The notes below the pieces were generated by a model. The model was not told the origin of the DNA, searched no databases, and saw only the letters and a program-made list of their open reading frames with translations. A program made the position numbers and the translations under genes. From Elioraea tepidiphila DSM 17972 (GTDB lineage Bacteria > Pseudomonadota > Alphaproteobacteria > Acetobacterales > Acetobacteraceae), in NCBI RefSeq assembly GCF_000378465.1, contig NZ_KB899937.1:1-57553 (forward strand): 57,553 nt of DNA, read 5' to 3'. Shown one piece after another: positions 1 to 57,553 of the stretch; position 1 is the stretch's first letter; every line of letters begins with the position of its first letter.

Positions 1-1
1 C

Positions 2-187
2 CTGCCGCCCTACAGCCCGGACCTGAACCCGATCGAGATGATGTTCGCCAAGCTCAAGACCCTGCTGCGAAAGGCCGACGAGCGATCCATCGCCACCGTA
101 TGGCACCGCATCGGCGCCCTGCTCGGCGAGTTCTCACCCACCGAATGCGCCAACTACTTCCGGCACGCAGGCTATGCTTCACCGTAA
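2..187 (+). mobile_element. IS630-family transposase, C-terminal 61 residues (5' end outside window)
   Basis: The frame opens at the window edge and runs to TAA at 185-187. Its first residues read LPPYSPDLNPIE, the highly conserved block of IS630/Tc1-mariner-like DDE transposases that carries the third catalytic acidic residue (the E). The remaining ~45 residues are a helical tail typical of the family's C-terminus. Only this end is visible, so whether the element is intact cannot be judged. The downstream terminal inverted repeat was not identified. Confidence 0.85.
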
Positions 188-209
188 ATGGATCAGGCTC
201 TAGCGGGGT

Positions 210-259
210 CCAGGGGCCTTGCGGCCCCTGGCGGGGGTGCAGGGGGCAGAGCCCCCTGC
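210..259 (+). repeat. Two adjacent GC-rich hairpins after the transposase
   Basis: Positions 210-218 pair with 223-231 (CCAGGGGCC / GGCCCCTGG, 4-nt loop), and 239-247 pair with 251-259 (GCAGGGGGC / GCCCCCTGC, 3-nt loop). Both stems are perfect. They lie just downstream of the transposase stop codon and could end its transcript, although no T-run follows. They resemble other G-run/C-run hairpins found after stop codons in this window. Confidence 0.6.
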
Positions 260-624
260 GTCACGCCTCGACGTTCCCTGCCCGCGCCGGGTCTGTCCGT
301 CGCATCGCACGTCGTGGCGCGGTGCGAGGATCTCGATCGTGTGCATGAGGCAGGCGGCGACGACGGAGAGTTGCAATCCGACGGGTCCGCGCGTGTCCGT
401 CCGCGCCTCGCGCCCCGTGTCCGCCTCGACTTCGGGCCGCCGGCGGTGAGAAGTGTGCCGTGGCGGCCCAGACGGACCGCCCCGATCGTCTCGGTCTGCA
501 CTGCCGTTCCTCCGTCTCCCGGACCTGTGCCCGGTCTCGGCCATCACCGCCCCGTGGCTCGGTTCTTCGCGTTCAGCGGTTGTTGACGGGTAGGTTTAGG
601 GCAATGGACGGGCGCTGAGCCAGA
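260..624. other. Gene-free stretch between transposase tail and the MgtC-like gene
   Basis: Several short overlapping frames are open on both strands here, but none has a ribosome-binding site, a recognisable domain or alphaproteobacterial-looking residue composition; they are rich in Arg, Pro and Ala as expected of GC-rich shadow frames. I see no tRNA, no promoter I would defend and no clear transposase remnant. It may be decayed mobile-element DNA adjoining the IS630 fragment. Confidence 0.5.
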
Positions 625-1881
625 TCAGAGGTCCAGCGCGACGGCTGCCCAGGTCGCGGCCGACAGCGCATAAAGCGTGGCCGCGGGCCGCCAGGCGCGA
701 CGCCGGCCGCCGAAGCCAAGCGCGAAGCTCGCCTTGACGATGTTGTTGGAGGCGGTGGCCACCAGGATCGCGCCTGTCCCGCCCGGCGCCGGGGAGGTCG
801 CGAGCCGGATCGTGATGGCGTCGAGATCACCGAGGCCGACGATGGCGGCAACAGCGTAGAGCCCAGCGGTGCCGAAGGTGCCGCCGAGCCACGTCGTCGC
901 CGCGGAGACCGCGATGAACAGCACGGCGAAGGCGAGTGCAGTACCGATGCGCAGCGGATTGCCGGTCGGGTCCGGCAGTTCGGGCTTGAGCCCGCGGCCG
1001 TCGCGCAGCAGCACCGCCGCAGATGCGCCCGCTGCCGCGCCAAGTCCGATCAGCCAGGGCGCGAGCGCCAGCGCGAAGCCGGTGTCGAACACCCCGGCGA
1101 TCAGCACGATGCGCAGGAACATGACCGCGGTCGCCAGCACGATCGCGGCCTCGACCACCGGCTGACGGCCGGGCGCGTCGCGCAGCACGCGTGAAAGCGC
1201 CACCGTCGCCGCGGTCGAGGAGTAGAGCCCGCCGACCGCAGCGCCGATCAGCGGTCCGTGTCCCGGCGAGACGTAGCGTTGGAGCAGATAGGTCCCCCAG
1301 GAGATGCCGCTCATCGCGACCACCGCGAGCCAGATCTGGAACGGCGTCAGCGGCAGCCAGGTCGCGATCGGCTCGTGCGGCACCAGTGGCAGCACCACGC
1401 CGGCGAGCACCAGGAACTGGGCGGCGGTCGTGATCTCGCGGCCAGGCACGCGGGCCGCGAGACCATGCAGGCGGATCCGTGCTCGCAGCAGCAGCACCGC
1501 GGCCATGGTCAACCCCACCGGAATCCAGGGGGGCAGGGTCAGGCAGGCGGGCCCGATCGATGCCGCGGCGAGGTTCACGATCGGCACCATCAGCCCGCCG
1601 CGCGGCCGTGGTTCGCCCGCCTGCTGCAACCCCATCCAGGCGCGCCAGTAGAGCAGCATCGCCACCGCGACAAAGCCCAGCAGCACCAGGAACGCCGTGC
1701 CATGCGCAGGCTCGACCAGCCACAAGACCGCGCCGGCAAGTGCCAGCATCGGGAAGGTGCGGATGCCACCCGGCCGGCGCACCTGGTCGTCGGCGTAGTG
1801 CTCCTCGAAGGCGAGGCCGAGGAAGAAACCGAGCCCGAGTGCGAGAGCGAGCGCCGCCGGAACGGTCAGGACCTCATCCAT
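625..1881 (-). CDS. MgtC/SapB family membrane protein with DUF4010 C-terminal domain
   Basis: A 418-residue, very hydrophobic protein. The N-terminal ~130 residues match the MgtC/SapB pattern: a first membrane helix, then GGIRTFPMLALAGA, equivalent to the conserved R-G-x-RT block of MgtC, then further helices. The C-terminal ~230 residues form the multi-spanning DUF4010 region. This two-domain architecture is common in proteobacteria and its substrate is unknown; MgtC relatives are linked to Mg2+ limitation and envelope physiology. The start ATG at 1881 has no strong Shine-Dalgarno but gives the expected N-terminus. It is divergent from the ridA-like gene, with 46 bp between the starts. Confidence 0.8.
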   Translation of the reverse strand: MDEVLTVPAALALALGLGFFLGLAFEEHYADDQVRRPGGIRTFPMLALAGAVLWLVEPAHGTAFLVLLGFVAVAMLLYWRAWMGLQQAGEPRPRGGLMVPIVNLAAASIGPACLTLPPWIPVGLTMAAVLLLRARIRLHGLAARVPGREITTAAQFLVLAGVVLPLVPHEPIATWLPLTPFQIWLAVVAMSGISWGTYLLQRYVSPGHGPLIGAAVGGLYSSTAATVALSRVLRDAPGRQPVVEAAIVLATAVMFLRIVLIAGVFDTGFALALAPWLIGLGAAAGASAAVLLRDGRGLKPELPDPTGNPLRIGTALAFAVLFIAVSAATTWLGGTFGTAGLYAVAAIVGLGDLDAITIRLATSPAPGGTGAILVATASNNIVKASFALGFGGRRRAWRPAATLYALSAATWAAVALDL

Positions 1882-1927
1882 GGTTTGAAGCTAGCATCGG
1901 GCGCACACACACCAGAGAGGAACGAGC

Positions 1928-2281
1928 ATGATCCGTCGCATCGACATCGAGAACGGACGGCTGTGCAACGCCGTCGTGCACGGGACCACCGTCTATGTCG
2001 CGGGTCAGGTGCCCGAGGAGGGTGTCGAGGGCGCGGAGGCACAGACCGCGTCCGTGCTGCGCGAGATCGACGCGATGCTGGCCAAGGCCGGTACCGACAA
2101 ACGCCACATCCTCTCGGCGCTGGTCGTGCTGGCGGACATCCGCGACGCGCCGGCCATGAACCGGGCCTGGGATGCGTGGGTGGACAAGGAGCACCCGCCG
2201 GCGCGCGCCACCATCGAAGGCAAGCTGGTCAATCCGGCCTGGACGGTGGAGATCATCGTGACGGCTGCCCTGCCGGGATGA
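1928..2281 (+). CDS. RidA (YjgF/UK114) family deaminase-like protein
   Basis: At 117 residues this is the standard RidA length. RidA enzymes hydrolyse reactive enamine/imine intermediates (2-aminoacrylate in the archetype) and act as cytosolic homotrimers. The C-terminal block PARATIEGKLVNPAW contains the arginine (R in PARAT) that contacts the substrate carboxylate in active members. The N-terminal strand VYVAGQVPEE is also typical. The upstream sequence AGAGAGGAACGAGC gives a good ribosome-binding site for the ATG. Paralogues of this subgroup often lack proven deaminase activity, so the exact substrate is open. Confidence 0.88.
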   Translation: MIRRIDIENGRLCNAVVHGTTVYVAGQVPEEGVEGAEAQTASVLREIDAMLAKAGTDKRHILSALVVLADIRDAPAMNRAWDAWVDKEHPPARATIEGKLVNPAWTVEIIVTAALPG

Positions 2282-2309
2282 CGGGCGCCGCGCGCCATCG
2301 CGGACCGGG

Positions 2310-5300
2310 TCAGAAGCGGATCGTCGGCCCTCCACTCCCGGGGCCGGTCCTGCCATCCGCACCCCCGGCGGCTCCCGCCGCCGGCCGCATCAGCGCTGCA
2401 CGCGCCGCGTCGAGCAGGCCGACATAGCCGCCCTCGTCCAGCGCCCACTGGTCGATCCGGATCCGGTCCGGCCACGTGGTGCTGTCGATCTGCGCCGCGA
2501 CGTGAGGCGTGCAGGCCAGCAGTCGCGTGTCGCGCATCGCATCGCCGGGCGCACCGACCCCGCCGAACACCTGCGGCACGGGCAGTCCGTCCAGCACCGT
2601 GGCGGCCGGGATCTGAAAGGCGAGGAACGGCTGCCCGGGGCGGATCGGCAGGCCGAGTTCGGCGAGCACGCTCGCGTCGGTCCCCTCAGGAAGAGCGCCC
2701 GCCACGAGTTCGCCGCACGGGCGCGGCTCGGCGCCGACCGTGCCCCAATAGACCCGTTCGCCAACACGGTGGTCGGGCGGACCGTATTTCTCGACCAGCC
2801 CCGCGAGCACCCGCGCCGGATCGACCGCGCCGCCCGGCAAGACCAGCCTTCGCCAGACCGCCACCACCCGATCCGCTGCATCCGGCGGCTCGCGGTAGAG
2901 CCCCACGGCCTCCATCCTGTCCCGACGGATCAGCACGACCCCGTTCCGATATGGCTCAAGGCGCGCGGGGTCGATGCTGGCGGGCGGAGCGAGCTCGATC
3001 GTCACGGCATCGGGCAGATGCGCCTGTGCTGCGGCCAGAGCGTCCTCCCAGTCCATGCCGAGACGCACGCCGATCACGTCGGGAACACCGGACGCGATCC
3101 GGCCGAAGCTCCCGACCGCCGGCACCTCGTCCGTGTTGGGGGCGATGGCCGCGAGGGCGCGGAGATCTGCCAGCAACGCCACGATCCCCTCGACCTGGTC
3201 GGTGCCACCAGGGCCCTGGAAGGCGATGCGCAGCGTGGCTCCGCAATCGGACTCGGGATTGGTCCTGGGAATCACAGGGCCTGCCGCACCGCGGACGCGA
3301 CCGAATTGCGGCTCCGCCTCGCGCCACCACCAGCCGGGCGAACCGGTCTGAAGCCGAGCGACGCAGTCGGCCCGCTCGCGCGGCAGGTGCGCGAGTTCCG
3401 CGCGGGATGGCCCGTCCGACCAGCCAAAGGCGAGCGTACCCACGCCGCCCAGGTGCTCGGCAGGCGTCACCCCGCCCTCGCGGCGGTCGAGCGGGCCGTA
3501 GCGCTGCTCGAGCTGCGCGAGCACGTCGCGCTGCGGCACCGGTCCGGGCAGCGAAACCATGCGGTGCACGGCGATCACGGGCCCGTCCTCGGCGGCCGCA
3601 TAGAGTGCGATCCGCTCGCTGCCGTCAGCCCGTTCCATCAACACCCCATGCGGCATCGGCTGAGGGTTGTGGGGGCGCGAGCGCTCGCGGTACAGGCGCG
3701 CAACGATGTGCCCCTCGCCCAGGTGGCGCGCGAGCGTGGCACGTGCGGCCGCCATGCTCTGTCCGAGCTGGAGATCGAGGATCGCCAGGCGTGGTGTGCC
3801 GGCCGGTGCGGTCTCGGCGGCCGTTGCCGCCGCGCCGATCTGCGCGACCACACTGCCGGCGATGCGCACGCTCGCGCTGCTGACCGCGACGGTGACGACT
3901 GCGATGTCGTCCTCCATGGTCGCGCCGACGATGCGCAGATGCGTCTCGATCTCGACGCGGCCCTGCGCTTGCGGGCCGAGGCGTTGCATCAGCGCCGCAT
4001 CGACCGCGATCGTGCCCGGGCCTCCCGTCTCGGTCTGGAACACGGTGCGGCGCAGGGCAGGCGGCGGCGACCGCCAGCCGCCCCGTTGCAGCGCCGGGTC
4101 GATCACGTCAAAGCGCTTGGTCTCGTCCCAGGGGGAGGACAGGCGCGCAACGTAGCGATGCACGATCGTCTCGGGCAATGCGACGAGCCGGCGCGCATTC
4201 CAGTCCATGAACGGGTCGAGCAGCGGGTACGGATCGCCGTCGAAGGCGCGAAGCCGCTCGGCCGACAGTGGCTGCGGCAGCGGCAGACCCGGCGTCGCCG
4301 CGCTCCCTGCGAGAGCGCGCAGCCATAGCCAGGCCTCGCCGCGGCTGACCGGCGTGCCGGCCTTCAGACGCAGAAGCGCGCGCAGGTCATCGGCGCTCTC
4401 CTGGTCGAGCACAACCGGCTCCGCGGGGCGCGGAATCTCGGCTGCCAGGGCGGCGAGGATCGGTGCTTCCGGGCGGTGGCGCGCAAGCGCCCCATCGTCG
4501 GCGAGGCGCCGCTGCAAATGAGGATCGGCGAAGATCACCTGCTCCGTCACCCTGCCGTGCAGCGTCACATGGATCTGGTCATGACCCAGGTCCGTCACCT
4601 CCGGCGGGTCGAGCCGCAGGATGGTCTGCAGCAGCACGAAGGGGCGGTCCTGCGAACCCATCCGCATCCTCGGCAGGCTCCGCAGCACGGCCGGGGCATC
4701 GGCCAGCGGAATGGGCAACAGGGTCGGCAGAGCGCGATCAGCCGTGGTCCGGGCGGAGACGCGCTGAACCTGCAGGGCCTGCGGCAACGCGAACGCACTG
4801 GGTGCAAGCGCGAAGCCACCGCGGTCGCGGTCATACTCGCCGACCGTCATGCGCGTCAGCACCCTCAGGGTGAGCGGGAAGGGTGGGGCGCGTTCGGCGA
4901 GCAGGGGCGGCAGTTCGCTCTGCGCACGATCGCGGGACTTCTCACGGGCGAACTGATCGGAGCCCGCCCAAACGACCGGGCCGCGACTCGCCGACACGTA
5001 GCGCTCGGGCGTCTCACTGAACGCGTGCGCCGCGTACAGAAGCACCGCCTCGCGCTCCAGAAGCTCCGGCCGCGCCCGCAGCACAGCCATGGAGAGCGTC
5101 CTCTGGGTTTGTGCGTTGCGCGCTCTTTCCTCGGCGAAGCCGCCCGTTGGCATGACCCCGAAGCCGAGTGCCGCGACCGGCGCGCCGGGCGAACCCGGCT
5201 CCGGCGTGGCGAGCGGGAACGTATGCGCGACTGGCCCCCTTCCCTCCGGATCAGCGTGCAGCGTCAGCGCGGTCACACGCGCATCGAACCGCGGCTTGGC

Positions 5301-6584
5301 CTGGATCGGCTCGAGCGGACGACTGTCCCTCCCGATGCCGAAGCTGGGCCTCCACTCCACGAGCGCAGAGTCTGGCCCCACAACCGCTTCGACAACAAAG
5401 GTCAGTTGGCGTCGCGCACCTGATCCGGGACGCGCGGCGCGCGCGATCGTCTCCGCGGTGGCCGCATCGGCCTCGACGCGCTGTGGCAGCGCGAGGCCAA
5501 ATGCGACGGCGGCCCCAAGGCCGGAATAGGCCGCGGTCGCCTGGAGCCAGGGGAGATCCATGGCGGATGTGCCCGGTCGGCCGAGAAGATTGCCCGTGTT
5601 GAGGAGGCTCCAGAACGTGGTTTGGTGGGTGTCGATACGGAAGCTCCGGCTCGCGGCATCGTAGTCGTCGAGCGGGACGGCGAAGCGCAGGCGCAGCGTG
5701 ATGGGTTCGGACTGTCCGAGCGTGGCCAGTCGGGGCGGAATGCGCTCGAGGAAGGCGGCGCGCGAACGCTCTTGCTCGAACTCGGCCTCGCCGCGCCAGC
5801 GGTTCCAGTTCGTCTGTGCTGGCCGCTGCTGCCCCTGTTGCGGGTGCGTCGCGAAATAGGGTGCGGCCTCCTCTGGCATCAGGAGACGAGCGAGCTGCAC
5901 ACTCACCGCTTCATGATCGAGCAGCGAGCTGTGCGCTGCGATGGCGAGGCGCCCCAGCGCACTTCGGAGCTCCTCGCTGACGTTGCGCGGCGTGCCAGCG
6001 ACAACGTCAATCTCGAATGCGGCGCCGGCCGCTGTGATGGGTGGACGTGCTTGCGCAGGCGGGGCGGATGCCGGTTGCGGTGCGGTGGCGATCGGTGCGG
6101 TTCGCGGTGCGTGCGGTTGAGGCGGCGACGCTTCGGATAGCCTGGCCGCACGGGTCGCGCGCAGCGCCTGCAGCGTAGGCTGCCCGTCCGCCGGCATGCC
6201 GCGGTCACGCTGGAAAGCCTCGAGCGCGCGCCGCGTCATCGGCCCGGCTATGCCGTCCGCGCTGCCGCGCAGATAGCCGAGATCGATCAGATGCTGCTGA
6301 AGTTCCACCACGTCGGCCCGCGACAGCGCCGTTGAGGATTGCGGCTGCGGCACGGGTCGCGGCTCGGCGCGCGACGGAGGCGGTGGTCCTGTTTCGGTCG
6401 GCGGTTGCGGCTGCGGGCGGGTGGACTCGCGCAGGACCTCGCCGATGCCGCGACCGACCTCCTGCCCGAGTCCGCGGCCAAGACCTTCCAGGAAGCCCTG
6501 CGCGCTGGCGGGTGGGGCCCCCACGAGGCACGCTGCCAACAGAACTCCGAGGGCAGGCAAGGCGCGAACGGACCGGGTCCCCAT
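2310..6584 (-). CDS. Very large exported protein with peptidoglycan-binding domain and internal duplications
   Basis: I start this at ATG 6584 (1424 residues) because AGGAAAG lies just upstream and residues 1-29 form a clear signal peptide ending ASAQG; an open frame continues 79 codons upstream without such support. Residues ~50-82 are Pro-rich. Residues ~86-143 form a PG_binding_1 domain (LQQHLIDLGYL, then GIAGPMTRRALEAFQRDRG). The rest matches no family I know. It contains two related blocks near 218-320 and 505-600 (LLDHEAVSVQLARL versus LLEREAVLLYAAHA; LTLR/ITLR strands follow) and a second duplicated pair starting near 938 and 1173 (QRYGPLDRREG versus EKYGPPDHRVG). No catalytic motif was recognised. 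It is probably periplasmic and tethered to the cell wall. Confidence 0.8.
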   Translation of the reverse strand: MGTRSVRALPALGVLLAACLVGAPPASAQGFLEGLGRGLGQEVGRGIGEVLRESTRPQPQPPTETGPPPPSRAEPRPVPQPQSSTALSRADVVELQQHLIDLGYLRGSADGIAGPMTRRALEAFQRDRGMPADGQPTLQALRATRAARLSEASPPQPHAPRTAPIATAPQPASAPPAQARPPITAAGAAFEIDVVAGTPRNVSEELRSALGRLAIAAHSSLLDHEAVSVQLARLLMPEEAAPYFATHPQQGQQRPAQTNWNRWRGEAEFEQERSRAAFLERIPPRLATLGQSEPITLRLRFAVPLDDYDAASRSFRIDTHQTTFWSLLNTGNLLGRPGTSAMDLPWLQATAAYSGLGAAVAFGLALPQRVEADAATAETIARAARPGSGARRQLTFVVEAVVGPDSALVEWRPSFGIGRDSRPLEPIQAKPRFDARVTALTLHADPEGRGPVAHTFPLATPEPGSPGAPVAALGFGVMPTGGFAEERARNAQTQRTLSMAVLRARPELLEREAVLLYAAHAFSETPERYVSASRGPVVWAGSDQFAREKSRDRAQSELPPLLAERAPPFPLTLRVLTRMTVGEYDRDRGGFALAPSAFALPQALQVQRVSARTTADRALPTLLPIPLADAPAVLRSLPRMRMGSQDRPFVLLQTILRLDPPEVTDLGHDQIHVTLHGRVTEQVIFADPHLQRRLADDGALARHRPEAPILAALAAEIPRPAEPVVLDQESADDLRALLRLKAGTPVSRGEAWLWLRALAGSAATPGLPLPQPLSAERLRAFDGDPYPLLDPFMDWNARRLVALPETIVHRYVARLSSPWDETKRFDVIDPALQRGGWRSPPPALRRTVFQTETGGPGTIAVDAALMQRLGPQAQGRVEIETHLRIVGATMEDDIAVVTVAVSSASVRIAGSVVAQIGAAATAAETAPAGTPRLAILDLQLGQSMAAARATLARHLGEGHIVARLYRERSRPHNPQPMPHGVLMERADGSERIALYAAAEDGPVIAVHRMVSLPGPVPQRDVLAQLEQRYGPLDRREGGVTPAEHLGGVGTLAFGWSDGPSRAELAHLPRERADCVARLQTGSPGWWWREAEPQFGRVRGAAGPVIPRTNPESDCGATLRIAFQGPGGTDQVEGIVALLADLRALAAIAPNTDEVPAVGSFGRIASGVPDVIGVRLGMDWEDALAAAQAHLPDAVTIELAPPASIDPARLEPYRNGVVLIRRDRMEAVGLYREPPDAADRVVAVWRRLVLPGGAVDPARVLAGLVEKYGPPDHRVGERVYWGTVGAEPRPCGELVAGALPEGTDASVLAELGLPIRPGQPFLAFQIPAATVLDGLPVPQVFGGVGAPGDAMRDTRLLACTPHVAAQIDSTTWPDRIRIDQWALDEGGYVGLLDAARAALMRPAAGAAGGADGRTGPGSGGPTIRF

Positions 6585-6819
6585 GGCATCTTTCCTGTGA
6601 AATGAATTTTTATTGAGCCAAGCGTAAGCCATTTCGTCTGTGTCATGCAAGTGCGTCGTGATTCCACCCAAGCTTCGTTCTGATTGATCCCGGTCGCACG
6701 CGGCCGATGTGCATCGCGGCTCGTCCTCGCGCCCTTCCTCGGACAACCGTGCCGCGTTACGATCGTTCCGGCCATCAGGCCACACAGCGAAACAACATAA
6801 CGCCCGGGAGGGAGACGCC

Positions 6820-7797
6820 ATGTCGCTGACGCGCCGATTTTTCGCTCACTGCCTCGCTTGCGCTGGACTGGCCGGAGGATTCCGTGCGACCTCGGCCTCC
6901 GCGCAGGCCCCCTGGTCGCCACCGCCATCCTCGGAGCGCTGCCCGTCGAGATGGGGTGCGGCCGATACCCGCGGCGCGATGAACCTTCAGACCGCCGAGC
7001 AGGTTCAGAAGGCTGCGCGGCTGATCCGCTCCGGCCGCGTCGTCGAACTCGGCCACACCCTGGAAGGTGGGATGCCGTTCTTCGGCACGCGCCGCTTCGA
7101 TGTGCACCTGAAGCAGATGTTCATGAACCCTCAGGCCAACCGACGCGGCTCGAACGAGGAGATCGTCATCACCGAGATCGGTCAGGTCGGCACGCAGCTC
7201 GATGCGTTCCCGCACCAGACCATCGGCGACGAGGTCTACAACTGCAACAAGGTGGCCGAGATCTCGTCGCGCGCTGGCTTCACCAAGATGGGCGTTGACG
7301 CGATCGGCCAGGTGTTCACCCGCGGCGTTCTGATCGATGTTGCCGGTCTGAAGGGCGTGCGCACGCTCGAGGACAACTACGAGATCACGGTCGAGGACCT
7401 CCAGCAGGCGATCGCGCGGCAGAATGTGCGGCTCGAGCGCGGCGACGTGGTGCTGATCCGCACCGGATGGGATGCGCATTGGGGCACGGACAATGCGCGC
7501 TACGTCCGGACATGTCCGGGCATCGGCGTCGCGGCCGCGGAATGGCTGATCCGCCAGGAGCCGATCATGCTCGGCTCGGACAATTGGCCGGTCGAGGTCG
7601 CGCCGAGCAAGACCATGCCGCACGCCTCGCTGCCCGTGCACCAGATCGCGCTCGTGGTGCACGGCGTTCATCTGATCGAGAACATGCGGCTGAACGATCT
7701 CGCCCAGGCGGGGCAGAGCGAGTTCGCCTTCGTGATGCAGCCCCTCAAGGTGAAGGGCGGCACGGGCAGCACCGTCGCGCCCACCGCCATCCTCTAG
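6820..7797 (+). CDS. Exported cyclase-family (kynurenine formamidase-like) hydrolase
   Basis: I start at ATG 6820 because GGGAGGGA sits seven bases upstream; this gives 325 residues. Residues 1-28 look like a Sec or Tat-type signal (TRRFFAHCLACAG...SASAQ), so the enzyme is probably periplasmic. The body is a PF04199 cyclase fold: ELGHTLEGGMPFFG near the N-terminus, GTQLDAFPHQ with the metal-binding Asp/His, DVVLIRTGWDAHW, and GSDNWPVE further on. Family members are Mn/Zn-dependent amide or lactone hydrolases such as KynB and isatin hydrolase. The substrate here cannot be read from the sequence. Divergent from the giant exported protein; followed by a strong hairpin. Confidence 0.85.
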   Translation: MSLTRRFFAHCLACAGLAGGFRATSASAQAPWSPPPSSERCPSRWGAADTRGAMNLQTAEQVQKAARLIRSGRVVELGHTLEGGMPFFGTRRFDVHLKQMFMNPQANRRGSNEEIVITEIGQVGTQLDAFPHQTIGDEVYNCNKVAEISSRAGFTKMGVDAIGQVFTRGVLIDVAGLKGVRTLEDNYEITVEDLQQAIARQNVRLERGDVVLIRTGWDAHWGTDNARYVRTCPGIGVAAAEWLIRQEPIMLGSDNWPVEVAPSKTMPHASLPVHQIALVVHGVHLIENMRLNDLAQAGQSEFAFVMQPLKVKGGTGSTVAPTAIL

Positions 7798-7808
7798 GGA
7801 TAGGGGGT

Positions 7809-7842
7809 GTGGGGGAAAGGGCCTTCCGGCCCTTTCCCCCAC
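7809..7842 (+). terminator. 15-bp perfect hairpin after the cyclase gene
   Basis: Positions 7809-7823 pair perfectly with 7828-7842 (GTGGGGGAAAGGGCC with TTCC loop), beginning 12 bp after the cyclase stop. A second, imperfect stem (GGGAAGGG / CCCTTCCC) follows at 7859-7883. The two lie between convergent genes and are likely to terminate transcription from either side, though neither has a classic long T-run. Confidence 0.65.
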
Positions 7843-7901
7843 GGAGTTTCTTCATTGGGGGGAAGGGTCATTGGCCCTTCCCTCCAAACCACCCATCCCG
7901 C

Positions 7902-8435
7902 TTACGGCGCGCTGGCCGCGCCCACCGCGATCTCGCCGGGCGCGCACATCACCGCCGGGTTCCAGTCGCCGAACAACCACGACGGGTTGTCGCGCCAATG
8001 CCAGACATGGATCTCGTAGAACGGCTCCACCTGGTGGTGCCCGACCGAGGTCTTGCGGCGCATCCGCTGGCCCAGGAACGTGGGCGGGACCCGGCTCGGC
8101 CAGTCCTTCTCCCAGACGATGTGCTCGATCGCCACCAGTTTGAGCGAACCATCCGGCTGCGGTTCGGACATCAGCGTGTCGGGCTCCTCGAGCACCAGCG
8201 TGCCATCGTTCAGACGGCCGGCATGGATGTAGTGCACCCCCATCGCACCGTGAGAGGCGTGGGCGACGCAACCGAACATCGGTCGGTAGCCGTCATCGAG
8301 CGCCGCCTGCACATCGACATACTTCTCCGCCGCTGCGCGCGAGCGGTCGAGCTCGGGATACGGCGCAACCTGCCAGTAGGCCTCGACGGTGCCGGCGAAC
8401 AGAAGCGCAGAGGCAAACGCGAACGTCCTCAACAT
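7902..8435 (-). CDS. Small exported protein of unknown function
   Basis: Starting at ATG 8435, preceded by CAGGAGACC, the protein is 177 residues with a signal peptide at residues 1-19 (cleavage near VEAYWQ). The mature part contains HASHGAMGVHYIHAG, then a stretch comparing predicted content (TLVLEEPDTLMSEP, LVAIEHIVWEKDW), and a C-terminal EIHVWHWRDNPSW...DWNP. I recognise this as a conserved but uncharacterised exported protein type in proteobacteria. Several conserved His and Trp residues suggest ligand or metal binding, but no function is established. Confidence 0.75.
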   Translation of the reverse strand: MLRTFAFASALLFAGTVEAYWQVAPYPELDRSRAAAEKYVDVQAALDDGYRPMFGCVAHASHGAMGVHYIHAGRLNDGTLVLEEPDTLMSEPQPDGSLKLVAIEHIVWEKDWPSRVPPTFLGQRMRRKTSVGHHQVEPFYEIHVWHWRDNPSWLFGDWNPAVMCAPGEIAVGAASAP

Positions 8436-8584
8436 TCTGGGTCTCCTGCTTCGGCCGGCAGACGCGGGATGCGCCGGCGGCGTGACGCAAGGGACCCTAC
8501 GGATCCCGAGCCTCAGGGTCTTTGCGGGTGCCTTGGGAGATCCTGGTGTTTTCCTCGAGCGGCCGGTCTGCCGCCACCGGCACC

Positions 8585-9607
8585 CTAGAGTCCCGTGTCG
8601 GTTCCGAGGTGGAACAGGCAGTCGCCACGCACGGTTCGTCCCGGAACGCGCTTGCACAGCACGAAGCCGTCGCGCCGGAAATGCGCGGTCACGGGCTCGC
8701 GCCAGGGCGTCTCCGGCGTGTGGATGCGCGCCGCCGGCTGGCCGGCGACGACCGTATCGCCAAGCTCGACCAGCGGCTCGTAGACGCCCGCATCGGGCGC
8801 ATAGACGAACCAGTCATTGCCGCCGACCTCGAGGATGCGCGTCGGCCCCTCGCCCGCGACGCGGTCGGCCTCGGGCAGGATGCCGAGCTCGACCAGCACG
8901 TTGCGCAGGCCCCGCTCGGCGATCCTGAGCGCGACCGGCGTGAGCGTGCCGGATCCGCCGAGCTCGCTGCCGAGCGACACGACACCGTGCAGCGCGGCCG
9001 CGCCGGAGAGGGTGCGGTCATCGCCCGTGCCTTGCCCGCCCGCCGGCAGATAGGCGAGCGGCGCGGCGAACGCCTTCAGCAGCCGGAGCGACAGCTCGGC
9101 CTTCGCCGGTTCGACCGGCCGGCGCGCCAGCACCGAGGGGACGTACATCAGCGACGAGCCACCCGAATGCAGATCGACCACGGCATCCGCCATCGGCAGG
9201 AGCTCGCTCGTGATGTACCAGGCTATCTGTTGCGTCACGGTTCCATCCGGATCGCCGGGAAAGCTGCGGTTGAGGTTGCCGCCATCGATCGGCGAGGTGC
9301 GTGTGCCCACCATGGCGGCGGGGAAGTTGGCCATCGGCAGGACGATCACCCGGCCCTTGATCCGCGCGACGTCGAGGCTGCGGATCAGGTTCGCAAGCGC
9401 GATCTGGCCCTCGTACTCGTCGCCGTGATTGCCGCCCATCAGCAGCGCGGTCGGACCGTCGCCGTTACGGAACACCGCGATCGGGATCGCGATGAACCCA
9501 TAGGCGGAGCTGTGAACCGAATGGAACAGCCTGAGGAAGCCGCGATGCACGCCGTCCTGGTCGAACGGCACTTCCGAGACGATGCGGCTCTTGCGCGGTG
9601 GGCTCAC
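8585..9607 (-). CDS. Succinylglutamate desuccinylase/aspartoacylase-family zinc deacylase
   Basis: A 340-residue protein starting at GTG 9607 behind GAGGAG. It contains the M14-like AstE/AspA signatures: GGNHGDEYEG (zinc-binding His and Glu), NLNRSFPGDP, and VVDLHSGG (third zinc His). The closest subfamily by motif is the DoeB-type N-acetyl-diaminobutyrate deacetylase of ectoine breakdown, but no other ectoine catabolic gene is nearby. It sits 11 bp downstream of the peptide ABC transporter ATPase gene and is the last gene of that run, so it probably trims an N-acylated substrate brought in by the transporter. Confidence 0.85.
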   Translation of the reverse strand: MSPPRKSRIVSEVPFDQDGVHRGFLRLFHSVHSSAYGFIAIPIAVFRNGDGPTALLMGGNHGDEYEGQIALANLIRSLDVARIKGRVIVLPMANFPAAMVGTRTSPIDGGNLNRSFPGDPDGTVTQQIAWYITSELLPMADAVVDLHSGGSSLMYVPSVLARRPVEPAKAELSLRLLKAFAAPLAYLPAGGQGTGDDRTLSGAAALHGVVSLGSELGGSGTLTPVALRIAERGLRNVLVELGILPEADRVAGEGPTRILEVGGNDWFVYAPDAGVYEPLVELGDTVVAGQPAARIHTPETPWREPVTAHFRRDGFVLCKRVPGRTVRGDCLFHLGTDTGL

Positions 9608-9618
9608 GGTGTTGCTCC

Positions 9619-10575
9619 TCAGGCTTCAGCGAGATGACAGGCGACGCGATGACCGGCCGCGAGCTCGCGCAAGGCCGGATCGTCCTCGGCACACCGGGCG
9701 ACCGCCACAGGGCAGCGCGTGCGGAAGCGGCAGCCCGAGGGCGGATTGAGCGGGGATGGCACCTCGCCGGCGAGCGGCACCGGCGGCGGCGCGCCCGGCT
9801 TGGGCTGTGGCACCGCGGCGAGCAGCGCGCGCGTGTACGGGTGTCGTGGCGCTGCGAACAGCGCGGCCTTCGGCGCCTCCTCGACCACGCGGCCGAGATA
9901 CATGACCGAGACGCGATCGGCGATGTGGCGCACCACCGACAGGTCGTGCGCGACGAACAGATAGGTCAGCCCGTGCGACTGCTGCAGATCCTGCAGCAGG
10001 TTGATGATCTGCGCCTGGATCGAGACGTCGAGCGCGCTCACCGGTTCATCGCACACCACCAGATCCGGTTCGAGCGCGAGCGCGCGGGCGATGCCGATGC
10101 GCTGGCGCTGCCCGCCTGAGAACTCGTGCGGATGGCGCGTCGCATGCGCCGGCGTCAGCCCGACCTGCGCGAGCAGAGCCTCGACGCGCGCGCGACGCTC
10201 GGCGCGTGTGCCCTGGCCGAAGATGCGCAGGGGTTCGCCCACGATCTCGGCCACCGTCATGCGCGGATCGAGCGAGCCGTACGGATCCTGGAAGATCACC
10301 GAGAGATGCCGGCGCATCCGCCGCATCGCCTCCGGCTTCAGCGCCAGGAGGTCCTCGCCCCGGAAGCGGATCGATCCGGTTGTCGGCTCGACCAGGCGCA
10401 GGATCAGCCGCCCGAGCGTGGTCTTGCCGCAGCCGGACTCGCCGACCAGCGCATGCGTGTCGCCCGCCCGCACGGTGAGGTCGACGCCGTCGACCGCGCG
10501 CAGCACACCACCACCCCGCACCTTGTAGTGCTTGGCGAGGTTCTGCGCGGCGAGCAGGGGCGCGTCAGGCGGCAT
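9619..10575 (-). CDS. Dipeptide/oligopeptide ABC transporter ATP-binding protein (OppF/DppF type)
   Basis: I choose ATG 10575 (318 residues, 11-bp overlap with the preceding gene), because the longer upstream extension is only Arg/Ala/Pro-rich shadow sequence. Walker A is [12 protein letters not shown], the signature EFSGGQRQR, Walker [13 protein letters not shown]. The C-terminal oligopeptide-ABC domain with [12 protein letters not shown] and the cysteine pattern [14 protein letters not shown] is present, as in OppF/DppF. It pairs with the OppD-type ATPase encoded immediately upstream to energise the two permeases. Confidence 0.93.
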
Positions 10576-11533
10576 GGCGGATGCAGGCCGCGTGGTGGCC
10601 CGGCGCGACGGGGTAGAGCGGCGGCACGCCGGCCCCGCATTCCGGCACGGCATGGGTGCAGCGAGGTGCGAAGCGGCAGCCGCGCGGCCAGGCGCCCGGC
10701 GCCGGCACGGTACCGGGGATCGCGGGCAGGCGCGACACGCCCTCGGCAAGGGCGGGGATGCTCCGCATCAGCGCTGCGGTGTAGGGATGCGACGGCCGCT
10801 CGAACACCGCCTCGACCGGCCCCTCCTCCACCACCTTGCCCGCGTACATCACGACGACCCGTGTCACCACCTGCGCGACCACGCCGAGATCGTGCGTGAT
10901 CAGCATCGTCGCCATGCCGAATTCGCGCTGAAGGTCGGCCAGCAGCGCGAGGATCTGCGCCTGGATGGTGACGTCGAGCGCGGTCGTCGGCTCGTCGGCG
11001 ATCAGCAGCTTCGGCCGGCACGCGAGGGCCGCGGCGATCATGACGCGCTGGCGGAGCCCGCCCGAGAGTTCGTGCGGATACTGGCCGAGCCGCCGCGCCG
11101 GATCGGGGATCCCGACCCGGGCGAGCAGCTGCGCGGCCCGCTCGCGCGCAGCCGTACGGCCGAGCCCCTCGTGCACGCGCAGCACCTCCGCGACCTGCTC
11201 GCCGACCGTGAACACCGGGTTCAACGCCGACATCGGCTCCTGGAAGATCATCGCGATCTGCTCGCCGCGGATGCGCGTCATCGCCGCCTCGTCGAGGCCG
11301 AGCAGATCGCGGCCGGCGAAGGCGATGCGCCCGCGCGTGATGCGCCCCGGCGGCGAGGGCACGAGGCCCATGATCGCAAGCGCGGTCAGGCTCTTGCCGC
11401 AGCCGGACTCGCCGACCACGCCGAGCACCTCGCCCTCGTCGAGATGCAGCGAGACGCCCGACAGCGCCTCCACCTCGCCGCGATCGGTGCGGAACGAGAC
11501 CGCCAGATCCTCGATCTCGATCAGCCGCGTCAT
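10565..11533 (-). CDS. Dipeptide/oligopeptide ABC transporter ATP-binding protein (OppD/DppD type)
   Basis: 322 residues. Walker [14 protein letters not shown], signature ELSGGLRQR, Walker [14 protein letters not shown]-loop LITHDLGV. The C-terminal extension carries [12 protein letters not shown] and the cysteine cluster [15 protein letters not shown], typical of peptide-family ATPases, where it can bind an Fe-S cluster. The serine-lysine-serine Walker A variant GKS and its order before the F-type ATPase fit OppD/DppD. Its ATG overlaps the stop of the permease gene by 4 bp, so translation is coupled. Confidence 0.93.
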
Positions 11534-12408
11534 CCCTGCTGCACCTTGAGCCGCGGATCGAGCACGTCACGCAGGCCGTCGCCCAACAGGTTCAGCCCGA
11601 GCACGGTGAGGCAGATCGCCAGCCCCGGCCACATCGCGATCCACCACGCCTCGCGGATGTAGTCCTTGCCCTCGGCGATCATGTTGCCCCAGGTGGGCGT
11701 GGGCGGCGGCGGCCCGACGCCGAGGAAGGACAGGATCGATTCCGCGAGCACCGCATAGGCGAAGATGAAGGTGAGCTGCACGATCAGCGGTGCCAGGCTG
11801 TTCGGCAGCACATGCCGCCACAGGATCCAGAGGTGGCGCCCGCCGAAGGCGAGCGCGGCCTGCACGTACTCCATCTCGCGCACCACCAGCACGCTCGCGC
11901 GCACGATGCGCGCCGTGCGCGGGATGTAGACCACCGAGAGCGCGATCACCGCGTTCACCGCCGAGGGGCCGAGCGCGGCGGCGATCGCGAGCGCCAGCAT
12001 CACCGCCGGAAACGCCATCAGCGCGTCCATCGCGCGCATCAGCGGCTCGTCGACACGCCGGAAATAGCCGGCCGCGAGCCCGATGATCGTTCCCGCGATC
12101 CCGGTGACCAGCACCACCGCAAAGCCGATGCCGAGCGAGAGCCGCGCGCCGAACACGAGCCGGCTCAGGATGTCGCGGCCGAAATTGTCGGTGCCCAGCA
12201 GGAACCCCTCGCCCGGCGGGCGGAACCGCATCCGGAACTGCATCCGCGCCGGCGCATGCGGCGCGATCAGTTCGGCACCGAGCGCAAGCACCACCATCGT
12301 GCCGAACAGCACGAGGCCGATCAGGAACAGCCGGTGCCGGAACAGTCGCCGCAGCGTGGGGAAGCGGCGCGGCGGCGCGAGCGGTGCGACGGCCGCCTCA
12401 ACGGCCAT
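11530..12408 (-). CDS. Dipeptide/oligopeptide ABC transporter permease (DppC type)
   Basis: 292 residues with an N-terminal cytoplasmic stretch, one helix (residues ~30-50) and then the five-helix binding-protein-dependent permease domain. [21 protein letters not shown] is the family hallmark just after the first loop, and the EAA-type coupling helix reads [23 protein letters not shown]. DppC and OppC share this N-terminal extension. It overlaps its neighbours on both sides (4 and 11 bp), marking one operon. Confidence 0.92.
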
Positions 12409-13345
12409 AGCGCACCCGCGGATCGATGGCCGCGTAGAGCAGATCGACCACCAGGTTGAGCAGCACCAGCATGGTCGCGGTCAGCAGCAGCGTGCCCTGG
12501 ATCACCGGGTAGTCGCGGCCGAAGATCGAGGTGGCGAGCAGCCGGCCGATCCCGGGCAGCGAATAGACCGTCTCGATCACGATCGAGCCGGAGAGCAGGA
12601 GGCCGAAGCTGATGCCGATCACCGTGATCACCGGCACCATGACGTTCTTCAGCGCGTGCTTGCCGATCACCATCACGCGCGGCAGGCCCTTGGCGCGGGC
12701 GGTGCGCACATAGTCCTGACGCAGCACTTCGAGCATGGTGGCCCGTGTGATCCGCGCCAACAGTCCGATCTGCAGGAGCGCCAGGGAGAGGGACGGCATC
12801 AGCAGCGACCGGAACCAGTCGACCGGCGATTCGGCGAACGGGACGTAGCCGCCGGTCGGCAACCATTCCAGGATGACCGAGAACAGCACGATCAGCATCA
12901 AGGCGAGCCAGAACGACGGCACCGAGACACCGAGCAGCGCCATCCCCGTCACCGCAGCATCCACCGCCGTGTTCGCCCGCAGCGCCGCGATCACGCCGGC
13001 CGGCACACCGACCACGATCGTCATGATCAGCGCGAGCACGGAGAGCGAGAACGTCACCGGCACGCGATCGACGATGGCCTGCCAGACCGTGGTGTTCAGA
13101 AGGATCGACCGGCCGAAGTCGCCCTGCAGCACATGCCCGTACCAGGCGAGCATCTGCTCCAGGAAGGGACGATCCAGCCCCAGTTGCTGCCGGATCGCGT
13201 CAATCTCCTGGTTGGTGGCAGCCGGCCCGGCGATCACGGAGGCCGGATCACCGGGAATCAGGTGCATCACCGAGAACGAGACGAGCGAGACCAGCAGCAG
13301 CACCGGCAGCGCTGCGACGAGCCTCGTCGCGGCGAAGCGCACCAT
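12398..13345 (-). CDS. Dipeptide/oligopeptide ABC transporter permease (DppB type)
   Basis: 315 residues. The N-terminus has a membrane helix followed by HLIPGDPASVIAG, the DppB/OppB N-terminal signature, then the six-helix permease with coupling loop DYVRTARAKGLPRVMVIGKHALKN near residue 200. Together with the DppC-type gene it forms the membrane channel. It lies 24 bp downstream of the binding-protein gene. Substrate cannot be assigned from permease sequence: the family carries peptides, nickel, opines and glutathione. Confidence 0.92.
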   Translation of the reverse strand: MVRFAATRLVAALPVLLLVSLVSFSVMHLIPGDPASVIAGPAATNQEIDAIRQQLGLDRPFLEQMLAWYGHVLQGDFGRSILLNTTVWQAIVDRVPVTFSLSVLALIMTIVVGVPAGVIAALRANTAVDAAVTGMALLGVSVPSFWLALMLIVLFSVILEWLPTGGYVPFAESPVDWFRSLLMPSLSLALLQIGLLARITRATMLEVLRQDYVRTARAKGLPRVMVIGKHALKNVMVPVITVIGISFGLLLSGSIVIETVYSLPGIGRLLATSIFGRDYPVIQGTLLLTATMLVLLNLVVDLLYAAIDPRVRYGR

Positions 13346-13369
13346 CGTCGGGCCGTTCGGCGCGGGGCG

Positions 13370-14917
13370 TCAGCCGCCGAGCGAGACGTTCCAGAACCGC
13401 GGGATGCGGTAGGGCGTGAACCCCTGCACCGTTCTGCGCGCGGCCTGGATCTTGGTCAGGTCGCCGAACTTCAGGAAGTGCACCTGCTCGTAGACCCGCT
13501 CCTGGAACCGTGCGAAGTGCCGCTTGCGCGCCGCCTCGTCGGGGTCCGAGACGAGCTCGGCATAGATCGCATCGAGCGTCGGGTCGGGCACGAACTGGTT
13601 GAGCTGCGGCGAGACGACGTCGATCAGCGCCGTGAACGGCCCGACCGACGGGCCGGTGCCCTGGCCGGTGAACCACAGGTTCCAGGTCGTGCGGTCGCGC
13701 CGGCGGGCGATCGCGGTCGCCCAGTCGAACACGTCCATCCGCACCTTCATGCCGATCGCGCGCAGCTGCTCGGTCACGACCACGGCGGCCGAATACATGC
13801 TGTTGTACGAGGAGTTCGTGATGATCACGAGCTCCTGGTCACGGTAGCCGGCCTCGCGGAGCAGTCCCTTGGCGCGGTCCGGATCGTGCACGTTGTAGTA
13901 CTGCTTGCCCGCATCGGTGTAGTACGGATTGCCGGGGTACTGCAGACCGGGCTGGAGATCATAGGACCCGTCGGTGGCGATCTCCATGATCGCCTCCATG
14001 TCAAGCGCGGTCTGGATCGCGCGGCGTACCAGCAGGTTGTCGGTCGGCGGCAGGGAGTGGTTCACCCAGGCCCCATGCAGCCACCAATGGCGCAGCGGCA
14101 GCAACTGGATGTCGCGGTTGTTGCGGAGCCGCTGCGCCGCCTGGGTCGGCACATCCTCGACGATGTGCAGCTCGCCCGTCTCGAGCCCGGCGACGCGCGC
14201 GCCGGGCTCGCGCACCAGGCGCAGCCGCACGCTGTCGAGCAGCGCCTGCTTGCGCCCGGCGAAGCCGTCCGTACCCTGATGGTTGGTGTTCGGCGCGTAG
14301 TCGTCGAAGCGGCGGATCAGCACGTGACTGTCGGCGACGAACTCGGCAAGACGATACGGGCCGGTGCCGATCGGCTCGATCCGCCCGCCCTCCTTGTCCT
14401 TCTCCTCAGCCGGATGGATGGTGATCGGCGTGGTGAAGGCGGAGATGTTGTCGAGGAAGGTCGGCTGGCGCTCCTTCAGCCGCACGACGAAGGTGCCTGC
14501 GTCGGGCGCTTCGAGCTTCTCCACCGCTGCGAGGACGCGCCGCTGGATGCCGATGCGCTGGTAGCGCTCCCAGGAGGCGAGCACGTCGGCCGAGGTCATT
14601 TCCTTGCCGTTGTGGAACTTCACGCCACGGCGCAGCGGGAAGCTGTAGGTCAGGCCGTCCGACGAAATCTCCCAGCGCTCCGCGAGGTCCGGCACCGGCG
14701 CGTTGCGCTCGTCGCGCGTGACCAGCATCTCGTACATGTTCATCGCGGTGTTGCGGGTCGCGACACTGGTCGAGAAGTGCATGTCCAGCGTCGGCACCGA
14801 GGCCTCCTGGCCGAACACCAGGTCGCCGCCGCGTCGCTGCGCAGCGGCGGGAGACACGGTCGCCAGCACCGCCGCTCCCGCCGTGCCCGCCAGAACCTCG
14901 CGTCGAGTCAGCGCCAT
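13370..14917 (-). CDS. Peptide ABC transporter substrate-binding protein (SBP_bac_5)
   Basis: I start at ATG 14917, behind GGGAGGGA, giving 515 residues with the signal MALTRREVLAGTAGA...AAAQR. The two arginines before the hydrophobic stretch make Tat export possible. The body is the family-5 extracellular binding fold (DppA/OppA/NikA): PDLAERWEISSDGLTYSFPLR and VKFHNGKEMTSADVLASW are the usual N-lobe signatures, and VRRAIQTALDMEAIM the central one. First gene of the ABC part of the operon; the alpha/beta hydrolase gene lies 20 bp upstream. Confidence 0.93.
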   Translation of the reverse strand: MALTRREVLAGTAGAAVLATVSPAAAQRRGGDLVFGQEASVPTLDMHFSTSVATRNTAMNMYEMLVTRDERNAPVPDLAERWEISSDGLTYSFPLRRGVKFHNGKEMTSADVLASWERYQRIGIQRRVLAAVEKLEAPDAGTFVVRLKERQPTFLDNISAFTTPITIHPAEEKDKEGGRIEPIGTGPYRLAEFVADSHVLIRRFDDYAPNTNHQGTDGFAGRKQALLDSVRLRLVREPGARVAGLETGELHIVEDVPTQAAQRLRNNRDIQLLPLRHWWLHGAWVNHSLPPTDNLLVRRAIQTALDMEAIMEIATDGSYDLQPGLQYPGNPYYTDAGKQYYNVHDPDRAKGLLREAGYRDQELVIITNSSYNSMYSAAVVVTEQLRAIGMKVRMDVFDWATAIARRRDRTTWNLWFTGQGTGPSVGPFTALIDVVSPQLNQFVPDPTLDAIYAELVSDPDEAARKRHFARFQERVYEQVHFLKFGDLTKIQAARRTVQGFTPYRIPRFWNVSLGG

Positions 14918-14937
14918 CGTTCCCTCCCTCGCTCGGT

Positions 14938-15903
14938 CTAGGCCACCCGGGCCTTCAACCATGCCCCCGCCTGGCTCACCGCATCCTCGGCCGCGCGCAC
15001 GTGACCGAGCGCGCGCAGGAAGCCATGCAGCATGCCAGGATAGACGGTGATCTCGGTCGCGACGCCTGCGGCCTTCAGGCGTTCGGCCATCGCGATGTTC
15101 TCGTCGTGCAGCACGTCGAGCTCGGCGACATGCATCAGCGCCGGCGGCAGCCCGGCGAGATCGGCGCGCAAGGGCGAAGCGATCGGATCGGCCTTCGCCT
15201 CCGGCGTCGGCGCATAGGCATCCCAGAACAGCTTCATCTTCGCCGCCGTCAGCATGTGGCCCGTGGCGTAGGCGCGATAGGACGGGCGCGTCAGATCGCT
15301 GTCATAGACGCCATAGTTCAGCAGCAACCCGCGCGGCATCGGCCCGCCGGTGTCGCGCAGGCGCAGCGCTGTGGCGACCGCGAGATTGGCGCCCGCGGAG
15401 TCGCCGCCGATGACCAGGCGCGACGCATCAAGGCCCCACTCCGCGCCACGCCGCGCCAGCCAGCGCACGAACTCGACGCATTCCTCCACCGCGGTGGGGA
15501 AACGGCTGTCGGGCGAGAGGCTGTAGTCGGGCGCAACCGCGCACAGTCCGGACGAGGCCGCATAGGACCGGATCAGCCGGTCATGCGTGTAGATGCTGTT
15601 CCACATCCAGCCACCGCCGTGCAGATAGACCAGCACCGGCAGCGGCCGCGCGGTCACCGGGTAGTGGCAGCGCACCAGCATGTAGCGGCCGTGCACCTGC
15701 GGCAGGCGCTCGACGGTCTCGGCCATCTCGGGGCCGCCGCGGGCGAAGCCGCGGCCGACCTCCTCCTGGATCTCGCGCGCGATCGGCAGCGGCAGCGTGG
15801 TCGTGTCCGGGTGCTTGGCGAAGGCCGCCTCGCTGAGCGCTTGGTAGGCCGCCATCTCGGGATGCTTGCGCGATCCCGCACTTCCCTGTTGGACGTCGTT
15901 CAT
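14938..15903 (-). CDS. Alpha/beta hydrolase (hormone-sensitive-lipase-like esterase)
   Basis: Start placed at ATG 15903 (321 residues) rather than ten codons upstream, as the extension adds no conserved residues. The oxyanion-hole motif HGGGW lies near residue 97, the nucleophile motif GGDSAGANLA near 168, an acidic triad residue in ELDVLHDEN and the catalytic histidine in MLHGF near the C-terminus. This is the HSL/arylacetamide-deacetylase type of esterase. Its position 20 bp upstream of the binding-protein gene suggests it hydrolyses an ester or related bond in the transported compound. Confidence 0.88.
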   Translation of the reverse strand: MNDVQQGSAGSRKHPEMAAYQALSEAAFAKHPDTTTLPLPIAREIQEEVGRGFARGGPEMAETVERLPQVHGRYMLVRCHYPVTARPLPVLVYLHGGGWMWNSIYTHDRLIRSYAASSGLCAVAPDYSLSPDSRFPTAVEECVEFVRWLARRGAEWGLDASRLVIGGDSAGANLAVATALRLRDTGGPMPRGLLLNYGVYDSDLTRPSYRAYATGHMLTAAKMKLFWDAYAPTPEAKADPIASPLRADLAGLPPALMHVAELDVLHDENIAMAERLKAAGVATEITVYPGMLHGFLRALGHVRAAEDAVSQAGAWLKARVA

Positions 15904-15956
15904 GTCGCAAGCTTCCCCCAAGCCCGCGGCCATGGCAATGCCGGGCGGGGGTTTCG

Positions 15957-16973
15957 TCAGGTGAACACGAAGGCGCTCTCCTGGCGGCTGACCTCGCCCG
16001 GCCGCAGAATCACCGACGGGAAATGCGCGTGGTTCGGCGCGTCGGGAAACCGCTGCGGCTCGATCGCGAGACCCGCGCGCGGGCCATAACGTCGGCCGCC
16101 GATGCCGGGGACGGGAATGTCGAGCGTCGGCGCATCGTAAAGTTGCAGGCCCGGCTCGGTGGTGAGCACCGCGAGGGCGAGATCACCCGCGCCGCTCTCG
16201 AGCGTGGCGACACGCAGCAACCCGGGCGGCGCCCCGGCGCGCCGCAGCACGAGATTGACGTCATAGCCCGCCGCGGGTACCGCCCCGTCGGAGAGGCGAC
16301 GACCGGCACGGAAATCGTAGGGCGTGTCGGCGACCGAACGGATCTCGCCGGTCGGGATGCCATCCTCATCGGTCGGCGTGTAGAGGTCGGCCGCGACCGC
16401 CAGCCGGTGACGATCGATCGTCGGCGCATCGTCGAGCACGAAATAGGGGTGCGGCGCCAGATTGACCGCCGTCGCCGCATCGGTCCGCGCCGTCAGGATG
16501 ATGCGCAGCGTCCCCGGCGGCTCGACCCGCCAGGTGCACTGCGCCTCGACCGTGCCCGGGAAGCCCTCCTCGCCGTCGGGCGAGACCAGCGCGAGCGTGA
16601 CGGCGTCGCGCGTCTGCTCCGCAAGGCGCCAGACCCGGCGCGAGAAGCCGATCGTGCCGCCGTGCAGGGTGTGCCGATCGCGGAAGTTCGGCGTGAGCGC
16701 GAAGGTGCGGCCGTCGATCGTCAGCGAGGCCCGCGCGATGCGGTTCGCCACCCGCCCGCAGATGGCGCCGAAGTTCCGCGAGTGGGCGAGATAGTCCTCG
16801 ATCGTGTTCAGCCCCAGCACGACGTGCCGGGCTGCGCCGCGCCGGTCCCGCACCTCGAGGTCGCGCAGCACCGCGCCCCAGGTGATCACGCGCGCAACGA
16901 TGCCGTCGGCGCGCAACGTCACCTCGTGGACGGGCGTGCCGTCGGGCATCGTGCCGAAGAGAGACCGATCCAC
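15957..16973 (-). CDS. galM: Aldose 1-epimerase
   Basis: 338 residues from GTG 16973 (an in-frame ATG eight codons later is possible). Aldose 1-epimerases interconvert alpha and beta anomers of sugars such as galactose. Conserved elements are all visible: ICGRVANRIA with the substrate-binding Arg, LHGGTIGFSRRVW with the first histidine, APHPYF with the second catalytic histidine, and GLAIEPQRFPDAPN with the catalytic glutamate near the C-terminus. The gene is 53 bp upstream of the esterase gene and might belong to the same leftward transcript, although its role with a peptide-type transporter is unclear. Confidence 0.9.
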   Translation of the reverse strand: MDRSLFGTMPDGTPVHEVTLRADGIVARVITWGAVLRDLEVRDRRGAARHVVLGLNTIEDYLAHSRNFGAICGRVANRIARASLTIDGRTFALTPNFRDRHTLHGGTIGFSRRVWRLAEQTRDAVTLALVSPDGEEGFPGTVEAQCTWRVEPPGTLRIILTARTDAATAVNLAPHPYFVLDDAPTIDRHRLAVAADLYTPTDEDGIPTGEIRSVADTPYDFRAGRRLSDGAVPAAGYDVNLVLRRAGAPPGLLRVATLESGAGDLALAVLTTEPGLQLYDAPTLDIPVPGIGGRRYGPRAGLAIEPQRFPDAPNHAHFPSVILRPGEVSRQESAFVFT

Positions 16974-17225
16974 GACCGCGCCCCCGCGAGATGTCAGTGA
17001 CCTGGAGCGACAGTATCAGCCCAGCGCGCGGGCGAGCGCCACTCCGCGCGGGGCCGGCCCGCCTTGCCGCCATGCCGTCACGCCGTGGCACTCGCGGCTG
17101 ATGGGGCTGGCTCGCACGACGGGCGGCCGCTCCGGGCCGTGACGGATCGACGGATGAGGGGCGATTCATGGCATCCTCGGCGGCCGCTCCCCGGCGCTTC
17201 CCTCACTCCACCGTCCGCTGGACCC

Positions 17226-18134
17226 ATGACCATGACCCGCACCGCCATCCTGCACGCCGATGATGTCGGCATGTGCCACGGAGCCAACGCCGCCTTCATC
17301 GCGCTCGCGCGGGCCGGCGCGATCGACTGCGGCAGCCTCATGGTGCCCTCCCCCTGGTTCGCCGAGATCGCGCATGCGGCGGCCGCGGACCCCGCGCTCG
17401 ATCTCGGCGTGCACCTGACCCTGACGAGCGAATGGATCGGCTATCGCTGGGGACCTGTCGGCGTGCGAAGCGCGGCCGCCGGGCTCATGGACGGCGAAGG
17501 CGCGTTCCACCGCGACGTGCCCTCCCTGCGTCGCAACGCCGATCCGCGCGCGGTGGAGGAGGAGTGCACCGCGCAGATCGAGCGCGCTCTCGCCTGCGGT
17601 GTCGATCCGACCCATCTCGATACGCATATGGGTGCCGCCCTCGCGCCCGAGTTCCTGGCCGGCACGCTGCGCTTGGCCGAGCGCTTCCGCTTGCCGCTCC
17701 TGCTGCCCCGCCGGATCGAGACCTATCTCGGCGTGCTGCGCATGGGCGAGGTCGACGCGCGCCCCTTCGCCGATGCGGCCCGCCATCCCTGGGTCGCACC
17801 GATCGACCGCTTCGCGATGACGCCCGGCCACGCGCCGGGCGGGGCCGACGCGGCCTATCGCCACCTGCTCGAGGGGGTTGAGGCGGGCGTCACCTATGTG
17901 GCGCTCCACCCCAACGAGCCGGGCGACATCGAGGCGATCACCGCACACCACCCGAGGGCGCAGCCGCATTGGCGCACCGACGAGGCGGCCCTGTTCGGCT
18001 CCGGCCGTCCGTCGCAATGGCTCGCCGAGGCGGGCATAGGCCGCAGGGGGATGCGCCCGTATCGCGACGCGATGCGGACGGAGAACGGCGATCCGCACAC
18101 ACGCGAAACGCGCTCGGCCATCAAACTGAAATGA
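17226..18134 (+). CDS. ChbG/YdjC family carbohydrate deacetylase
   Basis: 302 residues from ATG 17226 (a second ATG two codons later is equally possible). The N-terminal ILHADDVGMCHGAN carries the metal-binding Asp-Asp pair of YdjC deacetylases, DLGVHLTLTSEW gives a conserved histidine, and THLDTHMGAA provides the HxDxH metal site. Members such as ChbG remove an acetyl group from chito-oligosaccharides. No chitobiose transport genes are nearby, so the sugar is unknown. It is divergent from galM with ~250 bp between starts. Confidence 0.88.
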   Translation: MTMTRTAILHADDVGMCHGANAAFIALARAGAIDCGSLMVPSPWFAEIAHAAAADPALDLGVHLTLTSEWIGYRWGPVGVRSAAAGLMDGEGAFHRDVPSLRRNADPRAVEEECTAQIERALACGVDPTHLDTHMGAALAPEFLAGTLRLAERFRLPLLLPRRIETYLGVLRMGEVDARPFADAARHPWVAPIDRFAMTPGHAPGGADAAYRHLLEGVEAGVTYVALHPNEPGDIEAITAHHPRAQPHWRTDEAALFGSGRPSQWLAEAGIGRRGMRPYRDAMRTENGDPHTRETRSAIKLK

Positions 18135-18177
18135 GCCGGTGCGAGCTTCCCGCGCAGCACCAGCCTGGGAGCCGCCC

Positions 18178-18534
18178 ATGATCGCCCTGACCCGCCGCCT
18201 TGCCATGGCCGCCGCGGCCTGCCTCGCCATCCCCGCCGCCGCCTCGGCAGCCGACGCCGTGACGCTGCTTCAGGTGGTCGGACCGCGCGACACCGTGGTG
18301 ATCGGAATCACCGCGGATGAGCGCGCGGCCTGGGGGCGCGGCGAGGCCGTCACGGTGGTCGCCGAGCGCCTGCATGCCGCCGGCACGATCACCGTCTGGC
18401 AGTACGCGGTCGGCCGCGCCGCCGACGGGTCGTTGCAGATGCGGCCGCGCGCGCGGATCGCGCTGCTGCGCCACGAGGCGATGCGGATCGAATCCTACAG
18501 CGCGGCGCATCCGGTCGTGGCACCTCCGACCTGA
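18178..18534 (+). CDS. Small exported protein of unknown function
   Basis: 118 residues from ATG 18178, preceded by GGGAG. Residues 1-24 are a signal peptide (RRLAMAAAACLAIPAAASA). The mature ~94 residues have alternating hydrophobic pattern suggesting a small beta-rich domain (VTLLQVVGPRDTVVIGI, ITVWQYAVGRAADGS, RARIALLRHEAMRIE) and no cysteines. I do not recognise a family. It follows the deacetylase gene by 43 bp and may be cotranscribed with it. Confidence 0.7.
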   Translation: MIALTRRLAMAAAACLAIPAAASAADAVTLLQVVGPRDTVVIGITADERAAWGRGEAVTVVAERLHAAGTITVWQYAVGRAADGSLQMRPRARIALLRHEAMRIESYSAAHPVVAPPT

Positions 18535-18641
18535 CCCGGGGATCGCCCGTCTTCGGCGACCCTCTCTGGCGGCCATCACCCGAACCCGGTACATCCGGGG
18601 CGCCCGATCGCGACGCGTCCCGATCCGCCCCGGAGGAAGCC

Positions 18642-19571
18642 ATGGCCAGCCGGAAAGTCATCATCACCTGCGCCGTCACCGGGGCGATCCACACGCCGTC
18701 GATGTCGCCGCACCTGCCGATCACCCCGCAGGAGATCGCCGAAGCCGCGATCGGCGCGGCCGAGGCCGGCGCGGCGATCGTGCACCTGCACGCGCGCGAT
18801 CCGAACACCGGCGCACCCGACCAGTCGCCCGACGCCTTCCTGCCGTTCCTGCGCGTCATCAAGCAGCGCGCGGACGTGGTCGTGAACATCACCACCGGCG
18901 GCGCGCCGACCATGCTGGTGGAGGAGCGTGTGCGCCCGGCGAAGGTGTTCGCGCCCGAGGTCGCCTCGCTCAACATGGGCTCGATGAATTTCGGCCTCTA
19001 CCCGATGCTCGCCCGCTACAGGGAGTTCAAGCACGACTGGGAGCGCCCGTATCTGGAAGGCTCGAAGGAGCGGATCTTCAAGAACACCTTCGCCGACATC
19101 GAGTTCATCCTGACCTCCTGCGCCGAGAACGGCACGCGCTTCGAGATCGAGTGCTACGACATCGGCCATCTCTACACGCTGGCGCACTTCCTCGACCGCG
19201 GGCTCGTCAAGCCGCCGCTGTTCATCCAGTCGGTGTTCGGCATCCTGGGCGGGATCGGCACGCATCCGGAGGATGTCGCGCACATGAAGCGGACGGCGGA
19301 CCGGCTGTTCGGCCGCGACTACCAGTGGTCGGTGCTCGGCGCGGGCCGCAACCAGTTCGCCATCGCCGCCCAGGCCGTGGTGATGGGCGGCAATGTGCGC
19401 GTCGGGCTGGAGGACTCGCTCTGGATCGGCCCCGGCCAGCTCGCCCGCTCGAACGCCGAGCAGGTGAGCCGCGCGCGCCAGTTGATCGAGGGACTGGGGT
19501 TGGAGGTGGCGAGCCCGCAGGATGCGCGCCGGATGCTCGCGCTCAAAGGTGCCGATCGGGTGAACTTCTGA
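18642..19571 (+). CDS. BKACE (DUF849) beta-keto acid cleavage enzyme
   Basis: 309 residues, the standard length of the 3-keto-5-aminohexanoate cleavage enzyme family. These Zn-dependent TIM-barrel enzymes split a beta-keto acid with acetyl-CoA to give acetoacetate and a new CoA ester. The zinc-binding HLHARD motif lies near residue 50, VVNITTGGAP follows, then FEIECYDIGH with the metal-site glutamate, and the C-terminal GGNVRVGLEDSLWI. Start ATG is preceded by GGAGG. The substrate class varies widely within the family and is not clear from sequence alone. Confidence 0.9.
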   Translation: MASRKVIITCAVTGAIHTPSMSPHLPITPQEIAEAAIGAAEAGAAIVHLHARDPNTGAPDQSPDAFLPFLRVIKQRADVVVNITTGGAPTMLVEERVRPAKVFAPEVASLNMGSMNFGLYPMLARYREFKHDWERPYLEGSKERIFKNTFADIEFILTSCAENGTRFEIECYDIGHLYTLAHFLDRGLVKPPLFIQSVFGILGGIGTHPEDVAHMKRTADRLFGRDYQWSVLGAGRNQFAIAAQAVVMGGNVRVGLEDSLWIGPGQLARSNAEQVSRARQLIEGLGLEVASPQDARRMLALKGADRVNF

Positions 19572-19578
19572 CCGCGCC

Positions 19579-20319
19579 TCAGCAGGCGGTGTAGCCGCCG
19601 TCCACAACCAGATTCGCCCCCGTCATGAAGGACGAGTCCTCGCTCGCGAGGAACAGGGCGGCGGCGGCGATCTCCTCGGGCCGGCCGAGCCGGCCGATCG
19701 GGTGGCGCGGCGCGAGCGCGGCCTCGGTCGCCTCGGGGGTGCCGTAGCGGCTCAGCAGGCGCGGCGTGATCACCGCCCCGGGCGAGAGCGCGTTCACCCG
19801 GATGCCCTGCTTCGCGTGGTCGAGCGCCAGCACCTTGGTGAGCTGGATCAGCGCGGCCTTCGATGCGCAGTAGACCGACCGGCCGGGCTGCGCGGCGATG
19901 CCAAGCTGCGAGGCGATGTTGATGATCGCGCCGCCACCCCTGGCGACCATATGCGGGATCGCCGCCTTGCACGCGAGGAACGCGCTGGTCACGTTGGTGC
20001 TGAGCGCACGGTCCCAGAGCGCGTCGTCGAGCTCGGTGACCGGCAGCGCGGGTGTGGCGTCCGCGACCCCGTTCACGAGCACATCGAGTCCCTGGAAGCG
20101 GTCAAGACAGATCTGCACCGCCCGCCGAACGTCGGCCGCACTGGCCATGTCGCCCCGCACCGGCACGATCGGGCCGTGCGCGGCGACGGTGTCCGGAAAG
20201 GGATCGCGATCGGCGGTGACCACCCGCGCGCCCTCGGCCGCAAACCGACGCACGATCGCAAGCCCGATCCCCGCCGACCCGGCCGTGACCAGGCATACCC
20301 GTCCCTCCAGACGTCCCAT
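19579..20319 (-). CDS. Short-chain dehydrogenase/reductase
   Basis: ATG 20319 behind GGAGG gives 246 residues, the classical SDR length; the open frame continues 83 codons upstream without support. The cofactor motif TAGSAGIGLAI (TGxxxGIG variant with A for G) is at residues ~12-22, an acidic residue after beta2 (TADRD) favours NAD(H), and the catalytic set is S in NIASQLG, then YCASK. The C-terminal MTGANLVVDGGYTAC is standard. It converges with the BKACE gene (7 bp gap) so the two are not cotranscribed. Confidence 0.9.
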   Translation of the reverse strand: MGRLEGRVCLVTAGSAGIGLAIVRRFAAEGARVVTADRDPFPDTVAAHGPIVPVRGDMASAADVRRAVQICLDRFQGLDVLVNGVADATPALPVTELDDALWDRALSTNVTSAFLACKAAIPHMVARGGGAIINIASQLGIAAQPGRSVYCASKAALIQLTKVLALDHAKQGIRVNALSPGAVITPRLLSRYGTPEATEAALAPRHPIGRLGRPEEIAAAALFLASEDSSFMTGANLVVDGGYTAC

Positions 20320-20458
20320 CGCATCCTCCGCTGCCCGGTCGAGACCGTCAGGCCGGCGCGCCGGCAGGTCAATCCGGCGAAGGCGGCCCTCCGTGCACCT
20401 GGTTCGATGATCGGATTGTGTAGAGGCAAGTGCCGGGGTCCGAGGTAGCGGACGGGGC

Positions 20459-21163
20459 GTGACGCATGACCCCGTAGAACCGCGCGCGATCGCCCCTGCC
20501 GCCGACGCGCCCGCCGAACCCATGTCGCCCACGCCGGTGAGCGCCATCGAGCGGCCCGGCGAGCGCAAGCGTGCCTCCGACCTGCTGCTCGATCTCTGCC
20601 GCGCCTGGCCGAGCGAGCGGATCGCGATCGGCGACCTGATGACCGCGCTCGGCGATCGCGGCTACAGCCTGCTGATGCTGGCGCTCGCGCTGCCGAACCT
20701 GATCCCGGCGCCGATCCCCGGTCTCTCGGGCCTGCTCGGCACGCCGATCATCATCCTGAGCGCGATGATGCTGCTGGGCTATCCGCAGCCCTTGTTCCCA
20801 CGGGTCGTGCGCGAGCGCAGCATCCCGCGCGCGGCGATGGAGTCGGTGCTGACGCGCGCCAAGCCGTGGCTCGTCAAGCTGGAAGCCCGAGTCCGTCCGG
20901 GCACGCTGCCGCTGCCGCATCGCGGGGTGGAGATCGCGGCGGCCATCCTGCTCGGGCTGAACGCGACCCTGCTCGCCCTGCCGATCCCGTTCGGCAACCC
21001 CGCCCCGGCGCTCGCGATCGTGCTGATGTCGGTCGCCCTGGTCGAGGCGGACCGGCGACTGTTCCTGGTCTCGATCGTGGTCCTGCTGCTCGCGATCGTC
21101 ATCGACGTGCTGATCGTGCTCGCGATCTTCGGCCTGGGCGCGCGGCTTCTGGGCCTGCTCTGA
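20459..21163 (+). CDS. ExoD family exopolysaccharide-synthesis-related membrane protein
   Basis: 234 residues from GTG 20459, or 213 from ATG 20522; neither has a convincing Shine-Dalgarno, so the start is uncertain. The ExoD pattern is clear: an N-terminal amphipathic region (ASDLLLDLC...IAIGDLMTALGDRGYSLLMLALALPN), a long hydrophobic block with LIPAPIPGLSGLLGTPI, the conserved middle RVVRERSIPRAAMESVL, and three C-terminal membrane helices with LPIPFGNPAPALAIVLM. ExoD was named for a rhizobial mutant affected in exopolysaccharide and alkali tolerance; its biochemical role remains unknown. Confidence 0.85.
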   Translation: MTHDPVEPRAIAPAADAPAEPMSPTPVSAIERPGERKRASDLLLDLCRAWPSERIAIGDLMTALGDRGYSLLMLALALPNLIPAPIPGLSGLLGTPIIILSAMMLLGYPQPLFPRVVRERSIPRAAMESVLTRAKPWLVKLEARVRPGTLPLPHRGVEIAAAILLGLNATLLALPIPFGNPAPALAIVLMSVALVEADRRLFLVSIVVLLLAIVIDVLIVLAIFGLGARLLGLL

Positions 21164-21229
21164 TCAGGCCGCGCTTGGCCGCCGCGGCCCGGCTTGGCTA
21201 GAAGGAAACCGCTTCAGCAGGAACGGTCC

Positions 21230-22249
21230 ATGATCACCACGTATCGCGTCGAGAACGGCAAGCTGGTGGTCGGCGAGGCGCCGTCCCCCGCCGCCCTGCC
21301 GCCCCCCGTGCTGCCCGACCAGCCGCCGCTGCCGGCGATCCAGCCGGTCTGGATCGACCTCCTTCAGCCGACGCCGCAGGAGGAGCGGATGGTCGAGCGG
21401 CTGATCGGCGTCGAGCTGCCGACCCGCGAGGAGCAGCAGGAGATCGAGGCCTCTTCGCGCCTCTACCGCGAGGGCGAGGCGCTGTTCCTGACGGCTCCGT
21501 TCATGTACGGCTCCGAGACGGGCGAGCTCGGCTCGGCCGCGATCACCTTCGTGCTCACCACGCAGACGCTGGTCACCGTCCGCCACGCCACCCCGAAGGC
21601 GTTCGGCATGTTCGCCGCGCGGGCGCAGAAGAACCCGACGATGGTCGCGACCTCCGACGGGGTGATGCTCGGCCTCTTCGAGCACGTCGTCGACCGGCTT
21701 GCCGATATCCTCGAGCGGGTGGCGGCGGAGATGGACCGCCGGAGCCACGCCGCCTTCAAGTTGGCGAAGAGCCGCGAGACCGCCTCGGCAAAGGACGCCG
21801 CCCTCAAGGACGCGCTGATCGCTCTCGGCCAGGTGGGCGAGACGACCGCCCGCGCGTCCGACACCCTCGTCGGCCTCTCGCGGATCCTCGCCTTCATCGC
21901 GGTCGAGAAGGAGACGGCGATCCGCAAGGAGAACAAGCCGCGCATCAAGACGCTGGCGCGCGATGTGCGCGGCCTGCAGGAGCACGCCCACTTCCTGAAC
22001 GACAAGGCGACCTTCCTGCTGGATGCCGTGCTCGGCCTGATCAACATCGAGCAGACGGCGGTGATCAAGACCTTCTCGGTGGTCGCGGTCGCGCTGATGC
22101 CGCCGACCCTGATCGCCTCGATCTACGGCATGAACTTCCAGTACATGCCGGAGCTGGAATGGAGCATCGGCTATCCGCTGGCGCTCGCCCTGATGGTGGC
22201 CTCGGCGGTGCTGCCGGTGATGTACTTCCGGCGCAAGGGCTGGCTGTAG
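21230..22249 (+). CDS. CorA-family magnesium transporter
   Basis: I start at ATG 21230, preceded by CAGGAA, giving 339 residues; a TTG twelve codons upstream is less likely. The N-terminal ~270 residues form the cytoplasmic alpha/beta and long-helix domain (LPTREEQQEIEASSR is a typical CorA start). The C-terminus has two membrane helices separated by the hallmark YGMNF loop, then basic residues FRRKGWL at the end. These pentameric channels carry Mg2+, and related members carry Co2+, Ni2+ or Zn2+. It follows exoD on the same strand, 66 bp apart. Confidence 0.92.
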   Translation: MITTYRVENGKLVVGEAPSPAALPPPVLPDQPPLPAIQPVWIDLLQPTPQEERMVERLIGVELPTREEQQEIEASSRLYREGEALFLTAPFMYGSETGELGSAAITFVLTTQTLVTVRHATPKAFGMFAARAQKNPTMVATSDGVMLGLFEHVVDRLADILERVAAEMDRRSHAAFKLAKSRETASAKDAALKDALIALGQVGETTARASDTLVGLSRILAFIAVEKETAIRKENKPRIKTLARDVRGLQEHAHFLNDKATFLLDAVLGLINIEQTAVIKTFSVVAVALMPPTLIASIYGMNFQYMPELEWSIGYPLALALMVASAVLPVMYFRRKGWL

Positions 22250-22330
22250 CGGGAAGGTCGCGCGTCCGGTGCACGGCGCGATGCGCCGCGGGCCCTTCTC
22301 CGGCACGCCGGGCCGGGCGACGGTCGCCCA

Positions 22331-23491
22331 GTGACCTCCGCCGCGCTGCCCCTGCCGATCCTCATCCTGACGGGATTCCTCTCGGGGGCAGGAATCCGGC
22401 TCGCCGACCCGCTGCTGGCGCTGATCGCGTCAGATTTTGAGGCGAGGGTCGCCGCGGCCGCGCCGGTGGTGGCGGGATTCACCCTTGCCTACGGCCTCGC
22501 CCAGCCCGTGCTCGGCCCGCTCGGCGACCGGTTCGGCAAGCTCCGGCTGATCGCGGTCTGCATGGCCTGCTACGGCGCGGCGACCCTCGCGGCCGCCTTG
22601 GCGCCGAGCCTCGGTGCGCTGACGGTCGCACGCGCGGTCGCCGGCGCCTTCGCCGGCGGGCTCATTCCGGTCGCAATCGCCCTGATCGGCGATGCCACCA
22701 CCTATGCGAACCGGCAGGCGACGCTCGGCCGGTTCATGACCGGGATGGTGCTGTCGAATCTCATCACCGCGCCGCTCGCCGGCATCGCCGGGGATGCCGT
22801 GGGCTGGCGGCCGGTGTTCGCGCTGCTTGGCGCGGCCGGCCTCGCGGACGCGGCCCCGCTCTGGCGCGAGGCGGCACGCCTCCCGCCGGCGCGGCACGGG
22901 CCCGGCTCAAGCGCCCTCGCGCGCTACGCCATGCTGCTGCGCCGCGCATCGGCGCGGCGGCTGCTGATCCTGGTTGGGCTGGAGGGCGCCTTCGCCTTCG
23001 GCGCGCCGCCCTTCATCGGCGCCTTCCTGGTCGAAGGCTACGGGCTCTCGTTCACCTGGGCCGGGCTGATCCTCGGCACGGCCGGGCTCGGCGCGCTGCT
23101 GTACACGCGAATCGCGGGTCTGCTGGTGCGGCACTTCGGCGAGCGCGGGCTGCTGATCGGCGGCGGGGTGGGGCTGGTCGTGTGGCTCGGCGGCGTGGGG
23201 CTCGCCCCGCCGCTGGTCGCGGTGGCGGCCGCGAACTTCATCGGCGGGCTCGCGCTGGGGTGCTTCCATGGCGTGTTGCAGGCGCGCGGATCGGAGATGC
23301 TGCCCGAGAGCCGCTCGACCGGGATGGCGGCCTTCGCCTTCTGCCTGTTCGTCGGCCTCGCCGCCGGGGCGGGCGCGGTGGGCGCGCTGCTGCCGCTGGT
23401 CGGCTACCGCATGCTGTTCGGCGCGGCGGCAACGGGCACCGCCCTCGTCGCGGCCGCAGCAGCGGCCGCACCGAGGGGCGCGCGCGCCTGA
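22331..23491 (+). CDS. Major facilitator superfamily transporter
   Basis: 386 residues from GTG 22331, with about twelve predicted membrane helices. The loop between helices 2 and 3 reads GPLGDRFGKLRLI, matching the MFS motif GxxxDRxGRR. The short loops and 380-400 residue length fit the drug/aromatic-compound efflux or sugar-efflux groups (YnfM/CynX-like). No specific substrate motif is visible. It follows corA on the same strand with 81 bp between, and converges on secB with only 7 bp between stops. Confidence 0.87.
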   Translation: MTSAALPLPILILTGFLSGAGIRLADPLLALIASDFEARVAAAAPVVAGFTLAYGLAQPVLGPLGDRFGKLRLIAVCMACYGAATLAAALAPSLGALTVARAVAGAFAGGLIPVAIALIGDATTYANRQATLGRFMTGMVLSNLITAPLAGIAGDAVGWRPVFALLGAAGLADAAPLWREAARLPPARHGPGSSALARYAMLLRRASARRLLILVGLEGAFAFGAPPFIGAFLVEGYGLSFTWAGLILGTAGLGALLYTRIAGLLVRHFGERGLLIGGGVGLVVWLGGVGLAPPLVAVAAANFIGGLALGCFHGVLQARGSEMLPESRSTGMAAFAFCLFVGLAAGAGAVGALLPLVGYRMLFGAAATGTALVAAAAAAAPRGARA

Positions 23492-23498
23492 GCCCGCG

Positions 23499-24014
23499 TC
23501 AGGCGTTCGCCACCGGGGGTGGCGCGGGGTTCGCCCCGCCCGCCTGCTGCTGCTTGCGGCTCTGCCACAGGGCCAGGAAGTCGATCGGCTGCAGCATCAC
23601 CGGCGGGAAGCCGCCGTCGCGCGTCACCTCGGCGACGATGTTGCGCGCGAACGGGAACAGCAGCCGCGGCGCCTCGACCAGCAGCACCGGCTCGACCAGA
23701 TCCTGCGGGATGTTGTTCAGCGTGAAGATGCCGGCGTAGTCGAGCTCGGCGATGAAGGCGGCCTTGCCGGCCGACTTCGCCTCGGCGCGGATCGACAGCA
23801 CCACCTCGAAGCTGCCCTGGGCGACCTGGCGCGCGTTCACGTCCAGGTTGATCGCCACCTCGGGCTGCTGCTTCAGCTGCACGAAGATGTCGGGTGCGCC
23901 CGGCACCTCGAAGGACAGGTCCTTCACGTATTGCAGGTTCACCACCAGCCCGGGCGCGGTGCCGCCCTGGCCGTCCCCGGCCTTGCCGTTGCCGTTGCCG
24001 GTCGTCTCGTTCAT
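23499..24014 (-). CDS. secB: Protein-export chaperone SecB
   Basis: 171 residues from ATG 24014. SecB tetramers hold preproteins unfolded and deliver them to SecA. The family pattern is visible from QYVKDLSFEVPGAP at the N-terminus through the beta strands VAINLDVNARQ, FEVVLSIRAEA, to the C-terminal VEAPRLLFPFARNIVAEVTRDGGFPPV, which is nearly invariant in alphaproteobacterial SecB. A Gly/Asn-rich N-terminal extension (residues 1-20) and a Pro/Ala C-terminus are lineage-specific. In many alphaproteobacteria secB neighbours the Tim44-like and MltA genes, which lie here ~1.5 kb away. Confidence 0.96.
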   Translation of the reverse strand: MNETTGNGNGKAGDGQGGTAPGLVVNLQYVKDLSFEVPGAPDIFVQLKQQPEVAINLDVNARQVAQGSFEVVLSIRAEAKSAGKAAFIAELDYAGIFTLNNIPQDLVEPVLLVEAPRLLFPFARNIVAEVTRDGGFPPVMLQPIDFLALWQSRKQQQAGGANPAPPPVANA

Positions 24015-24144
24015 CGTCTCGCCCTTCGCGGTGTGCGCCGGCCCGCTACCACGCGCGGCCAGGGGCGGCAAGGCTCGCGGCCTTGACGGCGCGCGGGCGC
24101 GGGCCTAGCAGCCGGGCGCGCACCCCAAGCCCAGCGAGGACGCC

Positions 24145-24855
24145 TTGGCCTACGCGATCGATCCGCCGCCCGTGCCCGCCATCCCCGTCGCCGGCACCGA
24201 CACGCTGTTCCCGGTGCGCCGCATCTGGTGTGTGGGCCGCAACTACGCCGAGCACGCGCGCGAGATGGGCCACGACCCGAACCGCGAGCCGCCGTTCTTC
24301 TTCGCCAAGCCCGCGGATGCGATCGTCCTCTCGGGCGCGACCATCCCCTTCCCGCCCGCGACCGAGGACCTGCACCACGAGATCGAACTCGTGGTCGCGA
24401 TCGGCAAGGCCGGCATGGCGATCGACGAGGCGGCCGCGCTCGATCACGTGTTCGGCTACGCGGTCGGGCTCGACATGACGCGCCGCGACCGCCAGGCCGA
24501 GGCGAAGAAGCTCCAGCGGCCCTGGGAGATCGGCAAGGCGTTCGACCAGTCCTGCCCGATCACGCCGATCGTGCCGGCGTCGCGCATCGGCCATCCGGCC
24601 AAGGGGTCGATCTGGCTGAAGGTGAACGGCGCGATCCGCCAGCAGGGCGATCTCGCGCAGCAGATCTGGTCCGTGCCCGAGACGATCGCGTATCTCTCGC
24701 GCCTCGTCGCCCTCGCCCCGGGCGATCTGATCATGACCGGCACGCCCGCCGGCGTCGGCGCGGTGAAGCCGGGCGACCGGCTGGAGGGTCACGTGGACGG
24801 GGTGGGCGACCTGACCATCGCCTACGCCGCGGAAGGTGCCCGCGCGGCCGCCTGA
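24145..24855 (+). CDS. Fumarylacetoacetate hydrolase family protein
   Basis: 236 residues from TTG 24145, preceded by GAGGAC; no in-frame ATG precedes the conserved start [20 protein letters not shown]-fold features follow: [23 protein letters not shown] with metal-binding Glu residues, [14 protein letters not shown] with the metal Asp, and the C-terminal [17 protein letters not shown]. The closest functional groups are fumarylpyruvate hydrolase and acylpyruvases (FAHD1-like), which cleave C-C bonds in aromatic degradation or decarboxylate oxaloacetate. It is divergent from secB. Confidence 0.9.
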
Positions 24856-24862
24856 GCGCCGC

Positions 24863-25420
24863 TCAGCCGATCACCCAGGGCACCGTCGCCGGCCCCGGCG
24901 CGGTCGGGTCGCAGCGGCGCCACTGGCCGTTCTGCGTCCGCTCGCCGGTGAGTGCCAGGATGAAGCCCCAGTGGCTCACCACCAGCGTGTCGGACCAGTC
25001 CGGGATCGTCGCCATCTCGGCCCGGAACGCGGCGGCGCGCGCCTCGATCTCGGCCTCGCTCTCGGTCAGCGCCGGCCACCACACCTCGTCGATGTGGCTG
25101 AAGTCGAGATCGGGCCAGCGGCGGGCGAGTTCGGTGACCGGCGTGCCGATGTCGCAGGTGAAGGCGCAGCGCTCGCGCACGATCGGGTTCACCACCACCG
25201 GCAGGTCGAGCGCGCCGGCGACGATGGCCGCGGTTTCGAGCGCGCGGGTGTAGGGGCTCGCGATGATGCGCGCGAGCCGCTCGCCCTTCAGCGCCTGCGC
25301 GGCCTCACGCGCCTGTGCACGGCCGAGCTCGGTCAGGCGCGGATCGACGATGCCGGGATCGACCCGGCTCAGCGTGAAGGCGGCGTTGAACTCGGATTGG
25401 CCGTGGCGGAGCAGGATCAT
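24863..25420 (-). CDS. Histidine phosphatase (phosphoglycerate-mutase-like) family protein
   Basis: 185 residues from ATG 25420. The phosphoacceptor histidine is in LLRHGQSEFN at residues 3-12; LTELGRAQAREAAQAL and IIASPYTRALETA carry the conserved Gly and Arg, and the second catalytic histidine is in VVSHWGFILALTG. It is cytosolic (no signal peptide). The substrate is unknown; this branch includes cofactor-dependent mutases, cobalamin-pathway phosphatases and general phosphatases. The gene is convergent with the FAH gene (7-bp gap). Confidence 0.85.
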   Translation of the reverse strand: MILLRHGQSEFNAAFTLSRVDPGIVDPRLTELGRAQAREAAQALKGERLARIIASPYTRALETAAIVAGALDLPVVVNPIVRERCAFTCDIGTPVTELARRWPDLDFSHIDEVWWPALTESEAEIEARAAAFRAEMATIPDWSDTLVVSHWGFILALTGERTQNGQWRRCDPTAPGPATVPWVIG

Positions 25421-25536
25421 GCGCCGCGCTTAGCCGGGCCGCGGGCCGGTCGCAAGCGGGCGAGCGGCGGCCAAGTCTGCTTGTGAATCCGCCCCCTGTC
25501 CCTTATGTCACGCGTGATGAGGGGCGACGATCTCCG

Positions 25537-26220
25537 ATGAGCGGCGGTTTCCCGATCGACCTGATCCTGTTCGGGATGGTCGCCGCATTCCTTGTGCTCC
25601 GGCTGCGCAGCATCCTGGGCCGGCGCACCGGCTATGAACGCCCGCCGACGCCGGTCGAGCCGACCGGGGCCGGCGAGGAGGCCGCGCGGACGATCGACAC
25701 GCGCGCCGAGGAGGTGGGGCCGCCCCAGATCGGCGGCCCGGGCCCGAAGCGCAGCCTCCCCGATCCCGCCAGCGCGGCCGGTCAGACCCTCGCCCGCATC
25801 CGCCAGATCGACCCGGACTTCGACCCGACCGGCTTCCTGGTCGGCGCCGAGGGCGCCTTTGCGATGATCGTCGACGCCTTCGCGCGCGGCGACCGCGACA
25901 CGCTGCGCACGCTGCTGTCGCCCGATGTGTTCGGCGATTTCGACGCGGCGATCACCGCGCGCGAGCAGGCTGGCGAGCGCCAGCGCACCGATCTCGTGGC
26001 GCTGCGCGAAAGCGCGATCCTCGAGGCCGATCTGCGCGGGACGGTGGCGACCATCGGGGTCCGCTTCGTCTCGGACCAGATCAACATGACCTACGGCCCG
26101 GACGGCAGCGTGGTCGCCGGCGGCGAGGCGGTCACCGAAACGGTGGATGTCTGGTCCTTCGCGCGGGACTTGAACTCGGCCGACCCGACCTGGCTGCTGG
26201 TCGGGACCCGTTCGGAATAG
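25537..26220 (+). CDS. Tim44/TimA-like domain membrane-anchored protein
   Basis: ATG 25537 gives 227 residues; an in-frame GTG at 25483 is possible but adds no conserved sequence. Residues ~7-24 form a single N-terminal membrane helix (IDLILFGMVAAFLVLRLRSILG), and after a charged linker the C-terminal ~140 residues match the Tim44-like domain (FLVGAEGAFAMIVDAFARGD, LLSPDVFGDFDAAI, EAVTETVDVWSFARDL). The mitochondrial relative tethers Hsp70 at the import channel; the alphaproteobacterial protein is an inner-membrane protein of poorly known role. The stop overlaps the mltA start by 1 bp, so expression is coupled. Confidence 0.9.
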   Translation: MSGGFPIDLILFGMVAAFLVLRLRSILGRRTGYERPPTPVEPTGAGEEAARTIDTRAEEVGPPQIGGPGPKRSLPDPASAAGQTLARIRQIDPDFDPTGFLVGAEGAFAMIVDAFARGDRDTLRTLLSPDVFGDFDAAITAREQAGERQRTDLVALRESAILEADLRGTVATIGVRFVSDQINMTYGPDGSVVAGGEAVTETVDVWSFARDLNSADPTWLLVGTRSE

Positions 26221-27530
26221 TGGCGCGCGCGCCCGCGTCGTCCTGGCCATCCGACGTCCAGGTCCAGGGTCCGTTGCAACCGATCCGCGCAAGACTGCGC
26301 CGCAGCATCGCGGCTGCCTGCCTGATCGTGCTGGGCGGCTGCGTCGCCGTGCCGGTGCCGCAGGAGGCCGGCCCGCCCGACCGGCTGGGCCTCCAGCCGG
26401 CGCGCTTCGCCACCCTGCCGGGTTGGGCCGAGGATGCCCATGCCGAGGCCCTGCCGGCCTTCGCGGAGACCTGCGCGCGGCTGCGCCAGATGCCGGCCGA
26501 CCGGACGCTCGGCGGCGGCGAGGCGGCCGCGGCGCTCGCGGGCCGGGTGGCCGACTGGCTGCCGCTGTGTGACGAGGCGGCGGCGATCGCGCCCGGCGAT
26601 CACGCCGCGGCGCGCGCCTTCTTCGAGGCCCGGTTCCGGCCCTGGCTCGCCTCCAATGTCAGGACCCAGCCGAGCGACCCCTACGGCACCTTCACCGGCT
26701 ATTTCGAGCCGGAGCTCACCGGCAGCCGGCGGCGGCGCGGTGCCGAACAGGTGCCGCTGCTGCAGCGCCCGCCCGACCTGATCGCCGTCGATCTCGGCGA
26801 CTTCGTGCCCGAACTCGCCGGACGGCGCACGGCCGGGCAGGTGCGGGACGGCCGGCTCGTCCCCTATGCCAGTCGGGCCGAGATCGAGGGCGGGGCGCTG
26901 GACCGCCGCCGCCTGGAACTCCTGTGGCTCGATGATCCGATCGACGCCTTCTTCCTGCACGTGCAGGGCTCGGGCCGGGTGCGGCTCGCCGAAGGCGGGA
27001 TCGCGCGGGTCGGCTTCGCCGGGCAGAACGGCCATCCCTACGTGCCGATCGGGCGCGTGCTGGTCGAGCGCGGCGCGATGACGCTCGATCAGGTCAGCAT
27101 GCAGTCGATCCGCGCGTGGCTGCGCGCCCACCCGGGCGAGGCGCGCGCGGTGATGCAACAGAACCCGTCCTACGTGTTCTTCCGCGAGATCCGCGGCCTG
27201 CGCCCCGACGAGGGCCCGCCGGGCGCGTTCGGCGCGCCCTTGACGCCCGGCCGGTCGATCGCCGTCGACCACGTGCATATCCCGCTCGGCATTCCGCTCT
27301 GGATCGCCACGCGCGATCCGATGACGCAGCGGCCGCTCAACCGCGTCGTGCTCGCGCAGGATGTCGGCGGGGCGATCCGCGGCCCGGTGCGCGGCGACCT
27401 GTTCTGGGGCTGGGGCGAGGAGGCGGCCGAGGCCGCAGGACGGATGCGCGAGCGCGGGTTGTGGTGGCTGCTGCTGCCGGCTCAGCTCGGCCGTGTCGCC
27501 GAGGCGCCAGCCTCGGCCCCCGCGCGCTGA
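26220..27530 (+). CDS. mltA: Membrane-bound lytic murein transglycosylase A
   Basis: 436 residues from GTG 26220, whose first G is the last base of the upstream TAG. A lipobox-like VLGGC places the lipidated cysteine near residue 41, giving a somewhat long leader; a later start is possible. MltA domain signatures include FTGYFEPELTGSRR, PYASRAEIEGG and DAFFLHVQGSGRVRL. The C-terminal 3D domain carries the catalytic and structural aspartates in AVDHVHIPLG, VLAQDVGGAIRG and GDLFWGWG. MltA cleaves peptidoglycan glycan strands, forming anhydromuramic ends. Coupled to the Tim44-like gene, as in many alphaproteobacteria. Confidence 0.94.
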   Translation: MARAPASSWPSDVQVQGPLQPIRARLRRSIAAACLIVLGGCVAVPVPQEAGPPDRLGLQPARFATLPGWAEDAHAEALPAFAETCARLRQMPADRTLGGGEAAAALAGRVADWLPLCDEAAAIAPGDHAAARAFFEARFRPWLASNVRTQPSDPYGTFTGYFEPELTGSRRRRGAEQVPLLQRPPDLIAVDLGDFVPELAGRRTAGQVRDGRLVPYASRAEIEGGALDRRRLELLWLDDPIDAFFLHVQGSGRVRLAEGGIARVGFAGQNGHPYVPIGRVLVERGAMTLDQVSMQSIRAWLRAHPGEARAVMQQNPSYVFFREIRGLRPDEGPPGAFGAPLTPGRSIAVDHVHIPLGIPLWIATRDPMTQRPLNRVVLAQDVGGAIRGPVRGDLFWGWGEEAAEAAGRMRERGLWWLLLPAQLGRVAEAPASAPAR

Positions 27531-27657
27531 TACCGGGCTGCCAAAGGTTTGACCGTTGGCAGCCCGGTATCGCGCGCAGGGCTGGTGTGGCGGCTGCGCG
27601 CCAAAGGAGGCCTCATACCCGGCGCACGAAGGTGAAACCTTCGTGCGCCGGGTATGA
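27530..27657 (+). repeat. Three-hairpin intergenic repeat element, copy 1 (ATACC...GGTAT family)
   Basis: Stem A: 27530-27544 pairs with 27556-27570 (15 bp, begins ATACC, ends GGTAT). Core stem B: GCGCGCAG at 27572-27579 pairs with CTGCGCGC at 27594-27601. Stem C: 27613-27633 pairs with 27637-27657 (21 bp perfect, loop GAA), again with ATACC...GGTAT ends. The element begins on the last base of the mltA stop codon. The core and stem C recur inverted at 28655-28780, while stem A has a different sequence there. Confidence 0.85.
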
Positions 27658-27684
27658 AACGGACCTCGGCCGCCCGATCCGCGC

Positions 27685-28635
27685 TCAGGCGCTCGCCGCG
27701 TCCAGCGCCGCGATCGCCTCCGCGTCGAGTTCCAGGCTCGCTGCCCGCACGAGATCGCGCAACTGCTCGATGCTCGTGGCACTCGCGATCGGCGCGGTGA
27801 TGCCGGGGCGCGCGAGCTGCCAGGCGAGCGCGACCTGGGTCGGCGTCGCGTGGAGCCGGGCGGCGACCGCATCGAGCGCGGCCAGCACCTGCATCCCGCG
27901 CGGCGTCATGTGCTTCGCCACGCTGCGCGCGCCGCGCACGCTCTTGCCGAGATCGGCTTCGGATCGGTACTTGCCGGTGAGGAAGCCCGAGGCGAGCGAG
28001 GAGTAGGGGATCACGCCGACCTCGCGCGCGCGGCAGAGCGGCAGCAGCTCCGCCTCGATCGTGCGATCCATCAGGTTGTAGAGCGGCTGGAGGCTCTCGA
28101 AGCGCGGCAGGCCGAGCCGCGCGCTGGTCGCGAGCGCCGCATCGAGCCGGGCCGCGCTGTAGTTGGAGGCGCCGATCGCGCGCACCTTGCCCTGCTCGAT
28201 CAGCCGGGCGAAGGCGCCGAGCGTCTCCTCCAGCGGCGTCGTCTCGTCGTCCTTGTGGGCCTGGTAGAGATCGATCGTCTCGATGCCGAGCCGCGTGAGG
28301 CTGGCCTCGACCGCGCGCGCGATCCAGGCCGAGGACAGCCCTTTGCCCTGGCCCGGCATCTCCATGCCGACCTTGGTCAGGATCACCACCCGGTCGCGCA
28401 TCCCCGGGCGCGCCTTCAGCCATGCGCCGATGATGGTCTCGGACTCGCCTCCGGCATGGCCGGCCACCCAGGTCGAGTAGACATCCGCCGTGTCGATCGC
28501 GTTCAGCCCGGACGCCACCGCCTCGTCAAGCAGGCGGAACGACATCGCCTTGTCCGCCGTCCAGCCGAACACGTTGCCGCCGAACACCACCGGCGGCACG
28601 GCAATCCCGGACCGGCCCAGGCTTCGCTTCTGCAT
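27685..28635 (-). CDS. Aldo/keto reductase (AKR superfamily)
   Basis: 316 residues from ATG 28635 behind AGAGG. The catalytic tetrad is visible: Asp and Tyr in NAIDTADVYSTW, Lys in VVILTKVG, His in LYQAHKDD. IGASNYSAARL and the C-terminal phosphate-binding region IASATSIEQLRDLV (NADPH binding) follow. This is the YajO/Tas-like group acting on diverse aldehydes and sugars. The gene is enclosed by two inverted copies of the same intergenic hairpin element (27530-27657 and 28655-28780), which is unusual for a chromosomal housekeeping gene. Confidence 0.92.
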   Translation of the reverse strand: MQKRSLGRSGIAVPPVVFGGNVFGWTADKAMSFRLLDEAVASGLNAIDTADVYSTWVAGHAGGESETIIGAWLKARPGMRDRVVILTKVGMEMPGQGKGLSSAWIARAVEASLTRLGIETIDLYQAHKDDETTPLEETLGAFARLIEQGKVRAIGASNYSAARLDAALATSARLGLPRFESLQPLYNLMDRTIEAELLPLCRAREVGVIPYSSLASGFLTGKYRSEADLGKSVRGARSVAKHMTPRGMQVLAALDAVAARLHATPTQVALAWQLARPGITAPIASATSIEQLRDLVRAASLELDAEAIAALDAASA

Positions 28636-28654
28636 CCTCTGCTCCCCGTATCTT

Positions 28655-28780
28655 ATACCCGGCGCACGAAGGTTTCACCTTCGCGCGCCGGGTATGAGGT
28701 TTCTTTTGGCGCGCAGCCGCCATACCAGCCCTGCGCGCAATACCGTCCGCACAAAAGTCGGACTTTTGTGCGGACGGTAT
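28655..28780 (-). repeat. Three-hairpin intergenic repeat element, copy 2 (inverted)
   Basis: Read on the minus strand this has the same order as copy 1. Stem A: 28740-28759 pairs perfectly with 28761-28780 (20 bp, ATACC...GGTAT ends). Core stem B: 28709-28716 with 28731-28738, the same GCGCGCAG/CTGCGCGC pair, with the loop differing from copy 1 by one base. Stem C: 28655-28673 with 28677-28695, one mismatch in 19. Stem A shares almost no sequence with copy 1 outside its ends, yet pairs fully. Confidence 0.85.
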
Positions 28781-28838
28781 TCGGCGGCGACAGCATGGAC
28801 GCGCGGGTCGGGAGCGTCGAGCCGGCCCCGCGCACGAA

Positions 28839-30131
28839 TCACTGGGACCGACTGGAGACCGTGTCGGCCGATCGTGCCGATCCGGGTGGTGATCCCGGCG
28901 GCCGCTGCTCGGTCACGCTGACGGCGGAGGCCCCGCGCCCGGCCATCCAGCGCGCGAACACGAAAGCGAGCGGATTGAGCGCGATCGAGAACAGCACCGC
29001 CGAGAGCGCGAGGTCCCGCCCCTCGACCGGCAGCAGCCCGAGCGCGATGCCCTGCTCGGCCAGCACGAGCGAGAACTCGCCGACCTGCGCGAGCGCGGCC
29101 GCGACCGTCCAGACCGCGGCCCGGCTCTGGCGGAACAGCGCCATGATCGCGATCGCCGCGAGCGACTTGCCGATCACCACGATCGCGAGTGTGGCCAGCA
29201 CCGCGCCGGGCCGCTCGGTCAGCACCGAGGGGTCGAACATCATCCCGACCGCGACGAAGAACAGCACCGCGAAGGCGTCGCGGAACGGCAGCGACTGCTC
29301 GGCCGCGCGCGTGGCCATGCCCGAGCCGTGCATCACCATGCCGGCGAAGAACGCGCCGAGCGCGAAGCTCACGCCGAACACCTTGGCCGAGACATAGGCG
29401 ATGCCGAGCGCCATGCCGAGCACGGCGAGCGTGAACAGTTCGCGCGACTTCAGATGCGCGACCATCACCAGCACCCAGGGCACGACGCGCCGGCCGAGCG
29501 GCATCATCAGCGCGACGAACAGCGCGAACTTGCCGAACACGATCGCGAGCGCGATGCCGAGCTGCTCGATGTCCATGCGGGCCAGCGCGCCAGCCGGGCT
29601 GCCGCCGAAGAACCCGGCGATGCCCGGCAGCACCACCAGCGCGACCACGACCGCGATGTCCTCGACCACCAGCCAGCCGACGGCGATGTGACCCTCGGGC
29701 GTGCCGAGCAGGTTGCGCTCGGTCAGCGCGCGCAGCAGCACCACCGTCGAGGCGACCGAGAGCGTCAGCCCGAACACGACGGCGGCGGGCCAGGACCAGC
29801 CCCAGAGATGCGCGACCAGGGCGCCGAGCACCGTCGCCGTGCCCATCTGCGCGATCGCGCCCGGCACGGCGACGCGACGCACCGCAAGCAGCTCGGCCGG
29901 GCTGAAATGCAGCCCCACGCCGAACATCAGCAGGATCACACCGAGCTCGGCGAGTTCGAGCGCGGTCGCCTGGTCGCCGACGATGCCGGGCGTGTGCGGC
30001 CCGAGCATGATGCCGGCCGCGAGATAGCCGACGATCGGCGGCAGCCGGATCAGCGCCGCGACCGTGCCGCCGACCAGCGCGTAGAGAAGGCCGAGACCGA
30101 TCGTTGCGATCAGGGGATGGGTGGCATCCAT
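28839..30131 (-). CDS. CPA2-family cation:proton antiporter without regulatory RCK domain
   Basis: 430 residues, 12-13 predicted membrane helices. Family signatures: LPPIVGYLAAGIMLGP near residue 30, FGVGLHFSP, SVASTVVLLRAL, and GWLVVEDIAVVVALVVLP with the conserved ED pair in the transport core. It resembles the membrane half of YbaL/KefB. Those proteins have a cytosolic TrkA-N/RCK domain after residue ~400, which is absent here; the gene ends in a short Ser/Pro/Arg-rich tail. Na+ or K+ exchange is likely; control must differ from KefB. Confidence 0.88.
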   Translation of the reverse strand: MDATHPLIATIGLGLLYALVGGTVAALIRLPPIVGYLAAGIMLGPHTPGIVGDQATALELAELGVILLMFGVGLHFSPAELLAVRRVAVPGAIAQMGTATVLGALVAHLWGWSWPAAVVFGLTLSVASTVVLLRALTERNLLGTPEGHIAVGWLVVEDIAVVVALVVLPGIAGFFGGSPAGALARMDIEQLGIALAIVFGKFALFVALMMPLGRRVVPWVLVMVAHLKSRELFTLAVLGMALGIAYVSAKVFGVSFALGAFFAGMVMHGSGMATRAAEQSLPFRDAFAVLFFVAVGMMFDPSVLTERPGAVLATLAIVVIGKSLAAIAIMALFRQSRAAVWTVAAALAQVGEFSLVLAEQGIALGLLPVEGRDLALSAVLFSIALNPLAFVFARWMAGRGASAVSVTEQRPPGSPPGSARSADTVSSRSQ

Positions 30132-30188
30132 GACGCCACCCTATGCAGATCACGACGCGCCGGCGCAACCGCCGCGTCGTGCCGCTGA

Positions 30189-31481
30189 TCAGGCGCGGCG
30201 GGAGGAGGCCATGAACGGCAGCCCGGCCATCGCGTGGCGGCCGTCGCCGCGCGCCGGCTCGCCGCGGCGGTCGCCGCGGCCGCGCGGGCGCGGCTGCGCC
30301 TTGGCGGGACGCTGCGGTGGGCGATGCGGCTTGGGCGACGCGGGCGGCGCGGCCCCGCGCACGGGCTCACCCTCGGCGGGCAGGGCACGGCGGATGAGCG
30401 TCTCGATGTCGCGCAGGAAGGGCCGCTCCTCGGCCGAGCAGAAGCTGATCGCCACGCCGGCGGCACCCGCGCGCGCGGTGCGGCCGATCCGGTGCACGTA
30501 CTGCTCCGGCACGTTCGGCAGGTCCATGTTGATCACATGCGTCACGCCATCGACATCGATGCCGCGCGCGGCGATGTCGGTCGCGACCAGCACGGGCACG
30601 CTGCCGTCGCGGAACTTGCGCAGCGCCGCCTCGCGCTGGCCCTGGCTGCGGTTGCCGTGGATCGCGTTCGCGGCGATGCCGTCGGCCTCGAGCTGGCGCA
30701 CCACGCGATCCGCGCCGTGCTTGGTGCGCACGAACACCAGCGTGCGCCCGTCCGCTTCGCCCTTCAGCAGCTTGGCGAGCAGCAGGCGCTTGTCGCCCTG
30801 CGCGACGTGGATCACCCGCTGCTCGACCTTCTCGGCCGTGGTGGCGACGGGTGCGACCGAAACCCGCACGGGGTCCTTCAGCAGGTCGTTCGCCAGGCTC
30901 GCGATCGCCTGCGGCATGGTGGCCGAGAACAGGAGCGTCTGGCGCTGCTGCGGCAGGGCCGAGACGATCCGGCGGATCGGCTGGATGAAGCCCATGTCGA
31001 GCATCTGGTCGGCCTCGTCGAGCACGAACACCTCGACCGCATCGAGGAACGCCGTGCGTCCCTGCAGGTGGTCGATCAGCCGCCCCGGGGTCGCGACCAG
31101 GATGTCGACGCCACGCGCCAGCGCCGCGACCTGCGGCTGGTGGCCGACGCCGCCGAACACGGTGGCGACGCGGAGGCCGAGATGCCGGCCATAGGTGCGG
31201 AAGCTCTCGGCGATCTGGCTCGCGAGCTCGCGCGTCGGGCTCAGCACCAGGGCGCGGCAGGCGCGCTTGGGGGTGGGCCGGCGGTCCCGCAGCCGGTTCA
31301 GGATCGGCAGCGCGAAGGCCGCCGTCTTGCCGGTGCCGGTCTGGGCGATGCCGACCAGGTCGCGGCCCTGGAGCAGGACGGGAATCGCCTGGGCCTGGAT
31401 GGGGGTGGGGGCGTCATAGCCCTCCTCGGCGAGCGCCTCGAGGATCGGGGCAGCCAGGCCGAGATCATTGAACGTCGTCAC
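30189..31481 (-). CDS. DEAD-box ATP-dependent RNA helicase (RhlE-like)
   Basis: I take GTG 31481 as start (430 residues, reading [14 protein letters not shown]), since DEAD-box proteins begin with this Q-motif phenylalanine; the upstream extension is unlike the family. No strong Shine-Dalgarno is present. Motifs: Q-motif [19 protein letters not shown], Ia PTRELASQI, Ib [59 protein letters not shown] short basic Pro/Arg tail (residues ~370-430) fits RhlE, which acts in ribosome assembly and RNA turnover. Confidence 0.93.
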
Positions 31482-31713
31482 AGCAACAGTCTTTCGTGGT
31501 TCCGGCGCGTGCGCGCACGGGCGGTGCCGCGCCTGCGGCACCGCGATCGGGGGTTGGACGCCCCGCGTGAACCGGGCAATTCCGAGGAGATGTCGAGGGG
31601 CTTCGGCAGGACAGCGCGACCCGGATCGGGTCAAGCGCGCCGCTCACGCGGCCGAAGCGCCGCCGGGATGTTCTCCCGGCACACTGGCTAGATGCAGGTT
31701 CGGGCCGGGAAAG

Positions 31714-32061
31714 TCAAAGGAGTCGCGCGGATGGCTGATCCGCGTCCGGCGCCGCCGCGGCGAAATCCGCGCGCACGGGCCGCCAGATCCCGATCCCGCG
31801 CTCGCTCCGCAGCAGCCCCGGCAGCGCCGCGTGATACTCCCGGCGGTAGTCGCGCTTGAGCTGCACCTCGACGACATCGTCGAGATCCGCCCAGGTCTCG
31901 TAGAGCATGAACCGGGTCGGGTCCTCCGGGTCGCGGTGCAGCACGGCATTGATGAAGGTCGCCTCGTGCCGCATCGCATCCAGCACCGGCGTGAGCAGGC
32001 CGAGGAACGCGTCCTCGCATCCGGGCTTGACGTGCAGCGTAACGGTGAAGGCGACGGGCAT
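31714..32061 (-). CDS. Antibiotic biosynthesis monooxygenase (ABM) domain protein
   Basis: 115 residues from ATG 32061, preceded by GGGAGAG. The dimeric ferredoxin-like ABM fold is suggested by FTVTLHVKPGCEDAF, LRRE/MRHEATFINAVLHRDPEDPTRFMLYETW and the C-terminal region. YgiN-like quinol monooxygenases and small stress proteins share this fold. A conserved C-terminal tryptophan-containing segment (GIGIWRPVRADF) is present. Substrate unknown. The gene is separated from the dehalogenase-ABC operon by 78 bp and from the helicase start by ~230 bp in which I see no other gene. Confidence 0.82.
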   Translation of the reverse strand: MPVAFTVTLHVKPGCEDAFLGLLTPVLDAMRHEATFINAVLHRDPEDPTRFMLYETWADLDDVVEVQLKRDYRREYHAALPGLLRSERGIGIWRPVRADFAAAAPDADQPSARLL

Positions 32062-32139
32062 GGTGCTCTCCCTGGCGATGGCGCGGGGAGAGTGACGGGA
32101 TCAGGTGGTGGACGCGATAACCTTGGAGGTCATGGCGGC

Positions 32140-32844
32140 TCAGCAGCCGAGGGCTGAGGCAAGCCCGGTGAACGACGCGCAGACGACATCCCAAGGGCCG
32201 TCCGCGGCGAGATCCCTGGTCTGCGCCGGGCCGTACTCGGTCGGGCGCGCGACGAAGGCGGTGGCGAGGCCGCGCGCGGCCGCGGCCCTCAGGTCGCCGT
32301 TATGCGCGGCCACCATCATCACCTGCGCGGGTGGCAGGTCGAGCAGCCGGCACGCACCGTCATAGACCTCGGCGTCGGGCTTGTAGTGGCCGAACAGCTC
32401 GGCCGAGAGGATCACATCCCAGGGCAGGCGCGCGTGCTTCGCCATGGTCGCGAGCAGCGCGACATTGCCGTTCGAGAGCGTCGCCAGCGTGTAGCGATGG
32501 CGGAGCCGCCGCAGCCCCGCGACGCTGTCCGGCCACGGATCGAGCCGGTGCCAGGCGCGGTTCAGATGGTCGCGCGCCGCCTCGTCCAGGGCGGCGAGCC
32601 CGAAGCGCGGCAGCAGCGCATCGAGCGCGGCGCGATGCAGCCCGTCGATCGTGGTCCAGGGCAACTCGCCCTTGCGCACCCGATCCATCGACGGCGCGTA
32701 TGCGGCGCGCCAGGCATCCGCGAGTGCGATCCCGTCCGTCTCGACCCCGATCCGGCGCGCGGCCGCCGCGACCTCGCGCGCGACACTGCTGCGCCAGTCC
32801 ACCACCGTGCCGAACACGTCGAACACCAGCGCCGTGACGGTCAT
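32140..32844 (-). CDS. HAD superfamily type II haloacid dehalogenase-like protein
   Basis: 234 residues. The nucleophile aspartate is in LVFDVFGTVVDW (residues 6-17), ATLSNGN carries the motif II serine, GHYKPD the motif III lysine, and AAHNGDLRAA motif IV. In characterised L-2-haloacid dehalogenases motif IV reads SSNAWD; here Ser175 and Asn177 equivalents appear as Ala and His. Dehalogenase activity is therefore uncertain, and another phosphatase-like or hydrolase role is possible. Its start overlaps the stop of the ABC ATPase gene by 4 bp, so it is translated from the transporter operon. Confidence 0.85.
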   Translation of the reverse strand: MTVTALVFDVFGTVVDWRSSVAREVAAAARRIGVETDGIALADAWRAAYAPSMDRVRKGELPWTTIDGLHRAALDALLPRFGLAALDEAARDHLNRAWHRLDPWPDSVAGLRRLRHRYTLATLSNGNVALLATMAKHARLPWDVILSAELFGHYKPDAEVYDGACRLLDLPPAQVMMVAAHNGDLRAAAARGLATAFVARPTEYGPAQTRDLAADGPWDVVCASFTGLASALGC

Positions 32845-33647
32845 CGCCGTGCCCGCTCCTCCGCCTCGATCGCCGCCGTGGCTTTGGTCGCCTCCTCGCG
32901 GATCTGGCGCAGGATGTCGGCGCGCAGCGCGTTGAAGCGCGGATCGGTCAGGAGCTCGATCGAGCGCGGCCGCGGCAGGTCGATCACGATGCGGCTCCGC
33001 ATCCGTCCGGGCCGCGCGGTCATCACATAGACCGTGTCGGCGAGGAAGATCGCCTCGTCGATGTCATGGGTGATGAACAGCACCGTGCCGCGCGCCTCGT
33101 CCCAGACGTGCGTGAGCAGCTCCTGCATCTGCATCCGCGTCTGCGCATCGAGCGCGCCGAACGGCTCGTCCATCAGATAGACGCGCGGGTTGAGGATCAG
33201 GCAGCGCGCGATGCCGACACGCTGCTTCATGCCGCCCGAGAGCTGATCCGGCAGGTGACGCTCGAACCCCGCGAGCCCGACCAGATCGAGGAAGCGCCGC
33301 GCCAATGCATCCGTCTCGGCCTTCGGCCGCCCGAGCATGCGCGGGCCGAAGGTGACGTTGTCCCAGACCGACAGCCACGGGAACAGCGACGCCTCCTGGA
33401 ACACCACCGCGCGCTCGGGTCCCGGCGCGGCGACGGGCGTGCCGAACACGGTCGCGGAGCCTTCCGTCGGCGCTTCGAACCCGGCGATCACGTTGAGCAG
33501 CGTCGATTTGCCGCAGCCCGAGGGGCCGAGGATGCAGGCGAACTCGCCTTCCGCGAGCGTCATGTCGATCGCGGCGAGCGCCTCGACCGCCCCGGCGCGG
33601 CCGTCGAACACCTTGCGCAGGCCGCGGATAGCGACGGCGTGCGTCAT
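32841..33647 (-). CDS. ABC transporter ATP-binding protein (taurine/nitrate/sulfonate type)
   Basis: ATG 33647 gives 268 residues; the frame stays open far upstream but antisense to the permease. Walker A LGPSGCGKSTLLN, Q-loop VFQEASLFPWLSVWDN, signature QLSGGMKQRVGIAR, Walker B VYLMDEPFGALD, H-loop ITHDIDEAI. The phrase FPWLSVWDNV is characteristic of the SsuB/TauB/NrtD group. It overlaps the permease stop (ATGA) and the HAD start (ATGA). Confidence 0.93.
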   Translation of the reverse strand: MTHAVAIRGLRKVFDGRAGAVEALAAIDMTLAEGEFACILGPSGCGKSTLLNVIAGFEAPTEGSATVFGTPVAAPGPERAVVFQEASLFPWLSVWDNVTFGPRMLGRPKAETDALARRFLDLVGLAGFERHLPDQLSGGMKQRVGIARCLILNPRVYLMDEPFGALDAQTRMQMQELLTHVWDEARGTVLFITHDIDEAIFLADTVYVMTARPGRMRSRIVIDLPRPRSIELLTDPRFNALRADILRQIREEATKATAAIEAEERARR

Positions 33648-34459
33648 GCCCGCGCCGTCTGCTTCCAGTGCAGCACGCGATGCTGCACCGCGACCAGCAC
33701 GCGATCGGACAGGAACCCGGCGATGCCGATCGACACCATGTCGGCGATCACCACGTCCATGCGGCCGACATAGTAGGCATCCCAGAGCACATAGCCGAGG
33801 CCCGACTTCACTGCGACGATCTCGGCGACGATCACCGCGGTCCAGGCGATGCCCAGACCCAGCCGCATGCCGGTGAAGACGTTCGACAACGCGGCCGGCA
33901 GCACCACGCGCAGCAGAAGCTGCCGCTCGTTCGCCCCCATCATCCGCGCCGCGCGGATCAGGTTGCGCGGCACGTCGCGCGCGCCGGCGGTGGCGTTCAC
34001 GACGATCGGGAAGAACGCGCCGAGCCCGATCAGGAACACGGCCCCCGCATCGCGGATGCCGAACACCGCGATCGCGAAGGGCAGCCAGGCGGTGATCGGG
34101 ATCGGCCGGAGCGACTGGATCAGCGGATCGACCGCGCCGGCGACCATCCGGTTCCAGCCGATCATGATCCCCATCGGCACGCCGATCGCGATCGCGCAGG
34201 CGAAGCCGGTGAACACGCGCCGCGCGCTGAACAGCACCGTCTCGCCCCAGGTGCCGAGATACGGATTGAGCCCCATGCCGGGATCGGCGAAGGCCCAGTC
34301 CCACCACGCCTGCCCGACCAGGCTCGGCGCCGGCAGGATGCCCTGCGGCACGACGCCGCTGCGGCCCAGCGCCTCCCAGATCACCACCAGGATGAAGGGC
34401 AGGGCGAGACCGAGGCCGAGCTGCCCCAGCCCCGCACGCCCGAAGACGGCCGCGATCAA
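33644..34459 (-). CDS. ABC transporter permease (taurine/nitrate/sulfonate type)
   Basis: 271 residues, six predicted membrane helices. The conserved stretch LRPIPITAWLPFAIAVFGI lies in the middle and the EAA-type coupling region reads RAARMMGANERQLLLRVVLPAALSN, as in SsuC/TauC. It carries substrate across the inner membrane. Overlaps the binding-protein stop by 4 bp and the ATPase start by 4 bp, so the three transporter genes and the HAD gene form one coupled operon read leftward. Confidence 0.92.
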   Translation of the reverse strand: MIAAVFGRAGLGQLGLGLALPFILVVIWEALGRSGVVPQGILPAPSLVGQAWWDWAFADPGMGLNPYLGTWGETVLFSARRVFTGFACAIAIGVPMGIMIGWNRMVAGAVDPLIQSLRPIPITAWLPFAIAVFGIRDAGAVFLIGLGAFFPIVVNATAGARDVPRNLIRAARMMGANERQLLLRVVLPAALSNVFTGMRLGLGIAWTAVIVAEIVAVKSGLGYVLWDAYYVGRMDVVIADMVSIGIAGFLSDRVLVAVQHRVLHWKQTARA

Positions 34460-35445
34460 CGCCTGACGACGGACTGGTAGATCGACAGGTCGAAGAACTG
34501 CGGCAGTTCCGCCGAGACGTCACGCGTCAGCACGCCGAGCCGATGGAACTCGCGCGCCTGGCGCTGCACCTGATCCACCGTCAGCGACTGCTCGAGCGTC
34601 ATGTCGTCGGCGACCGCCTTCGCCACCTGCGGCGGCAGTCCGGTCCAGGCCGCGATCGCGTTGCCCAGCGCCTCCTTGCTGGCGGAGATGTCGTTCTGCA
34701 CCTTGAGATAGGCCCACACCAGCCGGCGAAGCGCCTCGCGCTTCTGCTCCACGGCCGCACGCGTCGCGCCGACCATGCCGAGCTCGGCGCCGACCGCGCG
34801 GCTCGTCGAGTAGTCGAGCTTCGTCTGCCGGTATGCGAGGCCCTGCTGGATCGCCATGCTCTCGAACGGCTCCCAGCCGATGAACAGGTCGATGTCGCCG
34901 CGTTCCATCGCCTGCACGAAGGGCTGGCCGCCGCCCTGGATGTTGACGATGTTGAGGCGCCCATACGCGATGTTCTGTTCGGTCACGGTCGCGGCGAACT
35001 GGAACCACACCGCGCTGCCCGGCGCGATCGCGACGCGCTTGCCGTACAGGTCCTCCCACTTCTCCAGCGTCACGCCGTTGCGCACGATCGGGTGCTTCGC
35101 CGAGACGCCGACACCCATCAGCCCGATGATGCCGCGGAGGTTCTGGCTGACCGCGATCGGCACGTCGGCCGGCCCGATCGAGCCGACCTCGATCGAGCCC
35201 GACGCCAGCGCGGTGCGCACATCCGCATACCGGACGAAGTTGACCACCTCCACCTCGACGCCAAGGGGCCGCGCGATCTCCGCCACACCGTTGAACGGCG
35301 CGACATGCGGCACCTTCACCGCACCGATGGTCAGCCTCACCGGCGGGCTGAGCGGTGCGGGCGCGTCGATCAGCGGGGTGGTCGCAAGCGCGGGCGAGGC
35401 GAGTGTCGCCGCGAGCGCGATCGCGGCCAGGCGTCGGTGGGACAT
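34456..35445 (-). CDS. ABC transporter substrate-binding protein (NMT1/SsuA-like)
   Basis: 329 residues from ATG 35445, signal peptide at residues 1-22 (RRLAAIALAATLASPALA). The periplasmic binding fold of the NMT1/SsuA/TauA type is seen in VVNFVRYADVRTALASGSIEVGSIG, DLYGKRVAIAPGSAVWFQF and AMERGDIDLFIGWEPF. Such proteins bind sulfonates, nitrate, thiamine precursors or other small compounds, so the ligand is not determined. First gene of the four-gene operon; a GGAG element lies upstream of the start. Confidence 0.9.
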   Translation of the reverse strand: MSHRRLAAIALAATLASPALATTPLIDAPAPLSPPVRLTIGAVKVPHVAPFNGVAEIARPLGVEVEVVNFVRYADVRTALASGSIEVGSIGPADVPIAVSQNLRGIIGLMGVGVSAKHPIVRNGVTLEKWEDLYGKRVAIAPGSAVWFQFAATVTEQNIAYGRLNIVNIQGGGQPFVQAMERGDIDLFIGWEPFESMAIQQGLAYRQTKLDYSTSRAVGAELGMVGATRAAVEQKREALRRLVWAYLKVQNDISASKEALGNAIAAWTGLPPQVAKAVADDMTLEQSLTVDQVQRQAREFHRLGVLTRDVSAELPQFFDLSIYQSVVRR

Positions 35446-35563
35446 CTCGGAGGCTCCCAGTTTCGTTGTTCATGCGCGACGCTAGCCGGGTCGCCTCCGC
35501 CTGTCACGGCCCCCTCCTCCGCCTCCCGCGCCCGTGGTAGAGGGCTCGGGTCAGGAGCACCCG

Positions 35564-36043
35564 TTGAGCCGCAAGTTCTACACTGTCACCTGGGATCAGT
35601 TGCACCGCGACGGCAAGGCGCTCGCCTGGAAGCTCCTGCCGCTCGGCCCCTGGCACGGGATCGTGGCGATCACCCGCGGGGGGCTGATCCCGGCCGCGAT
35701 CGTCGCGCGCGAGCTCGACTGCCGGCAGATCGAGACCGTCAGCATCGTCACTTACGAGGAGATGGATCGCGGCGAGCCGCAGGTGACGAAGCCGCCGATC
35801 GCGGCGGGCACGGGCGCGGGCTGGCTGATCGTCGATGATCTCGTGGACACGGGCGCGACCGCGAAGGTGGTGCGCGCGCTGCTGCCGGATGCGCATTTCG
35901 CCACCGTCTATGCCAAGCCCGCCGGCAAGCCGCTGGTGGACACCTACGTCACCGAGGTGAGCCAGGACACCTGGATCCTGTTCCCCTGGGACACCGAGCC
36001 GCAATTCGTCCAGCCGATCGCGAAGGCGAACGGAGTGCGCTGA
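35564..36043 (+). CDS. gpt: Xanthine-guanine phosphoribosyltransferase
   Basis: I choose TTG 35564, since AGGAG lies six bases upstream and the resulting 159 residues match the Escherichia coli Gpt length (152); a GTG at 35534 is possible. The protein salvages guanine and xanthine using PRPP. The similarity to Gpt is close: [29 protein letters not shown], the PRPP loop [31 protein letters not shown] and [11 protein letters not shown]. It is followed after 1 bp by the acyl-CoA dehydrogenase gene. Confidence 0.93.
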
Positions 36044-36044
36044 C

Positions 36045-37268
36045 ATGCCAGTCATTCCACCACCCAATCCGCTGCCGCCCGAACTCGCCGCAATCCGCGA
36101 CACGGTCACGCGGCTGTTCGAGAGCCGGATCATGGGCGAGATCGGCGGATACGAGGCGCGCCGCACGTTTCCGCGCCCGCTGATCCGCGCCATGGGCGAG
36201 GCGGGGCTGTTCGGCGCGGCATTCCCCGAAAAGCTCGGCGGCACCGATCTCGGCTTCATGGCGGTCGCGGTGATCTCGGAGGAGATCAGCCGGCTCAGGC
36301 CCGATCTCGGCTACTGCATGAACCTTCAGGCGATGACCTGCCCGTTCACGATCCTGAACTGGGGCACCGACGAGCAGGCCGCGCGGTTCGTCCCGCCCCT
36401 GATCGGCGGCGAGCGGATCGGCGCCTTCATGCTGACGGAGCCCGGCGGCGGCTCGGACCCCGCCGGAGCGATGAAGGCCCGCGCGGTGCGCGACGGCGAC
36501 ACCTACCGAATCTCCGGCTCGAAGCAGTGGATCACCTTCGCGCACGAGGCCGACACCGCAGTGCTGTTCGCCAAGACCGACCCCTCGGCCGGTCATCGCG
36601 GCATCACCGCCTTCGTGATCGAGCCGCGCTCGGCCCCCGGCTACCGCGCCGATCCGATCGCGATGCGCAACCTCTCGCCCGTGCTCTCCTCCTGCGCGGT
36701 GTTCTTCGACGAGTTCGCCGTGCCCGCGGCGAACCGGCTCGGCGCCGAGGGCGAGGGCTTCCGCATCGCCATGAACGCGCTCGAGTTCGGCCGGCTCACC
36801 GTCTCGGCACGGCTGGTCGGCGCAGCCCAGGGCTGTCTCGATCACGCGGCGGCTTACGCGCGCGAACGCGTCGTCGGCGGGCAGGCGATCGGGCGCTATC
36901 AGATGGTGCAGGCGCTGATCGCCGACATGGCGGCCGAGATCGCGGCCGCCCGCGCGCTGGTGCGCGAGCTCGCCGAGACCATGGACGCCGGCGCGCCCGC
37001 GAACCGGATCGCGAGCCTCGCCAAATACTTCGCCTCGCGCGCGGCCAAGACCGCGGTCGCCAACGCCACCGAGATCTTCGGCGGCTACGCGCTCGCCGAC
37101 GAGTATCCGATCAGCATGTTCAAGGGCTTCATCGAGATGCTGAATGTCGGCGAGGGCTCGTCGAACGTGCAGCGCGTGCTGATCGCCGAGGATGCGCTCG
37201 GCTACAAGGACGCGAACCGCGCGAGCCTGCCCGCGCGCAAGTTTCGCCCTCGTGCGGCGGCGGAGTAG
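36045..37268 (+). CDS. Acyl-CoA dehydrogenase
   Basis: 407 residues. FAD-dependent alpha,beta-oxidation of an acyl-CoA thioester. Family landmarks: [16 protein letters not shown] and [10 protein letters not shown] in the middle beta domain, [20 protein letters not shown], and near the C-terminus [15 protein letters not shown] then [21 protein letters not shown], where the Glu of GEGSS occupies the catalytic-base position. It resembles glutaryl/crotonobetainyl-type and short-chain members in length, but specificity cannot be read. First of three tightly packed genes with MaoC hydratase and an HpcH-type lyase. Confidence 0.92.
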
Positions 37269-37273
37269 CGGCG

Positions 37274-37726
37274 ATGCCCGGACTCTGGTTCGAGGAGTTC
37301 GCCGAGGGGATGGTGATCGAGCACCCGATCCGCCGCACCGTCACCGAGGCCGACAACACGCTGTTCTGCGCGATGACCATGAACCCGGCCGCGCTGCATC
37401 TCGATGCCGAGGCGATGAAGGCGAGCCCGTTCGGCGAGCGCATCGTCAACTCGCTGTTCACGCTCGGGCTGATGGTGGGGATCTCCGTGCACGACACCAC
37501 GCTCGGCACCACGGTCGCCAATCTCGGTTTCGAGGAGGTGGCGTTCCCGGCCCCGCTGTTCCATGGCGACACGGTGCGCGTGCGCACCACCGTGCTGGGC
37601 GTGCGGGAAAGCAAGTCCCGCCCGTCCGAGGGCATCGTGACCTTCCTGCACGAGGCGATGAAGCAGGACGGCACCGTGGTCGCGCGCTGCCGCCGTGCCG
37701 CGCTGATGCGCAAGCGGCCCGCATGA
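37274..37726 (+). CDS. MaoC-like hydratase/dehydratase (hot-dog fold)
   Basis: 150 residues from ATG 37274, five bases after the dehydrogenase stop. The MaoC pattern is clear: FEEFAEGMVIEHPIRRTVTEADNTLFCAMTMN with the catalytic Asp in the first half, AALHLDAEAMKASPFGERIVNSLFTLGLM with the catalytic His, and PLFHGDTVRVRTTVLGVRESKSRP. Such enzymes hydrate enoyl-CoA; mesaconyl-CoA hydratases belong to the same fold but are about twice as long. The stop overlaps the lyase start by 4 bp (ATGA). Confidence 0.92.
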   Translation: MPGLWFEEFAEGMVIEHPIRRTVTEADNTLFCAMTMNPAALHLDAEAMKASPFGERIVNSLFTLGLMVGISVHDTTLGTTVANLGFEEVAFPAPLFHGDTVRVRTTVLGVRESKSRPSEGIVTFLHEAMKQDGTVVARCRRAALMRKRPA

Positions 37727-38577
37727 TCCCGCGCTCGTTCCTGTTCGTCCCCGCCGACAGCGACCGCAAGCTCGCGCGCGGCCCCGAGAGCGGCGCGGCC
37801 GCGCTGATCCTCGACCTCGAGGACTCCGTCGCCCTCGACCGCAAGCCGGTCGCGCGCGAAATGACCGCTGCCTGGCTGCGCGCGCGCCCCGCCTCGCCAC
37901 AGGCCTGGGTGCGCGTGAACGCGTTCGACACCGGCCTCACCATGGCCGACCTCGCCGCGATCGTCGCCGCGCGCCCGGACGGCATCGTGCTGCCGAAATG
38001 CGAGAGCGCGGCCGATCTCGCGCGCCTCGATGCCGCGCTCTCGGCGCTCGAGGCGCGCGAGGGCCTGCCCGATCGTTCCATCCCCGTGATGCCACTCGTC
38101 ACCGAGACCCCGGCGGCGATGTTCACCCTCGGCGCCTACGCCGGCGCGCCGCGCCTCGCCGCGCTGACCTGGGGCGGGGAGGACCTCGCCGCCGGGCTCG
38201 GTGCGCGCACGAACCGTCTGCCCGACGGCACCTGGGACGAGCCCTACCGCCTCGCGCGCGCACTGACGCTCATGGCCGCCGGTGCCGCCGGCGTGCCGGC
38301 GATCGACACGATCTATGCCGATGTCCGCAACCTCGACGGGCTGCGCGCCGAGTGCGAGGCCGGGCGACGCATGGGGTTCGCCGGGCGCATGGCGATCCAC
38401 CCGGCGCAGATCGCGGTGATCGAGGAAGCCTATGCACCAACGGCGGAGGAACGGGCCTGGGCGGAGCGGGTGATCGCCGCGTTCGAAGCGGCCACTGGCG
38501 CAGGCGTGATCGCGCTCGACGGCAAGATGGTCGACAAGCCCCACCTGGTGCAGGCACGGCGACTGCTGGGCAAGTAG
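37723..38577 (+). CDS. HpcH/HpaI-family CoA ester lyase (CitE-like)
   Basis: 284 residues, TIM barrel. RSFLFVPADSDRKLARG at the N-terminus, ALILDLEDSV with metal-binding Glu/Asp, WVRVNAFDTG, DGIVLPKCESAADL, MPLVTETPAAM and the C-terminal GRMAIHPAQIAVI are all typical of CitE / malyl-CoA / citramalyl-CoA lyases. It should cleave or form a 3-hydroxyacyl-CoA. In this operon it would act after the dehydrogenase and hydratase. Start overlaps the maoC stop. Confidence 0.92.
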   Translation: MIPRSFLFVPADSDRKLARGPESGAAALILDLEDSVALDRKPVAREMTAAWLRARPASPQAWVRVNAFDTGLTMADLAAIVAARPDGIVLPKCESAADLARLDAALSALEAREGLPDRSIPVMPLVTETPAAMFTLGAYAGAPRLAALTWGGEDLAAGLGARTNRLPDGTWDEPYRLARALTLMAAGAAGVPAIDTIYADVRNLDGLRAECEAGRRMGFAGRMAIHPAQIAVIEEAYAPTAEERAWAERVIAAFEAATGAGVIALDGKMVDKPHLVQARRLLGK

Positions 38578-38581
38578 CAGG

Positions 38582-38608
38582 GTGGGGGGACGACGGTCGT
38601 CCCCCCAC
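38582..38608 (+). terminator. 12-bp perfect hairpin after the lyase gene
   Basis: Positions 38582-38593 (GTGGGGGGACGA) pair with 38597-38608 (TCGTCCCCCCAC), starting five bases after the lyase stop. The following ACCCCCCTCCAT is nearly the same as the sequence after the M81 gene hairpin (ACACCCCCCTGCAT). It likely ends this operon and sits between convergent genes. Confidence 0.65.
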
Positions 38609-38619
38609 ACCCCCCTCCA

Positions 38620-39324
38620 TTATCGGGCGCCGGTCTCGGACTCGTAGCGCGCCTTGGTCTCCGCGTTGGGCGGGTACAGGCCAGGCAGGGGCACGCCCTT
38701 CTCCACCTCGCGCATGATCCAGGCTTCGAGCTTCTCCTGCGCCTCGGCCTCGCGCGTCACCGCCTCCACCATCGCCTGCGGAATCAGCACCGCGCCGTCA
38801 TCGTCCGCCACCACCACGTCGCCGGGATAGACCGCCACACCACCGCAGCCCACCGGCTCCTCCCAGTTCACGAAGGTCAACGCCGCGACCGAGGGCGGCG
38901 CCGCTTCCAACGCGCACCACACCGGCAGGCTCGTGCCCCGCACGCCCACCGCATCGCGCACCGCCCCCTCGGTGACCAGCGCAGCCACGCCCTTCTTCGC
39001 CATCCGCGCGCACAGGATGTCGCCGAAGATACCCGCCTCGGTCACGCCCTCGGTGCTGGCGACCACCACCACGCCCTCAGGCATCGCCTCGATCGCCCCG
39101 CGCGTCGAACGCGGATTCGCCCAGCTCTCGGGCGTGGCCAGATCCTCGCGCGCCGGAATGAAACGCAGCGTGAACGCAGGCCCCACCACGCGCTTCTGGC
39201 CTGCGCGCAACGGCCGCGGCCCCGTCATCCAGGTCTTGCGCAGCCCCTTCTTCAACAGCACCGTCGTCAGCGTCGCCGTCGTCACGCCCGCGAGCGTGTC
39301 GCGGATGGCCGGTGTCAAGGTCAT
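38620..39324 (-). CDS. RraA-like family protein (possible HMG/CHA aldolase type)
   Basis: 234 residues. The RraA-like fold core is present: IFGDILCARMAKKGVAALVTEGAVRDAVGVR and VYPGDVVVADDDGAVLIP. In 4-hydroxy-4-methyl-2-oxoglutarate/oxaloacetate aldolases this region carries an Arg and Asp for catalysis, here in GAVRD, so an aldolase or decarboxylase role is plausible; regulators of RNase E share the fold but are shorter (~160). An N-terminal extension (residues 1-60) is common in catabolic members. Followed upstream on the same strand by a Bug protein. Confidence 0.85.
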   Translation of the reverse strand: MTLTPAIRDTLAGVTTATLTTVLLKKGLRKTWMTGPRPLRAGQKRVVGPAFTLRFIPAREDLATPESWANPRSTRGAIEAMPEGVVVVASTEGVTEAGIFGDILCARMAKKGVAALVTEGAVRDAVGVRGTSLPVWCALEAAPPSVAALTFVNWEEPVGCGGVAVYPGDVVVADDDGAVLIPQAMVEAVTREAEAQEKLEAWIMREVEKGVPLPGLYPPNAETKARYESETGAR

Positions 39325-39354
39325 GGTCGCGTCCTTGTCCTTTCCGAACGATGA

Positions 39355-40329
39355 TCAGTCGAGCCGCGCGCCCGAGCGCCGGACCACTTCGGCCCAGCGC
39401 GCGGTCTCGGAAACCACGAAAGCGGCGAACTCCGCCGGCGTCGCGCTCAACGGCTCGGCGCCGAGTTCGCTCAGACGCCCGAGCAGGCTGCCGTTCGGTC
39501 CGGTCATCTCGGCCATCGCCGCGGCAAGGCGCTGCACGATCGCATCCGGCGTGCCGGCCGGCGCGAACAGGCCGAACCAGGCGCCGGTGACGAAGCCCGG
39601 CACCCCCGCCTCGGTGAAGGTGGGCACATCGGGCAGCGCCGCCATCCGGGCGCGCGAGGCGACCGCGATCGGCCGCACGCGCCCGTCGCGGATCTGACCG
39701 ATCGTGCCCGGCAGCAGTTCGAACATCAGCTCGATCCGCCCGGCGATCAGGTCGGTCTGCGCCGGCGCCGAGCCGCGATACGGCACGTGCTCCATCTCGA
39801 TGCCGGCCGCCGCCTTGAACATCTCGCCGGCGAGATGGATCGAGGTGCCGTTGCCGGACGAGCCGAAGCGCAGCCGGCCGGGATTCGCCTTCGCGTAGGC
39901 GACGAATTCCGCGACGGTGCGGGCAGGCACGTCCGGGTGCACGACCAGGATGTTGGGCACGATCGCAAGCGGCGCGATCGCCACGAAATCCTTGATCGGA
40001 TCGTAGGGCAGGCGCTCGAACAGCGCCGCGTTCGCCGCGTGCGTGCCCTGGGTGCCGAGGAAGACGGTGTAGCCGTCGGGCGCGGCGCGCGACACTGCCT
40101 CGGCGGCGATGTTGCCGGAGGCGCCGGGCCGGTTCTCGACCACCACCGGCTGGCCGATCGCCGCGCCGAGCCGCTCGGCCAGCAGCCGCCCGAGCACATC
40201 CGCGGTTCCGCCCGGCGGAAAGGGCAGCACGAGGCGGGGTGGTCGCGTTGGCCAGCTCTGCGCGCGCGCGAGCGTCGGTGCTGCCGCCAGCGCAGCGAGC
40301 AGCACGCGGCGTGTCATCCTTGCGTCCAT
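39355..40329 (-). CDS. Tripartite tricarboxylate transporter substrate-binding protein (Bug/TctC family)
   Basis: 324 residues, with a signal peptide at 1-24 (TRRVLLAALAAAPTLARAQS). Bug signatures: WPTRPPRLVLPFPPGGTADVLGRLLAERL, VVENRPGASGNIAAEAVSRAAPDGYT, DFVAIAPLAIVPN, and AGVPGFVTGAWFGLFAPAGTP. It binds a carboxylated or aromatic ligand in the periplasm. No TctA or TctB membrane partner is present in the window, so it may be an orphan that works with permeases elsewhere. 30 bp upstream of the RraA-like gene on the same strand, likely cotranscribed. Confidence 0.92.
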   Translation of the reverse strand: MDARMTRRVLLAALAAAPTLARAQSWPTRPPRLVLPFPPGGTADVLGRLLAERLGAAIGQPVVVENRPGASGNIAAEAVSRAAPDGYTVFLGTQGTHAANAALFERLPYDPIKDFVAIAPLAIVPNILVVHPDVPARTVAEFVAYAKANPGRLRFGSSGNGTSIHLAGEMFKAAAGIEMEHVPYRGSAPAQTDLIAGRIELMFELLPGTIGQIRDGRVRPIAVASRARMAALPDVPTFTEAGVPGFVTGAWFGLFAPAGTPDAIVQRLAAAMAEMTGPNGSLLGRLSELGAEPLSATPAEFAAFVVSETARWAEVVRRSGARLD

Positions 40330-40397
40330 CAGGGCAGTCCCGGGTTGCCGTGTCGGGGTCGATCAACCATCCGCGGCGCCCGGCGTCAATGCGGCCG

Positions 40398-41789
40398 TCA
40401 GCGGAACAGGGTCTTGGGCAGCCAGGTCGCGAGCTCGGGGAACATCCAGAGCACGCCGAGCGCCAGAACCTGCAACGCGACGAACGGGATGCTGCCGCGA
40501 TAGATGTCGCCGGTCGTCACCGAGCCCGGCGCCACGCCGCGCAGATAGAACAGCGCGAAGCCGAACGGCGGCGTCAGGAAGCTCGTCTGCAGGTTCACCC
40601 CGATCATCACGCCAAGCCAGATCGGATCGATGTCGAGCATCAGCAGCGCGGGCGCCGTCAGCGGCACGACGATGAACACGATCTCGAACGTGTCGAGGAA
40701 GAACCCGAGCACGAACATCAGCCCCATCGCCGCGAGCACGGCGCCGACGCGCCCACCCGGCAATCCGTGCAGCACCTCCTCGATCAGAAGCTCGCCCCCC
40801 ATGGTGCGGAACACCAGGCTGAAGATCGAGGCGCCGAACAGGATCACGAACACCATCGCGGTGGTCTTCAACGTACTTTCGGCGGCCTCCTGCAACCGGC
40901 CGAACGAGAGCTCGCGGCGCACGAAGGCGAGCAGCACCGCCCCCACGGCGCCGACCGAGGCACTCTCGGTCGGCGTGGCGATGCCGCCGAGGATCGAGCC
41001 GAGCACGGCCATGATCAGCACCAGCGGCGGCACGAGCGAGGACACGATCCGCCGCGGCAGGCTCGCCCGCTTGGCATCGGTCATGGTGATCGCCGGGGCT
41101 CCGGACGGGCGGAGCGCGGCGAACAGCACCGCCCAGACGATGTAGAGCCCGACCAGCAGCAGTCCCGGCAGCACTGCCCCCGCGAACAGGTCGGACACCG
41201 ACACGGGGTCGGGCGCGAAATTGCCCTTGCGCAACTGCGCCTCGGAATTGGCGCCCTGAATGAAGTCGGCGACGAAGATCAGGATCGTCGAGGGCGGGAT
41301 GATCTGGCCCAAGGTGCCGGAGGCGCAGATCGCTCCCGTCGCGAGTTTCGGGTCGTAGCCCGCGCGCAGCATCGCCGGCAGGCTGATCAACCCCATCGTC
41401 ACCACGGTCGCGCCGACCACGCCGGTCGAGGCCGCGAGCAGCGCGCCGACGATGATGACGGAGATCGCAAGCCCGCCGCGCACGGGGCCGAAGCACTGGC
41501 CCATCGTCGTCAGCAGCGCCTCGGCGATACGGGTCCGCTCCAGCACCGTGCCCATGAAGATGAACAGCGGCACCGCGACCAGCACCTCGGATTGCATGAT
41601 GCCGAAGTAGCGCGGCGCGATGGTCGCGAAGTAGGACGGGTCGAACGCCCCGACCAGCCAGCCCGCGAGCGCGAAGGACAGCGAGGTGCCGGCCAGCGTG
41701 AACGCGACCGGATAGCCGAGCATCAGCGTGCCGATCGTCACCACGAACAGCAGGACGGAGAGGATCTCCCCGAGAACGACCGGCTCCAT
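40398..41789 (-). CDS. TRAP transporter large permease (DctM)
   Basis: 463 residues from ATG 41789, twelve or more membrane helices. DctM pattern: LMLGYPVAFTLAG near the N-terminus, VPLFIFMGTVLERTRIAEALL, GGLAISVIIVGALLAASTGVVGATVVTMGLISLPAML, GTLGQIIPPSTILIF and the C-terminal GVMIGVNLQTSFLTPPFGFALFYLRG. The large subunit carries the Na+-coupled transport path. Its stop lies 68 bp from the Bug gene start. It pairs with the small subunit gene 3 bp upstream. Confidence 0.94.
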   Translation of the reverse strand: MEPVVLGEILSVLLFVVTIGTLMLGYPVAFTLAGTSLSFALAGWLVGAFDPSYFATIAPRYFGIMQSEVLVAVPLFIFMGTVLERTRIAEALLTTMGQCFGPVRGGLAISVIIVGALLAASTGVVGATVVTMGLISLPAMLRAGYDPKLATGAICASGTLGQIIPPSTILIFVADFIQGANSEAQLRKGNFAPDPVSVSDLFAGAVLPGLLLVGLYIVWAVLFAALRPSGAPAITMTDAKRASLPRRIVSSLVPPLVLIMAVLGSILGGIATPTESASVGAVGAVLLAFVRRELSFGRLQEAAESTLKTTAMVFVILFGASIFSLVFRTMGGELLIEEVLHGLPGGRVGAVLAAMGLMFVLGFFLDTFEIVFIVVPLTAPALLMLDIDPIWLGVMIGVNLQTSFLTPPFGFALFYLRGVAPGSVTTGDIYRGSIPFVALQVLALGVLWMFPELATWLPKTLFR

Positions 41790-41792
41790 GGT

Positions 41793-42335
41793 TCAGGACG
41801 ATCCGGCCGTCAGATGCGGCGCGTGTTCGGGCCGCCCGCCGAGCAGCAGCGCCGCCTTGGCGGCCTGCGCAAGTCCCTGGAGCCCGAGCATGACGCAGAA
41901 GCCGAGCACACAGGACTTGAGCAGGTAGAGCCCGGGCAGACCCCCGATGTTCTGGCTCCCTTCGCCGAACATCCAGGAAAGCCGGACCGCCGGCCACGTG
42001 TACACCCAGATCACGGCCAGCATCGGCAGCAGGAAGACCACCGTCCCGAGCAGCTCCACCTTCGCCTTCGTGCGCGGGTCGGCCGCGCGGTAGAACAGAT
42101 CGACGCGGACATGCGCGTCCGCGCGCAGCGCGAAGGCCGCACCCAGCGTGAACCCCGCGCCGTTCAGCCAGACATAGACGTCCTGCATCCAGCTGAACGC
42201 GATGCCGAAACCGTAGCGCAGCACGACGTTGACGAAGCAGACGAGCACGGCCGCGATCAGCCCCCACGCGAGCAGGCGCCCTACCGCGTTGCTCAGCGCA
42301 TCGACCGCGCGCACGAACAGGACAAGTGCCGCCAT
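41793..42335 (-). CDS. TRAP transporter small permease (DctQ)
   Basis: ATG 42335 gives 180 residues with four membrane helices. The DctQ features are AVLVCFVNVVLRYGFGIAFSWMQ and LGAAFALRADAHVRVDLFY, the latter with the conserved arginine/histidine after the second helix. It ends 3 bp before dctM starts. The TRAP binding protein (DctP) normally encoded beside these genes is absent; the neighbouring Bug protein belongs to another transporter class. Confidence 0.92.
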   Translation of the reverse strand: MAALVLFVRAVDALSNAVGRLLAWGLIAAVLVCFVNVVLRYGFGIAFSWMQDVYVWLNGAGFTLGAAFALRADAHVRVDLFYRAADPRTKAKVELLGTVVFLLPMLAVIWVYTWPAVRLSWMFGEGSQNIGGLPGLYLLKSCVLGFCVMLGLQGLAQAAKAALLLGGRPEHAPHLTAGSS

Positions 42336-42489
42336 GGCCCCAGGACGTATCCCCCGATCGCGGCACGGCCCGAACGGGCGCCGCGCGTCGGACCCTATGG
42401 GGAGGGCAGCGCAAACGCAAACGAAACACGGAAGCGCGTGGGAACCGCGGGTTGCGGACCCGGCCCGCGCTGTGGCACGGCCTGAGGCC

Positions 42490-43065
42490 ATGCCAGGACG
42501 TCGATGGATCACGCTCGGTTGCACGGCGCTCGTGCTTGCGGGGCGTCCTCGGGCCGCCCGCGCCGAGGATGCAGCCTGGGGTGCCGCGCGGCAGGGACGC
42601 GCGGCCGTGCTCATGCGCCACGCGGTCGCGCCGGGCGGCGGCGATCCGCCCGGGTTCCGGATCGACGACTGTTCCACCCAGCGCCTGCTCTCCGAGGCGG
42701 GCCGCGCCCAGTCCCGCGCGATCGGGGAGGCGCTCCGTGCCCGCGGCATCGCGTCGGCGCGCGTGCTCTCGTCCGCCTGGTGCCGCTGCCTCGACACCGC
42801 CGAACGGCTTGGCCTCGGTCCCGTGACCATCGAGCCGATCCTGAACAGCTTCTTCGCCGATCGCAGCACGGCCGAGGCGCAGACGGCGGCGCTGCGCGGG
42901 ATGTTGCGCAACTGGAGCGAGCCGCGCCCGCTCGTGCTGGTGACCCATCAGGTGAACATCACCGCGCTGACCGGCGTGTTCCCCGCTTCGGGCGAGGCGC
43001 TGTTGGTGTATACCGGGACGCGCGCCGGCACGGTTGCGCTGCGCGTCCCGCCTCCCCCCGCCTGA
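42490..43065 (+). CDS. Exported histidine phosphatase family protein
   Basis: 191 residues from ATG 42490, with a likely signal peptide at residues 1-25 (RRWITLGCTALVLAGRPRAARA, with two Arg at the start). The phosphoacceptor histidine is in AVLMRHAVAPGGGDP, followed by LSEAGRAQSRAIGEAL, VLSSAWCRCLDTAE and the second histidine in LVLVTHQVNITALTG. Unlike the phosphatase at 24863-25420 this one should act in the periplasm. It is 16 bp upstream of uppP and divergent from dctQ. Confidence 0.87.
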   Translation: MPGRRWITLGCTALVLAGRPRAARAEDAAWGAARQGRAAVLMRHAVAPGGGDPPGFRIDDCSTQRLLSEAGRAQSRAIGEALRARGIASARVLSSAWCRCLDTAERLGLGPVTIEPILNSFFADRSTAEAQTAALRGMLRNWSEPRPLVLVTHQVNITALTGVFPASGEALLVYTGTRAGTVALRVPPPPA

Positions 43066-43081
43066 ACGGACCCCGACCGCA

Positions 43082-43885
43082 ATGGACATGACCTCCGCGT
43101 TGCAGGCGCTGCTGCTCGGCATCGTCGAGGGCGCGACCGAGTTCATCCCCGTGTCGTCCACAGGCCACCTGATCCTGGTGATCGACCTCCTCGGCTTCGT
43201 CGGCACGCCCGGCAAGAGTTTCGAGATCGTCATCCAGATGGGCGCGATCCTGGCCGTGGTCGCGATCTATTTCCGCAAGCTCTGGGGGCTCGCCTTCGGC
43301 ATGGTCACCGATCGCGAGGCGCGGCTCTATGTGCGCAACCTGCTGCTCGCCTTCCTGCCCGCGCTCGTGATCGGCGCCACGCTCTACGGGCCGGTGACGC
43401 GCTTCCTGTTCAATCCCTACGTCGTCTGCGCCGCGCTGATCGCCGGCGGCATCGCGATCATCCTGATCGAGCGGTTCCGCGGCGAGCCGACCGCGCACCG
43501 CGTCGAGGCGATCACGCCGCGCCTGGCCCTCGCGATCGGCTTCTTCCAGGTGCTGGCGATGGTCCCGGGAACCTCGCGCTCCGGCGCCACGATCATCGGC
43601 GCGCTGCTGCTCGGGGTCGCTCGCCCCGCCGCGCTCGAATTCAGCTTCATGCTCGCCATCCCCACCATGTTCGCCGCGACCACGTACAGCCTCTACCGCG
43701 AATGGTCGGCGCTCACCTGGGACGGCGCCGGGCTGATCGCGATCGGGTTTGCATCCGCCTTCGTCGTCGCCTTCGCCGTGGTCCGCCTCGTGCTCGCCTT
43801 CATCGCGAAGATCGGCTTCGCACCGTTCGGCTACTACCGGATCGCGCTGGGCCTTGTCATGCTGGCGGTCCTGACGACGCGCTGA
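43082..43885 (+). CDS. uppP: Undecaprenyl-diphosphatase (UppP/BacA)
   Basis: 267 residues, ~8 membrane helices. UppP dephosphorylates undecaprenyl pyrophosphate to recycle the lipid carrier for peptidoglycan and polysaccharide synthesis. The two signature regions are present: LGIVEGATEFIPVSSTGHL at residues ~13-31 with the catalytic Glu and His, and MVPGTSRSGATIIGALLLG with the catalytic Arg/Ser near residue 165. Start is ATG 43082, two codons before a second ATG. Expression also protects against bacitracin. Confidence 0.96.
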   Translation: MDMTSALQALLLGIVEGATEFIPVSSTGHLILVIDLLGFVGTPGKSFEIVIQMGAILAVVAIYFRKLWGLAFGMVTDREARLYVRNLLLAFLPALVIGATLYGPVTRFLFNPYVVCAALIAGGIAIILIERFRGEPTAHRVEAITPRLALAIGFFQVLAMVPGTSRSGATIIGALLLGVARPAALEFSFMLAIPTMFAATTYSLYREWSALTWDGAGLIAIGFASAFVVAFAVVRLVLAFIAKIGFAPFGYYRIALGLVMLAVLTTR

Positions 43886-43895
43886 GGGAGCGACG

Positions 43896-45359
43896 ATGAA
43901 GCTGTTCATGGCGGGGCTGGCGACCGAGACCAACACCTGGGCGCCGATCCCGACCGGGCGTGAGGCCTTCATGGGCCACCGCTACTTCCGCCACGACGCC
44001 TCGCGCCAGCCGCCCGGATGGGGGAATCTCGCCATGCGGGTCTGGCGCGGCCGCGCCGAGGCCGACGGGATGGGGATCGCCGAGAGCCTCGCCGCCGCGG
44101 CGCAGCCGGCCGGCACCACCGTGCGCGCGGTCTATGAGGAGCTGCGCGACATGATCCTCGCGGACCTGCGCGCCGCCATGCCCGTGGACATCGTGCTGCT
44201 CTCGATGCACGGCGCCATGGTCGCCGACGGCTATGACGACTGCGAGGGCGACACGCTCGCCCGCGTACGCGCGATCGTCGGTCCCGAGGCCGTGGTCGGG
44301 ATCGAGCTCGACCTGCACTGCCACCTGACCGAGACGATGCGGCAGGCCGCCGACCTGATCGTGCTCTTCAAGGAATATCCGCACACCGACATCGCGGACC
44401 GCGCCAACGACCTCTACGACCTCGCCGTGCGCACCGCGAAGCGCGAGATCCGCCCGCGCATCGCCTATCACGACCTGCGCATGATCTCGATGTGGCGCAC
44501 CCCGGTCGAGCCTATGAAGTCCTTCGTCGCCGACATGACCGCGGCCGAGGGCAAGGACGGTATCCTCTCGGTCTCGTTCGGCCATGGCTTCCCCTGGGCC
44601 GACGTGCCGGATGTCGGCGCGAAGATGGTGGTGATCGCCGATCGCGACGAGGCCAAGGCCGCACGTCTTGCGCGGGATTTCGGCGCCCGGCTCTGGGCCA
44701 TGCGCCATGAGACCCACCCCAAGCTCGAGGACGCCGACGCGGTCATCTCGGCCGCGCTCGGCGCCAACAGCGGCAGGCCCGTCGTGATCGCCGACGTCAC
44801 CGACAACGCGGGCGGCGGCGCGCCCTCCGACAGCACCTTCCTCATCCACCGGCTGGTCGCGCACCAGGCAAAGGGCGCCGCGGTGGGACCGGTTTGGGAT
44901 CCCGTCGCCGTATCGTTCTGCCGCGAAGCCGGACCCGGCGCGCGGATGCGGCTGCGCGTCGGCGGCAAATGCGGCACGATGTCGGGGCCGCCCGCCGATC
45001 TCGACGTCGTCGTGCGCGCGGTCGCGGACGAGCACGAGCAAACCGGTCTCTCCGGCAGCCGTGCGTCCTTCGGACCCTCGGCCTGGGTGGAGGCGGACGG
45101 CATCCACCTGCTGCTGATCACCAACCGCCAGCAGGGGTTCCATCCCGACGCGTTCGAGGGGCTGGGGCTCGCGCTCGGCGGACTCAAGCTCGTGGTGGTG
45201 AAGTCCTCGCAGCACTTCTATGCCGGCTTCGCACCGATCGCCTCGTCCGTGCGCTATGTCGGCGCGCCCGGCGCGATGGACCACGACTTCGCCGCGCTGC
45301 CCTACACGAAGCTCACCACGCCGTACTGGCCCAAGGTCGACGACCCATACAGGACCTAG
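43896..45359 (+). CDS. M81 family metallopeptidase (MlrC-like)
   Basis: 487 residues from ATG 43896 behind GAGGGAGCGACG. MlrC-type landmarks: MAGLATETNTWAPIPTG at the N-terminus, VLLSMHGAMVADGYDDCEGD with zinc-ligand residues, GIELDLHCHLTETM, VFKEYPHTDIADRA, VIADVTDNAGGGAPSDSTF and VVVKSSQHFYAGFAP. MlrC of sphingomonads degrades linearised microcystin; most M81 proteins have unknown substrates and are often beside peptide transporters. No signal peptide is seen. It follows uppP by 10 bp, so the two may share a transcript. Confidence 0.9.
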   Translation: MKLFMAGLATETNTWAPIPTGREAFMGHRYFRHDASRQPPGWGNLAMRVWRGRAEADGMGIAESLAAAAQPAGTTVRAVYEELRDMILADLRAAMPVDIVLLSMHGAMVADGYDDCEGDTLARVRAIVGPEAVVGIELDLHCHLTETMRQAADLIVLFKEYPHTDIADRANDLYDLAVRTAKREIRPRIAYHDLRMISMWRTPVEPMKSFVADMTAAEGKDGILSVSFGHGFPWADVPDVGAKMVVIADRDEAKAARLARDFGARLWAMRHETHPKLEDADAVISAALGANSGRPVVIADVTDNAGGGAPSDSTFLIHRLVAHQAKGAAVGPVWDPVAVSFCREAGPGARMRLRVGGKCGTMSGPPADLDVVVRAVADEHEQTGLSGSRASFGPSAWVEADGIHLLLITNRQQGFHPDAFEGLGLALGGLKLVVVKSSQHFYAGFAPIASSVRYVGAPGAMDHDFAALPYTKLTTPYWPKVDDPYRT

Positions 45360-45381
45360 TGGGGGGAGGACGCTGCCGGGT

Positions 45382-45405
45382 CCCATCGCGGCTTGCCGCG
45401 ATGGG
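45382..45405 (+). terminator. 10-bp hairpin in the G-run/C-run frame after the M81 gene
   Basis: CCCATCGCGG (45382-45391) pairs with CCGCGATGGG (45396-45405), loop CTTG. The flanks GTGGGGGGAGG at 45360-45370 and TCCCCCAACACCCCCCTGCAT downstream can also pair in part. The layout matches the hairpins after the cyclase and lyase genes, but the inner stem sequence is different. Confidence 0.6.
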
Positions 45406-45450
45406 TGCCCAGTCCCCCAACACCCCCCTGCATGAGCTCCTACCCGTCCC

Positions 45451-45945
45451 GTGACCAACACTTGGCGCCGAATGATCGCCGCCGACCTCGCCGCCGTCGC
45501 GGCGATTGAGCGCGACTGCCACAATCCGCTGCCACCCGAAGGCGCGGCCGTGTTCGCCGACCGGCTCGCGGCGTTTGCGGAGGGATGCTTCGTGGCCGGA
45601 CCGGAGCGCGGCGTCGCGGGCTACGCCATCGCGCATCCCTGGCGGCTCGGCACCGTGCCGGCGCTCGGCCTCGCGCACATCGACATCCCGCAGGCCCCCG
45701 ACTGCCTCTGGCTGCATGACGTGGCGCTCCGCCCTGCCCTGCGCGGCCGCGGCCTGATCCCGGCGCTGCTCGCCAGGCTCGATGCGCTCGCCCGCGCCCA
45801 CGCGCTGCCGATGCTCGCCCTCACCGCCGTGCACGGTACCGAAACGCTCTGGTCGCGGCACGGCTTCGCGGTCGTACCAGGCTACGACGCGGCGCTCGCC
45901 GCCTACGGCGCGACCGCGCGCGTCATGACCCGCCCCGTGCGCTGA
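45451..45945 (+). CDS. GNAT family N-acetyltransferase
   Basis: 164 residues from GTG 45451. RRMIAADLAAVAAIE is the usual GNAT start, LHDVALRPALRGRGLIPALLARL carries the acetyl-CoA pyrophosphate-binding motif (R-G-R-G), and FWSRHGF-like LWSRHGFAVVPGY is the C-terminal motif B. Acceptor is unknown; small-molecule or protein N-termini are both possible. Its last 23 bp overlap the end of the convergent octopine-dehydrogenase-like gene. Confidence 0.87.
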   Translation: MTNTWRRMIAADLAAVAAIERDCHNPLPPEGAAVFADRLAAFAEGCFVAGPERGVAGYAIAHPWRLGTVPALGLAHIDIPQAPDCLWLHDVALRPALRGRGLIPALLARLDALARAHALPMLALTAVHGTETLWSRHGFAVVPGYDAALAAYGATARVMTRPVR

Positions 45946-46957
45946 GCACCGGCAGCAGGTCGTTCATCGCCGCGAGATCCCGCCCCCACGCCGCCGAGGC
46001 GAGCCGCACCACGCCCTCGGTCACGGGCATGGCAACGCCAACCTCGCGCGCCTGCGCCAGGTAGAACACCAGGCCGAACGGCACGTCCTCCAGCACGTAG
46101 CGCGTCTCGATCGTGGTCGGCCCGGCCGGGCCGCCGCGCCGCGCGTGCAGCTCCACCATCATTCCAGCGAGATCGGGCGCGCTGAGCGCGTAGGAGCGGC
46201 GGAAGAACTCCTCCGCGGTCGGGATGCGCACGCCGCACGCAGCCGCCAGCGCCTGCCGCTCGGCGTCCATCGCCAGGATCAGCCGCGCCACCGACGGCGT
46301 GGTGCAGTGGTACTGCGGCCAGACCTCGCGGTGCTCGATCCGGCTCAGATTGCAGAGCGCCATCGCCGTGTGCGCGATCGGGTTGATGTTCGCCAGCGCC
46401 GCCGCCAGCACGCTCTCCGCCGGCACGAACCGCGCGCCCCAGAGCTCGGCCGCGGTCGCGATCGCCGCATCCGTCTGCTCCGCCCGCACGGCCGCGACAT
46501 CGCACGCCCCGCGCAGTGTGGCCACCTGCACCGAGGCCCCGTCCGCCCCGCGCCGGGCCGTCAGCGCGGTGGTGCCGAACCCCGCGACCGTCACGCCGCA
46601 CGGCCCGATCAGCCGATCAAGATACAACGGCGACAGGCTGGCCGCGGCGCTGACGAACACCGTCTGCCCCGCGACGAGATGCGGTGCGACCGCCTCCATC
46701 ACCGCCCGGTGCCCGTTCGCCGGCACCGCGACCAGCACGCACGTGGCCCCGGCGACCGCCTCGGCGGCCGTCGCCGCCACGCCCAGTTCGAACACGCCCG
46801 TGACTTCCCCGGTCGCGGTCAGTCGCCCGCCGCTCGCGCGCAACCCCGCGGTGCCGCGCCCCGAGGGTGACCAGAGGCGCACCGCGTGCCCGCGGGAGGC
46901 GGCCAGGGCGGCGGACGCGAGGGCGATCGCCCCCGCGCCGAGAACGGCAAGCTGCAT
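45923..46957 (-). CDS. NAD/NADP octopine/nopaline dehydrogenase family protein
   Basis: 344 residues. An N-terminal Rossmann nucleotide site VLGAGAIALASAAL at residues 4-17 (GxGxxA), then CVLVAVPANGHRAVM, and in the C-terminal helical domain NINPIAHTAMALCNLSRIE, which fits the NPxxH pattern of opine dehydrogenases, followed by the conserved long helix region. Relatives reductively condense an amino acid and a keto acid or oxidise the product; others act on ketopantoate-like substrates. It lies 21 bp downstream of the Bug-protein gene on the same strand, so the ligand carried by that protein may be related. Confidence 0.87.
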   Translation of the reverse strand: MQLAVLGAGAIALASAALAASRGHAVRLWSPSGRGTAGLRASGGRLTATGEVTGVFELGVAATAAEAVAGATCVLVAVPANGHRAVMEAVAPHLVAGQTVFVSAAASLSPLYLDRLIGPCGVTVAGFGTTALTARRGADGASVQVATLRGACDVAAVRAEQTDAAIATAAELWGARFVPAESVLAAALANINPIAHTAMALCNLSRIEHREVWPQYHCTTPSVARLILAMDAERQALAAACGVRIPTAEEFFRRSYALSAPDLAGMMVELHARRGGPAGPTTIETRYVLEDVPFGLVFYLAQAREVGVAMPVTEGVVRLASAAWGRDLAAMNDLLPVLSARGGS

Positions 46958-46978
46958 GATGCTCCTGATGTCCGGGGT

Positions 46979-47944
46979 TCAGTCGGCGGTGATGTTCCCG
47001 CGTTCGACCACGCCGGTCCAACGCGCGAGGTCCTCGCGCAGCAGCGCGGCGAAGCGCTCGGTCGGGCCGCCCGCGGGCGTCGCGCCGAGTGTCGCCAGTC
47101 GCTCCTTGACCTCCGCCTCGCCGAGGATCTCGGTGAACGCCGCGTGCAGCCGCGCGATCACCGGCGCGGGCGTGCGCGCGGGCACGGCGATCCCGGTCCA
47201 GATGCTCGCGGTGAAGCCCGCGACACCGGCCTCGATCATGGTCGGCACGTCGGGCAGCGGCGCGAACCGCTCAGGCGAGGTCACCGCCAGCACGCGGAAC
47301 TTGCTCGCGTCGCCCGCCAGCACCGACGGGGCGGAGACGAACATCACCTGGATCGCGCCGGCGAGCAGGTCGTTGAACGCGGGTGCGGCGCCGCGATACG
47401 GCACGTGGGTGACGCGCAGCCCCTCGCGCTGGAGGAAGTCCTCCATCAGCAGGTGCGTGTTGGTGCCGACCCCGGTGGAGGCGTAGTTCAGCGTGTCGGG
47501 GCGCGCGCGGGCCGCGGCGATCAGGCCGCGCACATCCGCGATCCCGCTGCCGGCCGCGGCGATCAGCACCACGGGGCTGTCCACCAGGTGGATCACCGGG
47601 GCGAAGTCGGCATCCGGGTCGTAGCCCATCTGCCGCTTCAGCGCCTTGGCGATCGTCCACTGCCCGGCGGTGACCAGCAGGATCGTGTGGCCGTCCGGCG
47701 CGGCACGCGCCACCTCCTGCCCGCCGAGCAGCCCGCCCGCGCCGCCGCGGTTCTCGACGATCACGCTCTGGCCGAGCAGCGCGCCGAGCCGGTTGGCGAA
47801 CACCCGCCCCATCACGTCCTGCGAGCCGCCGGGCGCGAACGGCACGACGAGCCGGAGCGTGCGCTCGGGGAAGGTCTGGGCGGCGGCTTGGCGCGCGAAC
47901 GGGGCGAGCCCGGCGGCAGCAAGCAGCGAGCGGCGGCGGATCAC
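46979..47944 (-). CDS. Tripartite tricarboxylate transporter substrate-binding protein (Bug/TctC family)
   Basis: 321 residues with a signal peptide at 1-22 (RRRSLLAAAGLAPFARQAAAQT). FPERTLRLVVPFAPGGSQDVMGRVFANRL, VIVENRGGAGGLLGGQEVARAAPDGHT, DFAPVIHLVDSPVVL and AGVAGFTASIWTGIAVPARTP are Bug-family signatures. It is the second Bug protein in the window without TctAB membrane partners. Upstream of the octopine-dehydrogenase-like gene (21 bp), likely one transcript. Confidence 0.92.
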   Translation of the reverse strand: MIRRRSLLAAAGLAPFARQAAAQTFPERTLRLVVPFAPGGSQDVMGRVFANRLGALLGQSVIVENRGGAGGLLGGQEVARAAPDGHTILLVTAGQWTIAKALKRQMGYDPDADFAPVIHLVDSPVVLIAAAGSGIADVRGLIAAARARPDTLNYASTGVGTNTHLLMEDFLQREGLRVTHVPYRGAAPAFNDLLAGAIQVMFVSAPSVLAGDASKFRVLAVTSPERFAPLPDVPTMIEAGVAGFTASIWTGIAVPARTPAPVIARLHAAFTEILGEAEVKERLATLGATPAGGPTERFAALLREDLARWTGVVERGNITAD

Positions 47945-48130
47945 GTCACTTCATCCCCTTGATGACCTTAGCCACTTTACGCGGCTTGCGCGGGCGGGCG
48001 CGAGAGGGGGGACAGGATGGCAGCGCCGTCGCGGCCCGCTCGCCCACCCCCGGCACCGCCATCGTCACGCCCCATCCGCCATGGCAAACCCCCTGCGCGC
48101 CCTCCCGGCCCCAGCACAGAGGAAAGCCCG

Positions 48131-48811
48131 ATGCGTCCCGTCCTTCTGCTCGTCGCCGCCCTCGCGATCGCCGCCCCCGCCCAGGCCCAGGCCCAGGAGA
48201 CCCTGCTGCGGCTCTCCGAATCGGCCGAGCGCACCGTGCGCGCCGACGAACTCCGCGCCACGCTGCGCGCCCAGGCCACCGGCACCTCCGCCGCGGCCGT
48301 GCAGCAGGCGGTCAACCGCCAGATGGCGGCCGCGCTCGAACGCGCACGCGCGATCGCCGGCATCACCGTCGCCACCGGCAGCTACTGGTCGTGGCGGTCG
48401 GGCGAGCGCGGTCAGACCTGGACCGCCTCGCAGGAACTCCGCCTCAGCGCGATCGAGGCCGCGCCCGCCCTGCTGGAGCTGGTCGGCACGCTCCAGGGCC
48501 AGGGGATGCTGATCGGCGCCCTCGCCTACGAGGTCTCGGCCCCGCTCGCGCGCCAGACCCGCGACGAGGTGACCGAGGAGGCGCTCGCCGGGCTGCGGGC
48601 GCGGGCGGAGCGGCTCGCCAGCGCGCTCGACATGCGCTTCACCGGCTTCCGCGAGGTGCGCGTCGATGCGCCCCGGCACATGCCGCCGCCGATGCCGCGC
48701 ATGGCGGCAGCCGCGCGCGCGGACGCCGCACCCCCGCCGCCCTCGGCCGAGCCCGCCGAGGTGCCGATCAGCGCCACCGTCGAGGGCGACGCCGTGCTGG
48801 GGCCGCGCTGA
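48131..48811 (+). CDS. Exported SIMPL (DUF541) domain protein
   Basis: 226 residues from ATG 48131 behind GAGGAAAG. Signal peptide at residues 1-22 (VLLLVAALAIAAPAQAQAQ). SIMPL-like segments: LLRLSESAERTVRADELRATLRAQATG, a central WTASQELRLSAIEAAPALLELVGTLQGQG, and VTEEALAGLRARAERLASALDMRF. The C-terminus is Pro/Ala-rich with PISATVEGDAVLG at the end. Proteins of this group are periplasmic, stress-linked and of unknown activity. Confidence 0.87.
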   Translation: MRPVLLLVAALAIAAPAQAQAQETLLRLSESAERTVRADELRATLRAQATGTSAAAVQQAVNRQMAAALERARAIAGITVATGSYWSWRSGERGQTWTASQELRLSAIEAAPALLELVGTLQGQGMLIGALAYEVSAPLARQTRDEVTEEALAGLRARAERLASALDMRFTGFREVRVDAPRHMPPPMPRMAAAARADAAPPPPSAEPAEVPISATVEGDAVLGPR

Positions 48812-48904
48812 GCCGGTCGCCCCACGCGTCAGGCGCGCCCGCAGCGATGCAACCCGCGGTGCAACCCTGGCGCGTCATCACCGGCGTTCAGGACTGATTA
48901 AGGT

Positions 48905-48932
48905 TTGCACTGCGGCGCAGTTCCAGTATTCT
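48905..48932 (+). promoter_or_regulatory. Possible sigma-70-type promoter in the polA-SIMPL gap
   Basis: TTGCAC at 48905-48910 and TATTCT at 48927-48932 are separated by 16 bp. Each is a 4-of-6 match to consensus, with less GC than the surroundings. A short palindrome CTGCGGCGCAG falls in the spacer. No protein-coding gene follows on this strand for over 3 kb, so it would drive only the short RNA ending at the terminator below. Confidence 0.35.
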
Positions 48933-48939
48933 TGATGCA

Positions 48940-49054
48940 TCGGCGGTCATTTCACGCCGAGTACCCGCGGGGACGGTCTCCCCTGCCGAACCTCGCGGTT
49001 TTCCGTACGGAAAAAGCGGCGCCCGGTTACCCCCCTAACCGGGCGCTTTCTTTT
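48940..49054 (+). ncRNA. Candidate small RNA ending in a strong terminator
   Basis: The interval between the putative promoter and the T-run can form three hairpins: GGGGA/TCCCC near 48970-48984, the perfect 16-bp palindrome at 48999-49014 (TTTTCCGTACGGAAAA), and the terminator stem at 49019-49046. I do not recognise 4.5S, 6S, tmRNA or RNase P sequence in it. The alternative is that this is only terminator and intergenic DNA shared by the flanking genes. Confidence 0.35.
49019..49054 (+). terminator. Rho-independent terminator, probably bidirectional
   Basis: GCGCCCGGTTA (49019-49029) pairs with TAACCGGGCGC (49036-49046), loop of six C, followed by TTTCTTTT. On the opposite strand the same stem is followed, after a short GC step, by five T (49011-49015). 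It can therefore end both rightward transcripts and leftward polA transcription, whose stop codon is ~285 bp away. Confidence 0.85.
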
Positions 49055-49264
49055 GGCCGCGGCGGTAAGCGGGGCGAGGCTCGACCCTCGCCCTTTCGCC
49101 GTGCCACCCAAGGTTGTCCTGCATCAGCCGAGGCGCTGGCCGGTGCCCGGGCAGGGCGCGCGTCACACTGATGTGATGCCCGGCGCCGCCTCAGGCCGGA
49201 ACGCTCAGCTCGACCACCGACCCGCATCCGGTCGCCGTGGAGCGGCCCGACCGCGCCGACCGTG

Positions 49265-49331
49265 GCTGCCGCCACACCAGTCCTATGCGCGACACAGTTC
49301 GCACAGAAGTCGGCCTCTTGTGCGAACGGTC
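49265..49331 (-). repeat. Decayed copy 3 of the ATACC...GGTAT hairpin element
   Basis: The sequence CTGCCGCCACACCAG (49267-49281) matches the core of copy 2 (28713-28727) in the same orientation, and GTTCGCACA (49297-49305) pairs with TGTGCGAAC (49319-49327) at the place of stem A. Stem C is missing and stem B no longer pairs well. It lies just beyond the polA stop codon. Confidence 0.6.
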
Positions 49332-52100
49332 TCAGTGCGCCTCGGCCCAGCTGCGCGCCGCCCCGGTCTCGACCACCAGCGGCACGCGGATCGTCGCCGC
49401 GCTCTCCATGGTGCGCTTCACGGTCGCGGCGGTGGCGTCGCGTTCGCCTTCGGGCACCTCGAACAGCAGCTCGTCATGCACCTGGAGCAGCAAGCGGGCA
49501 GCGAGCCCCGCCTCGGCGAGCGCGCGCGGCAGCCGCACCATGGCGCGCTTGATCACATCCGCCGCCCCGCCCTGCAGCGGCGCGTTGATCGCCTGGCGTT
49601 CGGCGAAGGCGCGCCGCGCGGGGTTCTTCTCGCCGATGCCGGGGATCCAGATGCGCCGCCCGAACGGCGTCGTGACGAAGCCCTTCATGCGCGCCTCCTC
49701 CTTCATCCGCTCCATGTAGGCGCGGATGCCGGGATAGCGCTGGAAATAGGCGTCGATATAGGCCTTCGCCTCGCCCGGCGTGATGCCGAGCTGGTTCGCC
49801 AGCCCGAAGGCCGAGATGCCGTAGATGATGCCGAAATTGATCGCCTTGGCGCGGCGGCGGGTGAGTGGGTCCATGCCCTGCATCGGCACGCCGAACACCT
49901 CGGAGGCCGTGCGCGCGTGGATGTCCTCGCCCTTCTCGAACGCCTCGCGCAGCGCCGGCACCTCCGCGACATGCGCGAGCAGCCGGAGCTCGATCTGGCT
50001 GTAATCGGCCGAGAGCAGCAGATGCCCTGCCTCCGCGACGAAGGCACGGCGGATGCGCCGCCCCTCCTCGGTGCGCACGGGGATGTTCTGGAGATTGGGG
50101 TCGGTCGAGGCGAGCCGGCCGGTGGCCGCGCCGGTCATGGCGAAGCTCGTGTGCACGCGGCCCGTGGCGGGATCGATCTGATCCACCAGCGCATCGGCAT
50201 AGGTGGATTTCAGCTTCGCGAGCTGGCGCCACTCCAGCACCTTGCCGGGCAGCGGATGCTGCGAGGCGAGTTCCTCCAGCACGCCGGCGTCGGTCGCGTA
50301 CTGGCCGGTCGCGGTCTTGGCGCGCCGCCCGCCCGGCGGGGTGAGGCCGAGCTCGTCGAACAGCACCTTGCCAAGCTGCTGCGGCGAGCCGACGGTGAAG
50401 GCGCGGCCGGCGAGCGCGTGGATCTCCTCCTCCAGCACCTTCAGCCGATCGGCGAACTCGGCCGACATCTGCCTCAGGTCGCGCGCATCGACCTTGATGC
50501 CGGCGCGCTCCATCGCCGCGATCACCGGGATCAGCCGGCGCTCGACATGCTCGTACAGCACCAGCACCTGCTCGGGCCGGAGCCGCGGCTTGAGAAGCTG
50601 CCAGAGCCGCAGCGTCACGTCGGCGTCCTCGGCGGCGTAGGCGGTGGCGCGGTCGAGCGGCACCTCGGCGAAGCTGATGCGCGCCTTGCCGGTGCCGGTG
50701 ACGGCGTCGTAGCTGATCGGTTCGTGGCCGAGATGGCGCGCCGAGAGCTGGTCCATGCCGTGCTCCCAGCGCCCGGCATCGAGGCAGAAGCTGATCAGCA
50801 TGGTGTCGTCGATCGGCCCGAGCGCGATGCCGCCGTTCTCGGCGCGCGCCAGCACGGCGAGATCGTACTTGCCGTTCTGCATCACCTTGAGGACGGACGG
50901 GTCCTCCAGCAGCGGACGAAGCAGCCCGATCGCGGTCTCGAACCGGAGCTGCTCGGGCGCGGGGTCGGCGGCGAGGTCCGCGCCGCGCCCGACATGGCGC
51001 AGCGGCACGTAGCAGGCGCGCCCCGGCGCGGTCGCGAGGCTGACGCCGACCAGCCGCGCACGCTGGGCGTCCAGGCTGTCCGTTTCGGTGTCGAAGGCGA
51101 GGAAGCCCTGCGCGTTGGCCTCGGCGATCCAGGCGCGCAGCCGCTCCGCCGTCGTCACCGTCTCGTAGGGACCGAACGCTGCCGTCTCCGGCTCGTGCTG
51201 CGCGGTCGCCTTGGCCGGCGCGGGCACCTCGGACGCCGCTCCGTCCAGCCCGAGCCGGTGCAGCGTCGAGCGGAAGTTCTGCGCCTTGAGCCACGCCGCG
51301 AGCTTGGCGCGATCGGGCTCCTTCAGCTCCAGCGCCTCGAGCGGCAGCGGCAGCGGCGCCGAGGGATCGAGCGTCACCAGCCTCTTGCTGATGCGCGCCT
51401 TCTCGGCGTGCTCGATCAGCGCCTCGCGCCGCTTCGGCTGCTTGATCGTCGCGGCCTTCGCGAGCAGCGTCTCGAGATCGCCGAACTCCTCGATCAGTTG
51501 GGCGGCGGTCTTGACGCCGATCCCCGGCACGCCGGGCACGTTGTCGGTGGAGTCGCCGGCGAGCGCCTGCACGTCGATCACCTTCTCGGGCGTCACGCCG
51601 AACTTCTCGACCACCTCGGCCGCGCCGATCGGCTTCTGCTTGATCGGGTCGAGCAGCGTCACGCCCGGGCGGATGAGCTGCATCAGGTCCTTGTCGGAGG
51701 AGACGATCGTGACCGTGCCGCCCTCGTCCGTCTCGGCCTTGGCGTAGGCCGCGATCAGATCATCCGCCTCCCACCCCTCGGCCTCGATCGCCGGCAGGTC
51801 GAAGGCATCGACCGCCTCGCGGATCAGGCCGAACTGCGGGATCAGCTCCTCGGGCGGGTCGGGGCGGTGCGCCTTGTAATCGGGGTAGATATCGTTACGG
51901 AACGTCCGCCGCCCCTTGTCGAAGATCACGGCGATGCGGTCGCCCGCGTGCTCGGCGATGAACTTCGCCAGCATGTTGGTGAAGCCGAACACCGCGTTCA
52001 CCGGCGTGCCGTCGGGGCGCGTCATCGGCGGCAGGGCGTGGAAGGCGCGGAAGATGTATCCCGACCCGTCGATCAGGATCAGGTGCGGGCGGCGGGCCAT
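49332..52100 (-). CDS. polA: DNA polymerase I
   Basis: 922 residues, the usual length. Residues 1-~290 are the 5' nuclease (LILIDGSGYIFRAFHALPP, VIFDKGRRTFRND, EADDLIAAYA). Residues ~320-500 are the 3'-5' proofreading domain and appear active: AFDTETDSLDAQ with the Asp-x-Glu pair, and YAAEDADVTLRLW with the Tyr/Asp pair. The polymerase domain holds motif A LLSADYSQIELRLLAH, motif B RRRAKAINFGIIYGIS and motif C QVHDELLFEVPE. It acts in Okazaki-fragment maturation and repair. Single gene, separated by 9 bp from the zinc-finger gene upstream. Confidence 0.97.
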   Translation of the reverse strand: MARRPHLILIDGSGYIFRAFHALPPMTRPDGTPVNAVFGFTNMLAKFIAEHAGDRIAVIFDKGRRTFRNDIYPDYKAHRPDPPEELIPQFGLIREAVDAFDLPAIEAEGWEADDLIAAYAKAETDEGGTVTIVSSDKDLMQLIRPGVTLLDPIKQKPIGAAEVVEKFGVTPEKVIDVQALAGDSTDNVPGVPGIGVKTAAQLIEEFGDLETLLAKAATIKQPKRREALIEHAEKARISKRLVTLDPSAPLPLPLEALELKEPDRAKLAAWLKAQNFRSTLHRLGLDGAASEVPAPAKATAQHEPETAAFGPYETVTTAERLRAWIAEANAQGFLAFDTETDSLDAQRARLVGVSLATAPGRACYVPLRHVGRGADLAADPAPEQLRFETAIGLLRPLLEDPSVLKVMQNGKYDLAVLARAENGGIALGPIDDTMLISFCLDAGRWEHGMDQLSARHLGHEPISYDAVTGTGKARISFAEVPLDRATAYAAEDADVTLRLWQLLKPRLRPEQVLVLYEHVERRLIPVIAAMERAGIKVDARDLRQMSAEFADRLKVLEEEIHALAGRAFTVGSPQQLGKVLFDELGLTPPGGRRAKTATGQYATDAGVLEELASQHPLPGKVLEWRQLAKLKSTYADALVDQIDPATGRVHTSFAMTGAATGRLASTDPNLQNIPVRTEEGRRIRRAFVAEAGHLLLSADYSQIELRLLAHVAEVPALREAFEKGEDIHARTASEVFGVPMQGMDPLTRRRAKAINFGIIYGISAFGLANQLGITPGEAKAYIDAYFQRYPGIRAYMERMKEEARMKGFVTTPFGRRIWIPGIGEKNPARRAFAERQAINAPLQGGAADVIKRAMVRLPRALAEAGLAARLLLQVHDELLFEVPEGERDATAATVKRTMESAATIRVPLVVETGAARSWAEAH

Positions 52101-52109
52101 GCGCGCGGC

Positions 52110-52301
52110 TCAGGCCGCCTTCGCGCCCTTGAGGACAAAGAGCCGCGAGCAGTAGGGGCACATCACCCGCCCCTCCACCAATGTCAGGAACACGCGCGGA
52201 TGGCCGAGCGCACCGCCATTGCCGTCGCACGCGACCGTGGTTTCGTCGGTCTCGATGATCTCGGTAGGCTCCGGCGCCTTGGGGGCGGATGGGGCGGACA
52301 T
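52110..52301 (-). CDS. zf-CHCC zinc-finger mini-protein
   Basis: 63 residues from ATG 52301, preceded by CAGGAAG. The sequence has the CHCC zinc ligand set: VACDGNGGALGHPRVF (Cys and His) then VMCPYCSRLFVL (Cys pair). This is the fold of NDUFS6-type proteins associated with respiratory complex I; the bacterial role as a complex I accessory or assembly factor is an inference from homology. It lies upstream of polA on the same strand. Confidence 0.88.
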   Translation of the reverse strand: MSAPSAPKAPEPTEIIETDETTVACDGNGGALGHPRVFLTLVEGRVMCPYCSRLFVLKGAKAA

Positions 52302-52330
52302 CGCACTTCCTGTCGGGGTTCGGGGCGCGG

Positions 52331-53404
<1,074 letters not shown>

Positions 53405-53526
53405 AAGTTCGTTGACGGAAAAGAGGAGATTGAAAGAGGCTTAAAACACAAGGACTTGCGCAACGGGTATCCAGCCCTTCAAAGTCGCAAGAAGTTCACG
53501 TAAGCACCACGTAAGCAACACGGCAT
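53405..53526 (+). other. AT-richer junction segment between tRNA fragment and intact tRNA
   Basis: This 122-bp stretch is visibly less GC-rich than the chromosome to its left. One forward frame is open to a TAA at 53502 and encodes 33 or more residues ending in SRKKFT, with Lys/Glu/Arg-rich composition; I do not recognise it, and it may be the tail of a lost gene. Directly after, CACGTAAGCA occurs twice, at 53497-53506 and 53508-53517. Confidence 0.5.
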
Positions 53527-53603
53527 GCACCCATAGCTCAGCTGGATAGAGCGCCACCCTCCGAAGGTGGAGGTCACAGGTTCGAATCCTGTTGGGTGCG
53601 CCA
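53527..53603 (+). tRNA. tRNA-Arg(CCG), complete, CCA encoded
   Basis: 77 nt. Acceptor GCACCCA pairs with TGGGTGC, discriminator G, genomic CCA at 53601-53603. D-arm GCTCAGCTGGATAGAGC, anticodon arm CCACC CTCCGAA GGTGG with anticodon CCG (reads CGG), T-arm ACAGG TTCGAAT CCTGT. The acceptor and anticodon stems differ from those of the broken tRNA-Arg 171 bp upstream, while the D-arm is identical. Confidence 0.97.
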
Positions 53604-53685
53604 CTCTAAGTTTGCGCGACATCGTTCGCGTTTTCCCCGCCAGCGCCACCAGACACGCTCAACAGCAAGAGCATTGGGGACGTTG

Positions 53686-55404
53686 TTAGGTGTAGTTCCC
53701 AACGAGAGGTGTAGCGCCCCGGGGGCGGACAATCGTGACCCGGCTTCGGGCGCGCGTCATGCCGACACGAAGCAGACGGCGGCTCCGCTGATACGGTGGC
53801 TGCTCCCGGTTGGTGTCGAAAAACTGGGAAACAAACGCGCCCTCCACAAGCAGCACGCCGTCGAACTCCTTGCCCTTGGCCTTGTGGATCGTCATGAGGA
53901 CGCAACCCTGCGGATCGCGGTCGGCGGCAAGCAGGCGTTCCCGGTCGAGGATGCGCTTCACAAGGTCTGATGCGCCCGCATAATTTCCCTGGGACAGCCA
54001 CAGCTCGCTGAGGCTGCTTCCGAGCGCATCGGTTGCCCGGAACATCCTAACCATCCGCGCCTCGCGGAACAGCTCGTTGAGAGCCTTTATCTCTTGCAGG
54101 ACGCGCCGCGCCTTCCGCCAGTCATCAACAGGATCGCCCGCAAACGCAAACCCATCGGGGGCGAGAGCGGCCAGTTCCTTTGCCGCCTTGATCTTCGGCG
54201 CCTTGCCGCCCTCGATCGCCTCGGCGGCTTCATCGAACTTGCGGGCATTCTCACGCGCCGCGTTCGATGGCGTCTCAGCGTTCTTTATCCGGTAATAATG
54301 CGCGATCAGGCGCAGTGTATCGCTGACGGCGCGAGAGGCTTCCTTTCCGGGCCACTCAAGCAGCGAGCCGACCACCTGCGCAGCGGCGGCGGAAAGGTCC
54401 GCATCCCAGAGCACATCATGCTCGACGGGCGGCAACGTCTGGTTCTTGAACTGGTGCTCTTCGGCCAGTATCGCCGAAAGCTGGGCGACAAAGGAATTGC
54501 TCCGGCACAGCACGGCAACGCTGGGGCGTTCAATGCCGTCATCCTTCCTGAGCTTGCTGAAAGTCCAGAGCGCTGCGGCATGAACCGTTGAGGCAAATGA
54601 TTTGGCGTAGTAGTGAAGAATCGTCACCTCGGGCGCGCCGGGCAGAGGTGAGCGGTTTTCGAGAACGGCATCGGCGAACTGGCGAATCCCTGCCGTCGGA
54701 CTCCTGTGATTGTCACCGCCAAGATCAAACTCGGCGGGGCGGATCAGGTAGCGCAGGGCCTCGATCCGGCGCGGATCGACATTCTCTCGGTACTCGAATA
54801 TGCGCTGCTCGGGATCCGCGAGACAGAAAACCTCCGTGGATTCCAGGAATTTTTGAATGATGCGCCACTGGTCATCGTCGGTGTCCTGAAATTCATCGAC
54901 AATCACCAGCGGATATTTGCCGGCGTAGAGCTTCCGCACTGCCTCGCACTGCTCGAAGAGCGTGGCGATGGCGGGGGCGACCAGATCAAAACAAAAAAGC
55001 CCTTCATCCACGGAAAGCCGCAGCCGCTCGTCCTCCCAGGCGCCGTCAAACTGGGATTTCGCAAGCCGCTCGTCGCCGGGATACATGAACCGGGCCTGCC
55101 TTCCGCACAGCAGACGGCCATGCGCCGCAAGAGCCTCAAGGCAAAAGAGATGATAGGTCTTGACCTGGATGAGCCTGCGCTCCGCGGGCCGGAGAATATC
55201 TTTGCAGCGAACGAGAATCTGCCTGACGGCGGCGCGTGAAAAACTCAAAAACAGGATTTCCTGGCCCGGCAACAGTGCGCGGCAGCGTTCCTGGGCCTTG
55301 AGAAGGGCAATGGTTGTCTTTCCCGATCCGGGGCCGCCGGTGACAAGAAGGTGGCCTTGCGTGGAAATGATGTCCTTGCGCGTTTGATCGAGTTCGATCT
55401 TCAA
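53686..55404 (-). CDS. UvrD-like superfamily 1 helicase, GajB-like
   Basis: 572 residues. Walker A TGGPGSGKTT at 22-31, motif Ia LSFSRAAV, motif II VIVDEFQDTDDDQ at 167-179, motif III LADPEQRIFEYR, motif IV NHRSP, motif V TIHKAKGKEFDGV at 505-517, motif VI LRVGMTRAR. It is an SF1A DNA helicase. Its start overlaps the stop of the OLD-family nuclease gene by 4 bp. In Gabija anti-phage systems GajB is a UvrD-like protein encoded after GajA, as here; characterised GajB is ~490 residues, so this is a longer version. GC content is lower than in the chromosomal genes to the left. Confidence 0.9.
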   Translation of the reverse strand: MKIELDQTRKDIISTQGHLLVTGGPGSGKTTIALLKAQERCRALLPGQEILFLSFSRAAVRQILVRCKDILRPAERRLIQVKTYHLFCLEALAAHGRLLCGRQARFMYPGDERLAKSQFDGAWEDERLRLSVDEGLFCFDLVAPAIATLFEQCEAVRKLYAGKYPLVIVDEFQDTDDDQWRIIQKFLESTEVFCLADPEQRIFEYRENVDPRRIEALRYLIRPAEFDLGGDNHRSPTAGIRQFADAVLENRSPLPGAPEVTILHYYAKSFASTVHAAALWTFSKLRKDDGIERPSVAVLCRSNSFVAQLSAILAEEHQFKNQTLPPVEHDVLWDADLSAAAAQVVGSLLEWPGKEASRAVSDTLRLIAHYYRIKNAETPSNAARENARKFDEAAEAIEGGKAPKIKAAKELAALAPDGFAFAGDPVDDWRKARRVLQEIKALNELFREARMVRMFRATDALGSSLSELWLSQGNYAGASDLVKRILDRERLLAADRDPQGCVLMTIHKAKGKEFDGVLLVEGAFVSQFFDTNREQPPYQRSRRLLRVGMTRARSRVTIVRPRGATPLVGNYT

Positions 55405-57293
55405 GCGCCATCCCCTCTCGGTGCCGCTTGCGCCGCAGGTTCGGCTGCCTCAGCCGCCTGCTCGCCGCCAACCTCCGGCTGGGCACCGCCCGGCTGAACG
55501 GCTGGCGGCGCAAGCATATCCTGGATCTTCGCGAGAACGGTGCGGATGGTCGCGGGCAGTTCGTTCTCCGTCTTGCATTCCGCGATCAGCAAGGCCGCGT
55601 AGCCATGCGCCTCACCCTTGCGGTCTTTGAGGACCTTGCGCGCGAGGTCCTTGACGGCAGCATCATTCATGTTCGCAGCCGGCTTCGGGTGATGAGTGGG
55701 ATAATCGGGACGGTCCTTTGCGGTGTCGAGGAAGCGGCGCAGGACGGGCACCGGGACTTCCTCCGCCAGCAGGTTTTCGGCGCCCCTGTGCGGCGATTCC
55801 CAGTGATGGGTGTAATCCGCGAGCTGGGCGCTCGCCTGGGCGGAGAGCGGCGCCGCCGGTTTGTCGTAAAGGCCGAAAGTCGTCTTGCCGAGCGCCTTGA
55901 AGATCGGGCCGAACCGGGGCACGGAGCCGTCGCCGCCCGCGTCAAAGACGGTAACTCCCGCAAGATCAAAATGCGTGTAATTCTTCGGCCCGCGCGCCAG
56001 CTCCATTACGGTTGACGCCACGGGGAATATGGCGGTTTCCGTCGATCCCTCGACAACGAGAACCGCGCGGCTCAAGACCGCCTCCGCGAACTGTCTGCGC
56101 TCGGTTTTGAAGGTCTTCGCCTTGATGCCGGTCGTGTCGATGGGAGCGCCTGACAGTGCGCCGTTGTCGCCGCGATTCAGCATGACGATCTGTTCGGGTT
56201 CGAACTGCTCGATCACATACGGCGAATGCGAGGTGACGATGGTTTGCCCCATCTCGCGCAGCACGAAGCGGACGACGCGCCTTTGCGTGTGCGGCGGAAG
56301 CGCGATCTCGGGCTCCTCCATCGCGAAGATGACAGACTGCTTTTGCTTGAGCTCCGCTATAAATGTCAGAAGCGCGAAGACAAGCATATTGATGGCGCCG
56401 GTGCCCTGACGCTGGAATGGGACCAAGTGTCCGCTCTTTTTTGAGGCCACGAAGAAACGCACAACCTCGCGCAGATGCTCGCGCGTAAGGTCGGAGGCAA
56501 AGAAAGCGGTTGCGTCGCCATCGGCAGCCAGATTGACGAATTGCGCCATGCGGCTCTGAACTTCGGCTCGAATCTGCTTGAGCTGGCCGATGTCGCCGAT
56601 CGCAGGGTCAAGGCCGCGCAGGCGCTCAAGAGTATCCTGCCACATCTTGTCGAGGCCGGTTCCGCCGATGCGCAGGATGGTGTCAAGCAGCGATCCGCGT
56701 TGCAGGCTCAGGGCGCGCGAGCCCGTGCGCAGCGTTCGCAGGAACAGGAAGCCGCAAAGTCTCTTGTGCTCCCGCGTGAAGGGCCGCAGCCCGGCCCCAA
56801 GCTTCGCCTCCGCGTCATCGTCAACCTGAACCGCGTCTTGGGGATGGGCAAAAAACGTGTTGCCGATAAAGTCATCTTCGGACGGGTCATAGCGGCCAAT
56901 AAATGTGACGGGCAAGGCCCAGCAGGTCCCGGCAGCATCGCCGGCCCGCGGGCCGCCACCGGCCTCGTCGGCGAAGCAGCCCTTGGCGTCATCCCACCGG
57001 CGTAAATGGTTGTGAAAGCGCTTCTCGGCTTCGGAGGAAATGTCGAGAAGAATCGCGTCCAGGCGGATTTCGACGGGCTCTTTTTTGTCCAGATACCGGC
57101 TTTCATAAAAATCGTGCTCGTTCACCACCGGGCGCCGGTAAAGCCGCTCCGGCCCCAGCAGCAGATCAAGAGCCTCACATATTGTGGACTTGCCGGCATT
57201 GTTGCCGCCGACTAGGAGAGTATTCGGCGCGAAGTCAACGGCTCCGTTTTGGATGCCGCGAAAATTCTTCAGCGTCAGCCGCCTGACTCGCAT
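55401..57293 (-). CDS. OLD-family ATPase/Toprim nuclease, GajA-like
   Basis: I start at ATG 57293, preceded by AAGGGGG (630 residues). The ABC-type ATPase has MRVRRLTLKNFRGI, Walker A GGNNAGKST at 29-37, a signature-like FQRQGTGAIN at 293-302, Walker B IFAMEEPEI at 322-330 and H-loop TSHSPYV at 354-360. The Toprim domain follows: VLVVEGSTETAIF with Glu residues at ~415 and 419, DAGGDGSVPRF, LYDKP with Asp 477, and KDRKGEAHGYA with a candidate catalytic Lys. The last ~35 residues are Ala/Pro-rich and unlike GajA. Together with the coupled helicase this gives the Gabija gene pair. Confidence 0.9.
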   Translation of the reverse strand: MRVRRLTLKNFRGIQNGAVDFAPNTLLVGGNNAGKSTICEALDLLLGPERLYRRPVVNEHDFYESRYLDKKEPVEIRLDAILLDISSEAEKRFHNHLRRWDDAKGCFADEAGGGPRAGDAAGTCWALPVTFIGRYDPSEDDFIGNTFFAHPQDAVQVDDDAEAKLGAGLRPFTREHKRLCGFLFLRTLRTGSRALSLQRGSLLDTILRIGGTGLDKMWQDTLERLRGLDPAIGDIGQLKQIRAEVQSRMAQFVNLAADGDATAFFASDLTREHLREVVRFFVASKKSGHLVPFQRQGTGAINMLVFALLTFIAELKQKQSVIFAMEEPEIALPPHTQRRVVRFVLREMGQTIVTSHSPYVIEQFEPEQIVMLNRGDNGALSGAPIDTTGIKAKTFKTERRQFAEAVLSRAVLVVEGSTETAIFPVASTVMELARGPKNYTHFDLAGVTVFDAGGDGSVPRFGPIFKALGKTTFGLYDKPAAPLSAQASAQLADYTHHWESPHRGAENLLAEEVPVPVLRRFLDTAKDRPDYPTHHPKPAANMNDAAVKDLARKVLKDRKGEAHGYAALLIAECKTENELPATIRTVLAKIQDMLAPPAVQPGGAQPEVGGEQAAEAAEPAAQAAPRGDGA

Positions 57294-57401
57294 GAATCCC
57301 CCTTCGGTATGGCCTATCTCACCTGACACTCCGCAATTCGCAGGGCTGCCGCTAGTCCGCGTGGACAAACCCGCGGTCTGGGGATTCCCATCGGACTGGG
57401 G

Positions 57402-57553
57402 TGAACCGCTCCGGTTTTGCTGGAGGCTGTTTGGTTTGAGTCACGCGGCCAGTTTCTGGTCGTCAAGCATGGCGTAGTAGCGTTCCTCGGCTTCGGCTGG
57501 CGGGATATTGCCGATGGGCTCCAGCAGCCGGCGATGGTTGAACCAGTCGACCC
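57402..57553 (-). mobile_element. IS3-family insertion sequence end with transposase C-terminus (5' end outside window)
   Basis: The minus strand encodes the last 36 residues of an OrfB transposase at 57551-57441: VDWFNHRRLLEPIGNIPP, then EERYYAMLDDQKLAA and TGA. This is the conserved C-terminal block of IS3-family DDE transposases. Between the stop and the Gabija-like operon, TGAACCGCTCCGGTTTTGCT at 57402-57421 looks like the terminal inverted repeat, so the IS edge lies near 57402, about 109 bp upstream of the nuclease start. Target duplication cannot be checked as the other end is outside the window. Confidence 0.85.

Follow-up and report, generated by a model that had tools for sequence, protein, structure and literature searches.

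A probable, divergent Gabija-type anti-phage operon beside an interrupted tRNA-Arg gene in Elioraea tepidiphila DSM 17972

It is proposed that two overlapping genes near one end of the window, which is the entire 57,553-nucleotide contig NZ_KB899937.1 (C28 of the assembly GCF_000378465.1), form a complete anti-phage operon of the Gabija type, that this operon represents a divergent lineage and that it arrived on an island in a tRNA-Arg gene; we hold this reading to be very probable. Gabija ranks with the most frequent systems of phage defence. The PADLOC matches of both proteins, their lineage-typical sizes and the pairing of the genes in relatives identify the operon as Gabija from a lineage already represented among the PADLOC models, and its defence activity is what we infer for the gajA-gajB operon as a whole.

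Gene pair and family matches

The operon and the motifs of its helicase are located as follows.

55401..57293, minus strand: gajA, OLD-type ABC ATPase and Toprim nuclease, 630 aa, ATG start (PADLOC, Pfam)
53686..55404, minus strand: gajB, UvrD-like SF1 helicase, 572 aa, TTG start (PADLOC, Pfam)
55401..55404, minus strand: overlap of the gajA stop and the gajB start, TTGA (sequence)
55312..55338, minus strand: gajB Walker A, GGPGSGKTT, conserved in 71 aligned helicases
54883..54897, minus strand: gajB Walker B, DEFQD, with D, E, Q and D each in 71/71

The sequence and Pfam agree with the preliminary description in placing an OLD/Toprim protein of 630 residues and a UvrD-domain protein of 572 residues on the minus strand at these coordinates. 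The overlap had been described as ATGA; it reads TTGA, the helicase start being TTG, and a purine-rich AGAGGGG can be picked out by eye just 5' of that start. Across the operon the G+C content falls from about 0.70-0.73 to 0.63. Pfam recognizes AAA_15 (E 7.6e-27) and OLD-like_TOPRIM (E 1.5e-7), among others, in GajA and UvrD-helicase (E 5.8e-26), among others, in GajB, and NCBIfam returned nothing above cut-off for either protein. The PADLOC comparison that the preliminary description had suggested for both proteins gave near full-length matches: GajA scored 786 bits over residues 1-607 against the GajA model PDLC00086 (600 positions; runner-up GajA model 132 bits), and GajB scored 657 bits over residues 3-567 against the GajB model PDLC00104 (574 positions; runner-up GajB model 413 bits). 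These matches, together with the pairing described below, back the Gabija call. Within the aligned lineage the Walker A motifs of both proteins, the GajA motif EEPE and the GajB motif DE.QD are invariant, and the key Walker A and DExQD residues of GajB are invariant or nearly so among the 71 aligned helicases.

With the Gabija of Bacillus cereus VD045 (GajA-GajB, PDB 8SM3) the window pair shares the order of an ABC ATPase plus Toprim gene followed by a UvrD-like helicase gene, as well as the helicase Walker A and DExQD motifs; it differs in that its proteins are longer, the second Asp of the DxD motif is absent, and the sequence similarity is local only, the solved Bacillus GajA and GajB giving partial matches in sequence and fold. 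A profile built from 70 GajA sequences scored 71 bits with the class 1 OLD protein of Thermus scotoductus (TsOLD, PDB 6P74) and 64 bits with Bacillus GajA, and the single-chain GajA model (pLDDT 85.7) matched TsOLD and GajA alike, with a TM of about 0.5 and a large rmsd. The single-chain GajB model (pLDDT 90.6) matched UvrD first, with a TM of about 0.6, and GajB first appeared at rank 29 with a TM of 0.35. The structure and profile alignments comprised 70 and 55 rows. The equal closeness of GajA to TsOLD in profile and model, and the first place of UvrD among the GajB matches, were counted against Gabija defence.

Relatives and trees

From 286 relatives confirmed in a scan of a genome collection, the best 80 were kept, at 39-76% identity. 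A GajB homologue lies downstream of gajA, in the same order, in 79 of these best 80 of 286, mostly across short gaps or overlaps, and in the 80th (L075) the contig stops within gajA; this same-order pairing rules out chance adjacency of the two genes. Some relatives (L009, L071 and L082, for example) seem to carry interrupted copies, in that the helicase match is split in two.

With fragments excluded, lengths in the lineage are 547-643 aa for GajA (median 613, n=76) and 497-634 aa for GajB (median 574, n=71). The window proteins had been called enlarged, which is true against the Bacillus proteins and fails against these medians. The Ala/Pro-rich tail that had been reported for GajA is present (55404..55475, minus strand; residues 607-630, Ala/Glu/Pro-rich); we give it no special role because the tails beyond residue 600 vary among 77 lineage members (2-45 aa, of variable composition) and model confidence there is low (pLDDT <50). 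Length and tail, both ordinary within the lineage, were thus rejected as subtype marks, and the suggestion of a divergent subtype, for which they had been the reasons, is right on other grounds, namely very long branches and an altered Toprim site.

Ten neighbouring proteins were scanned in six relatives. Restriction enzymes lie upstream of gajA in three of the six: one relative (L010) has a methylase and a BsuBI/PstI-type enzyme there, and an ABC-3C protein downstream, and two (L009, L038) have a ResIII/RE_endonuc protein. A HipA-like protein is a neighbour in L005, ordinary metabolic and transport genes are neighbours in L003, and no clear defence gene was found among the scanned neighbours in L008. 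The restriction enzymes were counted in favour of Gabija defence.

Both trees compare the lineage with rows other than the Bacillus GajA and GajB. In the GajA tree (57 rows, 19 of them from the lineage) the lineage forms one group with 100/100 support on a branch of 2.1 changes per site, and in the GajB tree (41 rows, 18 from the lineage) it forms one group with 100/99 support on a branch of 2.34 changes per site. The preliminary description had set Gabija against a nuclease grouping with stand-alone or class 2 OLD proteins beside a helicase of the housekeeping PcrA/Rep kind. For the helicase the outcome is clear: its lineage splits from the 14 rows of housekeeping UvrD with 100/99 support, and it scores 71.9 bits against the PcrA family (cut-off 911.2) and 61.1 bits against UvrD (cut-off 1144), so that a housekeeping UvrD, PcrA or Rep identity was rejected. 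For the nuclease it is divided, since profile and fold stand as near to class 1 TsOLD as to GajA and its neighbours in the tree are OLD rows labelled stand-alone, on long branches.

The trees do not join the lineage to other pairs of OLD protein and helicase, which was counted against Gabija defence. It may be that an OLD-type nuclease came to be paired with a UvrD-like helicase independently of canonical Gabija, the convergent result carrying the same PADLOC name. The very long branches in both trees are consistent with such an origin, as are the failure of the lineage helicase to join other GajB-like helicases, the scatter of OLD proteins with a detected helicase over more than one group, and the closeness of TsOLD to the window GajA, equal to that of Bacillus GajA. 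However, support for the deep order is poor in both trees, and the program cautions about long branches that meet; the helicase labels on the other OLD proteins are incomplete (a motif search reaching at most 900 bp downstream), and the PADLOC models of gajA and gajB fall in the same two families. Because the helicase-paired OLD rows are not one group, the tree neither demonstrates nor rules out a common origin of all such pairs; weighing all of this we regard convergent pairing as improbable and retain the Gabija-type operon as the preferred reading.

A proposed tRNA-Arg island

Four features flank the operon.

53356..53399, plus strand: 5' part of the host tRNA-Arg(CCG) gene, interrupted; intact in relatives, with the 3' part at G000:C32
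53388..53399, plus strand: CTCCGAAGGCAG, a 12-bp core of attachment type that recurs at G000:C32:282-293 of the same assembly
53527..53603, plus strand: complete tRNA-Arg(CCG) within the island (ARAGORN), 82 bp from the gajB stop
57402..57553, minus strand: end of a repeated element, putative insertion sequence, 108 bp upstream of gajA; the contig terminates inside it

The host tRNA-Arg(CCG) copy is cut after 53399, and its missing half starts at G000:C32:282. An intact tRNA-Arg(CCG) stands beside the same hydrolase-type gene in 6/6 same-genus genomes and in one other genome of the family (7 of the 8 loci examined, of 20 fetched). The island copy is the sole perfect match of the tRNA-Arg(CCG) pattern in the assembly; with up to two mismatches there are no additions other than the broken half and a tRNA whose anticodon differs. 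The element at the contig end is labelled an insertion sequence because it is repeated in the genome, with 11 further matches, of which two span the full 152 bp at 97-99% identity, and a boundary visible in two copies; by eye we take it to be IS3-like. Neither its 36-aa frame nor the 82-aa frame at the beginning of C32 has a Pfam match, and no integrase was seen from the broken tRNA gene to the end of the contig. Among 99 other related genomes there is no close homologue, 13 of them giving a weak partial match (best 34.8 bits, the window's own gene scoring 1428 bits). We infer that a mobile island, inserted into tRNA-Arg(CCG), brought in the operon, which sits at its edge. The island seems to break the host tRNA-Arg gene and yet to bring an entire copy, an arrangement by which the host would be tied to it.

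Toprim active site and proposed mechanism

The residues of the Toprim active site were assigned by alignment with the class 2 protein BpOLD and counted in the window GajA plus 76 relatives (the helicase counts above refer to the window plus 70).

56037..56051, minus strand: Toprim E415 to E419 (equivalent of BpOLD E400 to E404); E415 in 77/77, position 419 E in 69 and D in 8
55857..55865, minus strand: D477-K-P479, the DxD motif without its second Asp; D477 in 77/77, position 479 acidic in 0/77 against 38/38 other OLD proteins
55776..55784, minus strand: G504-A-E506 (equivalent of BpOLD T506-x-E508); E506 in 77/77, position 504 Gly in 67/77
55617..55619, minus strand: K559 (equivalent of the catalytic K562 of BpOLD, by alignment spacing); Lys in 76/77

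E415, D477 and E506 are thus invariant in the lineage alignment, K559 is nearly so, and position 419 is E or D throughout. Position 479, where the second Asp of DxD would stand, is never acidic in the 77 (P 45, Q 15, K 10, M 3, L 2, A 2), the middle position 478 is acidic in three of them, and position 504 is Thr in a single member. The placement of D477 agrees with the profile alignment, which sets it opposite the first Asp of the TsOLD D-E-D, and with the GajA model, in which a strand at 471-476 precedes it. The other OLD proteins were drawn from 60 loci (L117-L146 and L153-L182), of which 48 yielded an ORF by the motif filter and 39 were distinct; one locus (L181) proved to belong to the lineage and was removed, leaving 38, of which 14 came from the PADLOC GajA profile and 24 from a score-ranked Pfam Toprim search that leans to canonical DxD. 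In these 38 the second DxD position is Asp (35) or Glu (3), and the position corresponding to 504 includes Asp in 15, Thr in 13, Ser in 4 and Gly in one, so the Thr of TxE is not universal among them.

Adjacency of a helicase gene, the class criterion, is shared with class 2 BpOLD, and the equivalents of E400, E404, D455, E508 and K562 are kept, whereas D457 is replaced by P479 and T506 by G504. Given P479 and G504, the window GajA is not a canonical class 2 OLD protein by its active site, and it is assigned to Gabija by gene content and profile only. In BpOLD, E400, D455 and E508 are reported to contact the metal directly, and D457, E404 and T506 to do so through waters (PMC6755086); the lost second Asp and the mostly-Gly Thr position would therefore be ones that act only via metal-bound waters, with the direct ligands remaining. 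An active nuclease is predicted from the retained equivalents of the direct ligands (E415, D477, E506) together with E419 and K559, and we expect GajA to be active but altered.

Single alanine changes in BpOLD had no discernible effect, and triple changes abolished cleavage of linear DNA and left some nicking (PMC6755086). In the P2 OLD protein the listed mutations, the second Asp among them, each abolished killing (PMC7049728), and Bacillus GajA has a complete DxD motif with D432 and D434 (PMC10781630). The archaeal OLD ATPase Cran1, like the window GajA, has a single Asp at DxD and is an active nuclease; it differs in that its first position is the changed one (Leu), the second being changed in the window GajA (PMC12796447), and in that its report gives it a cell-cycle role, apparently not one in antiviral defence. 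The active one-Asp Cran1 (PMC12796447) was counted for Gabija defence; counted against it were the two active-site positions that differ from characterised Gabija and the loss of P2 OLD killing on change of the second Asp (PMC7049728). The matches listed in our literature searches included no GajA lineage without the second Asp, although one may exist in print.

A tentative possibility, to which we give somewhat less than even weight, is that the GajA nuclease is tuned toward nicking over processive degradation. Rather unlikely, in our judgement, is the broader proposal of a Gabija-like lineage spread over several bacterial phyla, in which a one-Asp Toprim domain acts mainly as a nickase, the helicase opens the nicks, and the pairing of OLD protein and helicase may have arisen independently of canonical Gabija. 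The absence of the second DxD Asp from all 77 members and the P2 OLD mutations (PMC7049728) could also be taken to mean that the Toprim domain has lost its nuclease function and that GajA, binding DNA, acts as a sensor for the helicase or recruits it; however, invariant E415, D477 and E506 and a nearly invariant K559 would not be expected in a dead site, and BpOLD tolerated single changes in vitro (PMC6755086), which makes this very unlikely. That the pair is a stand-alone class 1 OLD gene adjoining an unrelated housekeeping helicase is barely credible: TsOLD has the same ATPase/Toprim fold, the best profile score and a joint best fold match, but it is shorter, is encoded by a stand-alone gene and has a complete DxD (PMC7049728), while the ordered pair recurs in the kept relatives, the helicase of the window does not group with the housekeeping ones, and a separate UvrD (a 755-aa frame on C14) is present elsewhere in the genome.

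For the Gabija-type operon, then, we propose that GajA and GajB, the latter an SF1A helicase, are probably made from one transcript. By analogy with Bacillus Gabija, GajA would form the core of a GajA-GajB complex, for which Gabija leads one to expect a 4:4 assembly, with the Toprim domain gated by the ATPase domain of GajA, and this complex would attack phage DNA, either at free ends or in nucleotide-depleted cells. For other members of Gabija, the literature proposes that nucleotides are sensed (PMC8136825) or that DNA without bound RecBCD is attacked (PMC12407980), and either could apply here.

Mechanistic work on Gabija has been reported for proteins of Bacillus, Ligilactobacillus and P. 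aeruginosa PA14, and our literature searches found, among the matches listed, no experiment on this PADLOC-modelled clade. A lineage naturally without the second DxD Asp would test the need for this residue in Gabija defence, and the same lineage would test whether it is nicking or processive degradation that protects.

The split tRNA-Arg(CCG) gene

The island carrying the Gabija operon lies within a host tRNA-Arg(CCG) gene, which was broken by the element within the anticodon region, at a core of 12 bp; the 5' part remains in the window and the 3' part runs from G000:C32:282 onward, on another contig (C32) of the same assembly. A complete tRNA-Arg(CCG) was brought by the same element that split the host gene, and this element-borne gene is apparently the sole intact copy in the assembly.

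49332-52100 (-), DNA polymerase I, host gene adjoining the island
52289-53365 (+), alpha/beta hydrolase, host gene adjoining the island
53356-53399 (+), 5' part of the host tRNA-Arg(CCG) gene
53527-53603, complete element-borne tRNA-Arg(CCG)
57402-57553, terminal part of a repeated element in which the contig stops

The contig end and the far end of the island

Elsewhere in this genome, contigs C4, C19, C24, C34 and C50 hold additional copies of the repeated element, which by eye is presumably IS3-like; the one at the contig end may influence gajA expression. The island's other end (G000:C32:1-250, L152) seems to hold the terminal part of another open frame, seemingly transposase-like by eye; a Pfam search with the 82 residues of this frame gave no match.

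Gabija loci in relatives

In three relatives (L009, L071 and L082) the match to the helicase is broken into two segments, which may reflect decay or sequencing error. Among the best 80 of 286 relatives, four have a tRNA gene less than 400 bp from the Gabija pair (Asp in L004, Phe in L023 and L030, Met in L027), hinting that tRNA sites serve this Gabija lineage as landing places.
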